DNA of 64,000 bases. It comes from Ensifer sp. Root278 (GTDB lineage Bacteria > Pseudomonadota > Alphaproteobacteria > Rhizobiales > Rhizobiaceae). The stretch is taken from contig NZ_LMJJ01000044.1 of assembly GCF_001429285.1 (NCBI RefSeq), positions 212,842 to 276,841 of the forward strand, given 5' to 3'. The position numbers and the translations under genes were made by a program. The notes under the pieces are model-generated. The model worked only from the letters and a program-made list of their open reading frames with translations. It did not search any database and was not told the DNA's origin. Positions 1 through 64,000 of the stretch are shown piece after piece. Each line of letters starts with the position of its first letter. The first letter of the stretch is position 1.

Positions 1-219
1 ATAGGCCCGCCCGTAGAAGCCCCGCTCGCGCCAGCCGGAAAGATTGAGCGCCGTCTCCCGCAGCGTCTTGGAGGGGATGGTGCCCGTGTGCACCGAAACG
101 CCGCCGACGCGTTTTCCCTGTTCGATGACGAGGACCTTCTTGCCGAGCTTGGCGGCCTGGATGGCGCCGCGGCGGCCGGCGGGCCCGCTTCCGACGACGA
201 TGAGATCGAACTGAGTCAT
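1..219 (-). CDS. sthA: Soluble pyridine nucleotide transhydrogenase, N-terminal part (cut by window edge)
   Basis: Only the first 73 codons are present; the gene runs leftward out of the window. The translation begins MTQFDLIVVGSGPAG, an FAD-binding Rossmann motif (GxGxxG) at residues 9-14, and continues with the GTIPSKTLRE region typical of SthA. In this enzyme the classical CxxxxC redox pair of related disulfide reductases is replaced, and the sequence here reads GVSVHTGTIPSKT, without cysteines. The family transfers hydride between NADPH and NAD+ in the cytosol. An in-frame ATG 12 codons upstream (position 255) is an alternative start; 219 gives the usual family N-terminus. Confidence 0.9.
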   Translation of the reverse strand, partial: MTQFDLIVVGSGPAGRRGAIQAAKLGKKVLVIEQGKRVGGVSVHTGTIPSKTLRETALNLSGWRERGFYGRAY

Positions 220-421
220 GGGCATTTCCGTTTGAAGGGAAGAATCGTTGTGCATCGCAAAAACTCTCGCTTGCAAGCGTCTATACCGTCAATGGCACGG
301 TTTAATGAAGTGGTTTTCATAGCCGAAACAGCTGGATGAGAATATAAGGGAATGTGCGTATGCTTGGCTTCGTTACGACATGCCGGGCCCATCGGTGTCG
401 TATTTGCCTGGGAGGGTGGCG

Positions 422-1465
422 ATGGGATTGGAGCTGACGAACAGGGCGGTGCCGCAGCCTGACGACGAGGGCGTCATCCGGCAACCGGACCATCGGCCGG
501 GTGTCGTTGCGGCGGCGGTCTATGAAAACGGCGTAAGGGTACGCGATATCGGCATCGAAGATGCCGGCAAATGGCGCTCGCGGCCGGGCGCGGTGGTCTG
601 GATTGGGCTGCATGAGCCTGATGCGGAACTGCTGCGCCAGATACAGCAGGAGTTCGACCTGCACGACCTGGCGATTGAGGACGCCTGCAAGGCGCACCAG
701 CGGCCAAAACTAGAGATCTATGGCGACTCGATCTTCGTCGTGGCGCGCACCGCCCACATGGTTGGTGACGAGATCGCCTTCGGCGAGACCCATCTCTTCG
801 TCGGGCGAGGTTATGTCGTCTCGGTCAGGCACGGTGCGTCCACGTCCTACATGGCGGTGCGTCAGCGCTGCGAATCTTCCCCGGCAGCACTCGCCCATGG
901 CGAAAACTATATCCTCTATTCGATCCTCGATTTCATCGTCGACAACTATATGCCGGTCATCGAGGCGATCCATGAGGAGGTGGAGGAACTGGAAGATCGG
1001 CTGTTGCGGGAGCGACTGGTCAAGGGTGACATCGAACGACTCTACCTGATGCGCCGCAATCTTCTCAGGTTGCGCAATGCCGTGGTGCCACTCGTCGATG
1101 TCTGCCGCCGGCACGAGCACATCGATCTGCCAGGCATGGATGCGGCGCTGCAGCCGCTGTTCCGTGACGTGACGGACCACGTGCGCCGGGTGCAGGAGGA
1201 TATCGATGCGTTGCGCGAGGTGCTTGCCTTTACCTTCGAGGCGAGCCTGATGGTCGGGCAATCCGAACAGACGGAAATTTCGCGCAAGCTGGCGTCCTGG
1301 GCCGCGATCCTTGCCGTGCCGACGGCGATAGCCGGTATCTACGGCATGAACTTCGACGATATGCCGGAGTTGAAGTTCCGCTACGGCTACTTCGTCGTGC
1401 TGGCGGTGATCATCGGTTTGTGCCTGACGCTCTTTCGCTTCTTCCGTCGCGCGAAGTGGCTGTGA
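422..1465 (+). CDS. corA: CorA-family magnesium/cobalt transporter
   Basis: A 347-residue protein with a long soluble N-terminal domain rich in charged helices (the EEVEELEDRLL stretch) and two C-terminal membrane helices. The signature GMN motif sits at about residues 308-310 (GIYGMNFDDMP), at the end of the first helix, followed by the second helix and a basic tail (FRRAKWL). CorA proteins form pentameric inner-membrane channels for Mg2+. The start at 422 is chosen because GGGAGG lies just upstream; an in-frame ATG at 380 would add 14 unlikely residues. It is convergent with radC, with a 14-base gap. Confidence 0.93.
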   Translation: MGLELTNRAVPQPDDEGVIRQPDHRPGVVAAAVYENGVRVRDIGIEDAGKWRSRPGAVVWIGLHEPDAELLRQIQQEFDLHDLAIEDACKAHQRPKLEIYGDSIFVVARTAHMVGDEIAFGETHLFVGRGYVVSVRHGASTSYMAVRQRCESSPAALAHGENYILYSILDFIVDNYMPVIEAIHEEVEELEDRLLRERLVKGDIERLYLMRRNLLRLRNAVVPLVDVCRRHEHIDLPGMDAALQPLFRDVTDHVRRVQEDIDALREVLAFTFEASLMVGQSEQTEISRKLASWAAILAVPTAIAGIYGMNFDDMPELKFRYGYFVVLAVIIGLCLTLFRFFRRAKWL

Positions 1466-1479
1466 GAGCCGGCGCGCCG

Positions 1480-2196
1480 TTAGAACAGGCGTAGGCCCTT
1501 CAGGCTGACATGCCCATCCTTGCCGATGATGATGTGATCGTGCACGGCGATCCCCAGCGGTTTCGCCGTTTCGACGATGAGCTTGGTCATGTCAATATCG
1601 GCGCGCGACGGCGTCGGGTCCCCGGACGGATGGTTGTGCACGAGAATGATCGCGGTGGCGGAGAGTTCGAGTGCGCGTTTGACCACCTCGCGCGGATAGA
1701 CAGGCGTGTGGTCGATCGTACCGGTCTGCTGCACCTCGTCGGCGATCAACGTGTTGCGCTTGTCGAGGAACAGGATCCGGAACTGCTCTTTGGTTTCGTA
1801 GGCCATTGCCGCGTGGCAATAATCGATGACGGCGCTCCAGGAAGAGAGAAGGTGCTTCTGGCGAAGCTCGCTTTTCAGGGTGCGATGGCCGATGGTGGAG
1901 ATCAGCTTTAGGTCGAGGGCAACGGCCTCGCCGATGCCGTTCACCTCCTGCAATAGCGCAATCGGCGCGCCGAAGACGCCGGCAAGCGTCCCGAAACGGC
2001 TGATGAGCGCCTTGGCGATCGGCTTGGTATCCTTGCGCGGGATCAGCCGAAACAACAGCATTTCCAGGATCTCGTAGTCGGCCAGCGCCGCGTCGCCGTG
2101 CTCGCGGTAACGCGCGCGCAGCCGATCGCGATGGCCGTGATAATGCGCTTCGGGCGCCGGCGCCTTCTTGGCCGCCGGTCCGCCGTCCAACTGCAA
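1480..2196 (-). CDS. radC: RadC-family JAB/MPN domain protein (5' end interrupted by a stop codon)
   Basis: The open part encodes 238 residues: an N-terminal helix-hairpin-helix region ([19 protein letters not shown]) and a C-terminal JAB1/MPN metalloprotease-like domain with [16 protein letters not shown] from about residue 187, carrying the HxHPSGxxxPSxxD metal motif. RadC biochemical function is unsettled despite the repair-linked name. The only start in the open frame is TTG at 2196, directly after an in-frame TAA (2197-2199). In the same frame an ATG at 2268 overlaps the map stop as ATGA and opens 23 codons before that TAA. This suggests a nonsense mutation, a base-call error, or reinitiation at TTG. 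The rest of the reading frame looks intact. Confidence 0.85.
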
Positions 2197-2264
2197 TTAC
2201 GGGAAAAACGTCCTCTCGTCCGTCGATGGCGTTTCGTCGCCTTCAGGGGAGATCGGACGCTTCT

Positions 2265-3104
2265 TCATGCAGCGCCGACGTTGTTGGGACCCCGCTTGAA
2301 CAGGCCGGCCGGCGACAGCGTGAAGATCTCGCACCCCTCGGCGGTCACGCCGACCGTGTGCTCGTACTGCGCCGAAAGCGACCGGTCGCGGGTAACGGCG
2401 GTCCAGCCATCCGAGAGCACCTTCACATGCGGACGGCCGAGATTGATCATCGGCTCGATGGTGAAGATCATGCCCTCGCGCAATTCGGGGCCCTCGTTGG
2501 CGCGGCCGTAGTGCAGGATGTTCGGCGCGTCGTGGAAAAGCTTGCCGACGCCGTGGCCGCAGAAATCGCGCACGACCGAGCAACGTTCCGCTTCGGCATA
2601 GGTCTGGATCGCCTCGCCGATGGCACCGGTGCGAGCACCCGGGCGTACAGCGGCAATGCCGCGCATCAGGCTTTCATGGGTGACATCGAGCAGCCGCTCG
2701 GCCGCGCGCTTGATCTCGCCGACCGGATACATGCGGCTCGAGTCGCCATGCCAGCCATCGACGACATAGGTAACGTCGATATTGACGATGTCGCCCTCGC
2801 GTAGCGGCTTGTCGTTGGGGATGCCGTGACAGACGACGTGATTGATCGAGGTACAGGAGGACTTCGTGTAGCCGCGGTAGTTCAGCGTCGCGGGCAGGGC
2901 GCCATTGTCCATGCCGAACTCGAAGACGAAGCGGTCGATCTCGTCGGTCGTGACGCCCGGCTGAACGCGCGAAACGAGTTCGTCGAGGCAGCGCGCCGTC
3001 ACCTGGCAGGCCTTGCGCATGCCCTCAAAATCTTCCGGTGCGTAGAGCCGGATAACGCCGGTGTTTTTGTAGGGGGCCGACCCTGCCTCGATGTAAGTCA
3101 CCAT
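2265..3104 (-). CDS. map: Type I methionine aminopeptidase
   Basis: A 279-residue enzyme that removes the initiator methionine from nascent proteins in the cytosol. The pita-bread fold metal ligands are recognisable in order: NIDVTYVVDGWHGDSSRMY (first Asp pair), CGHGVGKLFHDAP (His), TIEPMI (Glu) and QYEHTVGV (final Glu). The substrate-binding NHVVCHGIP motif is also present. It lies 31 bases downstream of sfsA and its TGA overlaps the ATG of the original radC frame, so sfsA, map and radC are probably one leftward transcript. Confidence 0.96.
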   Translation of the reverse strand: MVTYIEAGSAPYKNTGVIRLYAPEDFEGMRKACQVTARCLDELVSRVQPGVTTDEIDRFVFEFGMDNGALPATLNYRGYTKSSCTSINHVVCHGIPNDKPLREGDIVNIDVTYVVDGWHGDSSRMYPVGEIKRAAERLLDVTHESLMRGIAAVRPGARTGAIGEAIQTYAEAERCSVVRDFCGHGVGKLFHDAPNILHYGRANEGPELREGMIFTIEPMINLGRPHVKVLSDGWTAVTRDRSLSAQYEHTVGVTAEGCEIFTLSPAGLFKRGPNNVGAA

Positions 3105-3135
3105 TCCAAAGCTTTCATTTGTTCCAAGTCGGATT

Positions 3136-3855
3136 TCATAGAGCAGCGAGGGCGCCTTCGTCCACTGCCATCAATCCGGTCGGACGGATTTGCGTCGGCG
3201 ATACCTGACATTTGATCGCATAGGCCTCGACCCCACGCGCCATGGCGCGATCGAAGGCTTGCGCATAGGCCGGATCGAAATCGCGGCAGATTCTCAAACG
3301 GTCGCAGTCGCCGCGCTGCACAAGATAGATCATGACGGCGCGGTGACCGGCTGCGATCATGTCGCCGAGTTCGTCGAGATGTTTGGCGCCGCGTGCCGTC
3401 GGGCTATCTGGAAACTCCGCGAGACCGGGCGTGCGACTGAAATGCACGTTCTTCACCTCGACATAGGCAAGGCCTCGATCGGCGTCGCTGAGCAGGATAT
3501 CGATCCGCGAATTGCGGCCGTATCTCTGTTCCCGCGCGAAGCCTTGATATGTATGCAGATCGGAAACGAGGCGCAGTCGAATGGCTTCTTCAGCGAGTCG
3601 GTTCGGCAAGCCGGTATTGATCCCGACCAGTGTGCCGTCGGCTTCGACGATTTCGAGCATGTGACGGTATTTCCGCGTCGGGCTGTCGTGTTCCGACATC
3701 CAGATGCGCGAGCCCGGCGTCGTCAGGCCTCGCATCGAGCCTGTGTTCGGGCAGGAGCCGGTCATGGCGGTACCGTCGGGCTGGATCGCATCGAAGAGAA
3801 AGCGCTTGTAGCGCTGCACGAGGGTTGCCTGTGCGAGCGGCGGGTCGAAGATCAA
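3136..3855 (-). CDS. sfsA: SfsA family protein (sugar fermentation stimulation / DNA-RNA nuclease family)
   Basis: A 239-residue protein of the usual SfsA length. It begins with an OB-like segment ([19 protein letters not shown]), followed by [16 protein letters not shown] and the restriction-endonuclease-like core with SRIDILLSD and [12 protein letters not shown]; the latter provides the D...ExK type catalytic residues. E. coli SfsA was first described as a maltose-metabolism regulator and later as a nuclease-fold protein; its role in rhizobia is not established. It starts 19 bases after phaC ends and is followed closely by map. Confidence 0.93.
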
Positions 3856-3874
3856 GACATGTCCTGCAACTGTT

Positions 3875-5725
3875 TCATGCCCGGGCGCGAACGTACGAGC
3901 CCGGCGCTTCCTCGAGCGAATTCAGCGGGCCGCCGGGCTTGCGGGCCGGAACGCGTCTCTTGTCGAGCTTCTCGATCCATTGGTGCCAATGCGGCCACCA
4001 GGATCCCGGCGTTTCCTTCGCAGCCTTGAACCAATCGTCAAACTCGCCCTTGGGCGCGCCTCCGGTCCAGAACTGATACTTGCCCTTGTCCGGCGGGTTG
4101 ACGACGCCGGCAATGTGACCGGAGCCGGAAAGCACGTAGGTGACCTTGCCGCCGAAGGAAGAGCTGCCGAGGAAAACCGACCGCGGCGGGGCGATGTGGT
4201 CTTCCTTGGTGGCGAGATTGTAGATCGGGATTTTCACGTCGCCGAGCGACACCTGCCGGCCCGCCAGCATCATCTCGCCCTTCGAGAGTTTGTTCTCGAG
4301 GTAGCAATTGCGCAGATAGAAGGAGTGGTTGGCGGCCGGCATCCTTGTCGAATCGGAATTCCAGTAGAGCAGGTCGAAGGGCAGGGGATCCTGCCCCTTG
4401 AGGTAGTTGTTGACGAAGTAAGGCCAGATCAGCTCGGAGGCGCGCAGCATGTTGAAGGCGGTCGCCATCTTCGAGCCGTCGAGATAGCCCGTCACGCTCA
4501 TGTTCTGTTCGATCTGGCGAATCTGCTCCTCGTCGACGAAGACCTTGAGATCGCCCGCATGGGTGAAATCGACTTGCGTGGTAAAGAGGGTCGCGGAGCG
4601 AATGCGATCGTCGCCTTCGGCGGCATGCAGCGCGAGGGTCGCCGCAAGCAAGGTGCCGCCGACGCAATAGCCGATAGCATCGACTTCGCGCTCGCCGGTC
4701 GCCTGCTCGACGGTATCGAGCGCAAAGCCGATGCCTTCGCGCGCATAGGCTTCCCAGTCCTTGGTTGCGTGCCGTTCATCCGGGTTCACCCAGGAGATCA
4801 CGAACACCGTGTGCCCTTGGTCGACGGCCCATTTGATGAAGGATTTCTGCGGGTTGAGATCGAGAACGTAGAACTTGTTGATCCACGGCGGGCAGATCAG
4901 CAACGGTCGCTTCAGCACGGTCTCCGTCGTCGCTTCATACTGCAGCACCTGGCAGACGTCGCTTTGGGCGATGACCTTGCCTGGCGTGATCGCGATATTC
5001 TCGCCGATCGCGAACTTGCTGGTATCCGTCTGCCGCAGTTTGAGGTCGCCGCGGCCGGCGGCGACGTCCTCGGCGAACATCTGCATGCCCTTGACGAGGT
5101 TGGCGCCGTTCGATGCGACGGTTTCGCGATAGAGTTGCGGATTGGTGGTGACGAAGTTCGTGGGCGAGAGCGCGCTCGAAACCTGGCGTACGTAGAAAGC
5201 CGCCTTGTGCTTGGTGTGATCGTCGAGCCCTTCGGCGTCCTCGACCATGCGCTCGGCCCAATCCGACGTGACGAAATAGGCCTGCCGGATGAAATCGAAG
5301 AACGGGTTCTTCACCCAATCCTCGTCGGTAAAGCGCTTGTCAGTGCGCTGGAGAGCCGCAGGCTCCGGCATTCCGACGTCGCCGGACATGCGGTGGAGCG
5401 TCCGCGACCAGATCTCGAAGAAGCTGCCCATCAGGTGCGTCTGCGCTTCAAGCGTGCGCCGGGGATCGGAAAGCCAGTACTCGGAGACCTTGGAGAGCGT
5501 TTTCACCATGTCGGTGACGGGTTCGGAGAAGACGTCCGATTTCTGCCCCGATTCACGCGGCGCCAGCCAGGCGGAGGCTGCCTTGCCGAGTTGCTCCATG
5601 GCGCGGGCGAGGTTGACGGCGAGGCTTTCCGGGTCCTTGACGATATAAGGTTCGACGGATTTGGGGTCGAATCCCGTGAAGCCGTCCTTGCCAGCGGTGC
5701 CTTCCGTTTTCCTCTCTGCTGTCAC
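3875..5725 (-). CDS. phaC: Class I poly(3-hydroxyalkanoate) synthase
   Basis: A 616-residue polymerase that joins 3-hydroxyacyl-CoA units into PHA storage granules in the cytoplasm. The N-terminal PhaC domain (about residues 80-280) is followed by an alpha/beta hydrolase core with the lipase-like box GYCVGG, the catalytic Cys being near residue 354. The later WNSDSTRMP and [12 protein letters not shown] segments carry the Asp and His partners. No phaE is adjacent, consistent with class I. It is transcribed away from a small lipoprotein gene and leads into sfsA-map-radC with a 19-base gap. Coupling of these genes is inferred from spacing only. Confidence 0.95.
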
Positions 5726-5833
5726 CCGGCGTCCTCCACAGCATCTTGTTTGTTTTGTATTTTTACATTCTGCCCGAAAATGATTACAAGGGCTAGCGCA
5801 TCGTCGCGTGTCAAAACAGAGGTCGTCTTCAGT

Positions 5834-6142
5834 ATGCTTGCCGTCGGAAAACAGCGTTCCATCACCTGGCTTGCCGGGATCGTTCTGCTAGGTACGCTTG
5901 CAGGCTGCAACAGTCAGAAGACAAACTTCGAGAACTATCCTTCGGTCTATGGCCAGAAGCCGGCCGCAACGACGCAGATGACCAATGAGGAGGCGGCCGA
6001 CATGCAGGCGCGCCTGACGTCGCTTGGCGCTGCGCGCAAGTCCGGCGCGATCTCGGAAGCCGAATATCAGCGGCGCCTGAAGGAAATGCGTGCACTCGCC
6101 GAACAGCACGGTACCGACACGCTGAAAGAGATCCAGAATTAG
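5834..6142 (+). CDS. Small lipoprotein with C-terminal SHOCT-like helix
   Basis: A 102-residue protein with a lipoprotein signal: MLAVGKQRSITWLAGIVLL and then the lipobox GTLAGC, so lipidation is predicted at Cys25. The C-terminal third (SLGAARKSGAISEAEYQRR) resembles the short SHOCT oligomerisation helix pair, which commonly ends in a GxISxxEYxxKK-type sequence. The start at 5834 puts the signal peptide at the N-terminus; an in-frame ATG at 5779 would bury it. It is divergent from phaC. Function is unknown; envelope location is inferred. Confidence 0.78.
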   Translation: MLAVGKQRSITWLAGIVLLGTLAGCNSQKTNFENYPSVYGQKPAATTQMTNEEAADMQARLTSLGAARKSGAISEAEYQRRLKEMRALAEQHGTDTLKEIQN

Positions 6143-6267
6143 CGCTTGCCTTTCCGGTGATTTGGACGCAAAGCGTTCAATGGCCGCATGGACGGCCGTT
6201 CACCACAGCGCACGGTTTCCCAAGGCTTGAGCCGCTGGCGGGAGCGTGCGCCAAATGAGGTTTGGAG

Positions 6268-7485
6268 ATGGAAGAGTTTCACAAAGTCCGGCGTTTGCCG
6301 CCCTATGTTTTCGAACAGGTCAACCGTTTGAAAGCAAGCGCGCGAGCGGCCGGTGCTGACATCATCGACCTCGGCATGGGCAATCCGGATCTTCCCACTC
6401 CGCAGTCGATTGTCGACAAGCTCTGCGAGGCCGTTCAGGACCCGCGCACGCATCGTTATTCGTCGTCGAAGGGCATTCCCGGGCTGCGTCGTGCCCAGGC
6501 CGCCTACTACGCCCGTCGCTTCGGCGTCAAGTTGAACCCGGATACGCAGGTCGTCGCCACCCTTGGCTCCAAGGAAGGCTTCGCCAACATGGCGCAGGCG
6601 ATTACCGCGCCCGGCGACGTGATCCTGTGCCCCAACCCGACCTATCCGATCCACGCCTTCGGCTTCCTGATGGCGGGCGGCGTTATCCGTTCGATCTCGG
6701 TCGAACCCGACGAAACGTTCTTCGGGCCGCTGGAACGCGCCGTGCGGCACTCGATCCCGAAGCCGCTGGCGCTGATCCTCAACTATCCGTCGAACCCGAC
6801 GGCGCAGGTGGCGACGCTCGACTTCTACAAGGACGTAATCGCGTTCGCGAAGAAGCACGACATTATCGTGCTTTCCGATCTCGCCTATTCGGAAATCTAC
6901 TTCAACGACGCGCCGCCGCCGTCGGTCCTGGAAGTTCCGGGCGCGATCGACTGCACGGTCGAATTCACCTCGATGTCGAAGACATTTTCGATGCCCGGCT
7001 GGCGCATGGGCTTTGCCGTCGGCAACGAGCGGCTGATCGCGGCACTGACGCGGGTGAAGTCCTACCTCGACTATGGTGCGTTCACGCCGATCCAGGTTGC
7101 CGCCACACAGGCGCTCAACGGCGACGGCAGCGACATCGCCGAAGTCCGCAACATCTACAAGCGCCGTCGCGACGTGATGGTCGAAAGCTTCGGCAAGGCC
7201 GGCTTCGACGTGCCGCCGCCGGCAGCGACCATGTTTGCCTGGGCGAAGATCCCGGAAAAGTTCCGTCATCTCGGTTCGCTCGAGTTCTCGAAGCTCCTGG
7301 TCGAGAAGGCTGATGTGGCAGTTGCTCCGGGCATCGGCTTTGGCGAGCAGGGCGACGACTACGTGCGTCTCGCTCTCGTCGAGAACGAACACCGCATTCG
7401 CCAGGCGGCGCGCAACATCAAGAAATTCCTGTCGACCGCCGACGAGACGATGCACAACGTCATCTCGCTCAACGCGCACAGGTGA
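6268..7485 (+). CDS. alaC: Class I aminotransferase, AlaC-like (alanine/LL-diaminopimelate aminotransferase family)
   Basis: A 405-residue PLP enzyme. Landmarks are the N-terminal RRLPPYVFEQVN, GMGNPDLPTP, NYPSNPTA (substrate carboxylate/PLP site) and SMSKTFSMPGWRMGF, which carries the PLP lysine near residue 238; the substrate-binding Arg is in VRLALVEN. It reads very like E. coli AlaC (YfdZ), the main glutamate-pyruvate transaminase; the same subfamily is often labelled LL-DAP aminotransferase. ATG 6268 is preferred over TTG 6262 because GAGG lies 7 bases before it. The next gene, hom, places it in an amino acid biosynthesis neighbourhood. Confidence 0.88.
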   Translation: MEEFHKVRRLPPYVFEQVNRLKASARAAGADIIDLGMGNPDLPTPQSIVDKLCEAVQDPRTHRYSSSKGIPGLRRAQAAYYARRFGVKLNPDTQVVATLGSKEGFANMAQAITAPGDVILCPNPTYPIHAFGFLMAGGVIRSISVEPDETFFGPLERAVRHSIPKPLALILNYPSNPTAQVATLDFYKDVIAFAKKHDIIVLSDLAYSEIYFNDAPPPSVLEVPGAIDCTVEFTSMSKTFSMPGWRMGFAVGNERLIAALTRVKSYLDYGAFTPIQVAATQALNGDGSDIAEVRNIYKRRRDVMVESFGKAGFDVPPPAATMFAWAKIPEKFRHLGSLEFSKLLVEKADVAVAPGIGFGEQGDDYVRLALVENEHRIRQAARNIKKFLSTADETMHNVISLNAHR

Positions 7486-7489
7486 TTGG

Positions 7490-7535
7490 AGCGGGATGAG
7501 GAAAAGTGTACTCGGTTTTCCGCCCGCATCCCGCT
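7490..7535. repeat. Intergenic palindromic repeat (rhizobial mosaic type)
   Basis: AGCGGGATG at 7490-7498 is mirrored by CATCCCGCT at 7527-7535, with an inner GGAAAA/TTTTCC pairing. Short elements of this GAGCGGGATG...CATCCCGCTC type are very common between genes in Sinorhizobium and Rhizobium genomes. It may act as a 3' structure for alaC. Confidence 0.75.
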
Positions 7536-7635
7536 TAACTTATGATCCAAGACGGGCGGCGCGCTTCGTGTGCGCCTCCTTCCACGCCGGCACCGCGGTT
7601 CTCGCGGCTCGCCCTCTACATGTTAGGAAATGGCT

Positions 7636-8958
7636 ATGGCAGATGCCCTCAAAATCGGCATTGCGGGCTTAGGTACCGTCGGTGCCTCGCTCGTGCGAAT
7701 CCTCCAGGATCGTCACGAGATGCTTGCGACAACGTGCGGGCGGGCAATCGAGACCACGGCCGTAACCGCGCGCGACCGCAACAGGGATCGCGGCGTCGAT
7801 CTTTCGAAGGCGACCTGGTTCGAAGATGCCGTTTCGCTGGCGCGGGACGCCGATATCGACGTCTTCGTCGAGCTGATGGGCGGCTCGGGCGATCCGGCCT
7901 ATTCAGCCGTCAAGGCGGCGCTTGAGCGCGGCATTCATGTCGTGACCGCCAACAAGGCGCTGCTTGCTGCCCATGGCATCGAGCTCGCCAAGATCGCCGA
8001 GGAGAAGGGCGCGCTGCTTAACTACGAAGCGGCGGTTGCCGGCGGTATCCCGGTCATCAAGGCTCTGCGCGAGTCCATGACCGGCAACACGATCTCGCGC
8101 GTCTACGGGATCATGAACGGTACCTGCAATTACATCCTGACGAAGATGGAGAAGGAAGAGCTTTCCTTCGAAGCCTGCCTCAAGGAAGCGCAGCGCCTCG
8201 GCTATGCCGAAGCGGATCCCGCATTCGACATCGAGGGCAACGACACGGCGCACAAGCTGTCGATCCTCACGAGCCTTGCCTTCGGAACGGCGATTGCGGC
8301 CGACGACATCTATCTCGAAGGCATCACCAACATCTCGATCGACGACATCCATGCGGCAGCCGATCTCGGTTACCGGATCAAGCTTCTGGGCGTCGCACAG
8401 CGCACCGACAGCGGCATCGAGCAGCGCGTCCACCCGACGATGGTGCCCTATGATTCCGTCATCGCGCAGGTCGACGGCGTGACCAATGCGGTCGCAATCG
8501 AATCCGACATTCTCGGCGAATTGCTGATGGTCGGCCCCGGTGCCGGCGGCAATGCAACCGCCTCGGCGGTGCTCGGCGATATCGCCGACATTGCGAAGAG
8601 CCGTCCCGGCGCCCAGCACGTTCCGGCCTTCGGCCGCCCGACCCATGCGCTGCTTCCCTACAAGCGCGCGCAGATCCAGAGCCACGAAGGCGGCTACTTC
8701 ATCCGCCTGAAGGTCGTCGACCGCACCGGCGTTTTCGCCAGCATCGCCACCCGCATGGCGGACAACGGCATCTCGCTGGAATCGATCATGCAGCACTCCA
8801 AGCAACTCATGGAAGGCGGCGAGCCGCAGACGATCATCCTGGTGACGCATGCGACCTCGGAGCATTCCGTTCGCGATGCCATCAAGGCGATCAAGGGCGA
8901 GGGTTATCTCGTCGGCGAACCGCAGGTCATCCGCATCGAACGCCCGAAGGCGAACTGA
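7636..8958 (+). CDS. hom: Homoserine dehydrogenase
   Basis: A 440-residue enzyme that reduces aspartate semialdehyde to homoserine, the branch point to threonine and methionine. It has the N-terminal NAD(P) fold (IGIAGLGTVGASLVRIL), the catalytic core with YEAAVAGGIPVIK, GIMNGTCNYIL and GYAEADPAFDIEGNDTAHKL, and a C-terminal ACT domain (VVDRTGVFASIATRMADNGI), which in this family gives threonine feedback inhibition. The monofunctional form without a fused kinase is usual in alphaproteobacteria. ATG 7636 is chosen because AGGAA at 7625-7629 is 6-7 bases upstream; ATG 7630 would leave no spacing. Confidence 0.96.
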   Translation: MADALKIGIAGLGTVGASLVRILQDRHEMLATTCGRAIETTAVTARDRNRDRGVDLSKATWFEDAVSLARDADIDVFVELMGGSGDPAYSAVKAALERGIHVVTANKALLAAHGIELAKIAEEKGALLNYEAAVAGGIPVIKALRESMTGNTISRVYGIMNGTCNYILTKMEKEELSFEACLKEAQRLGYAEADPAFDIEGNDTAHKLSILTSLAFGTAIAADDIYLEGITNISIDDIHAAADLGYRIKLLGVAQRTDSGIEQRVHPTMVPYDSVIAQVDGVTNAVAIESDILGELLMVGPGAGGNATASAVLGDIADIAKSRPGAQHVPAFGRPTHALLPYKRAQIQSHEGGYFIRLKVVDRTGVFASIATRMADNGISLESIMQHSKQLMEGGEPQTIILVTHATSEHSVRDAIKAIKGEGYLVGEPQVIRIERPKAN

Positions 8959-9023
8959 GGACGGCATAGACCTCAGGCAGCAAGGCAAGTCGGCGCGTAG
9001 CGCTGGATTGCCACCGATAGATT

Positions 9024-9060
9024 GGAAGCCTCGTCGTGCAAGCATGCCGGCGAGGCTTTC
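9024..9060 (+). terminator. Probable rho-independent terminator after hom
   Basis: GGAAGCCTCG at 9024-9033 pairs with CGAGGCTTTC at 9051-9060, with extra G-C pairs closing the loop. It lies 66 bases after the hom stop, before recJ. The T tract is short. Confidence 0.65.
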
Positions 9061-9194
9061 CTATTTGGGCATTTCAGGCGGGCGGTGCCGAAAACGGGCG
9101 AGGAACGTGGATCTCTGTGTATGCCGTTCCAAAAACGGTCACGATTTTCGGGGTTATGCGCTAAGAAGCGATAAGCGCAGGCGGGTGGACGAGC

Positions 9195-10997
9195 ATGGAT
9201 GAATTGGTGGATCCGGTACAGCGGGCCTTTCTCGGCGTCGAGCAGTCGATCAGCGGCCAGCGCTGGGTGTCGCGCCTTGATCAGGCCGGCCAGAACCGGG
9301 CGCTCGCCATCAGCCAGGTCCACGGCTATTCCGATCTGCTCGGTCGCGTGCTTGCCGGCCGCGGTGTCGTGCTTGACGACGCGGCGAGCTTCCTCGATCC
9401 GACGCTGCGGTCGCTGATGCCGGATCCCGATTCGCTCACCGATTGCCGCAAGGCCGCCGATCGCCTGGCAGTGGCCATCAAGCGGCGCGAAAAGGTCGTG
9501 GTCTTCGGCGATTACGACGTCGACGGTGCCGCCTCTTCGGCACTGATGACCCGCTTCCTCCGTCATTTCGGCATCGATGCGGAGATCTATATTCCCGATC
9601 GGATATTCGAGGGCTACGGGCCGAATCCCGCGGCCATCGAACAACTGATCGACAACGGCGCCGAACTTATCGTGACCGTCGACTGCGGCTCGACGAGCCA
9701 TGAAGCGCTCGCGGTGGCGGCGAAACGCGGCATCGATGTGGTCGTCATCGACCACCACCAGGTTGGCTCAGCGCTGCCGGCCTGTCATGCGCTCGTCAAT
9801 CCCAACCGGGAGGACGATCTTTCCGGACAAGGACATCTCTGCGCCGCCGGCGTCGTCTATCTCGTTCTCGTCAACACGCTGCGCGTTCTGCGCAATGCCG
9901 GCGATGTCCGTGTTGCATCCTTCGATCTGCTGGCCCAGCTCGATCTGGTGGCACTGGCGACCGTCTGCGATGTCGTGCCGCTCAAGGGGCTCAATCGGGC
10001 CTATGTCGTCAAGGGACTGATTGCCGCGCGGCACATGGGAAATGTTGGGCTCGCGGCGCTGCTGAGGAAGGCGGCGATCGGCGGTCCGGTCACGCCCTAT
10101 CACCTGGGGTTTCTGGTGGGGCCACGAATCAATGCCGGTGGCCGCATCGGCGACGCAGCGCTCGGCAGCCGCCTTCTGGCGATGGACGATGCCGGAGCGG
10201 CGGAAAAGATCGCTGCGCAGCTTGATGAACTCAACCGCGAACGCCAGGCCATGGAAGCCGCCATGCTGGCCGAGGCCGAGGCCGAGGTTCTGGCGGAATA
10301 CGGCACCGGCGAGGGCGCCTCGGTGATCGTTACAGCGCGCGAAAACTGGCACCCCGGCATCGTCGGGCTGCTCGCCGCCCGCATCAAGGAAAAATTCCGC
10401 CGGCCGACCTTTGCCATCGCCTTCGATCCGAATGGGCGCGGCACCGGCTCTGGCCGTTCGATCAATGGCTTCGACATGGGCAAGATGGTCCGGGCGGCCG
10501 TCGATGGGGGCCTGCTGGTCAAAGGGGGCGGTCATGCGATGGCCGCCGGCCTCACGGTGGAGCGTGCGAAGCTCGGCAAACTCCGGCAATTCTTCGAGGA
10601 GCGTGCGGAATCTGCGGTGCGCGATCTCGTCGCCATCCAGACGCTCAAGGTCGATGGCGCGCTCGCCGCCTCCGGCGCGACGCTGGAGCTTATCGATCTC
10701 CTGGAACAAGCCGGCCCCTATGGCTCGGCGCACCCGCAACCGGTCTTTGCCTTCCCGCAGCATCGGCTGCGCGACAGCCGGCAGGTGGGCGCTAACCACA
10801 TCAAGGTGACGCTGGAGGGCCAGGACGGCAGCCGGCTCGACGGCATAGCGTTCCGGGCAACGGAGACGCCACTCGGCGATTTCCTGCTCGCGAGCCGCGG
10901 CACGTCTATTCATGTGGCAGGTTCGGTCTCGGCGGACCTTTGGCAAGGCCAGCGCCGCGTGCAGCTACGCGTCACGGATGCGGCGAGGGCCCTGTAA
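9195..10997 (+). CDS. recJ: Single-stranded-DNA-specific exonuclease RecJ
   Basis: A 600-residue 5'-3' ssDNA exonuclease of recombination and mismatch repair. DHH-superfamily motifs are clear: VVFGDYDVDGAASSALM (motif I), TVDCGSTSH (motif II), VVIDHHQVG (motif III, the DHH residues), then the DHHA1 region with GSGRSINGFDMGKM and KGGGHAMAAGLT, and an OB-fold C-terminus (GANHIKVTL ... AGSVSADLWQGQRRVQL). The length matches the family. The ATG follows a GGTGGACGAG stretch. It is downstream of a terminator, so it is probably expressed on its own. Confidence 0.96.
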   Translation: MDELVDPVQRAFLGVEQSISGQRWVSRLDQAGQNRALAISQVHGYSDLLGRVLAGRGVVLDDAASFLDPTLRSLMPDPDSLTDCRKAADRLAVAIKRREKVVVFGDYDVDGAASSALMTRFLRHFGIDAEIYIPDRIFEGYGPNPAAIEQLIDNGAELIVTVDCGSTSHEALAVAAKRGIDVVVIDHHQVGSALPACHALVNPNREDDLSGQGHLCAAGVVYLVLVNTLRVLRNAGDVRVASFDLLAQLDLVALATVCDVVPLKGLNRAYVVKGLIAARHMGNVGLAALLRKAAIGGPVTPYHLGFLVGPRINAGGRIGDAALGSRLLAMDDAGAAEKIAAQLDELNRERQAMEAAMLAEAEAEVLAEYGTGEGASVIVTARENWHPGIVGLLAARIKEKFRRPTFAIAFDPNGRGTGSGRSINGFDMGKMVRAAVDGGLLVKGGGHAMAAGLTVERAKLGKLRQFFEERAESAVRDLVAIQTLKVDGALAASGATLELIDLLEQAGPYGSAHPQPVFAFPQHRLRDSRQVGANHIKVTLEGQDGSRLDGIAFRATETPLGDFLLASRGTSIHVAGSVSADLWQGQRRVQLRVTDAARAL

Positions 10998-11057
10998 CCT
11001 CGCCGAACAGGAATCGCTCAGATTTGAGCGGCGGCTGGTGCTCTTGCGAGCAGGGAT

Positions 11058-11132
11058 TGGCACGCCCAACGGGACTCGAACCCGTGTTGCCGCCGTGAGA
11101 GGGCGGCGTCCTAACCGCTAGACGATGGGCGC
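11058..11132 (-). tRNA. tRNA-Glu (anticodon CUC)
   Basis: The minus-strand sequence folds as a cloverleaf with a 7-bp acceptor stem closed by G1-U72, discriminator G73 and an encoded CCA. The anticodon loop CCTCTCA between a GCCGC/CGGCGG-like stem gives CTC. It is the outermost member of the Glu tRNA cluster and has no internal duplication. Confidence 0.95.
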
Positions 11133-11339
11133 CCATGCTTCTGACTGATGAACTTGCAACGCAGTCTTGCGGCCGTGAGCAATTCAGCTGCGGATATTAT
11201 GCTTTTTCAGCGCAAACGACGACATAAATCCAACTGCATCGCTCCGGCGACAAGGTCGCGAGATTCGATCGAAAGTGAGCCGCAAGCGCAAGTTTGCTGC
11301 GTAGCTATATTGGAGATGTGGGGGAGAAATTCAACACAG

Positions 11340-11414
11340 TGGCACGCCCTAGGGGAGTCGAACCCCTCTTCCCAGAATGAAAATCTGGTGTCCTAACCGA
11401 TAGACGAAGGGCGC
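11340..11414 (-). tRNA. tRNA-Glu (anticodon UUC), copy A
   Basis: A full 75-base cloverleaf including encoded CCA, with acceptor GCGCCCT/AGGGCGT, anticodon loop TTTTCAT (anticodon TTC) in a CCAGA/TCTGG stem, T-loop TTCGACT and G73. Directly upstream the -10-like TTATAG (plus-strand reading, 11433-11438) is kept, but the -35 position reads GGTTCG instead of CTTGCG because the tandem duplication of the tRNA interrupts it. It is therefore probably transcribed from the intact promoter beyond copy B. Confidence 0.93.
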
Positions 11415-11456
11415 ACTCGCTGTGTGGGCGCCTTATAGCCAGCGACTCTGGATACC

Positions 11457-11511
11457 GAACCCCTCTTCCCAGAATGAAAATCTGGTGTCCTAACCGATAG
11501 ACGAAGGGCGC
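11457..11511 (-). pseudogene. Truncated tRNA-Glu(UUC), copy B
   Basis: It is identical to the 5' 55 bases of copy A (acceptor 5' strand, D arm, anticodon arm, variable region, first half of the T arm) and then stops at the TTC of the T loop. The 3' half of the T arm, the acceptor 3' strand and CCA are missing. It belongs to an exact 97-bp tandem duplication (11360-11456 and 11457-11553). It cannot form a mature tRNA. Confidence 0.9.
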
Positions 11512-11529
11512 ACTCGCTGTGTGGGCGCC

Positions 11530-11558
11530 TTATAGCCAGCGACTCTGGATACCGCAAG
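11530..11558 (-). promoter_or_regulatory. Promoter for tRNA-Glu copies B and A
   Basis: On the minus strand CTTGCG (11558-11553), a 17-base spacer and CTATAA (11535-11530) match the rhizobial housekeeping consensus CTTGAC-N17-CTATAT. The same element precedes the other two Glu(UUC) blocks. Confidence 0.75.
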
Positions 11559-11710
11559 CGTCAATCTCAGGTTTTTTGTGCTTTTCCTGTTAAAAAACGG
11601 CGAGAAAAATTCGGCGCCTGAAGGCCGGAATCGGAGACGTGTCCGAGGCAGGAAATCACCGTTTCAGACGAGGAAAATATCGATTTTCATGGGGGAGGAG
11701 ATCAACACAG

Positions 11711-11785
11711 TGGCACGCCCTAGGGGAGTCGAACCCCTCTTCCCAGAATGAAAATCTGGTGTCCTAACCGATAGACGAAGGGCGC
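11711..11785 (-). tRNA. tRNA-Glu (anticodon UUC), copy C
   Basis: Full-length copy with the same sequence as copy A, including G73 and encoded CCA. Only the 14-base leader CCCACACAGCGAGT separates it from truncated copy D, with no promoter between them. It must depend on the promoter at 11873-11901 and on processing from a D-C precursor, if the assembly is right. Confidence 0.93.
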
Positions 11786-11799
11786 ACTCGCTGTGTGGG

Positions 11800-11854
11800 G
11801 AACCCCTCTTCCCAGAATGAAAATCTGGTGTCCTAACCGATAGACGAAGGGCGC
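11800..11854 (-). pseudogene. Truncated tRNA-Glu(UUC), copy D
   Basis: The same 55-base 5' portion as copy B, again ending at TTC of the T loop, but followed at once by the leader of copy C. The duplicated unit here is 69 bp (11731-11799 repeated from 11800). Confidence 0.9.
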
Positions 11855-11872
11855 ACTCGCTGTGTGGGCGCC

Positions 11873-11901
11873 TTATAGCCAGCGACTCTGGATACCGCAA
11901 G
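11873..11901 (-). promoter_or_regulatory. Promoter for tRNA-Glu copies D and C
   Basis: CTTGCG-N17-CTATAA on the minus strand, identical to the element at 11530-11558. Confidence 0.75.
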
Positions 11902-12054
11902 CGCCAATCTCAGGATTTTTGTGCTTTTCCTGTTCAAAACAACGAGAAAAATCCGCGGACTAAATGACCGGATTGGAAGACGTCGGCGACGGGAAAGATC
12001 GCTGTGTCAGGCGGGAAAATCAGTGATTTATGTGGGGGAGGAAGCTCAACACAG

Positions 12055-12129
12055 TGGCACGCCCTAGGGGAGTCGAACCCCTCTTCCCAGAATGAAAATC
12101 TGGTGTCCTAACCGATAGACGAAGGGCGC
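12055..12129 (-). tRNA. tRNA-Glu (anticodon UUC), copy E
   Basis: Full-length copy identical to copies A and C, with G73 and CCA. It lies 10 bases downstream of copy F, without an intervening promoter. Confidence 0.93.
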
Positions 12130-12139
12130 ACTCGCTGTG

Positions 12140-12214
12140 TGGGACGCCCTAGGGGAGTCGAACCCCTCTTCCCAGAATGAAAATCTGGTGTCCTAACCGA
12201 TAGACGAAGGGCGC
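12140..12214 (-). tRNA. tRNA-Glu (anticodon UUC), copy F, with altered discriminator base
   Basis: The body is identical to the other UUC copies, but the 3' end reads T72-C73-C74-C75-A76 instead of T72-G73-C74-C75-A76. The CCA here comes from the leader of the next copy (CCCACACAG), a result of an 85-bp tandem duplication. G73 is the normal discriminator of tRNA-Glu and contributes to charging, so C73 could lower its function. Confidence 0.8.
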
Positions 12215-12232
12215 ACTCGCTGTGTGGGCGCC

Positions 12233-12261
12233 TTATAGCCAGAGGATTTGAGAACCGCAAG
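12233..12261 (-). promoter_or_regulatory. Promoter for tRNA-Glu copies F and E
   Basis: CTTGCG at 12261-12256 (minus), 17 bases, CTATAA at 12238-12233. The spacer differs from the other two blocks, showing that the hexamers are conserved while the spacer drifts. Confidence 0.75.
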
Positions 12262-12350
12262 CGGCAATCTTCATATTTCTGTAAAAATTCCACAGTCGCG
12301 AGCCGAAGGGTAGATTCCTTGGAATAATCCATGGAAACAAGCGGTTGGCT

Positions 12351-13685
12351 TCAGCCCTTGCCGCGCCGGCAGCGCCAGTTCCAATCTCGCTGAGCGCCGA
12401 TGTCGATATGGACCGACTCCGTATGGCAATAGGTGCCGACGCCGCCGCGACCGGGAACGCTGCGCAGGAATTCGGCAAGATCCCACTTGCTGACGCCTTG
12501 GACCTGGATGTCTGCTGCCTCGCAGCGGGTATGCAGCGACTGCTTCGCCCGGTTGACCTTGATCGGCCTGAGGCCGGAGGTCACCATCACCTGCTTGCCG
12601 TAATGCGTTTCCACCTTCTTCAGCATCTGCATGAGCTCAGGCTTGAAGCAGCCGGCATCAACCTTCTCGGTCTGCAGGATCAACCCGCTCGGGGCCAGCC
12701 GTGCCAGGCCCGACAGGGATGCGACCTGAACCGGCGCGCCATCGTCGTCGTCGCCGAGATGTTCCTCGTGCTCGAAATTATAGAGCGAAGTCAGCTTGAC
12801 GCCCGGAAGCGTGTAGGCGAGGGAGGCCGTCTGCGGCCGGCTCGCGTTGCTGGTGGTAATCGTCTTTTTTTCCGCTGGTTGCGCGGCGCGCAGTGCTTCC
12901 TGCTGTTTTTCCTTGCGTTTCCCGGCAAAGAGCGTTGCGAGTGTCCAGGTTTTCGGCGCTTCCTTGTCGCCGTCGCTTTCCTTTGCCTCCGCGGTCGCCT
13001 GCATCGGTTCCGCGATCGCCACTTCAGCCGCGGCTGGCGCAACCTCTGCATTGGCCACGGCCTGAGGTGCAGCCGATTTTTCGCCGCCGGCGGCCGCCTC
13101 GGCGCTGAGCGGTACGGGGACGGCTGCGGGAAGGGCGTCCGGCGCCGGAGCGGGAGCGTAGGCTGCGACCGCCGTGTCTGCCGGCGCAGCGGTGGCCTCG
13201 TTCGCGGCACCCTGTTGCGGCGTCATGATGGGCTGAGGCTGTCGCTGGGTGCCGCTGAACAAGCTGTTGGTGGTTGCGTTCATGGCGGGCTGGCCCGCCG
13301 GCAGCGGCACAGTTCCATTGGCCTGCGGCTGGGTATTCGGCATGCCCTGCGTCGCCGCTGCCTGTCCGTAGATGCTGGAAGAAGCGGCACGCAGGCCTGT
13401 GTTCTGCATCGTCAGGGACTGGGCTTGCCCGGAATCCTGCGTGGTGGCGGTCTGTTGCGCCTGCGGATCGCTGCCGAGCGCGGCCACCTGCGCATCCCGG
13501 ACCGTGCCTTGCTCGGCCGATTCGGCCGCCTGGGCCGCTGTCTGTCCCTCAAGGCCCAGCCCGGCGGTGACGTCGTTGTCGGCAACGGCCGACACGCAGC
13601 CGCTGAGTGCCAGGAGTGAGACGGATAAAGCTGCCGCCCGCGCAATGGCAGCGAGCACTGCGCCCTTCGTATCCGGATGTTGCAA
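12351..13685 (-). CDS. Lipoprotein with C-terminal M15_3 (YcbK/DUF882-like) peptidase domain
   Basis: Up to 444 residues. It has a lipoprotein signal ending in LLALSGC, a long Ala/Pro/Gln-rich low-complexity region, and a C-terminal domain with SLHTRCEAADIQV and HTESVHIDIG. These fit the zinc ligands (HxxxxxxD and HxD) of the M15/VanY-like D,D-carboxypeptidase fold seen in YcbK-type proteins. A role in trimming cell-wall peptides is inferred. The longest start is TTG 13685; GTG at 13658, preceded by GAAGG, would give a neater signal peptide (MLAAIARAAALSVSLLALSGC minus a few residues). Placement between the tRNA cluster and gloA gives no further clue. Confidence 0.8.
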   Translation of the reverse strand: MQHPDTKGAVLAAIARAAALSVSLLALSGCVSAVADNDVTAGLGLEGQTAAQAAESAEQGTVRDAQVAALGSDPQAQQTATTQDSGQAQSLTMQNTGLRAASSSIYGQAAATQGMPNTQPQANGTVPLPAGQPAMNATTNSLFSGTQRQPQPIMTPQQGAANEATAAPADTAVAAYAPAPAPDALPAAVPVPLSAEAAAGGEKSAAPQAVANAEVAPAAAEVAIAEPMQATAEAKESDGDKEAPKTWTLATLFAGKRKEKQQEALRAAQPAEKKTITTSNASRPQTASLAYTLPGVKLTSLYNFEHEEHLGDDDDGAPVQVASLSGLARLAPSGLILQTEKVDAGCFKPELMQMLKKVETHYGKQVMVTSGLRPIKVNRAKQSLHTRCEAADIQVQGVSKWDLAEFLRSVPGRGGVGTYCHTESVHIDIGAQRDWNWRCRRGKG

Positions 13686-13962
13686 CGTCCTATCCCCGCT
13701 CTCCGTGCATGACGGGCGAAACCTTCGCCTTGTCGTGCATTAAGTCTCAGTTCCGAAACATCGCTCAGAACAAACAAACTCATGTTTCTCGCGGCGGTCC
13801 GAAAGAACGCCACGGGAAAAGATCAGGCCAAGTACAAAGGGGGTCGCCGCCACGAGACATCGCGGATAGGACCCGGCATCAACGTTTCGCGCGAAAAAAT
13901 ACTCAACGACACGCGATTTGTAAACCGGCGCTAACCTTGAGCCCGCATGTTGCACACATGCA

Positions 13963-13985
13963 AAGGCCCGGATCGACCGGGCCTT
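13963..13985 (-). terminator. Terminator downstream of gloA
   Basis: A perfect 9-bp inverted repeat AAGGCCCGG/CCGGGCCTT with loop ATCGA. It lies about 100 bases past the gloA stop. Positions 13686-13962 (about 280 bases) hold no gene I can support. Confidence 0.75.
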
Positions 13986-14082
13986 GGATCATTCATTGCT
14001 GCTGCTGATCGGCGACTCGGCCATGCCAGCCGGTATGACCGGCCACATAGGGGCATCCTCGCCAGTCAGAATTGCGCGGGGC

Positions 14083-14523
14083 TTACCATGCGCCGGTATT
14101 GGCCATCGAAGCCCAGGGCTCCTGCGCCGGACGGTTCTCGCCCTTCTGCAGGATTTCGATCGAAATGCCATCTGGGGAACGTACGAAGGCCATATGGCCA
14201 TCGCGCGGCGGGCGGTTGATGGTCACGCCATTGTCCATCAGATGCTGGCAGAAGCCGTAGATATCGTCGACCTCATAGGCGAGGTGACCGAAATTGCGCC
14301 CGCCGGTGTAATCTTCCGTATCCCAGTTGTAGGTGAGTTCGAGGCAGGGTGAGAGTTCTCCGCGTGCGCGATCGATGTCGCCGGGGGCCGCGAGGAAAAC
14401 GAGCGTGAAGCGGCCTTTCTCGTTCTCGTAACGGCGGATTTCGGTCAGGCCGAAAAGCGTGCAGTAGAAGTTCAAGGCCTCGTCCAAATTCTTGACGCGA
14501 ACCATCGTGTGCAGATAGCGCAT
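14083..14523 (-). CDS. gloA: Lactoylglutathione lyase (glyoxalase I)
   Basis: A 146-residue VOC-fold metalloenzyme that converts the methylglyoxal-glutathione hemithioacetal to S-lactoylglutathione. It starts MRYLHTMVRVKNLDEALNFY and has FGLTEIRRYE, ELTYNWDTEDYTGG, FGHLAYEVDDIY and a C-terminal DPDG-like SPDGISIEILQ. The metal ligands His5, Glu(ELTYNW), His(GHLAYEV) and Glu(SIEIL) are all visible. Start 14523 is chosen because upstream in-frame codons do not resemble the family and AGGGAC precedes it. Confidence 0.95.
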   Translation of the reverse strand: MRYLHTMVRVKNLDEALNFYCTLFGLTEIRRYENEKGRFTLVFLAAPGDIDRARGELSPCLELTYNWDTEDYTGGRNFGHLAYEVDDIYGFCQHLMDNGVTINRPPRDGHMAFVRSPDGISIEILQKGENRPAQEPWASMANTGAW

Positions 14524-14719
14524 TGCAATGTCCCTGTTTTGCAGAAGATGGCGTATACTGAGCCGCCAGCAAGCCAGAGGCAAGGCTGCGTCCGCATATT
14601 AGATCTCGGCCAAAATATGCCGAGGGTCTTGCGTATCCGCGGCGGGACGATGTTATTCTGGTCAATAAGAATCAGTTAACCGTATCGGTAGTCGCGCGTA
14701 AACGAGGGGCTGGGAGAGA

Positions 14720-15298
14720 ATGGCGGATAGGACATCTTCAAAAGACGTCATGCATGGTGACGACTTTGGCAGTGACGCTCTCGACCTCATCGAAATCACG
14801 GGCGTGATCAAATGGTTCGACGTCGCCAAGGGCTTCGGGTTCATCGTGCCTGACAACGGCATGCAGGACGTGCTGGTCCACGTGACCTGCCTGAGGCGCG
14901 ACGGTTACCAGACGGTTCTCGAGGGCGCGCGCGTCGTGGCTCTCATCCAGAAGCGCGATCGCGGCTACCAGGCGTTCCGCATCCTGTCGATGGATCAGTC
15001 GACCGCCGTACATCCGTCTCAGCTTCCGCCGGTGCGCACCCATGTGCAGGTGACGCCGACCAGCGGCCTCGAACGGGTCCTGGTCAAGTGGTTCAACCGC
15101 ACCAAGGGCTTCGGCTTCCTGACGCGCGGCGAGGGGACCGAGGACATCTTCGTTCATATGGAGACCCTGCGGCGCTTCGGCCTCACGGAGCTTCGTCCGG
15201 GACAGGTTGTCCTGGTGCGCTTCGGCGATGGCGAAAAGGGCCTGATGGCCGCCGAGATCCATCCGGACGGCCCGTCGCCGACGAGCCGGTCGCACTGA
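14720..15298 (+). CDS. Tandem double cold-shock-domain protein
   Basis: A 192-residue protein with two CspA-type OB folds. The first (about residues 28-95) has IKWFDVAKGFGFIVPDNGMQ and VLVHVTCLRR; the second (about 115-183) has VKWFNRTKGFGFLTRGEG and IFVHMETLRR. Each carries RNP1 (KGFGFI/L) and RNP2 (VLVHV, IFVHM)-type aromatic patches for single-stranded nucleic acid binding. Double-CSD proteins are typical of alphaproteobacteria. The Shine-Dalgarno is GGGAGAGA. Its TGA overlaps the ATG of the DUF192 gene by one base, and a terminator hairpin follows 25 bases later. Confidence 0.93.
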   Translation: MADRTSSKDVMHGDDFGSDALDLIEITGVIKWFDVAKGFGFIVPDNGMQDVLVHVTCLRRDGYQTVLEGARVVALIQKRDRGYQAFRILSMDQSTAVHPSQLPPVRTHVQVTPTSGLERVLVKWFNRTKGFGFLTRGEGTEDIFVHMETLRRFGLTELRPGQVVLVRFGDGEKGLMAAEIHPDGPSPTSRSH

Positions 15299-15777
15299 TG
15301 CTCGCGGTACGAGATCTTTCCGGAAAAAGCGCCCTGGTGGCGCTTTTTTTGTTGTTCGCCTTTGCCGCTGCGGCTTTGGCGGAGGTTGAGTTCACCACGG
15401 ACAAGATGCGGCTCGTGACCGCCGACAGGAAGGTGCACGAACTGACCGTCGAGCTTGCCGTCGATCCCGACCAGCGTGAGCAGGGACTGATGTTCCGCCG
15501 GTCGATGGCGCCGGATCACGGCATGTTGTTCGATTTCGGTGAAACCCGCCGCGTGATGATGTGGATGAAGAACACCTATCTGCCGCTGGACATGCTGTTC
15601 ATCGACAACAAGGGCGTGGTGCGGACGATCCGCCAGGGCGCCGTCCCATTTTCCGAAGCGATCATTGATTCCGGCGAGCCGGTCGCCTTCGTTCTCGAGC
15701 TCAATGCCGGCACTGTCAAACGCCTTGCTATTCGGGCCGGAGACCGTCTTGAAGGCGCTCGAATCCCGGGGCGATGA
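15298..15777 (+). CDS. DUF192 family exported protein
   Basis: A 159-residue protein with a cleavable signal peptide (KSALVALFLLFAFAAAALA, then EVEFTTDK) and a DUF192 domain: VDPDQREQGLMFRRSMAPDH, MLFDFGETR, VMMWMKNTYLPLDMLFID and FVLELNAG. DUF192 proteins are small periplasmic or extracellular beta proteins of unknown function. The start overlaps the cold-shock gene stop (TGATG). The signal-peptide codons contain a terminator-like hairpin (15324-15348). Confidence 0.88.
   Translation: MLAVRDLSGKSALVALFLLFAFAAAALAEVEFTTDKMRLVTADRKVHELTVELAVDPDQREQGLMFRRSMAPDHGMLFDFGETRRVMMWMKNTYLPLDMLFIDNKGVVRTIRQGAVPFSEAIIDSGEPVAFVLELNAGTVKRLAIRAGDRLEGARIPGR
15324..15350 (+). terminator. Terminator-like hairpin within the DUF192 signal-peptide codons
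   Basis: AAAAAGCGCC (15324-15333), loop CTGGT, GGCGCTTTTT (15339-15348) and two more T. This is a textbook intrinsic terminator 25 bases after the cold-shock stop, yet it lies at codons 9-17 of the next gene. Confidence 0.8.
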
Positions 15778-15961
15778 TCCCGGGGGAGATGATCACAAAT
15801 CGACAGCTGGCATCCGTTGGCCTTGTAGTTTGGGCATCAGCGCCTAAATCACCTGTATCGAGACGAATCGATCCTTTCGATGACGACTGCAAAGCCTTTT
15901 GGGCAGACTTCAACTTAATAAATTGCTAATATTCTGCCGAAGACGACAGGAGGCATCTGTG

Positions 15962-16609
15962 ATGGTCCGGAGTGTGGTTGTTGCGATCGTGGCGGCCGCT
16001 GCGTTCGCGCAAAACACGATGGCGGCAGACCTGACGCCGGCGCTGGAGCCGGCGCCGGTTGTCGAAACGCCGCCCGTTTTCGTATGGACCGGCGGGTATG
16101 TCGGCCTTCAGGGCGGTGGCGGCTGGCTGAATGGCGATTTCAGCGCGCCCGGCGGCAGCGGTTCAGAAGATTTCAACGGCGGCTTGCTCGGTGCCTTTGC
16201 CGGTTTCAACTATCAGCAGGGTGATTGGGTCTACGGCATCGAGGGCGATGTCAACTACAACTGGAATGACAAGAGCGTCGATGTTGGCGGAACCTCCGCC
16301 GAAGTCGGCACCGATGTCTCCGGCGCGATACGCGGACGCGTCGGCTATGTGCTGAACGACAAAGCGCTGCTTTACGGGGCAGGAGGCTGGGCGGTCACCC
16401 GCGGCTTCGTCGATGTGCCCGGAGCCTCGAAGGAGAAAGAGACCTTCAACGGTTGGACGATCGGCGCCGGTGTGGATTATTCGTTCACCGACAACGTCTT
16501 CGGGCGCGCCGAGTATCGCTACAACGACTATGGCGACAAGGACATCGGCGGCGTCAACGTCGATCTCGATCAGCAGCAGTTCACCATCGGCGTCGGTGTA
16601 AAATTCTGA
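15962..16609 (+). CDS. Omp31/RopB-like outer membrane beta-barrel protein
   Basis: A 215-residue protein with a signal peptide (MVRSVVVAIVAAAAFAQNTMA/ADLT) followed by the linker TPALEPAPVVETPPVFVWTG and an eight-stranded barrel: GGYVGLQGGGGW, LLGAFAGFNYQ, WVYGIEGDVNYNW, IRGRVGYVL, LLYGAGGWAV, GWTIGAGVDYSF, FGRAEYRYNDYG and QQFTIGVGVKF ending in Phe, as expected for BamA recognition. This is the Omp25/Omp31 family of Rhizobiales. AGGAGG at 15948-15953 is 8 bases before the ATG; GTG 15959 is an alternative. Confidence 0.9.
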   Translation: MVRSVVVAIVAAAAFAQNTMAADLTPALEPAPVVETPPVFVWTGGYVGLQGGGGWLNGDFSAPGGSGSEDFNGGLLGAFAGFNYQQGDWVYGIEGDVNYNWNDKSVDVGGTSAEVGTDVSGAIRGRVGYVLNDKALLYGAGGWAVTRGFVDVPGASKEKETFNGWTIGAGVDYSFTDNVFGRAEYRYNDYGDKDIGGVNVDLDQQQFTIGVGVKF

Positions 16610-16657
16610 CCAATGCGCAGGCAGCGCCAGCATCTGGCCGCCGCTTCCTTGGTTCGT

Positions 16658-17299
16658 TCATGCAGGCTGCAATATTCCCCCTGCGCGATCGGCAATTTCG
16701 CCTCGATCGCCTTCGTCCGAGAGATCGAGAGCCACGCGGAGACCGTCCCGGATGGGCCGTTGCAACGCCTTGCGTGAGCCGGACAGCAGCGTCAGCCGTC
16801 CTGCTTCCTCAAGCCGGACGAGCCTGTTGCGCGACAGGCCGAGTTCCGCCGACAGCAGGCGATCCGCCCGCATACTGACTGCCAACGGCACCTCAAGGAC
16901 GATCTCAAGATGGGTACAGACGTCCCGCGGTCGAGCGACGACGCGCCTTGTCACATGGCAAGCGGCGAATTCTTCGATCCTGTCGGTGCTTCGCCGAAGG
17001 CCCTCGACGTCGAACGAGACCCGGCGAATCCAGCGCGGGTCGTTGTTCTGAAGCGCATCGAGCGTTTCAGGTGCGATGTCGCGGACATACTGCCGCTCGA
17101 AGATCGGGCGATTCCAAGTGTCGTCGCAGTCGGCGCAGCGATAGATCAGCCAGGCATCCAGCCGCCGGCCGTTGGCGTTCAGCCGCGTCTTGCGGCTGCA
17201 TTCGAATGGGCGCGCGCCGCGGCAACGGCTGCAGGCGAGCCAGGGGCGCGGCGCGGCGTGTGGTTCAATGGTCCACAGGACCGTCAATGTGTGAGACAT
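16658..17299 (-). CDS. DUF1062 family protein
   Basis: A 213-residue protein if started at ATG 17299 (MSHTLTVLWTIEPH); an ATG at 17329 would add 10 residues. It has an N-terminal four-cysteine zinc-ribbon-like pair (CSRC and CADC, about 40 residues apart) and a C-terminal helical part with LGLSRNRLVRLEEAGRL, which resembles a DNA-binding or anticodon-type helix pair. I recognise the DUF1062 pattern, but no function is established. It is convergent with the porin gene, 48 bases away. Confidence 0.82.
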   Translation of the reverse strand: MSHTLTVLWTIEPHAAPRPWLACSRCRGARPFECSRKTRLNANGRRLDAWLIYRCADCDDTWNRPIFERQYVRDIAPETLDALQNNDPRWIRRVSFDVEGLRRSTDRIEEFAACHVTRRVVARPRDVCTHLEIVLEVPLAVSMRADRLLSAELGLSRNRLVRLEEAGRLTLLSGSRKALQRPIRDGLRVALDLSDEGDRGEIADRAGGILQPA

Positions 17300-17629
17300 G
17301 TCGTCTGGTTCTTCCAATAGGAAGTCCATCGAGACGACGGTTTGAGTACCCGTTCCGGGGACGCGGTCTGGCAGCGTTTGTAGGTGATGGTTCCGCCTGG
17401 TGGTGTTGCACCGGGCTTGAGATCGGCAATGCCATTCCGGTCTCGAATCGTCACCTCAACGAACGCATGAAATATCATACCGGTAGCGTCGGGCGCTATC
17501 GGGCGTACGGGGTGAAACTAGCGAGACCGGATTTTACAAAGGCAAAGCGAGACTCCAGGAGAGCGCGATTGTGGCTGCGTGCCCGTTCTACACCGCGGCG
17601 TGTGCCGCGCAAAGTGCGGAGTTGACATG

Positions 17630-17764
17630 CCTACGCGCCATGGTGGCTTTTTGCTCGGAATAGGTGAAATTTGGCCACAGGCAATTTCGCTCAATAGGAG
17701 TAGTATGAGGCATTACACCTCCAATCTGGAGCGGCCTCTGCATTGGGACGGCCGCTTCTTTTTT
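17630..17764 (+). ncRNA. Candidate short transcript or leader with terminator
   Basis: The stretch 17300-17785 has no long gene. On the plus strand GTTGACA occurs at about 17620-17627, AGGAG at 17696-17700 precedes an ATG at 17705 (37-codon frame to 17818), and AGCGGCC/GGCCGCT (17730-17736 and 17750-17756) followed by T-rich 17756-17764 forms a terminator inside that frame. CCTCCAAT can also pair with ATTGGGA, giving alternative folds. No plus-strand target gene follows. It could be a small RNA or an orphan attenuator. Confidence 0.35.
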
Positions 17765-17785
17765 GGACGGCGTAGCCGTTCTTCC

Positions 17786-18970
17786 TCAGCCGACGCGGCC
17801 GAAACTCAGCTCCATTGACGTTGAAGCAGGAGCAGTCACTGAGGAAAATGACGTGACGCGGTTGCGACCGCCGCGCTTGGCTTCATAGAGCGCCGCGTCT
17901 GCCCTGTTGAACAAGTCCTCCCACGACCCTTCGTTGCCGCCGGCTGCGAGGCCCATGCTGACACTGAGCGCTATGTGTTGCTCGTTGCCGATCACCACGA
18001 GTTCTTCGACGGCGCGACGCAGGCGCTCGGCGATGAAAAGCGCCTGCGTTTCGCTGGTCTGCGGCAGGTAGAGGCCGAACTCTTCCCCGCCAAGGCGGGC
18101 GAAGCAATCGCCCTTTCTGAGGTTCTTCCTCATCAGATCGGCAAAGGCGATCAGCGCCTGGTCGCCGGCTTGGTGGCCATAGCGATCGTTGATGCGCTTG
18201 AAGAAGTCCAGATCCATGACGATGAGGCAGTCGCCATGCCAGTTTGATCCAGGCAGTTGCGTGAGAAACCAGCGTCGGTTGCGCGCGCCGGTCAAGGCAT
18301 CGGTGTCGGCTGAACACCTGAGCTCGGCTTCGGCCCTCTCCTTGACGAGGACGAGCGCAAAAAGGGCGATCGCGAAGTGGCATATGATCGAGAGGAAAAA
18401 GGCGTAGGTGGTGGTGATCGGTATGACGCCCGGCTTCACAAGACCGATCACCACGGCAAGGCAGAGGCTGGCACCGACGGTCATGGCCGCCGCAAACAGC
18501 GCGCGTACCGGCAGCGGCTCCCTGTTGCGATCGGCGATGACGGCGAGGGCGGCGGCCGCCAGAAATGCAAAGGCGGTGGCATTGAACACACTGGCGCGGA
18601 TGTAGTTGACCACATGGAAATGCGTGGCAAGACCGATTGCTGCGCCCGCGGCCGGTATCGAAAGTGCCAGCCAGTCCGCCTTGCGTCGCCGGCCAGCGCT
18701 CAAGCGGCGCACACCGATCCAGAACAGCGCATAACCGCCGATCCCGAGCGTGAAGCTCGAAAGCGTCCACAGATAGGCCGGCAGCAGCTGCTGTTCGCCG
18801 TAGCCGGCGAGCGTCGACGCAAGAGCTAGGAAGAAGAAGCCGCTCGCGAGAATTCCGAGACCTTCATCCCGCGGCGATTGCCAGCGGGCATAAAGAAAGC
18901 AGAACGCGCCGACGAGGAACGACGATTTGTGAAGCAGCAGAACGGTGGTGAGATCGAGTTGGGTGTTCAT
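17786..18970 (-). CDS. Membrane-bound diguanylate cyclase (GGDEF domain)
   Basis: A 394-residue protein with about six or seven N-terminal membrane helices (SSFLVGAFCFLYARW; GILASGFFFLALASTLAGYG; YLWTLSSFTLGIGGYALFWI and others) and a C-terminal GGDEF domain. The catalytic motif is GGEEF at about residue 294, and RKGD five residues before it is a product-inhibition I-site. DALTGARNRRWF opens the domain. It should make cyclic di-GMP and be feedback-inhibited. ATG 18970 (MNTQLDLTT) is chosen; the frame is open far upstream, but that part has no recognisable protein features. Confidence 0.93.
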   Translation of the reverse strand: MNTQLDLTTVLLLHKSSFLVGAFCFLYARWQSPRDEGLGILASGFFFLALASTLAGYGEQQLLPAYLWTLSSFTLGIGGYALFWIGVRRLSAGRRRKADWLALSIPAAGAAIGLATHFHVVNYIRASVFNATAFAFLAAAALAVIADRNREPLPVRALFAAAMTVGASLCLAVVIGLVKPGVIPITTTYAFFLSIICHFAIALFALVLVKERAEAELRCSADTDALTGARNRRWFLTQLPGSNWHGDCLIVMDLDFFKRINDRYGHQAGDQALIAFADLMRKNLRKGDCFARLGGEEFGLYLPQTSETQALFIAERLRRAVEELVVIGNEQHIALSVSMGLAAGGNEGSWEDLFNRADAALYEAKRGGRNRVTSFSSVTAPASTSMELSFGRVG

Positions 18971-19170
18971 GGAATGATGCTCGGGCGGGCTTGGGAGGCT
19001 GGCGCGGTGCAGTTGTGCACCCTTGGCTCTAGCCGCAATGGATTTAGCGATTACTAAACTCGAATGACAGACCGACACTTTTGTCCCATTTCGGGACATT
19101 TCTGCCTGCCACGGACTGTGGGTGGGACGAATGCAGGTTTCATCAGTGTGGACGTCAACGAAATTACATG

Positions 19171-19199
19171 TTGCAGCCCAAGGGCGAAGCGTGTATCTC
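19171..19199 (+). promoter_or_regulatory. Probable tRNA-Pro promoter
   Basis: TTGCAG (19171-19176), 17 bases, TATCTC (19194-19199), about 15 bases before the tRNA 5' end. A moderate match to the housekeeping consensus. Confidence 0.4.
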
Positions 19200-19213
19200 C
19201 GGCGCCGTTGGCA

Positions 19214-19290
<77 letters not shown>

Positions 19291-19542
19291 TCGTAACGCC
19301 GAAGGTGGCGTTCCTGATCTCCCTGCGTCTTTTCACTTCGTCAGATATTGCCTTTTGGGCACTTGTTGAACGGCGACTGCAGGGCCGTGTCAGCGGAACC
19401 TGTATCCCGCGCGGTCGTCTAGCCGAAAAGCCGAATTTATCCGGCCAAAAGTCATTCCGTTTTAAATCAATCTGCGTTATGGGATGACGGAATGCTGGCG
19501 CCCGTGAATGTTGCCAGCGAAAGTATGGAGCCGTTCGAAACC

Positions 19543-19848
19543 ATGTCCGCAAAGATCTATCGTCCAGCAAAGACCGCCATGCAGTCTGGCAAGGCCAAGA
19601 CGAATCTGTGGGTGCTGGAGTTTGATCAGGAAAAGCCGCGCACGATCGACCCGATCATGGGCTACACCAGTTCCGGCGACATGAAGCAGCAGCTGCGGCT
19701 GACCTTCGAAAACGCCGAGCAGGCCATCGCTTATGCGGAGCGCAACGGCATCGAATACCGCGTGATCGCGCCGAAGGAAGCGACGCGCAAGAGCGTGTCC
19801 TATCCGGACAACTTCCGTTTCAACCGGATGCAGCCCTGGACCCACTAA
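19543..19848 (+). CDS. ETC complex I subunit conserved-region protein (NDUFS4-like)
   Basis: A 101-residue protein from MSAKIYRPAKTAM. It shows the complex I 18-kDa (NDUFS4) family pattern: KTAMQSGKAKTNLWVLEF, DPIMGYTSSGDM, LTFENAEQAIAYAERNGIEY and a C-terminal SYPDNFRFNRMQPWTH. In alphaproteobacteria this is an accessory subunit of NADH:ubiquinone oxidoreductase. Earlier in-frame starts at 19492 and 19525 are possible; 19543 gives the family N-terminus. It sits between tRNA-Pro and tRNA-Arg. Confidence 0.9.
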   Translation: MSAKIYRPAKTAMQSGKAKTNLWVLEFDQEKPRTIDPIMGYTSSGDMKQQLRLTFENAEQAIAYAERNGIEYRVIAPKEATRKSVSYPDNFRFNRMQPWTH

Positions 19849-19884
19849 GTCCTCCGGTCGCATTCGACGGGCGAAGCCCGGGAC

Positions 19885-19961
19885 GGCCCCTTAGCTCAGT
19901 TGGATAGAGCACCTGCCTTCTAAGCAGGTTGTCGCAGGTTCGAATCCTGCAGGGGTCGCCA
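19885..19961 (+). tRNA. tRNA-Arg (anticodon UCU)
   Basis: 77 bases with encoded CCA. Acceptor GGCCCCT/AGGGGTC, D arm AGCTCAGTTGGATAGAGC, anticodon loop CTTCTAA giving TCT, T loop TTCGAAT. It begins 36 bases after the NDUFS4-like gene and may share its transcript. Confidence 0.96.
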
Positions 19962-20025
19962 AGTTTCTAACGATCTGTTTCTTCGATAGAATTTGTGGAT
20001 CCTGTCACGAGGTGCGCAGGGCGGC

Positions 20026-20838
20026 CTATGTGGCGTTCCGCTTCAGCGCCTCCACGAAGTGGATAACCTCGCTTACCGTATTGTCGTTCCAGATGTCGTT
20101 GTGGCCGGCGCGCTCGTCGATCTGCATCTGCTTGGGTTCAGGCGCAATGCGATAGAGCGCCTCGCCCGACGACAGGGGAATGCTGTCGTCCAACCGCCCG
20201 TGAATGAAAAGCTTTGGTTGCTTCACCGTCGTTATTTTGAGGTCGGAGCGGAAGGGATCCTTGATGAGAAGCGCGACCGGCAGGAACGGATAGCGCGCTT
20301 CGGCGGCCGACAGAACCGACAGATATGGGGAGATAAGGATCACGCCGGAGACTGGCCTTTGTGCCGCCGTGTTCACGGCGACGCCGGTGCCGAGCGAGCG
20401 GCCGAGCACGACGATGCCCCCTTTGTTGCGATGCGCCAGCCAGTCGAACGCCGCGATGCCGTCGGTCAGCAAGCCGTCCTCGCTTGGTGAGCCGGTCGAT
20501 CCCGGATAGCCGCGATAGGAAATCGCAAGCAATCCAATGTCCCGCGCAGCCAATGCCTGTGCGAGAAACCCATAGTTGTCTGTTCGATCTCCATTCCCGA
20601 AAAAGAGCAGCACACCGGGTTTGTCGGGCTTACCGTGACTATAAAGCCCGTGCAGCGTCTCACCATCCGGTGTTTTGACGGAGACGTTCTCACCCCAACT
20701 CGCTGGGTTCGGTGCGGCAGTGGCGTCGGCACCGGGATAGAGAAGGGTGCGCTGCGAAAAATAGATGAGGCCGAGAAGAACGAGATAGGTCAGCACCGCC
20801 ACCAGCGGCAAGATGAGTAGAAATCTTGTGATGCTCAT
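20026..20838 (-). CDS. Alpha/beta hydrolase, membrane-anchored (Bem46-like)
   Basis: A 270-residue protein. One N-terminal transmembrane helix (FLLILPLVAVLTYLVLLGLI) is followed by FSQRTLLYPGAD, typical of the ABHD13/Bem46 group, and a serine hydrolase core. The nucleophile elbow is GRSLGTG (Ser near residue 148), with acid HGRLDDSIP (near 217) and His in AGHNDIW (near 246). The substrate is unknown; esterase activity facing the membrane is inferred. Confidence 0.88.
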   Translation of the reverse strand: MSITRFLLILPLVAVLTYLVLLGLIYFSQRTLLYPGADATAAPNPASWGENVSVKTPDGETLHGLYSHGKPDKPGVLLFFGNGDRTDNYGFLAQALAARDIGLLAISYRGYPGSTGSPSEDGLLTDGIAAFDWLAHRNKGGIVVLGRSLGTGVAVNTAAQRPVSGVILISPYLSVLSAAEARYPFLPVALLIKDPFRSDLKITTVKQPKLFIHGRLDDSIPLSSGEALYRIAPEPKQMQIDERAGHNDIWNDNTVSEVIHFVEALKRNAT

Positions 20839-21124
20839 GACGCCACATCCAGCTACAGGGAGAGAAGAGTCTCCGTCAAAAAAAACGACATCGATCGAAA
20901 TATCCGAAAATATTGATGCTGAGTACTGCAGTGTCAGCGGATGGTGCGAAACGTCCGGAGCCAGTGGCGGATATGTTCGCTAACATCCGGTAGAAGTTGT
21001 AATTGGTCTGTATTTTGCTCACGCCGTGCCGATCCTCGACGTCCGCACGAAGACTGGACCAGGTGAGCCTGGTCGACAATGTCTGTGACGGCCGCCTGCG
21101 GCCCTTCCTCTTGTGATGACACAT

Positions 21125-21161
21125 AAAAAAACGGGCCGGTGGATGGCTCCAACCGGCCCGT
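21125..21161 (-). terminator. Strong leftward terminator without an obvious gene
   Basis: ACGGGCCGGT (21131-21140) pairs perfectly with ACCGGCCCGT (21152-21161); on the minus strand it is followed by a run of seven T (21125-21131 read as A on plus). It ends something transcribed leftward from the 21.2-21.3 kb gap. Confidence 0.8.
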
Positions 21162-21290
21162 TCCGGCAAAAGGCGGAAAGGGGAACGTCTCTGCGCGGGG
21201 CTGCAGCGCCGCGCGTAGGGAGATCGATACGGACTGATAATGCCCGAACGCCATTTCCGGAATTGACATTTATCGCTCAAAAATTGACAT
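21162..21290 (-). ncRNA. Candidate small RNA ending at the 21125 terminator
   Basis: The gap 20839-21297 has no credible protein gene on either strand. The minus-strand segment just before the terminator contains a further GC-rich fold (GCGCGGCGCTGCAGCCCCGCGC) and the single-stranded-looking GATCTCCCTACG. A promoter is not clear. This is a guess from the terminator and structure. Confidence 0.35.
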
Positions 21291-21297
21291 TTCCCGC

Positions 21298-22278
21298 ATG
21301 CCCTCCGATGGACGCCCACAATCTGTGATCGAAGTTTCTGTTGTCATCCTGCCGGAGTCGTCGATCATGTCGCTCGCCTCGGTGCTGGATCCAATGCGCG
21401 CTGCCAACCGCATCTGCGGTCGCGATGTATTTCGCTGGCGGTTGCTCTCGGCGGATGGAAAGGCGGTGACGTTGACCTGCGGCGTGCCGATCGTGGTCGA
21501 TGGCACCTTTGCCCAGCCGCTCGCCGGCGACGCGCTGCTGGTGATTGGCGGTTTCAATCTCGACCGGCATGTGGGAAAAAAATTCATCGGGATCCTGCAG
21601 GAGTCCTCCCGGCATTTCGACATCGTCGCCGGCATCGAGTCAGGCTGTTGGCTGCTCGGGCGAACCGGCTTGCTCAATGGCCGGCGGGCGACCGCCCACT
21701 GGGAAGAGCTCGAAGATTTCAGCCAGGCTTTTCCGGCCTTGACCGTGCTTGGCGACCGCTTCGTCGCCGACGGCAAGTTCTGGACATCGGGCGGCGCATC
21801 GCCGACCTTCGACATGATGCTGCACTGGATCACGCAGAGATTGGGTTCGGCGCTGGCACTCGATGTCGCCAGCATCTTCGTCTACGACCAAACGCACAAC
21901 GCGACCGACGTTCAGCCATTCGTTTCGCTTGGGCGCATCGAGACGCGCGACCCGGAGCTCGCCGAGGCGATTCGGCTGATGGAGCGCACCCTTGAGCGTC
22001 CGTTGACGATCGCGGCTTTAACGAAGCGGCTGTCGATTTCGCAGCGCAAGCTGGAGTTACTTTTTGCGCGGGGACTGTCGACCAGTCCCGGCGCCTACTA
22101 TCTGCGCCTTCGCCTTCAGGTCGCACACCGTCTGGTTCGCGATTCTGGCAGCCCGATTCGCGAGATTGCACTCCGCTGCGGCTTCGACAGCCTGTCGGCT
22201 TTCTCGCGTGCCTATAGCCGCGAATACGGCATGAGCCCACTGAAGATGCGGCTGGCGCGGCGAGCGGCTGCGGCTTAG
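21298..22278 (+). CDS. GlxA family transcriptional regulator (DJ-1/PfpI-like + AraC HTH)
   Basis: A 326-residue regulator. The N-terminal half (about residues 10-190) has the class I glutamine-amidotransferase-like fold with ALLVIGGFN and the elbow GIESGCWLLGRTGLL, in the position where GlxA-type regulators carry a non-catalytic Cys. The C-terminal half has the two AraC helix-turn-helix motifs: LTIAALTKRLSISQRKLELL and IREIALRCGFDSLSAFSRAY, then EYGMSPLKMR. Related proteins control glycine betaine or carnitine catabolism, but the effector here cannot be read from the sequence. A RIME-like palindrome follows the stop. Confidence 0.9.
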   Translation: MPSDGRPQSVIEVSVVILPESSIMSLASVLDPMRAANRICGRDVFRWRLLSADGKAVTLTCGVPIVVDGTFAQPLAGDALLVIGGFNLDRHVGKKFIGILQESSRHFDIVAGIESGCWLLGRTGLLNGRRATAHWEELEDFSQAFPALTVLGDRFVADGKFWTSGGASPTFDMMLHWITQRLGSALALDVASIFVYDQTHNATDVQPFVSLGRIETRDPELAEAIRLMERTLERPLTIAALTKRLSISQRKLELLFARGLSTSPGAYYLRLRLQVAHRLVRDSGSPIREIALRCGFDSLSAFSRAYSREYGMSPLKMRLARRAAAA

Positions 22279-22300
22279 CGTTGGCAAAGGCCAAACGCGC

Positions 22301-22411
22301 CTGCTGCATGTTTTTGTCCTTTAATCGTACCCGATTAAAGGACAAAAAAATGCAGCAATTCAAAGTGCTACAGCGACCTTTGCGCGTCTGATAAGACGCG
22401 CGGCGCTGTAG
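22301..22411 (+). repeat. RIME-like mosaic repeat, copy 1
   Basis: Two palindromes in series. The first (about 22302-22357) pairs TGCTGCATG...TCCTTTAATCG with CGATTAAAGGA...TGCAGCA; the second (22368-22411) pairs CTACAGCG and GCGCGTCT with AGACGCGC and CGCTGTAG. Three relatives occur in this window. Elements of this kind are known from rhizobia as intergenic mosaic elements. Confidence 0.8.
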
Positions 22412-22442
22412 ACATCTCAGATATTCAGATCAGGACTAGGGG

Positions 22443-22706
22443 TCAGTGGACCGTCTGCGGCGGTTCGTCGGTAAACGCCTGGATGCCGTCTCGCCGCACG
22501 GTCGCAATGAACTCCTCAAAGGCTTCGCGATCGGTGGGGAAGGGTTCCTCCCACGTGGTGGAAAAACCTTCCTCATCGATAACCTCGAGGACCCAATCGA
22601 GATTCGAGCCCGCTGGCCGATAAATGCGCAATTCGACGACGACGCCGTCGTCACTGAACTGGCCGGAAAATTCTGAATACTCGTACGTCTGCTCTTCGTC
22701 AGTCAT
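22443..22706 (-). CDS. Small conserved-looking acidic protein, function unknown
   Basis: An 87-residue acidic protein with a compact alternating pattern (EYSEFSGQFSDDGVVVELRIY, then VLEVIDEEGFSTTWEEPF and FEEFIATVRRDGIQAF), suggesting a small alpha+beta fold. Codon use fits the genome and the frame is closed neatly between two intergenic repeats. No signal peptide or membrane helix. I do not recognise a family. Confidence 0.7.
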   Translation of the reverse strand: MTDEEQTYEYSEFSGQFSDDGVVVELRIYRPAGSNLDWVLEVIDEEGFSTTWEEPFPTDREAFEEFIATVRRDGIQAFTDEPPQTVH

Positions 22707-22739
22707 TTCCGCAGTCTAACACGCTTGATAAAGGACGTC

Positions 22740-22968
22740 TCATGCTGTTCGGCAGTTATCGCTGCTCCAGCGGGCATCGATGCTAGTCGTCACCGCCATC
22801 TTGTACTTGGCACCGAGAAGCTGGTGCCGGCATGGCTTGGCCCCATCCAAAAACATGGCCCGACCGCCCAGGCGCTACGCGTGGCGGCTAGGTTGTTGGC
22901 GATGGGAAGGCCGCTGGCCAGATTCGAAGCTACGGAGCGTCGAAATTGACACCCCGTCCGCTCCGAAT
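22740..22968 (-). pseudogene. Decayed XRE-type helix-turn-helix regulator fragment
   Basis: On the minus strand one frame reads GVSISTLRSFESGQR, the recognition-helix signature of small XRE regulators. The next segment, PIANNLAATRSA, is in another frame, and AMFLDGAKPCRH returns to the first frame and runs to a TGA at 22740. Intact relatives read approximately as ANNLxAIRRALExAGVIFL at this place. The N-terminal half is missing; the YMGG-type gene begins where it would lie. Two frameshifts and an in-frame TAG make it non-functional. Confidence 0.6.
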
Positions 22969-22975
22969 GTTGCTG

Positions 22976-23230
22976 TTATCGGCAGCGTGCTTCGTATCGC
23001 CGACCGTAGCGATCACGATAGATGCAATAGCCGGCGCGCTCTTGCGAACGACCGATCAGGTTGCCTATGACGCCGCCGGCGACAGCGCCGATTGCCGCGC
23101 CGCCCCAGCTATCGCTCACGGCGCCCCCGATGATGGCACCGGTGCCAGCGCCAATCGCCGTCCCTTTCTCGGTCTGCGTGCAGGACGCAAGCGTACCAAT
23201 CATTCCAATCGCAATGATAAGCTTTTTCAT
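22976..23230 (-). CDS. Glycine-zipper lipoprotein (YMGG/2TM type)
   Basis: An 84-residue protein with a lipoprotein signal (MKKLIIAIGMIGTLASC, Cys17), a glycine-zipper hairpin (GTAIGAGTGAIIGGAVSD and GAAIGAVAGGVIGNLIG) and a short basic, tyrosine-containing tail (CIYRDRYGRRYEARCR). Such proteins sit in the outer membrane or periplasm. No partner gene is adjacent. Confidence 0.85.
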   Translation of the reverse strand: MKKLIIAIGMIGTLASCTQTEKGTAIGAGTGAIIGGAVSDSWGGAAIGAVAGGVIGNLIGRSQERAGYCIYRDRYGRRYEARCR

Positions 23231-23435
23231 GCTTTCACCCCTTTGCTACAAATCAACCTGGGAGTTCACCACTCTGCATCCTCAGCGCGAGCTTAAGCAT
23301 CTACGCAACGCGCGCAATTGTCGATAGTGGTGTTTTGCTGGGAGCAAGGAATCTCTGACGGTCAGGCATTGCTCGCTCGAGGCCCACAGCCGGCGGTCCA
23401 CCAACCGGCGGTAGATCATCTAAGCGCAGGGGCAA

Positions 23436-23678
23436 CTATCGCCAGTAGCTTTGCCCGCTGGCGACCGACGATCGGCCCATGACGTAGCCAATCGCAAACG
23501 CAAGCAAGCCGACGGCAAGCGCTAGTCCGGCTGCAGTGTACGGGTGATCTGCGGCCCCGACCGCCGCGGCGTTTGCCTCACGGCTCACGGCGTCGGCGGC
23601 TGTCTTTGCGACCTTGCGGGCGCCTGTAGGTGGTTCGATGGGTTTTCCGGTGAAGCCCGCTTTCAGATCTTTCGCCAC
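23436..23678 (-). CDS. Small single-span membrane protein, function unknown
   Basis: An 80-residue protein starting at GTG 23678 behind AGGAGAAAC. It has a charged N-terminal part (KVAKTAADAVSREANAAA) and a C-terminal membrane helix (AAGLALAVGLLAFAIGYVMG). The layout resembles ElaB/DUF883-type membrane-anchored small proteins, but the match is weak. The flanking gaps 23231-23435 and 23679-23876 hold nothing I can support. Confidence 0.65.
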   Translation of the reverse strand: MAKDLKAGFTGKPIEPPTGARKVAKTAADAVSREANAAAVGAADHPYTAAGLALAVGLLAFAIGYVMGRSSVASGQSYWR

Positions 23679-23876
23679 GATGTTTCTCCTTGTGGTGGTC
23701 AGGGAAGGAACTGTCGATTCGACAGGAAGTTCCGGAACTGCACGCCTGCGCCGCCGCCATACCGCTCGCGGGGACGGCTCCGATGGTGCCAGACCACTCG
23801 GCCCGTGCGGGGTCCATTGTTCATCGGAGGTTCAGGCTGATCAGCCCACAGTAATTGGCAGATAGGAGGAGTTACG

Positions 23877-24206
23877 ATGAAAAAGCTCTTATCCGCCTTC
23901 GCAGCGATTGGCTTGGCTGCGTCTTTCGCGTTGCCGCTAAGCGCCGCTCCGATTTTCGCGCCGAAACCCGTCCAAGTGCAGACGGACACTGTCGAACTGG
24001 TTAAGCACCGGAGTCATCGTCATTGGCGCGCGGATCGCCGGTGGGATCGTCGGTGGGATAGGCGGTACGCCTGCGGTTACTATGGCAGGTGCTACCCCCG
24101 CCATTACGGTTACTATGGTGGCTACCGTGACCGCGGCTACTATGGCTACCGCGACTATTACCGCTACCAGCGTCGATCCGGCGTTACGGTCTACTTCGAT
24201 TTTTAG
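23877..24206 (+). CDS. Small secreted Tyr/Arg/Gly-rich protein
   Basis: A 109-residue protein with GAGGAG Shine-Dalgarno and a signal peptide (MKKLLSAFAAIGLAASFALPLSAA), followed by a basic, aromatic low-complexity region: HRHWRADRRWDRRWDRRY, then YYGRCYPRHYGYYGGYRDRG and DYYRYQRRSGVTVYFDF. Small exported proteins of this composition are frequent in Rhizobiales and their function is unknown. The repeats RRWDRRWDRR arise from short DNA repeats, so the length may vary between strains. Confidence 0.82.
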   Translation: MKKLLSAFAAIGLAASFALPLSAAPIFAPKPVQVQTDTVELVKHRSHRHWRADRRWDRRWDRRYACGYYGRCYPRHYGYYGGYRDRGYYGYRDYYRYQRRSGVTVYFDF

Positions 24207-24385
24207 CGGGAATCGCGTGAGGACATTCAGCAGGTCGATGAGGTCGTCGGCTTGCGCTCGGGCATGACCCCCTCATAGTGGCGAGAATGCACAATGTAAG
24301 CTGCCAACGCGCCTCACATTATTGCAGATCAGATAGCCTGCTGGTGATCTTGAACTTAAGTCCAGTGTGATATCCCGAAACGGAG

Positions 24386-24889
24386 CTAGGCATCCGGGCG
24401 ATATCGAGCGGCGTCGGAATTCTGCTCCCGCCACATGGCGTCGCCGAACAGTGCGGCCTCGTCGCTCAGTCCCTCGCGGAATTGATCGGTGATGTACCGG
24501 GCCAGTAAATCGGCGCGTTTTCCATGACGCGGGATACTGCACCAGATGCACACCCGGTCGAACGTCCGTTGAAGCATGTCTAGTTCGTCCGGGGTGATCC
24601 GGCTGTTTAGGCCTCCCGCAATCTCCTCCATCGAGACCTCTTGGTTGCCCTGCCGAAGAGTGTCCGCGTTCGGATCCAACGCAGCGGATTTGTAGAATCC
24701 GATCATGTGTTTCAGAGCGCCGCTCTCACGAACGCCGCCTTGGTAGCAATTGATAATGCGGCTTGCGATCGCCTCAGCGGCCTCACTATTCCGCGACAGG
24801 CCGAGCCCACGCAGGACGTCCTTAAAAATCTGGTCTATCTGGTCGATTTCGTGCGGGAGAAGCATCTTCGAATTGGTCGTCGGAGACAT
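24386..24889 (-). CDS. Hypothetical cytosolic protein
   Basis: A 167-residue protein from ATG 24889, which has GGAGG 7 bases upstream; an ATG at 24949 would add 20 unlikely residues. It is mostly helical: HEIDQIDQIFKDVLRGLGLS, EAAEAIASRIINCYQGG, then LQRTFDRVCIWCSI and KRADLLARYITDQFREGLSD. The motif order resembles small rhizobial proteins of unknown function. No membrane segment. The gap 24207-24385 upstream of its stop has no supported gene. Confidence 0.75.
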   Translation of the reverse strand: MSPTTNSKMLLPHEIDQIDQIFKDVLRGLGLSRNSEAAEAIASRIINCYQGGVRESGALKHMIGFYKSAALDPNADTLRQGNQEVSMEEIAGGLNSRITPDELDMLQRTFDRVCIWCSIPRHGKRADLLARYITDQFREGLSDEAALFGDAMWREQNSDAARYRPDA

Positions 24890-25275
24890 CGCGCGACCTC
24901 CTATACTGGGGCGAAAGCGTGATGATCTTCCAGCCGCCGAGGCCCTCATCTACGCCCGGCGATGGCGCGATTATGAGCCGACACTGCGGCAATGCAACTA
25001 GACGGAAGTTGCGGGCCTCGGGGTGACCGTCGCCAAAAAGGCGCGCTACGGATTTCTCGTTGTGACAAAGCTAGTGCAAATGTGTGCCAAAGCCGCCGCC
25101 GCGCCACATCCAAGTGGCAACTTCCGGGCGCATGCAAGGGTCTCTGGAGCCGACGGCTCTGAAGGCGTTCCGCCCTCATGTTTTCGTGAGACCATTTTGA
25201 TACCGGGAAGGGCGGGAAGCGCCTAAAAAAGCCCGGAGAATAAGGGAAAGCATGTTATTGCTGGGGCGCATGAAA

Positions 25276-25303
25276 AAGGGGCTAGGAATGGCCCTAACCC
25301 CTT
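25276..25303 (-). terminator. Terminator of tRNA-Lys
   Basis: AAGGGGCTAGG (25276-25286) pairs with CCTAACCCCTT (25293-25303) with one bulge; on the minus strand the stem runs into TTTTTC. It begins 9 bases after the tRNA CCA. The gap 24950-25275 shows no supported gene. Confidence 0.75.
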
Positions 25304-25311
25304 GAATTCGT

Positions 25312-25387
25312 TGGTGAGCGCGCAGGGATTCGAACCCTGGACCTACTGATTAAAAGTCAGTTGCTCTACCGGCTGAGCTACGCGCTC
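25312..25387 (-). tRNA. tRNA-Lys (anticodon UUU)
   Basis: 76 bases with encoded CCA. Acceptor GAGCGCG/CGCGCTC, A73, anticodon loop CTTTTAA in a CTGA/TCAG stem giving TTT, T loop TTCGAAT. Confidence 0.96.
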
Positions 25388-25425
25388 CCTGGCCGCGGCT
25401 GTGAAGCCCGGCGGAAGTGGGCGGA

Positions 25426-25454
25426 CATATGCACGCGTGTTTCCTGTCGGTCAA
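25426..25454 (-). promoter_or_regulatory. Promoter of tRNA-Lys
   Basis: On the minus strand TTGACC (25454-25449), 17 bases, CATATG (25431-25426), about 38 bases upstream of the tRNA 5' end. Confidence 0.65.
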
Positions 25455-25560
25455 CCGAAAAATTGCGGCTTTTGTGAAGAAACGGTGCATGGCGCAATGA
25501 TCGCCAAAAGGTGATTGGTATCATCATGATCCTGCGGCTAAGGAATGGCCCAAATGCCGC

Positions 25561-26325
25561 ATGCCGGAGTTCTTGCCGTTGTCGATCGCCGATATTTCCA
25601 TCTGGACCGCCATTCTTGCCGGCGCCCTCTCGTTCCTTTCCCCTTGTGTTCTGCCACTCGTGCCGCCCTATCTTTGTTACATGGCGGGCGTTTCGGTCGA
25701 CCAGTTTCGTAGCGGCGATGCGGCGACGGTCGGAAGCACCCGGCGTGCGGTCCTGCCGGCGGCGCTGTTGTTCACGCTCGGGTTCGCAACTGTCTTTGTG
25801 GCCCTTGGGGCAGGGGCCTCGTCGATCGGCATGCTGCTCAGGCAGCATATGGATCTCCTGTCGCGCATCGGCGGCGTGATCATCATCATCATGGGCCTGC
25901 ATTTCCTCGGCGTGTTCAAGATCGGGCTGCTGGCGCGCGAGGCACGCTTCCAGGGCGGCGGCAAGCCGGCGACGCTCTCCGGCGCCTATATCATGGGGCT
26001 AGCCTTCGCCTTCGGCTGGACGCCCTGCATCGGTCCGGTACTCGGCACGATCCTCGGTGTCGCCGCTGCTCGTGACACGGTGTCCGACGGCGCCATGCTG
26101 CTGGCCGTCTATTCGCTCGGGCTTGCCATTCCGTTCTGGATCGCGGCTGGCTTCTCTGGCGCCTTCATGCGCTTCCTGTTGCGCTTCCGCCGTCATCTCG
26201 GCCTGGTCGAGAAGCTGATGGGCGGCCTGTTGGTGCTGGCGGGCCTCGCTTTCCTCTTCGGTTTCATCAGTTCCGTCGCCATCTGGTTCCAGACGACCTT
26301 CCCGATCCTGATGAAAATCGGCTAG
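25561..26325 (+). CDS. ccdA: Cytochrome c biogenesis protein CcdA
   Basis: A 254-residue inner-membrane protein with six predicted helices. The two redox cysteines are in the repeated motifs LSPCVLPLVPPY (about residue 31) and GWTPCIGPVLG (about residue 158), the arrangement of CcdA/DsbD-beta that passes electrons from cytoplasmic thioredoxin to periplasmic thiol proteins for haem attachment. There is no strong Shine-Dalgarno before ATG 25561. It stands alone, without other ccm genes. Confidence 0.93.
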   Translation: MPEFLPLSIADISIWTAILAGALSFLSPCVLPLVPPYLCYMAGVSVDQFRSGDAATVGSTRRAVLPAALLFTLGFATVFVALGAGASSIGMLLRQHMDLLSRIGGVIIIIMGLHFLGVFKIGLLAREARFQGGGKPATLSGAYIMGLAFAFGWTPCIGPVLGTILGVAAARDTVSDGAMLLAVYSLGLAIPFWIAAGFSGAFMRFLLRFRRHLGLVEKLMGGLLVLAGLAFLFGFISSVAIWFQTTFPILMKIG

Positions 26326-26363
26326 GGCATACCCTCGTATTTCGGAATCACTTTTCCTAAGGG

Positions 26364-26384
26364 CCGGCCTAATCGTCAGGCCGG
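26364..26384 (+). terminator. Possible terminator after ccdA
   Basis: CCGGCCT/AGGCCGG with a 7-base loop, followed by only TT. Weak as an intrinsic terminator. Confidence 0.4.
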
Positions 26385-26408
26385 TTCATGGGCTAGGCGT
26401 GCGAAGGC

Positions 26409-26514
26409 TACTGCATGTTTCCTTTAATCGTACCCGATTAAAGTACAAAAACATGCTGCAATTCAAAGTGCTGCAGCGACCTTTGCGCGTCTGGTAAGAC
26501 GCGCGGCGCTGTAG
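26409..26514 (+). repeat. RIME-like mosaic repeat, copy 2
   Basis: The same two-palindrome plan as 22301-22411 with few differences: CTGCATG...CCTTTAATCG/CGATTAAAG...CATGCTG and CTGCAGCG...GCGCGTCT/AGACGCGC...CGCTGTAG. It lies between ccdA and the AEC transporter gene. Confidence 0.8.
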
Positions 26515-26551
26515 GTGCCGGCGCGGGGAAGTGAAAGATGCGAGGGGAAAG

Positions 26552-27514
26552 ATGACGGAAATCGCGGGCCTGGTGATGCCGTTCTTCGGCCTGATCTTTC
26601 TCGGCTATCTGACGGCGCGTTTCGTCCAGCATCCAGGCGAGGCAATGGGGTGGCTCAACACTTTCATCATCTATCTCGCCCTGCCAGCGCTGTTCTTCAA
26701 GCTCGTCTCACGCACGCCGATCGAGCAGCTGGCGCGCGCCGACTTCATCCTGACGACGGTCGGGGCGACTTATATCGTGTTCTCGCTGATCTTTCTCATC
26801 GGCGTCTATATCAGGCGCAACTCCATTGCCGAGGCGACGATCCAGGGCTTCGGCGCCGCCTATGGCAATATCGGCTACATGGGTCCCGGCCTGGCGCTTC
26901 TTGCGTTGGGTGATGCGGCCGCGGTGCCGGTGGCGCTGATCTTCAGTTTCGAGAATGCAGCCCATTTCGCCGTCGCGCCGGCGATGATGGCGATATCAGG
27001 CGGCCGACAGGAAAAACCGCTGGTGTTTGCCGCAAGTGTCGCGCGCAAGATCATCCTGCACCCGTTCATCCTTGCGACGCTCGCCGGCGTCGTCGCCGCC
27101 TTCTTCGCGGTGCAGCCGCCGGTGCCGGTTCAGCGGCTCATCGATTATCTCGCGCAGTGTGCAGCACCTTGCGCGCTCTTTGCCATGGGCGTGACACTGG
27201 CGCTGCGCCCGATCAAGCGCATTCCCGTCGAGATCGGCTACATCGTTCCGGCCAAGCTGCTTTTACATCCGCTCGTCATGTTCACGGCCATGAGCCTGAC
27301 GGGCAACTATGATCCGATCTGGGTGCAGACCGCGGTGCTGCTGGCAGCACTACCGACGGCAACGAACGTCTTCGTCATCGGCCACCAGTATGGCGTATGG
27401 CAGGAGCGGGCCTCGGCGACGATCTTGATCACAACGACGCTGTCGGTCGCAACCGTCACCGGCCTGCTTTACCTGATCCGCTCAGGCGCTCTTCCGCCCG
27501 ATCTTTTCCCGTAG
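26552..27514 (+). CDS. AEC family (auxin efflux carrier-like) transporter
   Basis: A 320-residue membrane protein with about ten helices in two five-helix halves, starting MTEIAGLVMPFFGLIFLGYL with GAGGGG upstream. Family marks include NTFIIYLALPALFFKLVS, YGNIGYMGPGLAL and the second-half LAQCAAPCALFAMGVTLAL and ALPTATNVFVIGHQYG. Bacterial members move dicarboxylates or other organic anions; the substrate cannot be told. Its last 33 bases overlap tail-to-tail with the UbiH-family gene. Confidence 0.9.
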   Translation: MTEIAGLVMPFFGLIFLGYLTARFVQHPGEAMGWLNTFIIYLALPALFFKLVSRTPIEQLARADFILTTVGATYIVFSLIFLIGVYIRRNSIAEATIQGFGAAYGNIGYMGPGLALLALGDAAAVPVALIFSFENAAHFAVAPAMMAISGGRQEKPLVFAASVARKIILHPFILATLAGVVAAFFAVQPPVPVQRLIDYLAQCAAPCALFAMGVTLALRPIKRIPVEIGYIVPAKLLLHPLVMFTAMSLTGNYDPIWVQTAVLLAALPTATNVFVIGHQYGVWQERASATILITTTLSVATVTGLLYLIRSGALPPDLFP

Positions 27515-28693
27515 GCTATCCCTAAAGGCGTGAAGCGCGCTGCCGGGATGAACGCCTTCGCGCATCAGGAGGCTGCGGAGCGGCCCGACGGCGGAAAGCA
27601 CGTGCAGCCCGAGGGCGCGTAGCGCCTGCACCGGCAGGAAGCCGGAAAGCAGCGAGCGATTGAGCAGATCCACGCTCGCCGTGCGGCTGATGATGTCCGG
27701 CCGGCGGCGGCTATCGAAACGATCGCCGATATCGCCGGCGAGCGTTTCTCCACTGGCCGTACCGATGATATCGACGAGCGTCATCACATCGCGCAGGCTG
27801 AGGTTCAGGCCTTGGGCACCGATCGGCGGAAAGGCGTGCGCCGCCTCGCCGAGGAGCACGACACGCCCCTTGCCGAAGCGCCGCGCGGTCATGCCCGAAA
27901 GCGGGAAGGATTGCGGCGTGCCCTCGACCGTCACCTTGCCGAGAATCGATTGCATCCGGTCCTCGACCGCGCGGGAGAGTGCAGCAAGATCCAACGTCAG
28001 CGTCTGTGCGGCATCGTCGGGTTTGCGTACCCAGACGAGGCTGGAGCGGTTGCCGGGCAGGGGAACCTGGGTGAAGGGGCCGCTTTCGGTGTGGAACTCG
28101 GTCGAGATGTTCTGGTGCGGCAGTTCGTGCGCAAAGTTCAAAACGACCGCCGTCTGCGGATAGGACCAGGTGCTGACGGAGATCTTTGCCGCTTCGCGCA
28201 CCGGCGAGCGGCGGCCATCGGCGCCGACGAGCAGATGCGCACTGCATTGGCTGCCGTTTGCCAGCTCGATCGTCGCGACAGTATCCGAAAGGTCGAAGCC
28301 GATTGCGGAGGCGGTGATGCGCGTCAGCTTCGGGCTCTCTTCGGCCCGCTGGCGGAGAATGTCGATGAAAGGCGCGTTCGGGATGTTGTAACCAAAGGCG
28401 TCGAGCCCGACTTCCGAGGCGCGAAAATTGACCGGCGGCGCACGCAGCAGCCGGTTGGTTCCGTCGAGAATGCGCATGGTCGAGAGCGTTGCCGTCAGCG
28501 GCTCGACCTTTTCCCAAAGGTTGAGCTTTTTGAGATACTCGATCGATTGGTCCATCAGCGCCGTGGTGCGTCCGTCGGCGACCGTCGGCTCCGGACCGAT
28601 CAAGGCGACGTGGTAACCGGCGTCGGCAAGCGCGATGGCCGCGAGCGATCCCGCGAGACCTGCACCGATGATGGCGATATCGTAGTGATCCAT
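27482..28693 (-). CDS. UbiH/UbiF/COQ6-family FAD-dependent hydroxylase
   Basis: A 403-residue flavoprotein monooxygenase. Motifs in order are the GxGxxG Rossmann site (YDIAIIGAGLAGSLAAIAL), the DG motif (LLVGADGRRSPVREAA) and the GD-like motif GRVVLLGEAAHAFPPIGAQG, which binds FAD and is the UbiH/COQ6 signature, then LNLSLRDVMTL. It probably hydroxylates the ubiquinone ring; which position (C4, C5 or C6) cannot be decided. The start follows a weak GGTTGC stretch. Confidence 0.9.
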   Translation of the reverse strand: MDHYDIAIIGAGLAGSLAAIALADAGYHVALIGPEPTVADGRTTALMDQSIEYLKKLNLWEKVEPLTATLSTMRILDGTNRLLRAPPVNFRASEVGLDAFGYNIPNAPFIDILRQRAEESPKLTRITASAIGFDLSDTVATIELANGSQCSAHLLVGADGRRSPVREAAKISVSTWSYPQTAVVLNFAHELPHQNISTEFHTESGPFTQVPLPGNRSSLVWVRKPDDAAQTLTLDLAALSRAVEDRMQSILGKVTVEGTPQSFPLSGMTARRFGKGRVVLLGEAAHAFPPIGAQGLNLSLRDVMTLVDIIGTASGETLAGDIGDRFDSRRRPDIISRTASVDLLNRSLLSGFLPVQALRALGLHVLSAVGPLRSLLMREGVHPGSALHAFRDSLREKIGRKSA

Positions 28694-28968
28694 GAGGCAA
28701 CCAACCTTTCACGCACGCTGCGAGGCGTCTTGGCCGAGCCTCGATCATACCTCTAGTCGCGGGCGAGAGCGAAATAAATGGGTAGAATCAGCGCAGAAGC
28801 AATTTGCAGGTGTCCACAGGACAATGGGGCTGCAGGAAGCGACCGAGCTTGAATTTTAGTGGCGATGCGTTGCAAAGGGTGCATATTACGCCCAATGCGC
28901 CGCAGAGCGGTTGAGGCGGGCTTCCGGGTCCGTACGGGGAAAACAGCAGGGGTGGGCGGCGTCCGCAG

Positions 28969-29694
28969 ATGAAGTTCTTTAACTACAAACGAGTTCCCTA
29001 CGCCGAGATTCGCGCCTTTTCCGTGCATATCTTGACCGCCTCGGGATCGTTTCTTGCTTTCCTCGGCGTCGTTGCGGCGGCCGAGCACCGCTTCGTCGAT
29101 ATGTTCTGGTGGCTGGGCCTGGCGCTGCTCGTCGATGGTATCGATGGGCCGATCGCCCGCAAGGTCCGCGTCAAGGAAGTGCTGCCCAACTGGTCGGGCG
29201 ACACGCTCGACAACGTCATCGACTACGTGACCTATGTCCTGCTGCCGGCCTTTGCGCTCTATCAGAGTGGCATGATCGGCGAGCCATGGTCCTTCGTGGC
29301 GGCGGGTGCGATCGTCGTCTCGAGCGCGATCTACTATGCCGACATGGGCATGAAAACGGATGAATACTTTTTCTCTGGCTTCCCCGTCGTCTGGAACATG
29401 GTGGTCTTCACGCTGTTCGTCATCCAGGCGAGCGAGGTGACGGCGTCGGTCGTCGTCTTCGTCTCCGTGGTGCTGACCTTCCTGCCGATCAATTTCCTTC
29501 ACCCGGTCCGCGTCCAGCGTTTGCGGCCGCTGAACCTCGGCGTCTTCCTGATCTGGTCGGCGCTGGGTGTCTATGCGCTGCTCCTGCATTTCGCGACGCC
29601 GGCTTGGGTCGTGACCGGTTTTGTCGTGACAGGCATCTATCTCTACGTAATTGGCTTCGTGCTGCAGATTTTTCCAAGTCTCGGCCAGAAATAG
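28969..29694 (+). CDS. pcs: Phosphatidylcholine synthase
   Basis: A 241-residue inner-membrane CDP-alcohol phosphotransferase with about eight helices. The catalytic motif reads DGPIAR ... GDTLDNVID (DGxxAR, GxxxDxxxD) at about residues 59-85. Pcs condenses CDP-diacylglycerol with choline directly to phosphatidylcholine, a pathway found in rhizobia and other host-associated bacteria. The N-terminus RVPYAEIRAFSVHILTASG and the length fit rhizobial Pcs. The downstream gene follows after 9 bases, with its Shine-Dalgarno inside the pcs stop region. Confidence 0.94.
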   Translation: MKFFNYKRVPYAEIRAFSVHILTASGSFLAFLGVVAAAEHRFVDMFWWLGLALLVDGIDGPIARKVRVKEVLPNWSGDTLDNVIDYVTYVLLPAFALYQSGMIGEPWSFVAAGAIVVSSAIYYADMGMKTDEYFFSGFPVVWNMVVFTLFVIQASEVTASVVVFVSVVLTFLPINFLHPVRVQRLRPLNLGVFLIWSALGVYALLLHFATPAWVVTGFVVTGIYLYVIGFVLQIFPSLGQK

Positions 29695-29703
29695 GAGCAG
29701 GCA

Positions 29704-30681
29704 ATGGCACAGGCGATTGTGGTACGCGAACTCGGTGGACCGGAGGTCCTGAAACTCGAAGGCGTCACGCTCTCGCCGCCGGGTCCGGGCGAGGTGCAGA
29801 TCCGCCAGGTTGCTGTTGGCCTCAACTTCATCGACGTCTATTTCCGCACCGGCCTCTATAAATCCGCCTCTGGCCTGCCTTTCGTGCCGGGCAAGGAGGG
29901 CGCAGGCATCGTCACGGCGGTTGGCGATGGCGTCAGCCTCTTCTCCGTTGGTGATCGCGTCGCCTATGCGTCGGCCGACGGCGCCTATGCCAGTGAGCGC
30001 AATGTCGACGCCTCGCAACTGGTGAATGTGCCAGACGGCATCAGCCTCGAGACCGCGGCGGCGATGATGTTGAAGGGCATGACGGCGCAATATCTGCTCA
30101 ACCAGACATATCAGGTGGGCCCCGGCGCGACGATCCTGTTCCATGCGGCCGCCGGCGGCGTCGGTCTAATCGCTGGGCAGTGGGCAAAGGCGCTTGGCGC
30201 AACCGTGATCGGCACCGCGGGCTCGCAGGGCAAGATCGATCTGGCGCTGGCGCACGGCTACGACCACGTCATCAACTACAGCACCGACAATTTTGTCGCG
30301 CGGGTGAAGGAATTGACCGATGGCCGCGGTGTTGATGTCGTCTACGATTCCGTCGGGCGCGATACCTATCCGGCGTCGCTGGACTGCCTGAAGCCGCGCG
30401 GTCTCTGGGTCAGCTTCGGCAATTCGTCCGGTCCGGTGGACGCGTTTAGCATCGGCATTCTGGCGCAGAAGGGATCGATTTTCGCGACCCGTCCGACACT
30501 CTTCGGTTACGTTGCCACGCGGCCTGCGCTGGAAGCGTGTGCAAATTCCCTGTTTGATATTGTGCAAAGCAACAAAGTGCGTATCAATATAAATCAGACT
30601 TATCCGCTCGCCGATGCAGGGCGGGCGCATACGGATCTCGAGACAAGAAAAACAAGTGGAACAACACTGCTGATTCCGTGA
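29704..30681 (+). CDS. NADPH:quinone oxidoreductase (zeta-crystallin/Qor type)
   Basis: A 325-residue zinc-independent medium-chain dehydrogenase. Landmarks are the N-terminal VVRELGGPEVLKLEGV, the NFIDVYFRTGLY segment, FVPGKEGAGIVTAVG, the cofactor motif HAAAGGVGLIAGQWAKALGA and GRGVDVVYDSVGRDTY. It reduces quinones by one electron or acts on related enones; the substrate is unknown. It follows pcs closely (AGGAG overlaps the pcs TAG), so co-transcription is likely. Confidence 0.92.
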   Translation: MAQAIVVRELGGPEVLKLEGVTLSPPGPGEVQIRQVAVGLNFIDVYFRTGLYKSASGLPFVPGKEGAGIVTAVGDGVSLFSVGDRVAYASADGAYASERNVDASQLVNVPDGISLETAAAMMLKGMTAQYLLNQTYQVGPGATILFHAAAGGVGLIAGQWAKALGATVIGTAGSQGKIDLALAHGYDHVINYSTDNFVARVKELTDGRGVDVVYDSVGRDTYPASLDCLKPRGLWVSFGNSSGPVDAFSIGILAQKGSIFATRPTLFGYVATRPALEACANSLFDIVQSNKVRININQTYPLADAGRAHTDLETRKTSGTTLLIP

Positions 30682-30729
30682 TCGAAGCCTTAAGGCGGAC
30701 GCGGATCAACAGAGGGGAAAGAGGGCAGC

Positions 30730-32304
30730 GTGCCTGTTGAGGGAGTAGCGGCGAACGGTCACCTATTGGCTGTGAGCAACCTGACGAAATTGTTTGGCAG
30801 CTTCGCGGCCTGCAATGGGATCAATCTGCAGATTGAACAGGGCGAAATCCACGCCCTTCTCGGCGAAAACGGTGCCGGAAAATCGACCCTGGTGAAGATG
30901 CTGTTCGGCGTATTGGCGCCGACGGCAGGAGAGATCCTTTGGCAGGGCCAGAGCGTGCGCATCGCCAATCCCGCCGCCGCGCGCAAACTCGGCATCGGCA
31001 TGGTTTTCCAGCATTTTTCGCTGTTCGAGGCGCTGACCGTCGCGGAAAACATTGCGCTCTCCATGGATGCGAACATCTCGCTCGCGAAGGTGGCGGAAGA
31101 GGCTTCGCGCCTATCGCATGCCTACGGCTTGCCGCTCGACCCCAAGGCGCATGTGGCCGATCTTTCCGTGGGCGAGCGCCAGCGGATCGAGATCGTGCGC
31201 GCGCTGCTGCAGAACCCGCGCCTCATCATTCTCGACGAGCCGACTTCGGTTCTGACTCCGCAGGAAGCCGATCGCCTGTTCGAAACGCTCTACAAGCTGA
31301 AGGCGGAGGGCCGCTCGGTTCTCTATATCAGCCACCGGCTCGAAGAGGTCCAACGCATCTGCGACCGCGCAACGGTGCTGCGTCACGGCAAGGTGACGGG
31401 CGCTTGCGATCCGAAGGCGGAGACCCCGTCGTCGCTGGCGCGCATGATGGTTGGAAGTGACGTCGCGGCGGTGACGGCCGAAGGCACGAGCGCCAAGGGC
31501 CAGGTGCAGCTCGAGGCGCGGCATCTGACGGTTCCGGCCCGCACACCCTTTGCCGTTTCGCTGAAGAACATCTGTCTAAAGGTCCACGCCGGCGAGGTGC
31601 TGGCAATCTCCGGTGTCGCCGGCAATGGCCAGGGCGAACTCTTCGATGCGCTGTCGGGCGAGTATCCGGTCGTTGACGAGAATGCCGTGCAGATCCGGCA
31701 GAAGCCGGTCGGCAACAGGAACATCAATGCCCGCCGCCTGATGGGCGCGGGCTTCGTTCCCGAAGAGCGCCACGGCCATGCCGCCGTATCGGCGCTGCCG
31801 CTCTCGGACAATCTCGTGCTTGCCCGCAGCCGTTCGGACGCCAAGGCATTCCTTGGTGGCGGTTTCCTCAAGATCATCCGCCGCGATGCGGTGACGAGCG
31901 CCACGAAGCGCATTTCCGAGGCGATGGACGTGCGCAAGAGCGGCGAGGACCCGCCGGCGGGCTCGCTGTCGGGCGGCAACCTGCAGAAGTTCATCGTCGG
32001 CCGTGAGCTCGACCGGCAGCCGAGCGTGCTCGTCGTCAATCAACCGACCTGGGGTGTCGATGCCGGCGCCGCCAGCCGTATTCGCCAGGCGCTCGTTGAC
32101 CTTGCCAAGGCGGGCTCGGCTGTTCTCGTCATCAGCCAGGATCTGGACGAGATCTTCGAGGTGGCGACGGAAATCGCCGTCATCAGCGACGGGCGGCTCT
32201 CCGATCCCTATCCGGCGAAAGAACTCTCGCGCGAAAAGATCGGCCTGCTGATGGGCGGCATGTACGGCAAGACGGAAGGCACGGAGGCCGCACATGCGCA
32301 TTGA
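30730..32304 (+). CDS. BMP-type ABC transporter, double ATP-binding protein
   Basis: A 524-residue protein (GTG start behind GAGGGGAAAGAGGG) with two nucleotide-binding domains, like RbsA/NupA. The first is complete: Walker A GENGAGKST, signature LSVGERQRIEIVRAL, Walker B LIILDEPTS. The second has GVAGNGQGEL in place of Walker A (no GKS/T), signature LSGGNLQKFIVGREL and VLVVNQPTWGVD, the degenerate pattern usual in this family. It opens an operon of ATPase, two permeases and a binding protein for nucleosides or simple sugars. Confidence 0.95.
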   Translation: MPVEGVAANGHLLAVSNLTKLFGSFAACNGINLQIEQGEIHALLGENGAGKSTLVKMLFGVLAPTAGEILWQGQSVRIANPAAARKLGIGMVFQHFSLFEALTVAENIALSMDANISLAKVAEEASRLSHAYGLPLDPKAHVADLSVGERQRIEIVRALLQNPRLIILDEPTSVLTPQEADRLFETLYKLKAEGRSVLYISHRLEEVQRICDRATVLRHGKVTGACDPKAETPSSLARMMVGSDVAAVTAEGTSAKGQVQLEARHLTVPARTPFAVSLKNICLKVHAGEVLAISGVAGNGQGELFDALSGEYPVVDENAVQIRQKPVGNRNINARRLMGAGFVPEERHGHAAVSALPLSDNLVLARSRSDAKAFLGGGFLKIIRRDAVTSATKRISEAMDVRKSGEDPPAGSLSGGNLQKFIVGRELDRQPSVLVVNQPTWGVDAGAASRIRQALVDLAKAGSAVLVISQDLDEIFEVATEIAVISDGRLSDPYPAKELSREKIGLLMGGMYGKTEGTEAAHAH

Positions 32305-33388
32305 ACTGGAAAAGCGCGCCAAGGTCTCGACGCTGTTTTCGATCCTGTCGCCGTTCATCGCCTTCCTGCTGACGATTGTCTTCGGCGGCATCATGTTCGC
32401 GCTGCTCGGCAAGAACCCGGTGATGGCGCTCTACAGCTTCTTCGTCGAACCGTTGAGCGAGGTCTGGTCGCTGCACGAACTGGCGATCAAGGCAGCCCCC
32501 CTGATCCTGATCGGCGTCGGGCTTTCGGTCTGCTTCCGCTCCAACAACTGGAACATCGGTGCCGAGGGCCAGTTCATCATGGGCGCCATCGCCGGTTCGA
32601 TCCTGCCGGTGGTCTTCTACGACTGGCAGTCGCCGCTGGTGCTGCCGCTGATGATGCTAATGGGCATGCTCGGCGGCGCTTTGTTTGCGGCAATTCCCGC
32701 CTTCCTCAAGGCGCATATGAACACCAATGAAATCCTGACGAGCCTGATGCTGGTCTATGTCGCTCAGCTCTTTCTCGACTGGCTGGTGCGTGGCCCCTGG
32801 CGCAACCCGGGTGGGATGAATTTTCCGGAGACGCGCACTTTCGCCGTCGATGCGATCCTGCCGGAGATGATCGCCTCGGGACGGACCCATTGGGGCTTCG
32901 CTTTCGCCATCATCGCGGCAGTCCTCGTCTGGTTCATGATGCGCTACACGCTGAAGGGCTTCGAGATTTCCGTTCTCGGCCAGTCGGAACGGGCAGGGCG
33001 CTTTGCCGGTTTCTCGTCGCGCCGGATGATCTGGTTTTCGATGCTGCTGTCCGGCGCCTTGGCTGGGCTCGCCGGCATATCCGAGGTCAGCGGTGCGATC
33101 CAGCAGCTGCGCCCGGTCATCTCGCCCGGCTACGGCTTCACCGCGATCATCGTCGCCTTCCTTGGTCGCCTCAATCCGCTCGGCATTGTGGCCGCCGGCC
33201 TGGTGCTCGCCTTGACCTATCTCGGCGGTGAAGCGGCGCAGCTTTCGATCGGCGTTTCCGAAAAGGTGACGCGCGTCTTCCAGGGATTGCTGCTCTTCTT
33301 CGTGCTCTCCTGCGACACCCTCATCCACTACCGCATCAAACTGGTCTTCGACCGGTTGACCGCGACAAACACCGAGGTGAGCCGCTGA
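32294..33388 (+). CDS. BMP-type ABC transporter permease 1
   Basis: A 364-residue inner-membrane permease of the ribose/galactose/nucleoside (BPD_transp_2) family with about nine or ten helices. Family marks are NWNIGAEGQFIMGAIAGS, LKAHMNTNEILTSLMLVYVA and GRFAGFSSRRMIWFSMLLSG, then GYGFTAIIVAFLGRLNPLG. It overlaps the ATPase gene by 11 bases and the next permease by one, so the proteins are translationally coupled. Confidence 0.94.
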   Translation: MRIELEKRAKVSTLFSILSPFIAFLLTIVFGGIMFALLGKNPVMALYSFFVEPLSEVWSLHELAIKAAPLILIGVGLSVCFRSNNWNIGAEGQFIMGAIAGSILPVVFYDWQSPLVLPLMMLMGMLGGALFAAIPAFLKAHMNTNEILTSLMLVYVAQLFLDWLVRGPWRNPGGMNFPETRTFAVDAILPEMIASGRTHWGFAFAIIAAVLVWFMMRYTLKGFEISVLGQSERAGRFAGFSSRRMIWFSMLLSGALAGLAGISEVSGAIQQLRPVISPGYGFTAIIVAFLGRLNPLGIVAAGLVLALTYLGGEAAQLSIGVSEKVTRVFQGLLLFFVLSCDTLIHYRIKLVFDRLTATNTEVSR

Positions 33389-34308
33389 TGGGTATTGTCG
33401 AAGCGATCCTCTTGAGTGTCATCACCGCCGCGACCCCGCTGGTGCTCGCCGCGATCGGCGAACTGGTGACGGAACGCTCAGGCGTTCTCAACCTCGGCGT
33501 CGAAGGCATGATGATCATGGGGGCGGTCTCCGCCTTCGCGATCACCCAGATTACCGGCTCGCCCTATCTCGGCATGCTTGCAGGTGTTGCCTGCGGCGCG
33601 ATCTTCTCGCAGCTCTTCGCTTTCCTGACGTTGACGCTCGTGGCAAACCAGGTGGCGACCGGCCTTGCCCTGACGCTGCTCGGGATCGGCGTTTCCGGCA
33701 TGATGGGCGAGAGTTTCCTCGGCCTTCAGGGCATCAAGCTGCAGCCGATCACGATACCGCTTCTGGCGGACATTCCGGTTATCGGTCCGCTGCTGTTCCG
33801 ACAGGACATCATCTTTTATCTATCGATTGCGATTGTCGCCGGCGTGCACTGGTTCCTGTTTCGCAGCCGCGCCGGTCTCAAGCTCAGGGCTGTCGGCGAC
33901 AGCCACGCTTCCGCGCACGCGCTCGGCGTTGACGTCATCCGCACCCGTTATCTGGCCGTCATGTTCGGCGGCGCTTGCGCCGGGCTCGCCGGTGCGCAGC
34001 TGTCGCTCGTCTACACGCCGCAATGGGTGGAAAACATGTCGGCGGGGCGCGGCTGGATCGGGCTGGCGCTGGTGGTCTTTTCTTCCTGGCGGCCCTGGCG
34101 GCTGGTGGCCGGCGGCTATCTCTTCGGTGCGGTCTCGATCAGCCAGCTGCATGCGCAGGCCTTCGGTCTGGGTATTCCCTCACAACTCCTTTCATCGCTT
34201 CCTTATGTGGCGACGATCGTCGTACTCATTCTCATTTCGCACAACCGGCGCATGACCTTGATCAATACACCGGCATCGCTCGGCAAACCGTTCGTGCCGG
34301 ACCGCTGA
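33388..34308 (+). CDS. BMP-type ABC transporter permease 2
   Basis: A 306-residue permease, partner of the previous one, with eight or nine helices. Motifs: GELVTERSGVLNLGVEGMMI, NQVATGLALTLLGIG, LGVDVIRTRYLAVMFGGACA and MSAGRGWIGLALVVFSSWRP. Its ATG shares a base with the preceding TGA (TGATG). The binding protein gene follows after 48 bases. Confidence 0.94.
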   Translation: MGIVEAILLSVITAATPLVLAAIGELVTERSGVLNLGVEGMMIMGAVSAFAITQITGSPYLGMLAGVACGAIFSQLFAFLTLTLVANQVATGLALTLLGIGVSGMMGESFLGLQGIKLQPITIPLLADIPVIGPLLFRQDIIFYLSIAIVAGVHWFLFRSRAGLKLRAVGDSHASAHALGVDVIRTRYLAVMFGGACAGLAGAQLSLVYTPQWVENMSAGRGWIGLALVVFSSWRPWRLVAGGYLFGAVSISQLHAQAFGLGIPSQLLSSLPYVATIVVLILISHNRRMTLINTPASLGKPFVPDR

Positions 34309-34356
34309 CAGACAGTATTTCAGACAAACGTTTCTCAAACCGACAGGGGTAAAAAA

Positions 34357-35427
34357 ATGAAGAAACTACTGCTCGCTCTCGCAAGCACCGCGGCGGTGAT
34401 CGGCTTCGCCACGGGTGCCAGCGCTCAGGAAAAGGCCAAGGTCTGCTTCGTCTACGTCGGTGCCAAGACCGATGGCGGCTGGACCCAGGCGCACGACATC
34501 GGCCGTCAGGAGCTGGAAAAGCAACTCGGCGACAAGATCGAGACCCAGTATCTCGAAAGCGTGCCGGAAGGCCCCGATGCGGAGCGCGCAATCGAGCGCC
34601 TGGCACGCTCTGGTTGCGGCCTGATCTTCACGACGTCGTTCGGCTTCATGGATGCGACCATCAAGATCGCGCAGAAGTTCCCGGACGTGAAGTTCGAACA
34701 TGCCACCGGCTACAAGACCGCGCCGAACGTCGCGACCTACAACAGCCGCTTCTATGAAGGCCGCTACATCCAGGGCCAGATCGCCGCGAAAATGTCGCAG
34801 AAGGGCGTCGCCGGCTACATCGCATCCTTCCCGATCCCGGAAGTGGTGATGGGCATCAACTCCTTCATCATCGGTGCGCGCTCGGTAAACCCCGATTTCA
34901 AGATCAAGGTCGTGTGGGCAAACACCTGGTTTGACCCCGGCAAGGAAGCCGATGCCGCCAAGGCGCTGGTTGACCAGGGCGTCGACATCCTGACGCAGCA
35001 CACCGACACGACGGCTCCGATGCAGGTTGCCGCGGAACGCGGCATCAAGGCCTTCGGCCAGGCTTCCGACATGATCAAGGCTGGCCCGGAGACGCAGCTG
35101 ACGGCCATTGTCGACACCTGGGGCGCCTATTACATCAAACGCACGCAGGCTTTCCTCGACGGCAAGTGGGAAACGACATCGAGCTGGGACGGCCTGAAGG
35201 ACGGCATCCTGACGATGGCGCCCTACACCAACATGCCTGATGACGTGAAGAAGCTGGCCGAGGAAACCGAAGCCAAGATCAAGTCGGGCGAGCTCAAGCC
35301 CTTCACCGGCCCGCTGAAGAAGCAGGACGGCAGCGAATGGCTCGCAGCCGGCGCAACGTCTGATGACGGCACCCTGCTCGGCATGAACTTCTACGTCGAG
35401 GGCGTCGACGACCAACTGCCGAAGTAA
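34357..35427 (+). CDS. BMP family substrate-binding protein
   Basis: A 356-residue periplasmic binding protein with signal peptide (MKKLLLALASTAAVIGFATGASA/QEKA). BMP-family motifs include VGAKTDGGWTQAHDIGRQEL, IFTTSFGFMDATIKIAQKFP, GRYIQGQIAAKMSQKG and VDILTQHTDTTAPMQVAAERG, plus AFGQASDMIKAGPETQLTA. The family binds purine nucleosides or related compounds; PnrA-like and sugar-binding members cannot be separated from this sequence. No lipobox, so it is soluble. A terminator follows 27 bases after the stop. Confidence 0.94.
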   Translation: MKKLLLALASTAAVIGFATGASAQEKAKVCFVYVGAKTDGGWTQAHDIGRQELEKQLGDKIETQYLESVPEGPDAERAIERLARSGCGLIFTTSFGFMDATIKIAQKFPDVKFEHATGYKTAPNVATYNSRFYEGRYIQGQIAAKMSQKGVAGYIASFPIPEVVMGINSFIIGARSVNPDFKIKVVWANTWFDPGKEADAAKALVDQGVDILTQHTDTTAPMQVAAERGIKAFGQASDMIKAGPETQLTAIVDTWGAYYIKRTQAFLDGKWETTSSWDGLKDGILTMAPYTNMPDDVKKLAEETEAKIKSGELKPFTGPLKKQDGSEWLAAGATSDDGTLLGMNFYVEGVDDQLPK

Positions 35428-35453
35428 ACGGCTGCACAGAAGCGAAGTGGGGC

Positions 35454-35477
35454 AAACCCCGCCGCCTGGCGGGGTTT
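35454..35477 (+). terminator. Terminator of the BMP transporter operon
   Basis: AAACCCCGCC/GGCGGGGTTT, a perfect 10-bp stem with loop GCCT followed by GTTCGTTT. Confidence 0.88.
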
Positions 35478-35691
35478 GTTCGTTTCAGAATGGGGCATGG
35501 CAAGCCTGTGCGGCTACGATCGGACATCGTTTGCCAACGCCGATTTCGCCTGTCTTTCCGGGGGCTTTCCGGAATCGGTCGATCAAACTACACTCGTTTG
35601 CGCAAGTTTGGACAAACGGTCGGCGGCGCTGCGCAGCACCGATATCCGTGTGTCGGCAAAGTCAGGCAGGGGAGTGCCTGGAGGAGATGGA

Positions 35692-36435
35692 TTGAACAGG
35701 AGTTTGCTGGAAACCGTTGTGTCCGGCTCGCGCAAACGCACGAGCCATGCGCATGTCGTCGATCAACTGGGAAAGGCGATCATATCCGGCGAGTTTCCTG
35801 TGGGCTCGATCCTTCCGGGAGATCCGGAGCTCGCCGCGCGCTTCAAGGTGTCGCGAACAGTACTGCGCGAGTCCATGAAGACGCTTGCCGCCAAGGGGCT
35901 GGTCGTGCCCCGTGCCCGCATCGGCACGCGCGTAACGCCGCGCAACGACTGGAACCTGTTCGACAGCGATATCCTGACCTGGCATTTCGAGTGCGGGGTC
36001 GATGAAGATTTTCTCTACCACCTGAGTGAAGTGCGCCTCGCCTTCGAGCCGCATGCAGCAGCCCTGGCCGCGCGAAACGCCTCGGAAGCGGAAATCAGCC
36101 GTATGATGCGGCTCGCCGTTGCCATGGGCGAAGAGGGACACACGGCAGAGAGCCTTGCCGTGGCGGATCTGAAATTTCACCTCGCTGTCGCCGAAGCCTC
36201 CGGAAATCCGTTCATGCGGACGGTCGGCGGGCTGATTGAAGCGGCGCTGGTTGGCGTCTTCAAGCTGAGCTCGCCTGTCGCCGAAAGGGGCGGCATAGAC
36301 GAGGTCGCCCGCAACCATATCCGCATCGTTGAGGAAATCGGCCGCCGCGACGAAGTCGGCGCCCGGCTCGCGATGGAGAATGTGATCAAGATCGGTCGCG
36401 AGCGGGTCCGCAGCGCCTTGCATAACCGCGCCTGA
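35692..36435 (+). CDS. GntR/FadR-family transcriptional regulator
   Basis: A 247-residue regulator. The TTG start at 35692 follows GAGGAG with 5-base spacing; the frame is open further upstream to 35476 but lacks regulator features there. The N-terminal winged helix reads VVDQLGKAIISGEFPVGSIL ... ELAARFKVSRTVLRESMKTL; the C-terminal FCD domain carries the metal-ligand pattern (Asp in ADLKFHLAVAEASGNPF, His in NHIRIVEEI). FCD regulators usually sense sugar acids or other carboxylates. CGTTTG (35595) and CAAACG (35613) upstream could be an operator half-pair. It may control the BMP operon, but that is only proximity. Confidence 0.88.
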   Translation: MNRSLLETVVSGSRKRTSHAHVVDQLGKAIISGEFPVGSILPGDPELAARFKVSRTVLRESMKTLAAKGLVVPRARIGTRVTPRNDWNLFDSDILTWHFECGVDEDFLYHLSEVRLAFEPHAAALAARNASEAEISRMMRLAVAMGEEGHTAESLAVADLKFHLAVAEASGNPFMRTVGGLIEAALVGVFKLSSPVAERGGIDEVARNHIRIVEEIGRRDEVGARLAMENVIKIGRERVRSALHNRA

Positions 36436-36600
36436 GTTCAGCTTCTCCGGGATTGTTCGAAATCCCGCTATTGATGATCTCCAATGTTCAGCAGATCGCA
36501 TAGATTTCAATGCTTGCGCTTGCTCAGATCGCCCGCTGGCCTTATCTGGTGATTGGTCGTTCCCAGCGGAGCGGCTTTCGTCAACGGTGATCTGGAGACC

Positions 36601-37893
36601 ATGTCCGAATTTTTTGTCATTTTCGTCCTGCTTTTGATTAATGCATTTTTTGCTCTCTCGGAAATGGCAATCGTCTCGGCAAGCAAGCCCATGCTTCGCC
36701 AGATGGCAAAACAGGGAAACGCCCGCGCCGAGGTTGCGCTGCGGCTGGCGGAAGATCCCGGTAAATTCCTTTCCACGGTACAGGTCGGCATTACGCTGGT
36801 CGGCACGCTGGCCGGCGCCTATGGCGGTGCGACTATCGCTGCCAAGATCGCACCGACCCTCGATGAAATCGCCTGGATTCATCCCTACGGAAATACGGTC
36901 GCCGTCGCGCTCGTCGTCACCCTGATTACGTTCCTCTCGGTCGTGATCGGCGAGCTTATCCCGAAGCAACTGGCACTGAAGAATTCCGAAGCGCTGGCGA
37001 TGTTCGTCGCGCGCCCGATGCATCTTCTGTCGCGGATCGCGGCTCCGATCGTCTATCTGTTCGAAACGGCCGCATCGGTCGCCATGCGCCTCCTCGGCAT
37101 GCGCCCGGATGATCCGGACCATGTAACGGAGGAGGAAGTCCACGCGATCATGGCCGAGGGTGTCGAAAGCGGCGCGATCGAGAAGTCGGAGCACGAGATG
37201 CTCCGCCGCATCATCCGGCTTGGCGACCGCAACGTGAAGTCGATTATGACCCACCGGACCGAGGTGAGCTTCATCGACGTCAACGACAGTCTGGAGACGG
37301 TGGGCCGCAAGATCGGCCAATTCAACCATTCCCGTTATCCGGTGGTCGATGGACCGAGCGGCGACGTGCTTGGCGCCGTCCTAGCGAAGGAGGTCCTGAA
37401 CGCCCCGACCTCCAGTCCGTTCGATGTGCGCAGGTACATAAAGGAAATCCACACCTTGCCGGAGACGGCTTCCTGCCTAAAGGCACTGGAAGCCTTCAAG
37501 TCGTCGAGCATCAATTTGGCGATGATCGTCGACGAATATGGCAGCACCGAAGGCATCATCACCATCGCCGATATCCTCGAAGCGATCGTCGGCGTGTTGC
37601 CGTCGAACTACGACGACATCGAACACGCGCTGATCCGTGTGCGTGAGGATGGCAGCTACCTCGTCGACGGCCGCACGCCGATCGACGAAATTCACCTGAC
37701 GATCGGCATCGAAGGCATCGATGCCGACGGTAACTTCGAGACAATCGCCGGTTTCCTGGTGCAGCAGCTGCGCAAGACGCCGGAGGAGGGCGATATCGCC
37801 ATCGCTCACGGCTACCGGTTCGAGGTAATCGACATGGATGCACGCCGGATCGACAAGATCCTGGTCAGCCGAAGCGACGAAGCGGCCAACTGA
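36601..37893 (+). CDS. CNNM/CorC-type hemolysin-family protein (DUF21 + CBS pair + CorC_HlyC)
   Basis: A 430-residue membrane protein. The N-terminal DUF21 domain has about four helices (FFVIFVLLLINAFFALSEMA, VGITLVGTLAGAYGG, VALVVTLITFLSVVIGELIP with KQLALKN). It is followed by two CBS domains (MTHRTEVSFIDVNDSLETV; NLAMIVDEYGSTEGIITIAD) and a C-terminal CorC_HlyC FAD-like domain (GSYLVDGRTPIDEIHLTIGI; IAGFLVQQLRKTPEEGD). The family is linked to Mg2+ or cobalt export; hemolysin is a historical label. GGAG precedes ATG 36601. Confidence 0.93.
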   Translation: MSEFFVIFVLLLINAFFALSEMAIVSASKPMLRQMAKQGNARAEVALRLAEDPGKFLSTVQVGITLVGTLAGAYGGATIAAKIAPTLDEIAWIHPYGNTVAVALVVTLITFLSVVIGELIPKQLALKNSEALAMFVARPMHLLSRIAAPIVYLFETAASVAMRLLGMRPDDPDHVTEEEVHAIMAEGVESGAIEKSEHEMLRRIIRLGDRNVKSIMTHRTEVSFIDVNDSLETVGRKIGQFNHSRYPVVDGPSGDVLGAVLAKEVLNAPTSSPFDVRRYIKEIHTLPETASCLKALEAFKSSSINLAMIVDEYGSTEGIITIADILEAIVGVLPSNYDDIEHALIRVREDGSYLVDGRTPIDEIHLTIGIEGIDADGNFETIAGFLVQQLRKTPEEGDIAIAHGYRFEVIDMDARRIDKILVSRSDEAAN

Positions 37894-37989
37894 TCCAGTC
37901 CATGAAACGTGTCGAGGGGGCCGGGGGCGCAGTTGCTCTCGGCGCGAGGCGGTAGCGTCGCTATGGATTGCCTCACCCGCCGCAAATGC

Positions 37990-38017
37990 AAAAGGCCGGG
38001 CTAAACCCGACCTTTTT
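37990..38017 (+). terminator. Terminator after the CorC-type gene
   Basis: AAAAGGCCGGG, loop CTAAA, CCCGACCTTTTT; stem with a two-base mismatch and a good T run. The remaining gap to the moeA stop (38018-38204) holds no supported gene. Confidence 0.75.
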
Positions 38018-38204
38018 CCAGATCACCGCGGGTCCGCTAGTACATCCGTAGTCGGAGGTCCTCGGCGGTGGTAGCTTGCTTGTACAGAGTTATGATGTCG
38101 GCGCCATGACACCAGCCACGGCTCCGGAGCAGAAATGAGTCCGTCCAGTATCGGCGACGCTTGGTCCGCCGGTCCGCGGATGCCAGCAGAATTGACAAAG
38201 CGGT

Positions 38205-39416
38205 TCAGCGAAGCCTGAGGATGTCGCAGGATGCGCCCTGGGGTGCTTCTGCAGCGTGCGGCCGGCGCACGATCAGGCAGTCGGACTGGGCAAAGACTTT
38301 CATCATCGACGAATCCTGCCGCGAGAACGGATGGGCAATGAGGTCACCATCCTCACCCTTAGTGAGCCGCGCGCGCACATAGTCCTGCCTGATGTCGTTG
38401 GCGGGCAAGGCGCTTGCAAGTTTCGCCGTCGTCATGCGTTCGCGGAACGGTAGCTGTGCGAGCTTGCGTGTCAGCGGCTCCAGGAACAGCAGCGCGCAAA
38501 CGAGGCTCGAGACCGGGTTGCCGGGGAGGCCGAGCACGGTCGTAGCTCCGAGCTTGCCTACCATCAGTGGCTTTCCCGGCCGCATGGCGATGCGCCAGAA
38601 GTCGAGCGTCATGCCGCAGGAAAGTAGAGTTGCCTGAACCAGGTCATGGTCGCCGACCGACGCGCCGCCGAGCGTGACAAGCACGTCGACATCGGCTGCT
38701 TGAGCCCGCGCGACCTGAGCGGCGATTGCCTGCTGGTCGTCGGCGACAATGCCAAGATCGATGACCTCCGCGCCATTGTCGCGCGCGATTGCCGCGACGC
38801 CGAAGCTGTTCGAGGCGATGATCTGGTCCGGCCCCGGCTTGCTCCCGGGAGGCAGAAGCTCGTCGCCGGTCGCAAGGATTGCGATCTTCGGCCGCTTGAA
38901 AACGGGGAGATTCGCGTGGTTCATGCCCGCGGCCAGCGTCAGTCGCCCGGCATCGAGTAGGTTACCAGCCGATAGCGCCTTTTCGTCCTGAGCGAAGTCC
39001 TGTCCGGCCAAGCGGATATGGCGGCCCTTGCCGGGCACGAACTTGGTGCGGATCCGGTCTTCCGGCCGGCGCTCGGTATCTTCCTGGATGATCACCGTAT
39101 CGGCACCGGCGGGCAGGGGGGCTCCGGTGAAGATGCGGACGGCCTCTCCAGGCCCCACCTCTCCCTTGAAGCCATGGCCGGCAGCCGATTGGCCGATCAC
39201 AATAAGTTCCGCGCCAGCGGTCTCGATATCCTGATGGCGAACCGCATAGCCGTCCATCGCCGAATTGTCGAAGGCGGGATGAGTGACGAGTGCCGAGATA
39301 TCCTCGGCAAGGACGCGGCCGACAGCGTCGTGAAGATCGACACGCTCTGCCAGTGGTCTCGGGGTTGCGCTGTCGAGAATTCGGTCGAGTGCATCTTCGA
39401 CGGACAGCAGCGACAT
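38205..39416 (-). CDS. moeA: Molybdopterin molybdotransferase
   Basis: A 403-residue enzyme inserting molybdate into adenylated molybdopterin. Motifs: HPAFDNSAMDGYAVRHQDI, EAVRIFTGAPLPAGADTVII, LATGDELLPPGSKPGPDQII, the MoCF-domain VLVTLGGASVGDHDLV and GKPLMVGKLGATTVLGLPGN. The start lies 4 bases after the moaC stop, with GAGG inside the moaC end, so the two are coupled. It is the last gene of the leftward ppiD-trpDC-moaC-moeA run. Confidence 0.96.
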   Translation of the reverse strand: MSLLSVEDALDRILDSATPRPLAERVDLHDAVGRVLAEDISALVTHPAFDNSAMDGYAVRHQDIETAGAELIVIGQSAAGHGFKGEVGPGEAVRIFTGAPLPAGADTVIIQEDTERRPEDRIRTKFVPGKGRHIRLAGQDFAQDEKALSAGNLLDAGRLTLAAGMNHANLPVFKRPKIAILATGDELLPPGSKPGPDQIIASNSFGVAAIARDNGAEVIDLGIVADDQQAIAAQVARAQAADVDVLVTLGGASVGDHDLVQATLLSCGMTLDFWRIAMRPGKPLMVGKLGATTVLGLPGNPVSSLVCALLFLEPLTRKLAQLPFRERMTTAKLASALPANDIRQDYVRARLTKGEDGDLIAHPFSRQDSSMMKVFAQSDCLIVRRPHAAEAPQGASCDILRLR

Positions 39417-39420
39417 GACC

Positions 39421-39909
39421 TCAGTTCCCTTCGCGCCGAAAATCGCCGGACCGACCGCCGGACTTGCTGACCACCCGGATCCCGCCGATCTCCATTTCCC
39501 GATCTGCGGCCTTCGCCATATCGTAGATGGTAAGGCACGCGACGCTCACAGCCGTCAACGCTTCCATCTCGACGCCCGTGCGGCCGGTGAGTTTGGCGAG
39601 TGCCTCGACCCGGAGGCCGGGAAGCGTGGGGTCGGGCGTGATGTCAACGGCAACCTTCGTCAGCATCAGCGGGTGGCAGAGCGGGATGAGATTGGCGGTC
39701 TGCTTGGCGGCCATGATGCCGGCGAGCCGCGCGGTGCCGATGACATCGCCCTTCTTCGCATCGCCTTCGAGAATGAGCGTCAGCGTTTCCGCCTTCATGC
39801 GCACATGGCCCTCGGCGACCGCAATGCGCACCGTCTCGGCCTTTTCGCCGACATCCACCATGTTCGCTTCGCCGCTGCCACCAAGATGCGTGAGCGTCGG
39901 CTTACCCAT
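39421..39909 (-). CDS. moaC: Cyclic pyranopterin monophosphate synthase
   Basis: A 162-residue enzyme of the first molybdenum cofactor step, acting with MoaA. Signature segments: [73 protein letters not shown] and [17 protein letters not shown]. The ATG at 39909 shares its A with the trpC stop (TGATG). No moaA, moaD or moaE is in the window. Confidence 0.96.
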
Positions 39910-40724
39910 CACTCGGCCGCCAATGTGTTTGCAGCGCCGGTCAGCAGGGTACGCGTGGCCGCTTCCACATCGCTCTTGCGCATCAGGCTTTCGCCGACGA
40001 GGAAGGTGGTGATGCCGCTCTTTTCCAGGCGCTGGCAATCCTCATGGGTGAAGATGCCGCTTTCGCCGACCAGCAGCCGGTCGGAAGGGACCATGCCTGC
40101 TAGCTGCTCCGAGACGGCGAGGTTGACCTCGAAGGTGCGCAAATTGCGGTTGTTGATGCCGACGAGGGGGGAGGCGAGCTTGAGCGCCCGTTCCATTTCC
40201 TCGGCGTCGTGCACTTCGATCAGCACATCCATGCCAAGCTCGAAGGCCGCATCTTCAAGGCGGCGGGCGTCGTCGTCGCTGAGCGAAGCCATGATCAGCA
40301 GGATGCAGTCCGCGCCCCAGGCCCGAGCCTCGAACACCTGGTAGCTTTCGAACATGAAGTCCTTGCGCAGTGCCGGCAGGCCGCAGGCCGCGCGTGCGGC
40401 TTCCAGAAAGGCCGGTGCACCTTGAAAGCTCGGCGCATCCGTGAGTACCGAGAGACAGGCGGCACCACCAGCTTCGTAGGCCTTGGCAAGCGCCGGCGGG
40501 TCGAAGTCCGGACGAATGAGCCCCTTGGATGGGCTCGCCTTCTTGATCTCCGCGATCAGCCCGAATGTGCCGCCGGCCCTGCGCGCGGTGAGCGCTGAGT
40601 GAAAGCCACGCGGCGCAGACTGTTCGGCAATATGCGCCTTGAGTTCGGAAAGCGGCGTCTGTGCTTTCGCGGCCGCGATCTCGTCGCGCTTGTAGGCTTC
40701 GATCTTGCGCAGGATATCCGTCAT
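39909..40724 (-). CDS. trpC: Indole-3-glycerol phosphate synthase
   Basis: A 271-residue TIM-barrel enzyme of tryptophan synthesis, not fused to TrpF. Motifs: [18 protein letters not shown] (catalytic Lys), [76 protein letters not shown] and [14 protein letters not shown]. It is 16 bases after trpD. Confidence 0.97.
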
Positions 40725-40740
40725 CGTTGCCGATCCTTCT

Positions 40741-41754
40741 TCAGGCTGCGTTCGAAACGCTGATCAGGCGCTGCAGCGCCATCTTGGCGCCGCCGCTCGA
40801 AAGCGACTGGCGGGCGAGCGCCATGCCCTCGCCGAGGTCTTTCGCCCGTCCGGCTATCATCAGCGATGCGGCCGCATTGGCAAGGGAAATGTCCCGATAG
40901 GGGTTCTCGGCGCCATCGAGCACGGCCTGGAGCGCAACGGCATTGTGCGCGCCGTCGCCGCCTTTCAGTACATCGAGCGTCACCGTAGGAAGGCCGAAAT
41001 CGGCCGGCGTCAGCGTGAAAGTCGAGATCTTGCCGTCTTCGAGGGCAGCGACCTGCGTCGTCCCGGTCGTGGTGATCTCGTCGAGGCCTTCGCCGTGAAC
41101 GACCCAGACATTTTTGGAACCGAGATCGCGCAGCACTTCCGCGAGCGGCTGTACCCACTGCGGCGCATAGACGCCGACCAGCTGTCGCTTGACGCCCGCC
41201 GGATTGGAGAGCGGGCCGAGCAAGTTGAATATCGTGCGCGTGCCAAGCTCCACCCGCGTTGGGCCGACGTGGCGCATTGCCGAATGATGCTGCTGTGCGA
41301 ACATGAAGCCGACGCCCGCCTCGCGAATGCACTGCGAGATAGCTTCGGGGCCGATGTCGAGCTTGACGCCGAGGCACGAGAGCGCATCGGCGGTGCCCGA
41401 CTTCGAGCTCAGCGCGCGGTTGCCGTGCTTGGCAACCGGTACACCGGCGCCGGCGACGATGAGCGAAGCGAGCGTCGAGATGTTGTAGGTGCCGGCGCCG
41501 TCGCCGCCGGTTCCGACGATATCGATGGCATCATCAGGTGCATCGACCGGCAGCATGCGGGCACGCATGGCGCCGACCGCGCCGACGATCTCATCGACCG
41601 TTTCGCCGCGCACGCGCAGCGCCATCAGGAAGCCACCGATCTGCGATGGCGTCGCGGCCCCCGACATGATGATTTCGAAGGCGGCACGCGCGTCTTCGCG
41701 GTTCAGCGCCTCACGGGCGGCCACCTTGGCGACGAATGGCTTCAGATCACTCAT
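40741..41754 (-). CDS. trpD: Anthranilate phosphoribosyltransferase
   Basis: A 337-residue enzyme of tryptophan synthesis. Motifs: [20 protein letters not shown] (PRPP-binding), [39 protein letters not shown] and [11 protein letters not shown]. There is no adjacent trpG, which fits rhizobia where TrpE and TrpG are fused and encoded elsewhere. It follows ppiD by 18 bases. Confidence 0.97.
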
Positions 41755-41772
41755 CGTTTGTTTCCTCGAAGC

Positions 41773-43665
41773 CTATCGTTGCGCAATTGCGGTTTCGCCG
41801 AGCGTCTGGTTGATCGTCACGCCATAAGCGGCCTGCAGCGTGGCGACCATTTGATCGACAATATCTGCACCGCTGACGCTGGCCAGAGCCTCGATCTGAC
41901 GGCTATCGTCCTGCAGGGCATCCGTCGGGCCGCCATCCTCGACCGCCGTCACCTGCAAGAGCACCTGTCCCTCGCCACCGATGCCGGCAGCGTTGGTGAC
42001 AAAACCGTTCGGGCCCGAGAAGGCAGCGACGACAGCCGCCGGGCTAAGGGCGGCGTCCGAAGTGGAGCGCATCAGGCCGGACTTCGTTTCGACGGCGAGG
42101 CCGAGTTCATTGGCAATGTCGGCAAGCTTTGCACCCTGCGCGAGACGCTGCTTCAGCTCACCGGCCTTCTTGGCAAGTGCTGCGCGCTGCTGTTCTGCCA
42201 TCCAGTCGGCGCCGACTTCGTCGCGAGCCTCGTCCAGCGTGCGATCACGCGCGGGGGTAACTTCATCGAGGTCGAACCAGACATAGCCGTCGCGGCCGAC
42301 ATTCACCGGCAGGGTTTCTGCGCCGACATCCGCCTTGAAGACTTCCTGCAGAAGGGCTGCCTGCTCCGGCAGACCGGCAACGTCGTCGCCGTTCTTGTCC
42401 TTGCCGGTTGCATCGATCGCATCGATGGTCACCAGCTTCAGCTTGAGCTGGTCGGCCACTTCCTTGATCGGAGCCCCGGAAGCGCGCTCGTCCTCGATCT
42501 TGTCGTGGAGGCGCATGACTTCTTCGCTCGCCGCGGAAAGCGCGATGTCCTTGCGCAGCTCTTCCTTGACTTCGTCGAAGCTGCGCACCGCTTCCGGCCG
42601 GATATTCGTCACGCGGAGAATGACCGGGCCGAAGGCGCCGTCGACAACCGGAGATACGCCGCCGTCTGCGGCAACTGCGAAGGCCGCCTCGGCGACCTTG
42701 GCATCGGGCACGCGATCCTTGGAGAATTCGCCGAGAAGAACGTCGGCCGACGTCTTGCCTTCGGCTTTCACCAGATCGTCGAAGCTCGTGCCGGACGAGA
42801 GCTTGGCCGCTGCGGCGTCAGCCGCTGCACGCGACGGGAAGGTAAGCTGCTCGATGGTCCGCGTCGCAACGGTGCGGAAGCTCTCCTTGCGCCGGTCATA
42901 CTCGGTGCGCATCTCATCTTCCGTCACGGCTGCGGTGTCGGCGACGTCGACCGGCTCGAGCTTTACATAGCTGACCTTGCGGTATTCGGGGGCGCGATAG
43001 TTTGCCTTGCGGCCATCGTACCAGGGCGTCAACACGTCGTCGCCCGGTGCCTTCACAGCGTCGATATTGGCGTTCGAGAGCAGCAGGTAGTCGACCGTCC
43101 GCTTTTCGTGGCGGTAGGCGCCGATCGCGTCGGTCAGCACCTTGGGAGCGGCATAACCGTCCGAGAGGGCATCGACGATCTGCGAACGGATCGCGGTCTG
43201 GCTCTGGCTGTTGATGTAGTCCTGTTCGCGCAGGCCGGCGTTGCGCAGAACGCTGGAGAACGTCAGACGGTCGAACTGGCCGTTGACGCTGTGGAACGCC
43301 GGATCGTCGGCGATCAGCTTGGCCAGCCGGTCCTGCGACAGCCCGAGGTTCATGTCGTCTGCAAGCTGGTCGAGAGCAGCGCCGGCGACGACCTGCGAAT
43401 AGACCCGCTGTTCGATGCCGAAGGCGCGTGCCTGTTGTGGCGTCAGCCGCGTGCCGAGCTGGCGGGAGGCCTGAGCCAGCATGGTTTCATAGGTAAGCCG
43501 GAACTCCGGCGCCTTGACCTTGACGTCGCCGACGACCACCACCGCATCCGATTGGTTCGTCATCGTCAGAGATGAGCCGCCCCACACCATGAACGACAGC
43601 ACGAGAATGACTAGCAGGCCTTTGACAACCCAGGTCTGGGCGGCAGTTCTCAGGAATTCGAGCAT
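41773..43665 (-). CDS. ppiD: PpiD-like periplasmic peptidyl-prolyl isomerase with SurA-type N-terminal domain
   Basis: A 630-residue chaperone anchored by one N-terminal helix (WVVKGLLVILVLSFMVWGG). It has a SurA_N region (QSDAVVVVGDVKVKAPEFRL, RQLGTRLTPQQARAFGI), a parvulin-like domain (TRTIEQLTFPSRAAADAAAA, LSSGTSFDDLVKAEGK) and a second helical/parvulin-like region toward the C-terminus. It helps fold outer membrane proteins. It heads the trpDC-moaC-moeA cluster. The upstream gap 43666-44015 (350 bases) has no supported gene and probably holds the divergent promoters. Confidence 0.9.
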   Translation of the reverse strand: MLEFLRTAAQTWVVKGLLVILVLSFMVWGGSSLTMTNQSDAVVVVGDVKVKAPEFRLTYETMLAQASRQLGTRLTPQQARAFGIEQRVYSQVVAGAALDQLADDMNLGLSQDRLAKLIADDPAFHSVNGQFDRLTFSSVLRNAGLREQDYINSQSQTAIRSQIVDALSDGYAAPKVLTDAIGAYRHEKRTVDYLLLSNANIDAVKAPGDDVLTPWYDGRKANYRAPEYRKVSYVKLEPVDVADTAAVTEDEMRTEYDRRKESFRTVATRTIEQLTFPSRAAADAAAAKLSSGTSFDDLVKAEGKTSADVLLGEFSKDRVPDAKVAEAAFAVAADGGVSPVVDGAFGPVILRVTNIRPEAVRSFDEVKEELRKDIALSAASEEVMRLHDKIEDERASGAPIKEVADQLKLKLVTIDAIDATGKDKNGDDVAGLPEQAALLQEVFKADVGAETLPVNVGRDGYVWFDLDEVTPARDRTLDEARDEVGADWMAEQQRAALAKKAGELKQRLAQGAKLADIANELGLAVETKSGLMRSTSDAALSPAAVVAAFSGPNGFVTNAAGIGGEGQVLLQVTAVEDGGPTDALQDDSRQIEALASVSGADIVDQMVATLQAAYGVTINQTLGETAIAQR

Positions 43666-44015
43666 GGGGGCAGAAACCTCGTTGCAATGCGGCGGCCATT
43701 GGCCAAAACGAATTCGTTCCTTAAAACAAACGAAACAGGAAATGAAGGGTTGTTTGCCGCAAATTGCGCACGCTCACGGGATCGTTGGTCGATCCCGATC
43801 GCCCGGTTTTCAATGGTTGCCACCGGCGCATTGCAGCGCGCGCGTGAGATCGCCGGTCAGCCCGCCAGCCCATCGGGCGCGCGCGGTACAATCCATGTCG
43901 GATTCATTAGCCGGCAATTGAAATTTATCTGTCAGATTGTGTCGAATACGCCTTGGAACTGTGCTTCTGTTGCACGGTAAGGGGCGATTCTGAAGACCCC
44001 GCAGGAAGGCATGCC

Positions 44016-45662
44016 ATGCAGTCGACAATCGTGATGGTCAATCTTTTTGGAGCAGTCGCACTGCTGCTCTTCGGCCTGTCGCTCGTCAAGGACGGCGTGA
44101 CACGCGCCTTCGGTGCGCGCTTGCGCGCCGGTCTCGCCCAAGGAACCAACGGGGCCGTACGCTCGTTCGCGACCGGACTTGTGGCGACGCTGGCCCTGCA
44201 GAGTTCGACGGCCACCGCCTTGATGACCGCTTCCTTCGTGGAGAAGGGGCTCGTGCGCTCGCGCATGGCGCAGATCGTGCTTCTCGGGGCCAATGTCGGG
44301 ACAGCCATGACCGCCTGGATCGTCGCGACCGGCATCGAGTGGCTGTCGCCGCTCGTGATCCTCGTCGGCGTAGTTCTGCACCGTGCCAGCCGCTCGAACG
44401 CCCGCCAGGGTCTCGGGGCGGCCTTTGTCGGCATCGGCCTCATGCTGCTGTCGTTGCATCTGCTGGGCTCGGCGACCGAGCCGATGCGTGATTCTCCGGC
44501 GCTCGCCGCGTTTCTCGGCATGCTCGACAGCGCCTGGCCCGTCGCGCTCATCATATCTGCCGGGCTTGCCTTCGCTTCATCTTCCAGCCTGGCGGTCGTC
44601 ATGCTGGTCCTGTCGCTTTCGTCTGCGGGCATTCTCACCGTGGGGCTGACGGTGGCGCTCGTGCTTGGCGCGAACCTTGGAGGAGCGATCCCGCCGGTCA
44701 TGGCGACCCTGGCTTCTGCCCCGTCCGCGCGCCGCGTCACTCTCGGCAATCTCGTCATTCGTGCGGTCGGCTGTTTGATTGCGCTGCCGCTGACCAGCAT
44801 GAGCGTCGAGTTCCTGCAGAGCCTGCCGCTGCCGCGCCAGAACCTGCCCGTCGATATCCATCTTGCCTTCAATCTCGCCGTCGCGATCCTCGCCTGGCCT
44901 TTTGCCGGGCTATTGTCGCAACTGATGGTCCGCTTCATTCCCGATACGGAGACGGAAGAGAGCGGGCCGCGCTATCTCGACGAAAATGCCCTGCACACCC
45001 CGGTCATGGCGCTTTCCGGAGCGACCCGCGAGGTGCTGCGCGTGGGCGACCTGGTCGAGATGATGCTGATGCGCGCAGCCAATGCTTTCGAGAACAACGA
45101 TCTCTCCGATATTCGCGACATCGCCAAGTTCGAAAAACAGGTCGACCAGCTACAGCAGGAAGTGAAGATCTTCCTGTCGCGCTTGGGGCGCGATGGTTTG
45201 AGCCAGGAAGACGGCCGGCGCTCGATCGTCATCATCGACTACGCCATCAACCTCGAGCATATGGGCGACATCATCGAGAAGGGGCTCTGCGATGAGATCG
45301 CCAAGAAGGTCAACAACGGTCTGAAGTTCTCGGAGGAAGGTTATCAGGAGCTGAAAAGCCTGTTCAATCTTACGATCGACAATCTTCGCGTTGCCCAATC
45401 CATCTTCGTCAGTCGCAATGCCGATCTCGCCCGCCAGCTCATCGAGGTGAAGGTGAGCGTTCGCCACATGGAGAAGCGTTCGGCCGAGCGGCACATCGAG
45501 CGGTTGCGCGACGGGCTGGTTCAAAGCCTGCAGACCAGCTCGCTGCATCTCGACATGCTGCGCGATCTCAAGCGCGTCAACGCGCATATCGCGTCCGTCG
45601 CCTATCCGATCCTGGAGGAGAGCGGGCTTTTGACCGAAAGCCGTCTCCGGCCCGAAGCCTAA
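44016..45662 (+). CDS. Na/Pi cotransporter family protein with PhoU-like C-terminal domain
   Basis: A 548-residue membrane protein. The N-terminal half (about residues 1-305) has two inverted Na_Pi_cotrans repeats, the first with VATLALQSSTATALMTASF (QSSTA motif) and the second with the degenerate FASSSSLAVVMLVLSLSSAG. The C-terminal half (about 330-540) is a helical PhoU-like domain (NLEHMGDIIEKGLCDEIAKK). NptA-like proteins import phosphate with sodium. GGAAGG at 44004 fixes ATG 44016. A CTGTCAG..GTGTCGA pair about 85 bases upstream is only a poor Pho-box match. Confidence 0.92.
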   Translation: MQSTIVMVNLFGAVALLLFGLSLVKDGVTRAFGARLRAGLAQGTNGAVRSFATGLVATLALQSSTATALMTASFVEKGLVRSRMAQIVLLGANVGTAMTAWIVATGIEWLSPLVILVGVVLHRASRSNARQGLGAAFVGIGLMLLSLHLLGSATEPMRDSPALAAFLGMLDSAWPVALIISAGLAFASSSSLAVVMLVLSLSSAGILTVGLTVALVLGANLGGAIPPVMATLASAPSARRVTLGNLVIRAVGCLIALPLTSMSVEFLQSLPLPRQNLPVDIHLAFNLAVAILAWPFAGLLSQLMVRFIPDTETEESGPRYLDENALHTPVMALSGATREVLRVGDLVEMMLMRAANAFENNDLSDIRDIAKFEKQVDQLQQEVKIFLSRLGRDGLSQEDGRRSIVIIDYAINLEHMGDIIEKGLCDEIAKKVNNGLKFSEEGYQELKSLFNLTIDNLRVAQSIFVSRNADLARQLIEVKVSVRHMEKRSAERHIERLRDGLVQSLQTSSLHLDMLRDLKRVNAHIASVAYPILEESGLLTESRLRPEA

Positions 45663-45672
45663 TCGTCAGATC

Positions 45673-47439
45673 TCAAGAGCCACTGGCGGCGGGCGCCGCG
45701 GCCTTTAATTCATTGCGGATGAAGGCGTCATAGCATTTCGTCAGCATCACTCGGGTGTGGCCGGGCTCGAGGCTCGGCTGATAGAGCGAAAGCAGCATGC
45801 GGTTTACGTTGGTGACCGGACAAGTCGGTACGAGCGCGATGTCGAGTGACCGGATAGCGGCGCGGACATTTTCATCCGGCGGAGGGACAGCACGGAACGG
45901 ATCGGCACCGATGGCGACATGTTCCGGCGCGCGGCGATCCATCAGCCAGGGAAAAGGATTGGTGAAATCGACGTTGAGGATCGTCTCGAAACGTACGCCA
46001 TTTGCCGTTTCATAGGCGCGCATCGCATCGATGGCTTCATCCACATTGGTCAGCCAGCCGGCCTGGAAATCGAAATCGCTGTAAAGCAGGAAAGACGGTA
46101 GCTCGCCGGCATCCGCCATGGCATCGAATGTGGGGCGATGCGCCGCATAGATATCGCGCAGGCGCTCGGCGCGCAGTGCGAGAATCGGCCGTAGATTGAC
46201 TGCCCCCATCGTTTTGAGGTTTCGGCTCTCGAGCGGCACATTGTTGACGGCGCCGATCCAGGCGCGAGCGCTCTTTTGAACAATGGCGCTGGCCGGCGGC
46301 AGGGCGGCCGCCAGGGCAAGAATGGCCACTGTGATCGCACGTGGCTTGGGCGCGGCACCGCTGACCTCGTCGACAACGATCTTGAGCAGCAAAGGCAGCA
46401 GAAAGATAAAGGCCTGGCTGCCGGTGTTCTGGCTTTCGAAAAGAATGCCGGCGAAAACGAAGGCCGCCAGCCAAAGAAACGATTGGTCGAAGACGTCCGC
46501 GAGTGCCGATGCAGAGGGGTTCCCGCCAAGCTGTCGCAAGGACCGCGCAAAGGACAGAAGGTGCGCCACGAAAAGCACCAGCGCGAGCAGTCCGGCCGGA
46601 ATCAGCAGGCCGGCATTGAGCGACGCCGCCTGCAGCAGACGCGGCAACAGGCTGCCGTCATTGACGGCCAGCAGCGCAAGGATGTCGTCGATATAGGCAG
46701 ACACCGCGCCCATCGAAATCTCGACCACGGCCAGCACGGCGAAGAACAGCAACGCTACGGCTACCGCTGATTTGAAGGGGATACGGCCTGCGGCAAATGC
46801 CACTAGGCAAAGAACTGTGCCAGCGATAACGCCCGTGATCTTCACGAAAAAGAGAGCGGCCATCGCCGCTGCAACGACGACCACGAGAATACGACGGTCG
46901 CGAACATGAACCAATGCCGCTGCCAGCACGTAGAGGAGCTGGCAGACCTGGCGGTTGTAAATGCCGAAGCCATCGGAGCCGGGGTAGGGGTAGAAATCGC
47001 CGGTGTTGAACGGCACCACCGAGAAGACCAGGAACGGCAGCAGGATCGCATAGGCAAGGAGCGCAGAGCGCTTTTGCACGTCGAAGACGACGAGCGCGAT
47101 CGCCGGCCCGGTGACGAGCAGCAAGCACCAGCTCGCCAGCAGCAACGGCTGGCCGTTGGGAAAGATGCCCTGGAGACCCGTGAACAGGTAGTAGCCAAGC
47201 GCGCCAACGGGCGTGAAGAAGTCGACTGACGGCACTTGCCCGTCTCGTATGCGGTTGGCGGCATCGAGATAAAGGTAGTGATCCCAGAACATCGGGCCGA
47301 TCGGCTGCCGGATCGTGATGGAGAGCAGGAGCGCGAGCACGCCGAGGGTGACGACAAGCAAGAACAATGGTGAGCGGACGAAGGTGAGGGCCACGCTCGC
47401 CTGTCGTGCCTGTACATCCAGTTCGGTGCGGCTATGCAT
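45673..47439 (-). CDS. Large multispan membrane protein, function unknown
   Basis: A 588-residue protein from ATG 47439 (GGGGGGAACG upstream); GTG 47490 would add 17 residues. About ten or more membrane helices occupy residues 20-400 (LFLLVVTLGVLALLLSITI; RILVVVVAAAMAALFF; LNAGLLIPAGLLALVLFVAHLL), then a soluble C-terminal domain of about 170 residues (NLRPILALRAERLRDIYAAH, FLLYSDFDFQAGWL). The WDHYLYLDAANRI near the first external loop resembles GT-C glycosyltransferases such as ArnT/PMT relatives, which carry acidic residues there. The family is not certain. Confidence 0.8.
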   Translation of the reverse strand: MHSRTELDVQARQASVALTFVRSPLFLLVVTLGVLALLLSITIRQPIGPMFWDHYLYLDAANRIRDGQVPSVDFFTPVGALGYYLFTGLQGIFPNGQPLLLASWCLLLVTGPAIALVVFDVQKRSALLAYAILLPFLVFSVVPFNTGDFYPYPGSDGFGIYNRQVCQLLYVLAAALVHVRDRRILVVVVAAAMAALFFVKITGVIAGTVLCLVAFAAGRIPFKSAVAVALLFFAVLAVVEISMGAVSAYIDDILALLAVNDGSLLPRLLQAASLNAGLLIPAGLLALVLFVAHLLSFARSLRQLGGNPSASALADVFDQSFLWLAAFVFAGILFESQNTGSQAFIFLLPLLLKIVVDEVSGAAPKPRAITVAILALAAALPPASAIVQKSARAWIGAVNNVPLESRNLKTMGAVNLRPILALRAERLRDIYAAHRPTFDAMADAGELPSFLLYSDFDFQAGWLTNVDEAIDAMRAYETANGVRFETILNVDFTNPFPWLMDRRAPEHVAIGADPFRAVPPPDENVRAAIRSLDIALVPTCPVTNVNRMLLSLYQPSLEPGHTRVMLTKCYDAFIRNELKAAAPAASGS

Positions 47440-47683
47440 TGCGGTTTCGTTCCCCCCGGGGAGCGATGCACCCGCACTGCTTGCTGACACAGGCTCCGCG
47501 CCTTCTTATGCCATCATCCGGTTTTAAGCCGGTTAATGCGACGTGATTGTGAGAATTATGCTTCTCGCAATATCTTGGCGATACCACAGCGCCGAATCGT
47601 GCGTGATTTTGTACTTGAGGCGATTTCGATTTAAGAAATTGTGCAGGGGGCGTCGGCCTCGGAAAGACCAAGGAGACTATTGT

Positions 47684-49054
47684 ATGGAACGGACGTGCCT
47701 GGCCATCATTCTGGCTGCGGGTGAAAGCACGCGGATGAAATCGTCCATGTCGAAGGTGCTGCATCCGGTCGCCGGCCGGCCGATGATCGCTCATGTCGTC
47801 CAGGCGCTGGCAAGCGCTTCGATTTCCGATATCGCCCTGGTGGTCGGTCGTGATGCGGAATCGGTTTCGGCGGCGGCCGATGTCGGCGGCGTGTCGGTCT
47901 CTTCCTATCTGCAGAAGGAACGGCTGGGCACGGGTCATGCAGTGCTGGCCGCGCGTGACGCCATAGCGAAAGGCTATGACGATATTCTCGTCGTCTTCGG
48001 TGATACGCCGCTGATCAAGCCGGAGCCGCTGAAGGCCGCACGTGATGGCCTTGCCGCCGGCAACGACGTGGTGGTGATCGGCTTCGAGGCGGCGGATCCG
48101 AGCGGGTATGGACGTCTAATCGTCAAGGACGGTGCCTTGCTCGCCATTCGCGAGCATAAGGATGCGACCGACGAAGAACGCCGCATCACCTATTGCAACG
48201 GTGGACTGATGGCGATCGACGGCCGCAAGGCGCTCGATCTCCTCGGGCGCATCGGCAACGCCAACGTCAAGGGCGAATATTACCTGACGGATCTCGTCGA
48301 GATCGTGCGCGAGATCGGCGGGCGGGCGATCGCCGTCGAGGCTCCTGAGGAGGAACTGACCGGCTGCAACACACGCGCCGAACTCGCCTTCATCGAGCGG
48401 CTCTGGCAGCAGCGGCGGCGCCACGAGCTGATGTTGTCGGGCGTATCGATGATCGCGCCGGAAACGGTGTTCCTCGCCTGGGATACGGTGCTTGAGCAGG
48501 ATGTGCTGGTCGAGCCGAATGTCGTCTTCGGTCCCGGCGCGCGCGTCGAGAGCGGTGCGATCATCCACGCTTTCTCGCATGTCGAGGGCGCGACGGTCCG
48601 GGCAGGGGCGACAGTTGGTCCCTTTGCTCGGCTGCGCCCGGGCGCCGATCTTGGCGAAAAGTCCAAGGTCGGCAACTTCTGCGAGGTCAAGAAGGCGGAG
48701 ATCGGCGCCGGCGCCAAGGTCAACCACCTGACCTATATCGGCGACGCCTTCGTCGGCGCGGGTTCGAACATCGGGGCCGGTACGATCACCTGCAACTATG
48801 ATGGCGTGAACAAGCATGAGACCCGCATCGGCGAAGATGCCTTCATCGGGTCGAATTCGTCGCTGGTCGCACCGGTGACGATCGGCGATGGCGCCCTGGT
48901 CGCCTCGGGCAGCGTGATTACCGAGGATGTTCCGGCCGATGCCGTTGCCTTCGGCCGCGCGCGCCAGGAGATCAAGCCGGGTCGGGCGCGGCTGCTGCGC
49001 GAGCGCTACCTGGCTGTGAAGGCGGCCAAGAAAGCTGCGAAAACGGCCGAATAG
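47684..49054 (+). CDS. glmU: Bifunctional UDP-N-acetylglucosamine pyrophosphorylase / glucosamine-1-phosphate N-acetyltransferase
   Basis: A 456-residue enzyme making UDP-GlcNAc for peptidoglycan and lipopolysaccharide. The N-terminal uridyltransferase has [20 protein letters not shown] (GxGTRMxSxxPKxLH pattern) and [12 protein letters not shown]. The C-terminal left-handed beta helix has repeated hexapeptides ([40 protein letters not shown]) and [20 protein letters not shown] with acetyl-CoA residues. AGGAG precedes ATG 47684. glmS follows after 249 bases and a mosaic repeat. Confidence 0.97.
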
Positions 49055-49056
49055 AT

Positions 49057-49159
49057 CTACAGCGCCGCGCGCCTTATCGGATGCGCAAAGGTCGCTGTAG
49101 CGCTTTGATTGCTGCAGGTTTTCTTGCCTGAATCGGTTGCGATTCAAGGAAGCCTGCGG
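49057..49159 (-). repeat. RIME-like mosaic repeat, copy 3 (reverse orientation)
   Basis: The same two palindromes as copies 1 and 2, but inverted: CTACAGCG...GCGCGC/GCGCAAAGGTCGCTGTAG first, then GCAGG...TTGCCTGAATCG/CGATTCAAGGAAGCCTGC. It begins 3 bases after the glmU stop and may act as its 3' end structure. Confidence 0.78.
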
Positions 49160-49303
49160 AGCGTTAAATACTGAAACCGAAAGTGAAATCGGGGCGGATT
49201 GCCTCGCTCGACAAATGCTTTACCAAGGCAGCGCAACGGGCGGGACATCCGCCCTTATCGGCTGAGGCGCCACAACGGGCGCGGGGACAAATCGGAGACG
49301 ACT

Positions 49304-51130
49304 ATGTGCGGTATTGTTGGCATCGTTGGCAACCAGCCGGTATCGGAGCGCCTGGTTGATGCGCTGAAGCGCCTCGAATACCGCGGCTATGATTCCGCCG
49401 GCGTTGCGACCATCAATGGTGGAGCGTTGGAGCGCCGGCGTGCCGAGGGCAAGCTCGTCAATCTCGAGATCCGGCTTCGCGAAGAGCCGCTCGCCGGCAC
49501 GATCGGCATTGCGCACACGCGTTGGGCGACCCATGGCGCGCCGACCGAGCGCAACGCCCATCCGCACTTCACCGACGGTGTCGCCGTCGTCCACAACGGC
49601 ATCATTGAGAACTTTGCCGATTTGAAGGACGAACTGATCGCCGACGGCGCCAAGTTCGAGACGGACACCGACACCGAGGTCGTGGCACATCTGCTCTCCA
49701 GGTTCCGCCGCGAGGGCCTTGGCCGGCGCGAGGCGATGCATGCGATGCTCAAGCGGGTCACCGGCGCATATGCGCTCGCCGTGCTCTTTGAGGACGACCC
49801 GTCGACGATCATGGCGGCGCGCAACGGACCGCCGCTGGCGATCGGCCACGGCAAGGGCGAGATGTTCCTCGGCTCCGACGCGATCGCGCTTTCGCCCTTC
49901 ACCAACGAGATCACCTATCTGATCGATGGTGACTGGGCGGTGATCGGCGCAAACGGCGTGCATATCTTCGATCTCGCCGGCAATGCCATCGACCGTCCGC
50001 GGCAGATCTCGTCGGCCGCCGCCTATATGATCGACAAGGGCAACCACCGGCATTTCATGGAGAAGGAGATCTATGAGCAGCCGGAGGTGATCGCGCACGC
50101 GCTCAGTCACTACGTCGATTTTGCCGGCAACCGCATCAAGGCACTCGGCGACACGATCGATTTTGCCAAGGTTCCGAGTCTCGCAATCTCCGCTTGCGGC
50201 ACGGCCTATCTTGCCGGCCTCGTCGGCAAATACTGGTTCGAGCGCTATGCCCGCCTGCCGGTGGAAATCGACGTCGCTTCCGAGTTCCGCTATCGCGAAA
50301 TCCCGTTGTCGCCGCAGTCGGCAGCACTGTTCATCTCGCAGTCGGGCGAAACCGCCGACACGCTGGCTTCGCTGCGCTATTGCAAGGAGCTGGGCTTAAA
50401 GATCGGCGCCGTCGTCAATACGCGCGAATCGACGATCGCCCGCGAGTCGGACGCCGTGTTCCCGATCCTCGCCGGTCCGGAGATCGGTGTCGCCTCCACC
50501 AAGGCCTTCACCTGCCAGCTCGCGGTGCTGGCGTCGCTCGCGATCGGCGCCGGACGCGCCCGCGGCACGGTCAGTGCAGACGAGGAGCAGGTGCTGGTTC
50601 GCTCTCTCGCCGAAATGCCGCGTATCATGGGCCAGGTGCTGAACGCGATCCAGCCGCAGATCGAGCTTCTGTCGCGCGAGCTGTCGAAGTGCCGCGACGT
50701 GCTCTATCTCGGCCGCGGCACCAGCTTCCCGCTGGCGATGGAAGGCGCGCTGAAGCTCAAGGAGATCTCCTATATCCACGCCGAAGGTTATGCCGCCGGC
50801 GAGCTGAAGCATGGACCGATCGCGCTGATCGATGAAAACATGCCGGTCATCGTCATCGCGCCGCACGACCGCTTCTATGAGAAGACGGTCTCCAACATGC
50901 AGGAAGTGGCTGCGCGCGGTGGCCGGATCATCCTGATCACCGACGAGAAGGGGGCCGCCGCCTCCAAGCTCGAAACGATGGCGACGATCGTGCTGCCAAA
51001 TGTCGACGAGGTCGTCGCGCCGATGATCTTTTCTCTGCCGATCCAGCTGCTTGCCTACCACACCGCGGTGTTCATGGGCACAGACGTCGACCAGCCCCGC
51101 AACCTCGCCAAATCGGTGACCGTTGAGTGA
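49304..51130 (+). CDS. glmS: Glutamine--fructose-6-phosphate aminotransferase (isomerizing)
   Basis: A 608-residue enzyme making glucosamine-6-phosphate. The start MCGIVGIVG leaves catalytic Cys1 after methionine removal. The glutaminase domain has YRGYDSAGVATI and HTRWATHGAPTERNAHPH; two SIS domains follow (ISACGTAYLAGLVGKYWFE; LFISQSGETADTLASLRYCK; YLGRGTSFPLAMEGALKLKE), ending PRNLAKSVTVE. The GGAGACGACT spacer sets ATG 49304. No glmS ribozyme is expected in this lineage, and none is seen. The next gene starts inside its stop (GTGA). Confidence 0.97.
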   Translation: MCGIVGIVGNQPVSERLVDALKRLEYRGYDSAGVATINGGALERRRAEGKLVNLEIRLREEPLAGTIGIAHTRWATHGAPTERNAHPHFTDGVAVVHNGIIENFADLKDELIADGAKFETDTDTEVVAHLLSRFRREGLGRREAMHAMLKRVTGAYALAVLFEDDPSTIMAARNGPPLAIGHGKGEMFLGSDAIALSPFTNEITYLIDGDWAVIGANGVHIFDLAGNAIDRPRQISSAAAYMIDKGNHRHFMEKEIYEQPEVIAHALSHYVDFAGNRIKALGDTIDFAKVPSLAISACGTAYLAGLVGKYWFERYARLPVEIDVASEFRYREIPLSPQSAALFISQSGETADTLASLRYCKELGLKIGAVVNTRESTIARESDAVFPILAGPEIGVASTKAFTCQLAVLASLAIGAGRARGTVSADEEQVLVRSLAEMPRIMGQVLNAIQPQIELLSRELSKCRDVLYLGRGTSFPLAMEGALKLKEISYIHAEGYAAGELKHGPIALIDENMPVIVIAPHDRFYEKTVSNMQEVAARGGRIILITDEKGAAASKLETMATIVLPNVDEVVAPMIFSLPIQLLAYHTAVFMGTDVDQPRNLAKSVTVE

Positions 51131-51627
51131 TCTACGTCCGGCATGAGCGCCCAGGAGATGAGAAGGGGATCCGCGAGGTGACCGCGGCCGCCTTCGAAGG
51201 GCATCCGCACAGTGATCAGAGCGAGCCCCTCATCATCGAACGCCTGCGCGAAGCCGGGGCGCTCAGCGTGTCTTTGGTTGCCGAGATGAACGACGAGATT
51301 GTCGGGCACGTCGCCTTCTCGCCCGTCACTCTGACGCCGGCAGAATCCGGCTGGTTCGGGCTTGGGCCTGTGTCGGTCAAGCCGGACGTTCAGGCACAGG
51401 GCATCGGCAGGCAGTTGATCCGCGAGGGCCTCGAATGGCTGCGTGCCGAGGGTGCCTCTGGCTGCGTCGTCGTCGGCGATCCTGCCTATTATCAAAAGTT
51501 CGGTTTCCGCAACGAATCGGCTCTTGTATTCCCCGGTTGTGCGCCGCAATATTTCATGGCGCTGGCTCTTTCCAGCGCGATGGCGGCTGGCACGGTCGCC
51601 TATCATCCGGCCTTTGGGGCCGAGTGA
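51127..51627 (+). CDS. GNAT family N-acetyltransferase
   Basis: A 166-residue protein starting at GTG 51127, overlapping the glmS stop by 4 bases. GNAT motifs: N-terminal VRHERPGDEKGIREVTAAAF, motif A VSVKPDVQAQGIGRQLIREG (acetyl-CoA binding Q/RxxGxG/A) and a C-terminal FGFRNES. It resembles the YhbS group of small acetyltransferases. Translational coupling to glmS suggests a role with sugar nucleotides or simply co-regulation; the substrate is unknown. Confidence 0.9.
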   Translation: MIYVRHERPGDEKGIREVTAAAFEGHPHSDQSEPLIIERLREAGALSVSLVAEMNDEIVGHVAFSPVTLTPAESGWFGLGPVSVKPDVQAQGIGRQLIREGLEWLRAEGASGCVVVGDPAYYQKFGFRNESALVFPGCAPQYFMALALSSAMAAGTVAYHPAFGAE

Positions 51628-51645
51628 GGTTAAGACGGAAGAAGC

Positions 51646-52335
51646 ATGACGGAACACTCAAAACGCGGCTATATCGGCACCCGGCTGCGCAACTATTTCC
51701 TGACCGGCCTGATCGTCTGCGCACCGGTGGCGATCACCGTTTGGCTCGTGCGCACGTTCATCGATTGGGCCGATGGGTGGGTGAAGCCGTATCTGCCGAA
51801 CTTCTACAATCCGGACACCTATTCGCCCGTAGCCATTCCCGGCTTCGGGTTGCTCGTTGCCATTTTCGTGATCACGTTCGTCGGCTTCATGACCGCAAAC
51901 CTCGTCGGTCGGTCGATCGTCAATTTCGCCGAGTCCCTGGTCAATCGAACGCCGCTCGTCCGTACGATCTACAAGGCAACGAAACAGATCTTCCAGACGG
52001 TGCTGCAGGAACAGTCGTCGTCCTTCAAGAAGGCAGGGCTGATCGAGTATCCGAGCCCCGGCCTCTGGTCGCTCGTGTTCATTGCGACCGACGTTAAAGG
52101 CGAGATCGCATCCAAGTTCGACGATCGTGGCATGGACATGGTGGCGGTGTTCCTGCCACCGACTCCGATCCCCACTGCCGGCTTTCTGCTGTTTGTTGCG
52201 CGCGACAAGATCATACCGCTTGAGATGAGCGCGGAAGATGCAGCCAAGCTGCTGATTTCCGGCGGCTTGGTGACGCCCGACTACAAGCCGCTCGCCAACG
52301 CGCCGCTGAAGATCAGCCAGCAGAAAACCGCCTGA
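51646..52335 (+). CDS. DUF502 family membrane protein
   Basis: A 229-residue protein with two N-terminal membrane helices (YFLTGLIVCAPVAITVWLV; IPGFGLLVAIFVITFVGFMT) and the DUF502 core: RSIVNFAESLVNRTPLVRTI, YKATKQIFQTVLQEQSSSF, GLIEYPSPGLWSLVFIATD, VFLPPTPIPTAGFLLFVARD. Function is unknown; plant homologues (LCV-like) are membrane proteins. It lies 18 bases after the GNAT gene and converges on recG. Confidence 0.92.
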   Translation: MTEHSKRGYIGTRLRNYFLTGLIVCAPVAITVWLVRTFIDWADGWVKPYLPNFYNPDTYSPVAIPGFGLLVAIFVITFVGFMTANLVGRSIVNFAESLVNRTPLVRTIYKATKQIFQTVLQEQSSSFKKAGLIEYPSPGLWSLVFIATDVKGEIASKFDDRGMDMVAVFLPPTPIPTAGFLLFVARDKIIPLEMSAEDAAKLLISGGLVTPDYKPLANAPLKISQQKTA

Positions 52336-52382
52336 CATCGAGGCACACTTCGGGACGGAAACCGGCTCACGCTTTCTCGCCT

Positions 52383-54488
52383 CTAGCCGGCGCGCAGGAA
52401 GCGGATCGCCTCGTCGCGTCGGTAGAGATAGAGCAGCGTCCGGAGTGCTTCACCGCGTTCCGACGTCAGATCTGGGTCGCGCTCGATCACATAGGCGGCG
52501 TCCTTCCGCGCGATTTCCAACAGGTCGCCATGGGCTTCCAGGCTGGCGATGCGGAAGCCCGGCGTGCCCGACTGGCGCGTGCCGAGCAACTCGCCTTCGC
52601 CGCGCAGCTTCAAGTCTTCCTCGGCGATCAGGAAGCCGTCCTCGCTGTCGCGCAGGATCGAGAGCCGTGATCGGCCATTTTCGCTGAGCGGTCCCTTGTA
52701 GAGCAGGATGCAGGTCGAAGCCTCATCGCCCCGGCCAACGCGGCCGCGCAATTGATGAAGCTGGGCAAGGCCGAAGCGTTCCGCATGTTCGATCACCATG
52801 ATCGTCGCATCGGGCACGTCGACGCCGACTTCCACGACGGTGGTGGCGACCAGCAAGCGGATCTCGCCATTCTTGAAGGCGAGCATGACTGCATCTTTCT
52901 CCGCCCCATTCATGCGACCGTGTACGAGGCCGACGGTGTTGCCGAAGCGTTTGGCGAGGCCTTCGTACCTCTCTTCCGCCGACATGACGTCGACTGCTTC
53001 CGACTCCTCGACAAGCGGGCAGATCCAATAGGCCTTTTTGCCTTCGCGAAGCGCTGCATCCAGCCGTTCGACGATATCGCCGGTACGCTCCGTCGGAATC
53101 GTCACGGTCTGGATCGGCTTCCGCCCGGCAGGCTTCTCAGTCAGCTTCGAGACATCCATGTCGCCGAAGGCCGCGAGCACCAGCGTACGCGGGATCGGTG
53201 TTGCCGTCATGACGAGCATATGCGGCGAGATTCCCTTGGCGGTCAGGCGCAGGCGCTGGTGAACGCCGAAACGATGCTGCTCGTCCACCACCGCCAGCGT
53301 CAATTCTCTATAGTTCACCGTATCCTGGAAAAGTGCGTGCGTACCGATCACCATCCGCGTCTCGCCGGATGCGATGCGATCAAGGATTGCATCGCGTTCC
53401 TTGCCCTTGGTGCGGCCAGTCAGGACGTCAATCGTGATGCCGGCCGGGGCGGCCATCCTGGCAAGGGTCGCATGGTGTTGCCGGGCGAGGATTTCCGTCG
53501 GTGCCATCAGCACGGCCTGGCCGCCGGATTCGACCGCTGCGAGCATCGCCATCAGCGCCACCATCGTCTTGCCGGAGCCGACGTCGCCCTGCAGCAGCCG
53601 CAGCATGCGTTCGGTGCCTGCCATATCCTTGAGGATGTCGGCAATAGCCGTGGACTGGCTCGCCGTCAGCGAAAAGGGAAGGGCGTCGATGACCGGGCGG
53701 GAGAGCGCGCCGGTAGCATGGACCGGAATGCCTGCGACCTTGCGCAGACGTTGCCGGACCAGTGCCAATGACAGTTGCCCGGCAAGAAATTCGTCATAGG
53801 CCAGGCGGCGGCGCGCGGGTGCCTGGGGATCGATATCCGTTGCATCCCGGGGATCATGCAGCGCTCGGAAACTCTCGGCCGCACTGGCGAAGCCCTGCTT
53901 GGTGAGCAGCGCATCGTCCACCCATTCCGGCATTTCCGGGACGCGGGCGACAGCCGCCTCGATCGACTTGCGCAAGGTCCGGGGCGAAAGTCCGGCGGTC
54001 AGACCATAGACCGGTTCGACCAGCGGCAGGTTTTCCGCCTCGCTTGCGCGGACCGCGTAGTCTGGATGGACCATCGAAGGCCGGCCGTTGAACCAGTCGA
54101 CCTTGCCGCTGACGATCACCGTCTCATCCACCGGCAGCGATTTCTCCAGCCAATTGCCTTTGACCCGGAAGTAGGTGAGCGCCAGTTCGCCGGTTTCGTC
54201 ATGCAGGAAGACGCGGTAGGGCAGGTTTGGTTTGCCGCGCGGCGGTGGCTGATGGCGATCGACCCGGCCGGTAATGGTGACGATTACCCCTTGCGGCGCA
54301 TGGGCAATGCCGGGCTGCTGGCGACGGTCGATCAGCGAATGCGGCGCATGGAAGACAAGATCGACGACACGGCAATCCTCGATCGTTTCGCGGCCGAGCA
54401 GCTTGGCATAGAGCTCGCCGATCTTCGGGCCGATGCCGGGAAGCGTGTCGAGCGGTGAGAAGAGCGGGTCGAGCAGGGCGGGACGCAT
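52383..54488 (-). CDS. recG: ATP-dependent DNA helicase RecG
   Basis: A 701-residue helicase that reverses stalled forks and migrates Holliday junctions. The N-terminal wedge/OB domain (VIVTITGRVDRHQPP, LALTYFRVKGNWLEKSLP) is followed by helicase motifs: LLQGDVGSGKTMVALMAM (Walker A), TGRTKGKERDAIL, MVIGTHALFQD, LAVVDEQHRFGVHQR (DEQH), MTATPIPRTL, VEVGVDVPDATIMVIEHAER and QLRGRVGRGDEASTCILLY. The length matches the family. Confidence 0.97.
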   Translation of the reverse strand: MRPALLDPLFSPLDTLPGIGPKIGELYAKLLGRETIEDCRVVDLVFHAPHSLIDRRQQPGIAHAPQGVIVTITGRVDRHQPPPRGKPNLPYRVFLHDETGELALTYFRVKGNWLEKSLPVDETVIVSGKVDWFNGRPSMVHPDYAVRASEAENLPLVEPVYGLTAGLSPRTLRKSIEAAVARVPEMPEWVDDALLTKQGFASAAESFRALHDPRDATDIDPQAPARRRLAYDEFLAGQLSLALVRQRLRKVAGIPVHATGALSRPVIDALPFSLTASQSTAIADILKDMAGTERMLRLLQGDVGSGKTMVALMAMLAAVESGGQAVLMAPTEILARQHHATLARMAAPAGITIDVLTGRTKGKERDAILDRIASGETRMVIGTHALFQDTVNYRELTLAVVDEQHRFGVHQRLRLTAKGISPHMLVMTATPIPRTLVLAAFGDMDVSKLTEKPAGRKPIQTVTIPTERTGDIVERLDAALREGKKAYWICPLVEESEAVDVMSAEERYEGLAKRFGNTVGLVHGRMNGAEKDAVMLAFKNGEIRLLVATTVVEVGVDVPDATIMVIEHAERFGLAQLHQLRGRVGRGDEASTCILLYKGPLSENGRSRLSILRDSEDGFLIAEEDLKLRGEGELLGTRQSGTPGFRIASLEAHGDLLEIARKDAAYVIERDPDLTSERGEALRTLLYLYRRDEAIRFLRAG

Positions 54489-54581
54489 GGTGATGAAATT
54501 GCGATGATAAATCGGGCTTTGGCAAGGCTGACAATCACCAATTCAGAGTTTATAGAGCCCATTGACGACAAACCGTAGCCT

Positions 54582-54653
54582 AGAGCGTCCCGCTTTCAAG
54601 TGGTATCACTGAAGGCGACAAGGTGCTCTGGAATCAAAGCGCTGGAGCGTCCC
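54582..54653. repeat. Intergenic palindromic repeat (rhizobial type)
   Basis: AGAGCGTCCCGCTTT... to ...AAAGCGCTGGAGCGTCCC, with GAAGGCGACAAGGTGCTCTGG between. It abuts the RIME-like copy 4; together they fill most of the 329-base gap between recG and sdhE. Confidence 0.6.
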
Positions 54654-54682
54654 TCGCGTGTTCGTCCGAATGCGCGGCGCTC

Positions 54683-54795
54683 TCCTGCATGTTTCCTTTC
54701 TCCCTAAATCCAATCCGGTTTAGGGACAAAAACATGCAGCAATCTAAAGTGCTACAGCGACTTTCGTGCGCCTTGGAAGACGCGCGGCGCGGTAG
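54683..54795 (+). repeat. RIME-like mosaic repeat, copy 4
   Basis: CCTGCATG...CCCTAAATC/GGTTTAGGG...CATGCAGC and CTACAGCG...GTGCGCC/GACGCGCGGCGCGGTAG. It ends 22 bases before the sdhE ATG, so it lies in the likely 5' untranslated region of sdhE-mfd. Confidence 0.78.
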
Positions 54796-54817
54796 CGGGC
54801 GGCAGGAAGGAATTTCC

Positions 54818-55123
54818 ATGACTGGCATCTCACGCACCAGCGCCGATCTCGATCCGCGGCGACGGCGGATCCTGTTCCGCGCCTGGCATCGCGGCATCCG
54901 CGAGATGGACCTGATCCTCGGGCAGTTTGCAGAGGCCGAGCTTTCGGTGCTTTCCGAAGTGGAGCTCGATGAACTCGAGACGATCATGCGCGAAGAGGAC
55001 AATGATCTCGTCAGGTGGATCACCGGTGAACAACCTCTGCCCGTTCGCTATCAGACGCCGATGTTCGAGCGCATTGCCGCCTATCGTCCGGATTTCGACA
55101 AGCTTCCCGAAGGGATGAAATAG
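54818..55123 (+). CDS. sdhE: FAD assembly factor SdhE (DUF339)
   Basis: A 101-residue protein. The family motif RGxxE is in RAWHRGIREMDLILGQF, followed by the helical EVELDELETIMREEDNDLVR and WITGEQPLPVRY. SdhE helps attach FAD covalently to succinate dehydrogenase and fumarate reductase flavoproteins. ATG 54818 has AGGAAGGA upstream; the frame is open further but runs through the RIME-like repeat. mfd follows after 4 bases, so the pair is co-transcribed. Confidence 0.92.
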   Translation: MTGISRTSADLDPRRRRILFRAWHRGIREMDLILGQFAEAELSVLSEVELDELETIMREEDNDLVRWITGEQPLPVRYQTPMFERIAAYRPDFDKLPEGMK

Positions 55124-55127
55124 AGCG

Positions 55128-58100
55128 ATGATGCTGGTTGGCCTTGATCCGAAGAAGATTGTCGAAGCACAACGAGAGATCACGATCGGCCCGGTTCCAT
55201 CAGGCGCCGAGGCACTGGTTCTCGCCGAGCTCGCGCGGGCGGGCCAGCCGGTCGCCTATATTCTCTCGGATGGTCAACGGATCGCGGATCTTGAGCAGGT
55301 TCTCGGCTTCGTGGCACCCGATATCCCGGTATTGACGCTGCCGGGCTGGGACTGCCTTCCCTATGACCGCGTGTCGCCAAGCGCCGACACGTCAGCGCGG
55401 CGTCTCGCGGCGCTCAGTGCGCTCATCGCGCACAAGAAGAAACCGCATGCAGCGATCGTGCTGGTGACGATCAACGCTGCCCTGCAGAAGATCTCGCCGC
55501 AGAATGTGATCGAGAGTCTGGCGTTTTCGGCCCGCCCGGGCAACCAGGTGCGCATGGATGACATCGCGATGCGGCTCGAGCGCAATGGTTTCGAGCGCGT
55601 CGCGACGGTGCGTGAGGTTGGCGAATATGCCGTGCGCGGCGGCATCCTCGATGTCTTCGTGCCCGGCAGCGGCGAACCTTTGCGCCTCGACTTCTTCGGC
55701 GATACGTTGGAGACCATCCGCTCCTTCGATCCCGCAAGCCAGCGCACGACCGGCCAGGTCCGCTCTCTCGATCTCAACCCGATGAGCGAGGTGTCGCTGA
55801 CGCCGGAGACGATCAGCCATTTCCGCAAGCAGTATCTGTCGCTTTTCGGCGCGACCACCCGCGACGATGCGCTCTACCAGGCCGTATCCGAAGGGCGGCG
55901 TTATGCCGGCATGGAGCACTGGCTGCCGCTCTTTTATGACGGGCTGGAGACGGTCTTCGACTATCTCCATGGTTTCCGCATCGTCACCGATCATCTGGCG
56001 CGTGAAGCTGCGGCCGAACGCTCGAAGCTCATTCTCGACTATTACGATGCCCGTCTGGCATCGGCCTCTCCCGGCAAATCGCAGACGACCCAGGGCACGC
56101 CCTATAAGCCGGTTCCGCCGGAACTGCTCTATCTGAATTCGCAGGGCTTCAATGCTGCACTGACCTCGCGCGACGCTATTCGTCTGTCGCCTTTCAACGA
56201 GCATGAAGGCGAAGCCCGGCAGGTGATATCGGTCGACGCGCGCCAGGGCATGCGCTGGGCCAAGTCGGCCGGCGAGGGCGAGACCGATAGCGAGCGCGTC
56301 AACGTCTTCGACCAGGCGGTCAAGTACATCGCCGAGCGGCGCTCGAAGGGCGCCAAGGTGGTCATTTCGGGCTGGAGCGAGGGATCGCTGGACCGCCTGT
56401 TGCAGGTGCTTGCCGAGCACGGACTCGGCAACATCAAGCCGATCAAGGCGCTGGCCGAGGTCAAGAGCCTGAAGCCGGGCGAGGCGGGATCGACCGTCCT
56501 CAGCATCGAGGCCGGCTTCGAGACCGGCGATCTCGTGATCATCGGCGAACAGGATATCCTGGGCGACCGCATGGTACGCCGTTCGAGGCGCCGCAAGCGC
56601 GGGGCCGACTTCATCGCCGAAGTCGCGGGCCTCGACGAGGGCAGCTACGTCGTGCATGCCGAACACGGCATTGGCCGGTTTGTCGGCTTGCGCACCATCG
56701 AAGCCGTCGGCGCACCGCATGATTGCCTCGAGCTCGTCTATGCCGACAATGCCAAGCTGTTCCTGCCGGTCGAAAACATCGAGCTTCTGTCGCGCTATGG
56801 AGCAGAAGGGACCGATGCGATCCTCGACAAGCTTGGTGGCGTCGCCTGGCAGGCACGCAAGGCCAAGCTCAAGAAGCGCCTGCTGGACATGGCAGGCGGT
56901 CTCATCCGTATCGCCGCCGAACGCCACACGCGTCGGGCACCGGTTCTTGCAGCGCAGGATGGCGTCTATGACGAATTCGCCGCGCGCTTCCCCTATGATG
57001 AGACCGAGGACCAGCTGAACTCGATCGAGGCCGTGCGCGACGATCTCGGCAGCGGCCGCCCGATGGACCGCCTCGTCTGCGGCGACGTCGGCTTCGGCAA
57101 GACGGAAGTTGCACTGCGTGCCGCCTTCATCGCGGCCATGAACGGCGTACAGGTCGCCGTCGTCGTGCCGACGACGCTGCTGGCGCGCCAGCATTTCAAG
57201 ACCTTCTCCGAGCGTTTCCGCGGTCTGCCGATCCGCATCCAGCAGGCATCCCGCCTCGTTGGATCGAAGGAATTGGCGTTGACCAAGAAGGAGGTGGCGG
57301 ACGGAAAGACCGACGTCGTCGTCGGCACCCACGCGCTGCTTGGCACGTCGGTCAATTTCGCCAATCTCGGCCTTCTGATCATCGACGAAGAGCAGCACTT
57401 TGGCGTCAAGCACAAGGAGCGGCTGAAGGAGCTGAAGTCGGATGTCCACGTGCTGACGCTTTCGGCAACGCCGATCCCGCGCACGCTTCAGCTGGCGCTG
57501 ACCGGCGTTCGCGAATTGTCGCTGATCACCACGCCGCCGGTCGACCGCATGGCGGTGCGCACCTTCATCTCACCCTTCGACGCGCTGGTGATTCGCGAAA
57601 CGCTGATGCGCGAGCATTATCGCGGCGGCCAGAGCTTCTATGTCTGCCCGCGCCTGAGTGACCTCTCGGAGATCCACGACTTCCTGAAATCGGACGTTCC
57701 GGAATTGAAGGTAGCGGTTGCTCACGGCCAGATGCCGGCAACCGAGCTCGAAGACATCATGAACGCCTTCTACGATGGGCGTTACGATGTGCTGCTTTCG
57801 ACGACGATCGTCGAATCCGGTCTCGACGTGCCGACGGCCAATACGCTGATCGTGCACCGCGCCGACATGTTCGGACTTGCGCAGCTCTACCAGCTGCGCG
57901 GTCGTGTCGGCCGCTCGAAGGTGCGTGCCTTCGCGCTTTTCACGCTTCCGGTAAACAAGACGCTGACGGGACCTGCCGAACGACGGCTGAAGGTGCTGCA
58001 GTCGCTCGACACGCTCGGTGCCGGCTTCCAGCTGGCGAGCCACGACCTCGATATTCGCGGCGCCGGCAACCTGCTCGGCGAGGAACAGTCGGGCCATATC

Positions 58101-58634
58101 AAGGAGGTCGGCTTCGAGCTTTACCAGCAGATGCTGGAAGAGGCGGTCGCCGAGCTCAAGGGTGAAGAAGAAATCCACGATACCGGTTGGTCGCCGCAGA
58201 TCTCGGTCGGAACCCCGGTCATGATCCCCGAACACTACGTGCCGGATCTGCATCTGAGGCTCGGTCTCTATCGCCGCCTCGGGGAACTGACGGATCTCAA
58301 GGAGATCGACGGCTTCGGCGCCGAAATGATCGACCGCTTCGGCCCGTTGCCGATCGAGGTCCAGCACCTCTTGAAGATCGTCTACATCAAGTCGCTGTGC
58401 CGTACGGCGAATGTCGAGAAGCTCGATGCCGGGCCGAAGGGTGTCGTGGTGCAGTTCCGCAACAAGGAATTCCCGAACCCGGCCGCGCTCGTCGGTTACA
58501 TCGCCAAGCAGGGTACGCTTGTGAAGATCCGGCCGGACCACAGCATCTTCTTCCAAAGGGAACTGGCAACGCCGGAGAAGCGTCTTTCGGGCGCTGCGAT
58601 GGTGATGACGCAGCTCGCAGGGTTGGCGAAATAG
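55128..58634 (+). CDS. mfd: Transcription-repair coupling factor
   Basis: A 1168-residue translocase that removes stalled RNA polymerase and recruits UvrA. The order is UvrB-like domain (VLTLPGWDCLPYDRVSPSAD; GEYAVRGGILDVFVPGSGEP), the RNA polymerase-interacting domain (GSYVVHAEHGIGRFVGLRTI; EYADNAKLF-type), helicase domains (RLVCGDVGFGKTEVALRAAF; LIIDEEQHFGVKHKERLKEL; LSATPIPRTLQL; STTIVESGLDVPTANTLIVH; QLRGRVGRSKVRAFALF) and the C-terminal TRCF domain. Tandem ATG ATG at 55128/55131 leaves the exact start open. Confidence 0.97.
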   Translation: MMLVGLDPKKIVEAQREITIGPVPSGAEALVLAELARAGQPVAYILSDGQRIADLEQVLGFVAPDIPVLTLPGWDCLPYDRVSPSADTSARRLAALSALIAHKKKPHAAIVLVTINAALQKISPQNVIESLAFSARPGNQVRMDDIAMRLERNGFERVATVREVGEYAVRGGILDVFVPGSGEPLRLDFFGDTLETIRSFDPASQRTTGQVRSLDLNPMSEVSLTPETISHFRKQYLSLFGATTRDDALYQAVSEGRRYAGMEHWLPLFYDGLETVFDYLHGFRIVTDHLAREAAAERSKLILDYYDARLASASPGKSQTTQGTPYKPVPPELLYLNSQGFNAALTSRDAIRLSPFNEHEGEARQVISVDARQGMRWAKSAGEGETDSERVNVFDQAVKYIAERRSKGAKVVISGWSEGSLDRLLQVLAEHGLGNIKPIKALAEVKSLKPGEAGSTVLSIEAGFETGDLVIIGEQDILGDRMVRRSRRRKRGADFIAEVAGLDEGSYVVHAEHGIGRFVGLRTIEAVGAPHDCLELVYADNAKLFLPVENIELLSRYGAEGTDAILDKLGGVAWQARKAKLKKRLLDMAGGLIRIAAERHTRRAPVLAAQDGVYDEFAARFPYDETEDQLNSIEAVRDDLGSGRPMDRLVCGDVGFGKTEVALRAAFIAAMNGVQVAVVVPTTLLARQHFKTFSERFRGLPIRIQQASRLVGSKELALTKKEVADGKTDVVVGTHALLGTSVNFANLGLLIIDEEQHFGVKHKERLKELKSDVHVLTLSATPIPRTLQLALTGVRELSLITTPPVDRMAVRTFISPFDALVIRETLMREHYRGGQSFYVCPRLSDLSEIHDFLKSDVPELKVAVAHGQMPATELEDIMNAFYDGRYDVLLSTTIVESGLDVPTANTLIVHRADMFGLAQLYQLRGRVGRSKVRAFALFTLPVNKTLTGPAERRLKVLQSLDTLGAGFQLASHDLDIRGAGNLLGEEQSGHIKEVGFELYQQMLEEAVAELKGEEEIHDTGWSPQISVGTPVMIPEHYVPDLHLRLGLYRRLGELTDLKEIDGFGAEMIDRFGPLPIEVQHLLKIVYIKSLCRTANVEKLDAGPKGVVVQFRNKEFPNPAALVGYIAKQGTLVKIRPDHSIFFQRELATPEKRLSGAAMVMTQLAGLAK

Positions 58635-58649
58635 CCTATGCAGGCATCG

Positions 58650-58672
58650 CGCTGCCGCGTGATGCGGCAGCG
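58650..58672. terminator. Hairpin between mfd and the convergent DsbA-family gene
   Basis: CGCTGCCGC/GCGGCAGCG, a perfect 9-bp stem with loop GTGAT but no T run on either side. It may end both transcripts with help, or only protect 3' ends. Confidence 0.5.
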
Positions 58673-58689
58673 TCAGCGTTCGCGGCGGC

Positions 58690-59352
58690 TCAGTTCGGCT
58701 TGCCGCTTGCCTTCATCTCGGCGATTTCGCGCAGCGCATTCGTCAACACGTCGACGGATTGCGCTCCCATCACGGCATATTGCCCTTCGAGGATGAAGCA
58801 GGGGACACCGGTCACGCCCATCTCGCGGGCCAAACCGACCTCTTCCTTGACCGCGTCCTTATCGGCGTCGGAGGTCAGCAACGCCGCGATGACGGGACGG
58901 TCGAGACCGGCCTTCTCGGCGATATCCAGAAGCACGGCGTGATCGCCGACATTGCGGCCTTCCTCGAAATTCGCCTTGAACAGCATGCCGACGACGGCCG
59001 TCTGCGCTGCCTCGCCGCTGGTTGCAGCCCAGCGGACGAGCCGATGCGCGTCGAGCGTGTTCGGGCTGATCTTCACGGCGTCAAAGTCGAAGGCGATGCC
59101 CTCGGCGTTTCCGAGTTCGCGCAGCATATCATGGGCGCGATCGACCGCCGCCTGGCCACCGAGCTTTGCCGCCAGGTGCTGCTTGTGGTCGACGCCTTCC
59201 GGCGGCAGGTCGGGATTGAGCTGATAGGGACGCCAGTTGACGGTGACGAGCACGTCGGGGACGTTGGTGATCGCCTGATCCAGCCTTGCCTTGCCCAGAT
59301 AGCACCAGGGGCAGACGACGTCCGAGACGATATCGATGCTGACGGTTTGCAT
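58690..59352 (-). CDS. DsbA family oxidoreductase (FrnE/2-hydroxychromene carboxylate isomerase-like)
   Basis: A 220-residue thioredoxin-fold protein without a signal peptide, so cytosolic. The active site CPWC is at residues 14-17 (DIVSDVVCPWCYLGKARLDQ), and the FrnE-type features WRPYQLNPDLPPEGVDHKQH and GVTGVPCFILEGQYAVMGAQ (cis-Pro loop) are clear. FrnE proteins act in disulfide exchange, for example under oxidative stress. It lies downstream of the YejA-like gene. Confidence 0.92.
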   Translation of the reverse strand: MQTVSIDIVSDVVCPWCYLGKARLDQAITNVPDVLVTVNWRPYQLNPDLPPEGVDHKQHLAAKLGGQAAVDRAHDMLRELGNAEGIAFDFDAVKISPNTLDAHRLVRWAATSGEAAQTAVVGMLFKANFEEGRNVGDHAVLLDIAEKAGLDRPVIAALLTSDADKDAVKEEVGLAREMGVTGVPCFILEGQYAVMGAQSVDVLTNALREIAEMKASGKPN

Positions 59353-59442
59353 GGTGCGGGTGCCTTTCCTTGTTTTGGTATGTCGGCGAGATAAGCCGGT
59401 TTTATCCGGCTTTCAATGCGTTACCAAAAGGGAACCAACCCT

Positions 59443-61263
59443 CTATTGGGCGTTTTGATCCCACCAGGCCGGAAGCTGATAGCCATAAAGCGGCAACACA
59501 TCGGGGCGGCCGATGTGCTTGCGTCGGGCCACCCACTGTGCGTCCAGATGATAGAGCGGAACCAGGTAGGAATTGTTGATCAGCAGCCGGTCGTGGGCGC
59601 GCACGGCAGCCGTGAAATCCTCGGTCGTGCGGGCCTGGAGAATGTTGTTGATCATGCGGTCGACATCCTTGTCGGCAACGCCGGCAAAGTTGTCGCTGCC
59701 CTGCCGATCCCTGGCCTGGGAGGACCAGCGCCCGGCCTGTTCGATGCCGGGTGACAACGTCGACGGGAAGGACTTGATGATCACGTCATAGTCGAAGGAC
59801 TGACTGCGCTGCTGGTATTGCGAATCGTCGACGGTGCGCACCGACACCTGGATGCCCAGCGGCGCGAGGAAGCGCTGGTAGGCGAGGGCGATCTTTTCCT
59901 GGCCCGCGTTCTGGCTCATGATCTCGAAGGCGAGCGGCGCGCCCTTGGCGTCCACCATCTTGCCGTCCTTGATCTGGAAGCCCGCCTCTCGCATCAGCGA
60001 GACGGCGACGCGCAGCACGTTGCGATCGCGCCCGGAGGCGTCGGTCACCGGCAGCCGGTAGGTGCCATCGAGGATTGCCGGATTGATGCGATCGCGCGCA
60101 TCGCCGATGAGGCCGAGTTCGCGGTCGTCTGCCGGTGCGCCGAGGAAACTCAGCGTCGAGTTCTGCCAATAGCTCTGGGTGCGCGTGTAGGCACCATCGA
60201 AGAGGTTCTTGTTGACCCACTCGAAGTCGAACACCAGCGCCAGACCCTGGCGGAGCTTGAGATTGTCGAACATCGGCTTGCGGGTATTGAACACGATGCC
60301 GAGCATGCCCGAGGGCGTTTTCGGCTTGAAGGTCTCTTTGACGACGTCGCCGGAGCGGACCGCCGGGAAATCGTAGCCGCGTGCCCACTTGGTGGCGCTG
60401 CCTTCCGGATAGATGTCGATCTCGCCCTTCTTGAACGCCTCGAACAGCGAATTTTCCTGGAGGAAGTATTCGACCGAGATTTCGTCGTAATTATCCTGGC
60501 CGACCTTCGACGGCAGGTCCTTCGCCCAGTAGTCCGGGTTTCTCTTGTAGACGATGCGTTCGCCGGGCTTCACTTCAGTGACACGATAGGGGCCGGAGCC
60601 GAGCGGCGGTTTCAAGCTCGTCTGGTCGAAGCTTGCAACGTCGATGGCGTGTTTCGGCAGGACCGGCGAGAGGCCGAGCAGCAGCGGAAGCTCGCGGTCG
60701 GCTTCTTCGGTGAAGGTGAAGCGTACGCTGCGGTCACCGACCTTCTCCATCTTCGCCACCTTGGTCAGGCGGTTGCTGAAGGGGACACGTCCCTTGTCGC
60801 GCATCAGTTCGAAGCTGAAGATCACGTCTTCAGCGGTGACCGGCTGCCCATCGGCCCAGCGGGCATTGGGGTTGAGGTTGAACTGGATGAAGGTCCGGTC
60901 GTCATCCCATTCAACCGATTCGGCGAGCAGGCCGTACATGGTGAAGGCTTCGTCGCGCGAGCGCTGCATCAGCGATTCGTAGACGAGGTTGCCGTATTCC
61001 GGATCCCACATGCCGCGCGCTGTCGTGCGCATGCTTTTCAGAATGAAGGGATTGAGGCTGTCGAAGCTGCCGACGACGCCGTAGGCGATCTTCCCGCCCT
61101 TTTTCACGTTCGGATTGACGTAGGGGAAGTTCTTGAAATCGGCTGGCAGCGCCGGCTCGCCGTGCATGGCAATGGCATGCACGGGCGCGGCTACCGCACC
61201 ATTGCCGAACGAAGTGACGGTCATGAGCAGGGCCAGACCGGAAAGAAATGCACGCAAAGTCAC
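59443..61263 (-). CDS. Extracellular solute-binding protein, family 5 (YejA-like)
   Basis: A 606-residue periplasmic binding protein with signal peptide (LRAFLSGLALLMTVTSFGNGAVA). Family 5 marks: ALPADFKNFPYVNPNVKKGG, GVVGSFDSLNPFIL, VYESLMQRSRDEAF, RWADGQPVTAEDVIFSFELM and LKPPLGSGPYRVTEVKPGER. YejA-like proteins serve peptide or microcin C-type ABC importers, but no yejB/E/F permease genes are adjacent. GTG 61263 overlaps the GGGAGG Shine-Dalgarno, so TTG 61257 (5-base spacing) is the more likely start. Confidence 0.92.
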   Translation of the reverse strand: MTLRAFLSGLALLMTVTSFGNGAVAAPVHAIAMHGEPALPADFKNFPYVNPNVKKGGKIAYGVVGSFDSLNPFILKSMRTTARGMWDPEYGNLVYESLMQRSRDEAFTMYGLLAESVEWDDDRTFIQFNLNPNARWADGQPVTAEDVIFSFELMRDKGRVPFSNRLTKVAKMEKVGDRSVRFTFTEEADRELPLLLGLSPVLPKHAIDVASFDQTSLKPPLGSGPYRVTEVKPGERIVYKRNPDYWAKDLPSKVGQDNYDEISVEYFLQENSLFEAFKKGEIDIYPEGSATKWARGYDFPAVRSGDVVKETFKPKTPSGMLGIVFNTRKPMFDNLKLRQGLALVFDFEWVNKNLFDGAYTRTQSYWQNSTLSFLGAPADDRELGLIGDARDRINPAILDGTYRLPVTDASGRDRNVLRVAVSLMREAGFQIKDGKMVDAKGAPLAFEIMSQNAGQEKIALAYQRFLAPLGIQVSVRTVDDSQYQQRSQSFDYDVIIKSFPSTLSPGIEQAGRWSSQARDRQGSDNFAGVADKDVDRMINNILQARTTEDFTAAVRAHDRLLINNSYLVPLYHLDAQWVARRKHIGRPDVLPLYGYQLPAWWDQNAQ

Positions 61264-61531
61264 CTCCCGTGAAGGGGTATCAACAGGCCGATTCCCTGAA
61301 CGTTACCAATGGAGACCGATGAAGCCAACCGATCAGCCGCCCAAATTCCGCCCAGTAGCAAGTCAAAAAATGACAGGAAACACTGGATAATCGAAGCGAG
61401 CCAATGTAACAGGTGTTTCCGGAAACGGGGTCATGCATTTGCCTTATTTGGCCAACAGGACAACGGCGGCTGACGATACTCACCTGCGGAACGAACTGTT
61501 CCGTTACCGGATTTCAGGAGACGGAATCACA

Positions 61532-62161
61532 ATGATCTTCAAGTCGAATTTTACCAAACGCTCGGCTATGGCAGCGCTGGCGCTCTCTGTAGCTGCTGCG
61601 GGCGTACCGAGTGTTGCATCCGCCCAGCAGGCGGGTGGCAAGCCGCCGCAGGGCTGGTTCAAGATCTGCACCAAGCAGGAAGACAATGACGTCTGCATCG
61701 TTCAGAACCTCCTGACCGCCAACAACGGCCAGCTCGTGACCGCCGTCGGCCTCATCACCGTAAGCGGCAAGGTCAACCGTAAGGTCCTGCAGGTTTCCGT
61801 ACCGTCCGCACGCCTCATCCCGACGGGGGTCCAGATGCAGATCGACGGCGGCAAGCCGGTGAAGCTCGACTACGCAATCTGCATGCCGGACAAGTGCGTC
61901 GCCGAAGCGCCGCTGTCCGACCAGCTGATCGCCAGCCTGAAGAAGGGCAACGAGGTGGTCTTCACCTCGGTCAACTTCCAGCGCGCTCCGAACCCGATCA
62001 AGATGGCCCTCACGGGCTTCACCGGTATTTTCGACGGCGAGCCGATCGAGCAGTCGCAGCTCGAAGAGCGTCAGCGCCTTCTGCAGGAAGAAATGCAGAA
62101 GAAGGCGGAAGACGCCCGCAAGAAGCTCGAAGAAGCCCAGAAGGCTGCCAAGAAGAACTAA
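61532..62161 (+). CDS. Invasion-associated locus B (IalB) family protein
   Basis: A 209-residue exported protein with signal peptide (SAMAALALSVAAAGVPSVASA/QQAGG). The IalB core includes PPQGWFKICTKQEDNDVCIV, VSVPSARLIPTGVQMQIDGG, DYAICMPDKCVAEAPLSDQL and VFTSVNFQRAPNPIKMALTG, with paired cysteines. It ends in a charged coiled-coil tail (LQEEMQKKAEDARKKLEEAQ) absent from the core family. IalB is linked to erythrocyte invasion in Bartonella; in soil rhizobia it is an envelope protein of unclear role. AGGAG lies 11 bases before ATG 61532. Confidence 0.9.
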   Translation: MIFKSNFTKRSAMAALALSVAAAGVPSVASAQQAGGKPPQGWFKICTKQEDNDVCIVQNLLTANNGQLVTAVGLITVSGKVNRKVLQVSVPSARLIPTGVQMQIDGGKPVKLDYAICMPDKCVAEAPLSDQLIASLKKGNEVVFTSVNFQRAPNPIKMALTGFTGIFDGEPIEQSQLEERQRLLQEEMQKKAEDARKKLEEAQKAAKKN

Positions 62162-62186
62162 GCGATCTCTCGCTATTCCCAAAAAG

Positions 62187-62217
62187 AAACGCCCGGACTT
62201 AGCGTCCGGGCGTTTTT
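62187..62217. terminator. Bidirectional terminator between ialB and hspQ
   Basis: AAACGCCCGGAC (62187-62198), loop TTAGC, GTCCGGGCGTTT (62204-62215) and more T; the A-rich left side gives a T-rich end on the minus strand too, so it can serve both convergent genes. Confidence 0.88.
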
Positions 62218-62238
62218 ATTTGTCCGGGGCGAAAAGCC

Positions 62239-62568
62239 CTAGTGACGGAAAGCCGCCTTGGGCCTGTAGTGGCCGACGCCGTCCTTGTCGAACAGGGCAT
62301 CGACTTGGGCGTGGCGCATCGGCCGGTCGCTGTCGTCGAACTCCAGGTTCTGCTCGGAAACGTAGGCGACATACTCGCTGTCGTCGTTTTCGGCGAACAG
62401 ATGGTAGAAGGGTTGATCCTTGCTCGGGCGGATCTCCTGCGGAATGGCGTTCCACCATTCCTCGGTGTTGGCGTATTCCGGATCGACGTCGAAAATGACG
62501 CCTCGGAACGGGAAAATCCGATGGCGAACCACCTGTCCGATCTCGAATTTGGCGTTTCTTTGTTTCAT
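62239..62568 (-). CDS. hspQ: Heat shock protein HspQ (hemimethylated-DNA-binding YccV-like)
   Basis: A 109-residue protein from MKQRNAKFEIGQVVRHR; an ATG at 62580 would add MCCV. The YccV motifs are QVVRHRIFPFRGVIFDVDPE, WWNAIPQEIRPSKDQPFYHL, AYVSEQNLEFDDSDRP and GHYRPKAAFRH. HspQ in E. coli is a specificity-enhancing factor for Lon and binds hemimethylated DNA in vitro. Confidence 0.94.
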   Translation of the reverse strand: MKQRNAKFEIGQVVRHRIFPFRGVIFDVDPEYANTEEWWNAIPQEIRPSKDQPFYHLFAENDDSEYVAYVSEQNLEFDDSDRPMRHAQVDALFDKDGVGHYRPKAAFRH

Positions 62569-62779
62569 GACGCAACACATCCTTTCAGGAGATTATCTGG
62601 GTTGGCGAACCCAAAACATCAATAGGGATCTCCCTTCCGCCCCGCGTTGGGCAATTGCGCTAGCTGTCCGGATAGACGCGCACAAGTTGCCGTCAACATA
62701 ATATCACACAATTCGGCAAAGCGTGCCGCCCACCACAAGGTGCGGCGTTTCCAAGAGCGCGAGCATCAGCCGAAAAAGA

Positions 62780-62812
62780 AAGGCCGGCGACCTCGATCGA
62801 GGCGCCGGCCTT
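62780..62812 (-). terminator. Terminator of glnA
   Basis: AAGGCCGGCGaCCTCG/CGAGGcGCCGGCCTT with the loop at ATCGAT; on the minus strand the stem is followed by TCTTTTTC. It lies 50 bases beyond the glnA stop. Confidence 0.85.
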
Positions 62813-62862
62813 CTGCATGGGGTGCTTAGCTGGAAGCGGTGTTGCTGCCGGCCTGCATGGTC

Positions 62863-64000
62863 TTAGACCGAGTAGTACATGTCGTACTCGACCGGATGCG
62901 GCGTCATTTCGAAGCGCATCACTTCCTGCATCTTCAGTTCGATGAAGGAGTCGATCTGGTCGTCGTCGAACACGCCGCCGGCCGTCAGGTACTTGCGGTC
63001 CTTGTCGAGGCTTTCGAGCGCTTCGCGCAGCGAGCCGCAAACCGTCGGGATCTTCTTCAGCTCCTTCGGCGGCAGGTCGTAGAGGTCCTTGTCCATGGCC
63101 TTGCCCGGATGCAGCTTGTTCTTGATGCCGTCGAGGCCGGCCATCAGCATGGCTGCGAAGGCGAGGTAGGGGTTCGCGGTCGGGTCCGGGAAGCGGACTT
63201 CAACGCGCTTGGCCTTCGGGTTCGTGCCGAACGGAATGCGGCAGGAAGCCGAGCGGTTGCGTGCCGAATAGGCGAGCAGAACCGGTGCTTCGTAGCCCGG
63301 GACGAGACGCTTGTAGGAGTTCGTCGACGGGTTGGTGAAGGCATTCAGCGACTTGGCGTGCTTGATGATGCCGCCGATGAAGTAGAGGCAGGTTTCCGAC
63401 AGGCCGGCATATTCGTCGCCTGCGAAGGTCGGCTTGCCGTCCTTCCAGATCGACAGATGCACGTGCATGCCCGAACCGTTGTCGCCGAAGATCGGCTTCG
63501 GCATGAAGGTTGCCGTCTTGCCGTAGGCGTTGGCGACCTGGTGCACGACGTACTTGTAGATCTGCATCTTGTCGGCGTTGCGCACCAGCGCGTCGAACTT
63601 GACGCCGAGCTCGTGCTGGGCGGCGGCCACTTCGTGGTGATGCTTTTCGACCGTTACGCCCATTTCGGACAGAACCGTCAGCATTTCCGAGCGCATGTCC
63701 TGGCAGCTGTCGATCGGCGGAACCGGGAAATAGCCGCCCTTGACGCGCGGGCGGTGGCCGAGGTTGCCGGTCTCATAGTCGGTGTCGTCGTTCGACGGCA
63801 GTTCCGAGGAGTCGAGCTTGAAGCCGGTGTTGTACGGATCGGCCTTGTACTTGACGTCGTCGAAGACGAAGAATTCGGCTTCCGGGCCGACGAAGACGGT
63901 GTCGCCGATACCCGATGCCTTGAGGTAGGCTTCCGCCTTCTTGGCCGTGCCGCGCGGGTCGCGGTTATAGGATTCGCCCGAAACCGGATCGAGAATGTCG
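62863..64000 (-). CDS. glnA: Type I glutamine synthetase, C-terminal four-fifths (N-terminus outside the window)
   Basis: The frame is open from the right edge to the TAA at 62863 (379 codons). Visible GSI features: [11 protein letters not shown] (metal site), [84 protein letters not shown] and the adenylylation loop [10 protein letters not shown] with the regulated Tyr. It makes glutamine from glutamate and ammonia and is switched by GlnE in this class. The upstream glnB often found in rhizobia would lie beyond the window. Confidence 0.97.

Follow-up and report, generated by a model that had tools for sequence, protein, structure and literature searches.

Exact tandem duplications of tRNA-Glu(UUC) genes in an Ensifer draft genome are very probably unmerged contig overlaps

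Introduction

Contigs from a de Bruijn graph overlap by k-1 bases, and the part of PMC5368935 cited here describes such overlaps together with errors at repeats. Kelley and Salzberg 2010 (PMC2864568) reported duplicated overlapping contigs and false segmental duplications. In the cited portion of PMC9516828, duplication errors taken for extra gene copies are treated as false gene gains. Our literature search for such a defect at bacterial tRNA genes returned general false-duplication papers only, and we make no claim as to whether it has appeared in print before. Real duplications of bacterial tRNA genes are documented as well, but as events of 45-290 kb in the relevant text of PMC7661048.

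Here we analyzed a tRNA-Glu cluster of Ensifer sp. Root278 in which short exact tandem copies occur. The window, i.e. the whole stretch of 64,000 nucleotides under analysis, corresponds to G000:C44:212842-276841 of a draft assembly with 44 contigs and 7,095,460 bases. A preliminary description had offered two explanations for these copies, namely unusual instability of the locus or the joining of contigs that end in the shared tRNA sequence, with their overlap left unmerged, and had rated the artefact as no less likely. Judged from sequence comparison, the three extra copies are in all probability assembly artefacts on an ordinary and conserved tRNA-Glu cluster of three UUC genes and one CUC gene.

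Results

Coordinates refer to the window unless a contig or locus is named. All genes of the cluster lie on the minus strand. ARAGORN identified an ordinary, single-copy tRNA-Glu(CUC) at 11058-11132 and complete tRNA-Glu(UUC) genes at 11340-11414 (block 1), 11711-11785 (block 2) and 12055-12129 (block 3), as well as a second complete tRNA-Glu(UUC) of block 3 at 12140-12214, which is made by the extra copy. The gene order Glu(CUC)-Glu(UUC)x3, followed downstream by Pro(UGG) and Arg(UCU), is the same in the window (11058-12214) and in the relative G006 (L203:7038-7940). Glu, Pro and Arg genes lie close together in two Rhizobium loci as well (L037 and L101), though arranged differently.

An exact scan of this locus (L167) bore out that each of the three UUC blocks carries one exact tandem extra. 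The pair of period 97 occupies 11359-11554 with 2 extra bases of homology, and the pairs of period 69 (11731-11868) and 85 (12059-12228) have 0 extra bases each. TRF agreed with the exact scan on all three pairs. The extra copies were placed at 11457-11553 (97 bp), 11800-11868 (69 bp) and 12144-12228 (85 bp). It was likewise correct that two extras are truncated at the T loop and one is full-length, as seen with ARAGORN and the Rfam tRNA model: in blocks 1 and 2 the extra stops short of the T-arm end and has no 3' acceptor strand, and the Rfam model returned only sub-threshold fragments of 19 bits each (C44:224310-224343 and C44:224653-224686). The breakpoints had been described as all different with 0-2 bases of homology. 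The homology stands, but the difference does not, since the edge at which the second copy begins GAACCCC is common to blocks 1 and 2, and the edge at which the first copy ends at TGTGTGGG is common to blocks 2 and 3.

The locus was matched in 15 of the 16 genomes of the genus that were searched, the window's own among the 16. Among the loci compared, the best DNA matches came from the same-genus genome G006 (91-92% identity for the two longest pieces) and from Ensifer sesbaniae (89-90%), which points to Sinorhizobium/Ensifer as the genus. At all 13 loci of other genomes annotated with ARAGORN, the three UUC genes were present without extras, and the CUC gene was found in 10 of these 13 stretches. 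In the alignment with G006, G014 and Ensifer sesbaniae, the gaps of the relatives comprised exactly 97, 69 and 85 bp. After removal of the 97 and 69 bp the UUC spacings of the window amount to 274 and 275 bp, compared with 274 and 274 bp in G006 and 275 and 275 bp in E. sesbaniae. In the comparison with relatives that had been proposed as a check, sharing of the extras, by which a real tandem tRNA duplication might be recognized, was found neither at the 13 ARAGORN loci nor in the three aligned relatives. Among 175 loci scanned, spacings of 69, 85 and 97 bp were confined to the nine that come from the same genome as the window, and no other-genome locus had UUC copies spaced less than 146 bp apart. 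Spacings of about 150 bp in Rhizobium loci reflect a tRNA-Glu(CUC) beside a tRNA-Glu(UUC) in the three that were checked. A search of the plasmid collection found only other tRNA-Glu genes.

In all, 2,234,402 letters of this genome were sampled in 120 stretches (31%), a non-random selection as it includes all contig starts. Seven exact tandem duplications with a period of 20-300 and without N were found in this sample, three of which are the tRNA-Glu ones. None occurred in 400,000 letters of G006, nor in 911,533 letters from 118 loci of other genomes. The three tRNA-Glu duplications are therefore more than chance, given seven in the sampled genome against none in the controls. The 118 control loci surround tRNA-Glu genes and contain 2 short N runs, compared with 73 in the sample of this genome. 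Hence the controls are informative for duplications without N and hardly for stretches doubled around N.

The contig ends of the sample showed a fixed overlap. Three of the 59 ends consist of N, which leaves 56 readable ones. Exactly 98 bases, counted from the first base of the end, were shared with another place at 29 of these 56, and at three more a 98-base match started 1, 9 or 30 bases further in. Another length was shared at seven ends (99 bases at three of these), and for 17 ends the 31% sample contained no partner. A fixed 98-base overlap at contig ends indicates a de Bruijn graph with k = 99.

Such overlaps were also found doubled within the contigs. At ten places a stretch is repeated around a single N, with lengths of 98 (two places), 99 (five), 124, 127 and 204 bases. 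These joins are located at L172:1059-1257, L184:8009-8207, L216:6315-6563, L262:237-435, L270:7481-7679, L272:1541-1739, L277:1007-1203, L288:1913-2518 (two joins) and L290:278-532. None were seen in 0.91 Mb of other genomes, a control with just 2 short N runs. A short region rich in single N positions was noticed at L184:6013-8280 (G000:C40:166013-168280); it probably represents a repeat that was collapsed and carries ambiguous bases. Apart from the tRNA-Glu cluster, four tandem duplications without N were detected, of 30 bp at C44:1-60 (L156:1-60), 71 bp at C7:411-552 (L260:411-552), 90 bp at C28:15487-15666 (L280:15487-15666) and 90 bp at C38:814-993 (L288:814-993). For two of them the start of the second copy (C44:31 and C28:15577) is the exact start of a 98-base contig-end overlap. 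The second copy of the C7 duplication starts a 131-base match with C15 and has no tie to a 98-base overlap in the sample, and for the C38 duplication no overlap partner was found in the sample.

The three UUC blocks share a repeat, here termed R, whose numbering starts at 11331 (block 1), 11702 (block 2) and 12046 (block 3). R extends over 112 bp across all three blocks and over 133 bp across blocks 1 and 2. As this exceeds 98 bp, a graph with k = 99 must break there. With the extras removed, the branch nodes predicted for k = 99 are R[1..98], R[15..112] and R[36..133]. We read each block as the end of a left piece followed by the start of a right piece, the latter being the extra copy. The left pieces of block 2 (11702-11799, containing the tRNA at 11711-11785) and block 3 (12046-12143, containing the tRNA at 12055-12129) end exactly at R98 and thus coincide with the node R[1..98]. 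The right piece of block 3 begins at R14 and R continues to base 112 at 12242; the prediction was R15, one base off. Block 3 can accordingly be written as R[1..98] followed by R[14..112], which gives the period of 85 bp. In blocks 1 and 2 alike the right piece begins at R30 (11456-11561 compared with 11799-11904), six bases off the predicted R36. The left piece of block 1 (11331-11456, with a junction ambiguous by 2 bases and the tRNA at 11340-11414) runs from R1 to about R126 and matches no predicted node, whereas R[30..127] would be a 98-mer. Altogether, two of the six edges agree exactly with the k = 99 nodes, one is off by one base, two are off by six and one is at none. The 85-bp unit would therefore follow almost directly from the k = 99 model, and the 69-bp unit would fit on one side. 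The 97-bp unit would fit only given an unseen branch at R127, which would also explain why two right pieces start at R30.

Position R98 also bears on the idea that the truncated extras are functional tRNA-derived fragments made on purpose. In its favour, the 69- and 85-bp units begin close to where transcription would be expected to start, opening on the minus strand with CCCACAC a few bases downstream of TATAAG, a -10-like sequence that we read by eye as a putative promoter; two units have their end in the T loop. This starting edge is nevertheless R98, i.e. the k = 99 boundary, and none of the relatives checked has such fragments, so that we regard a functional origin as extremely improbable. 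A transcription start at the edge TGTGTGGG, downstream of the -10-like TATAAG on the minus strand, was considered and rejected as the edge is R base 98.

Partial tRNA genes often mark integrative elements (PMC9897764, in the text cited here), and the copies might accordingly be attL/attR-like remains of an element at a tRNA attachment site. The copies are, though, directly adjacent with 0 bases between them and no insert. In addition, the truncated ones retain the 5' part of the gene together with the leader; attachment repeats usually retain the 3' part of the tRNA. The chance that an integrative element left these copies is thus minimal. Breakage or integration at the T loop was rejected as well, because the copies touch without an insert and two right pieces have the R30 edge in common, which is what an edge shared in the graph would produce.

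Other tRNA repeats of the same genome served as internal controls. No extra copy was found at the identical pairs of Leu(GAG) (98-bp shared repeat, C44), Asp(GUC) (77-bp shared repeat, C34) and Lys(CUU) (83-bp shared repeat on opposite strands, C40). With repeats of at most 98 bp, which cannot break a graph with k = 99, these clean pairs imply that a repeated tRNA gene alone is not enough and that the affected repeat is longer than 98 bp. A 99-bp repeat in C34 (138196-138294 and 140673-140771) is longer than 98 bp, yet shows no doubled copy. The rule of more than 98 bp therefore has an exception.

Discussion

The 98-base overlaps at contig ends, the overlaps doubled at other places in the assembly and the duplication edges at 98-base boundaries of R support the explanation that contigs were joined at the shared tRNA sequence with the overlap unmerged. 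We take the contig-end overlaps, the length of R, the doubled overlaps and the lack of extras in relatives as shown, and infer from them that the UUC blocks arose through joins of this type, made at some step of the assembly software. With k = 99, a de Bruijn assembly from short reads would have been unable to traverse the 112-133 bp repeat R and would have been broken into pieces with both ends running into R. A subsequent ordering step may then have placed a left piece, ending within R, directly before a right piece, starting within R. If the shared stretch of R was left unmerged, it would appear twice. Several points speak against this model: three of the six edges deviate from its simple form and a fourth is off by one base, the 99-bp repeat in C34 is clean, the C7 and C38 duplications have no tie to a 98-base overlap in the sample, and the tRNA joins contain no N, unlike the signature of the N-joined places.

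Alternatively, the duplications could be real, recent and independent events at an unstable tRNA-Glu locus of this strain, caused by slippage, at the replication fork or by illegitimate recombination. In favour of this, the deposited sequence does contain the copies, and they are exact. If all three were real, the locus would repeatedly gain exact short tandem tRNA-Glu(UUC) copies, a tRNA locus that would be remarkable. Two of the copies would then begin close to the presumed start of transcription and end within the T loop, as though a precursor, processed or only partly copied, had been put back into the gene. On the other hand, all three blocks are affected and two have edges at R base 98, the length of the contig-end overlap. 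The instability suggested in the preliminary description found no support either in the loci scanned from other genomes, where UUC spacing is at least 146 bp, or at the three other tRNA pairs of this genome, which are undisturbed. We therefore consider it very improbable that the duplications are real, and equally improbable that the locus gains such copies repeatedly.

If the extra copies are unmerged overlaps, as we believe, the corrected count would be three UUC genes instead of four, and two false fragments would be removed as well. We judge one of the two 97-bp copies of block 1 to be false. Equal caution is due at no fewer than 14 further doubled places (ten with N and four without) in the third of the genome that was sampled, and genes at the joins doubled around N will appear duplicated or broken. 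A simple test for such defects is to determine whether contig ends share a fixed overlap length and then to look for doubled stretches in longer repeats.

Among the described systems, the unmerged k-1 overlaps in scaffolds of PMC5368935 are, as far as the cited part of that work goes, similar to the 98-base contig-end overlaps and the stretches doubled around a single N reported here; compared with that account, the tRNA joins carry no N. For the false segmental duplications of Kelley and Salzberg the cited text names haplotype differences in diploid animal genomes as the cause, while the locus studied here belongs to a haploid bacterium and involves a repeat longer than k. The false gene gains of PMC9516828 resemble the apparent fourth UUC gene in that duplication errors are taken for extra gene copies, but the cited portion concerns vertebrate assemblies with mostly haplotype or read errors as causes, unlike here. 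Finally, extra tRNA gene copies in tandem, as in our cluster, are described in the relevant text of PMC7661048. Those events are real, span 45-290 kb and arose under selection, whereas the units of the Ensifer cluster measure 69-97 bp.
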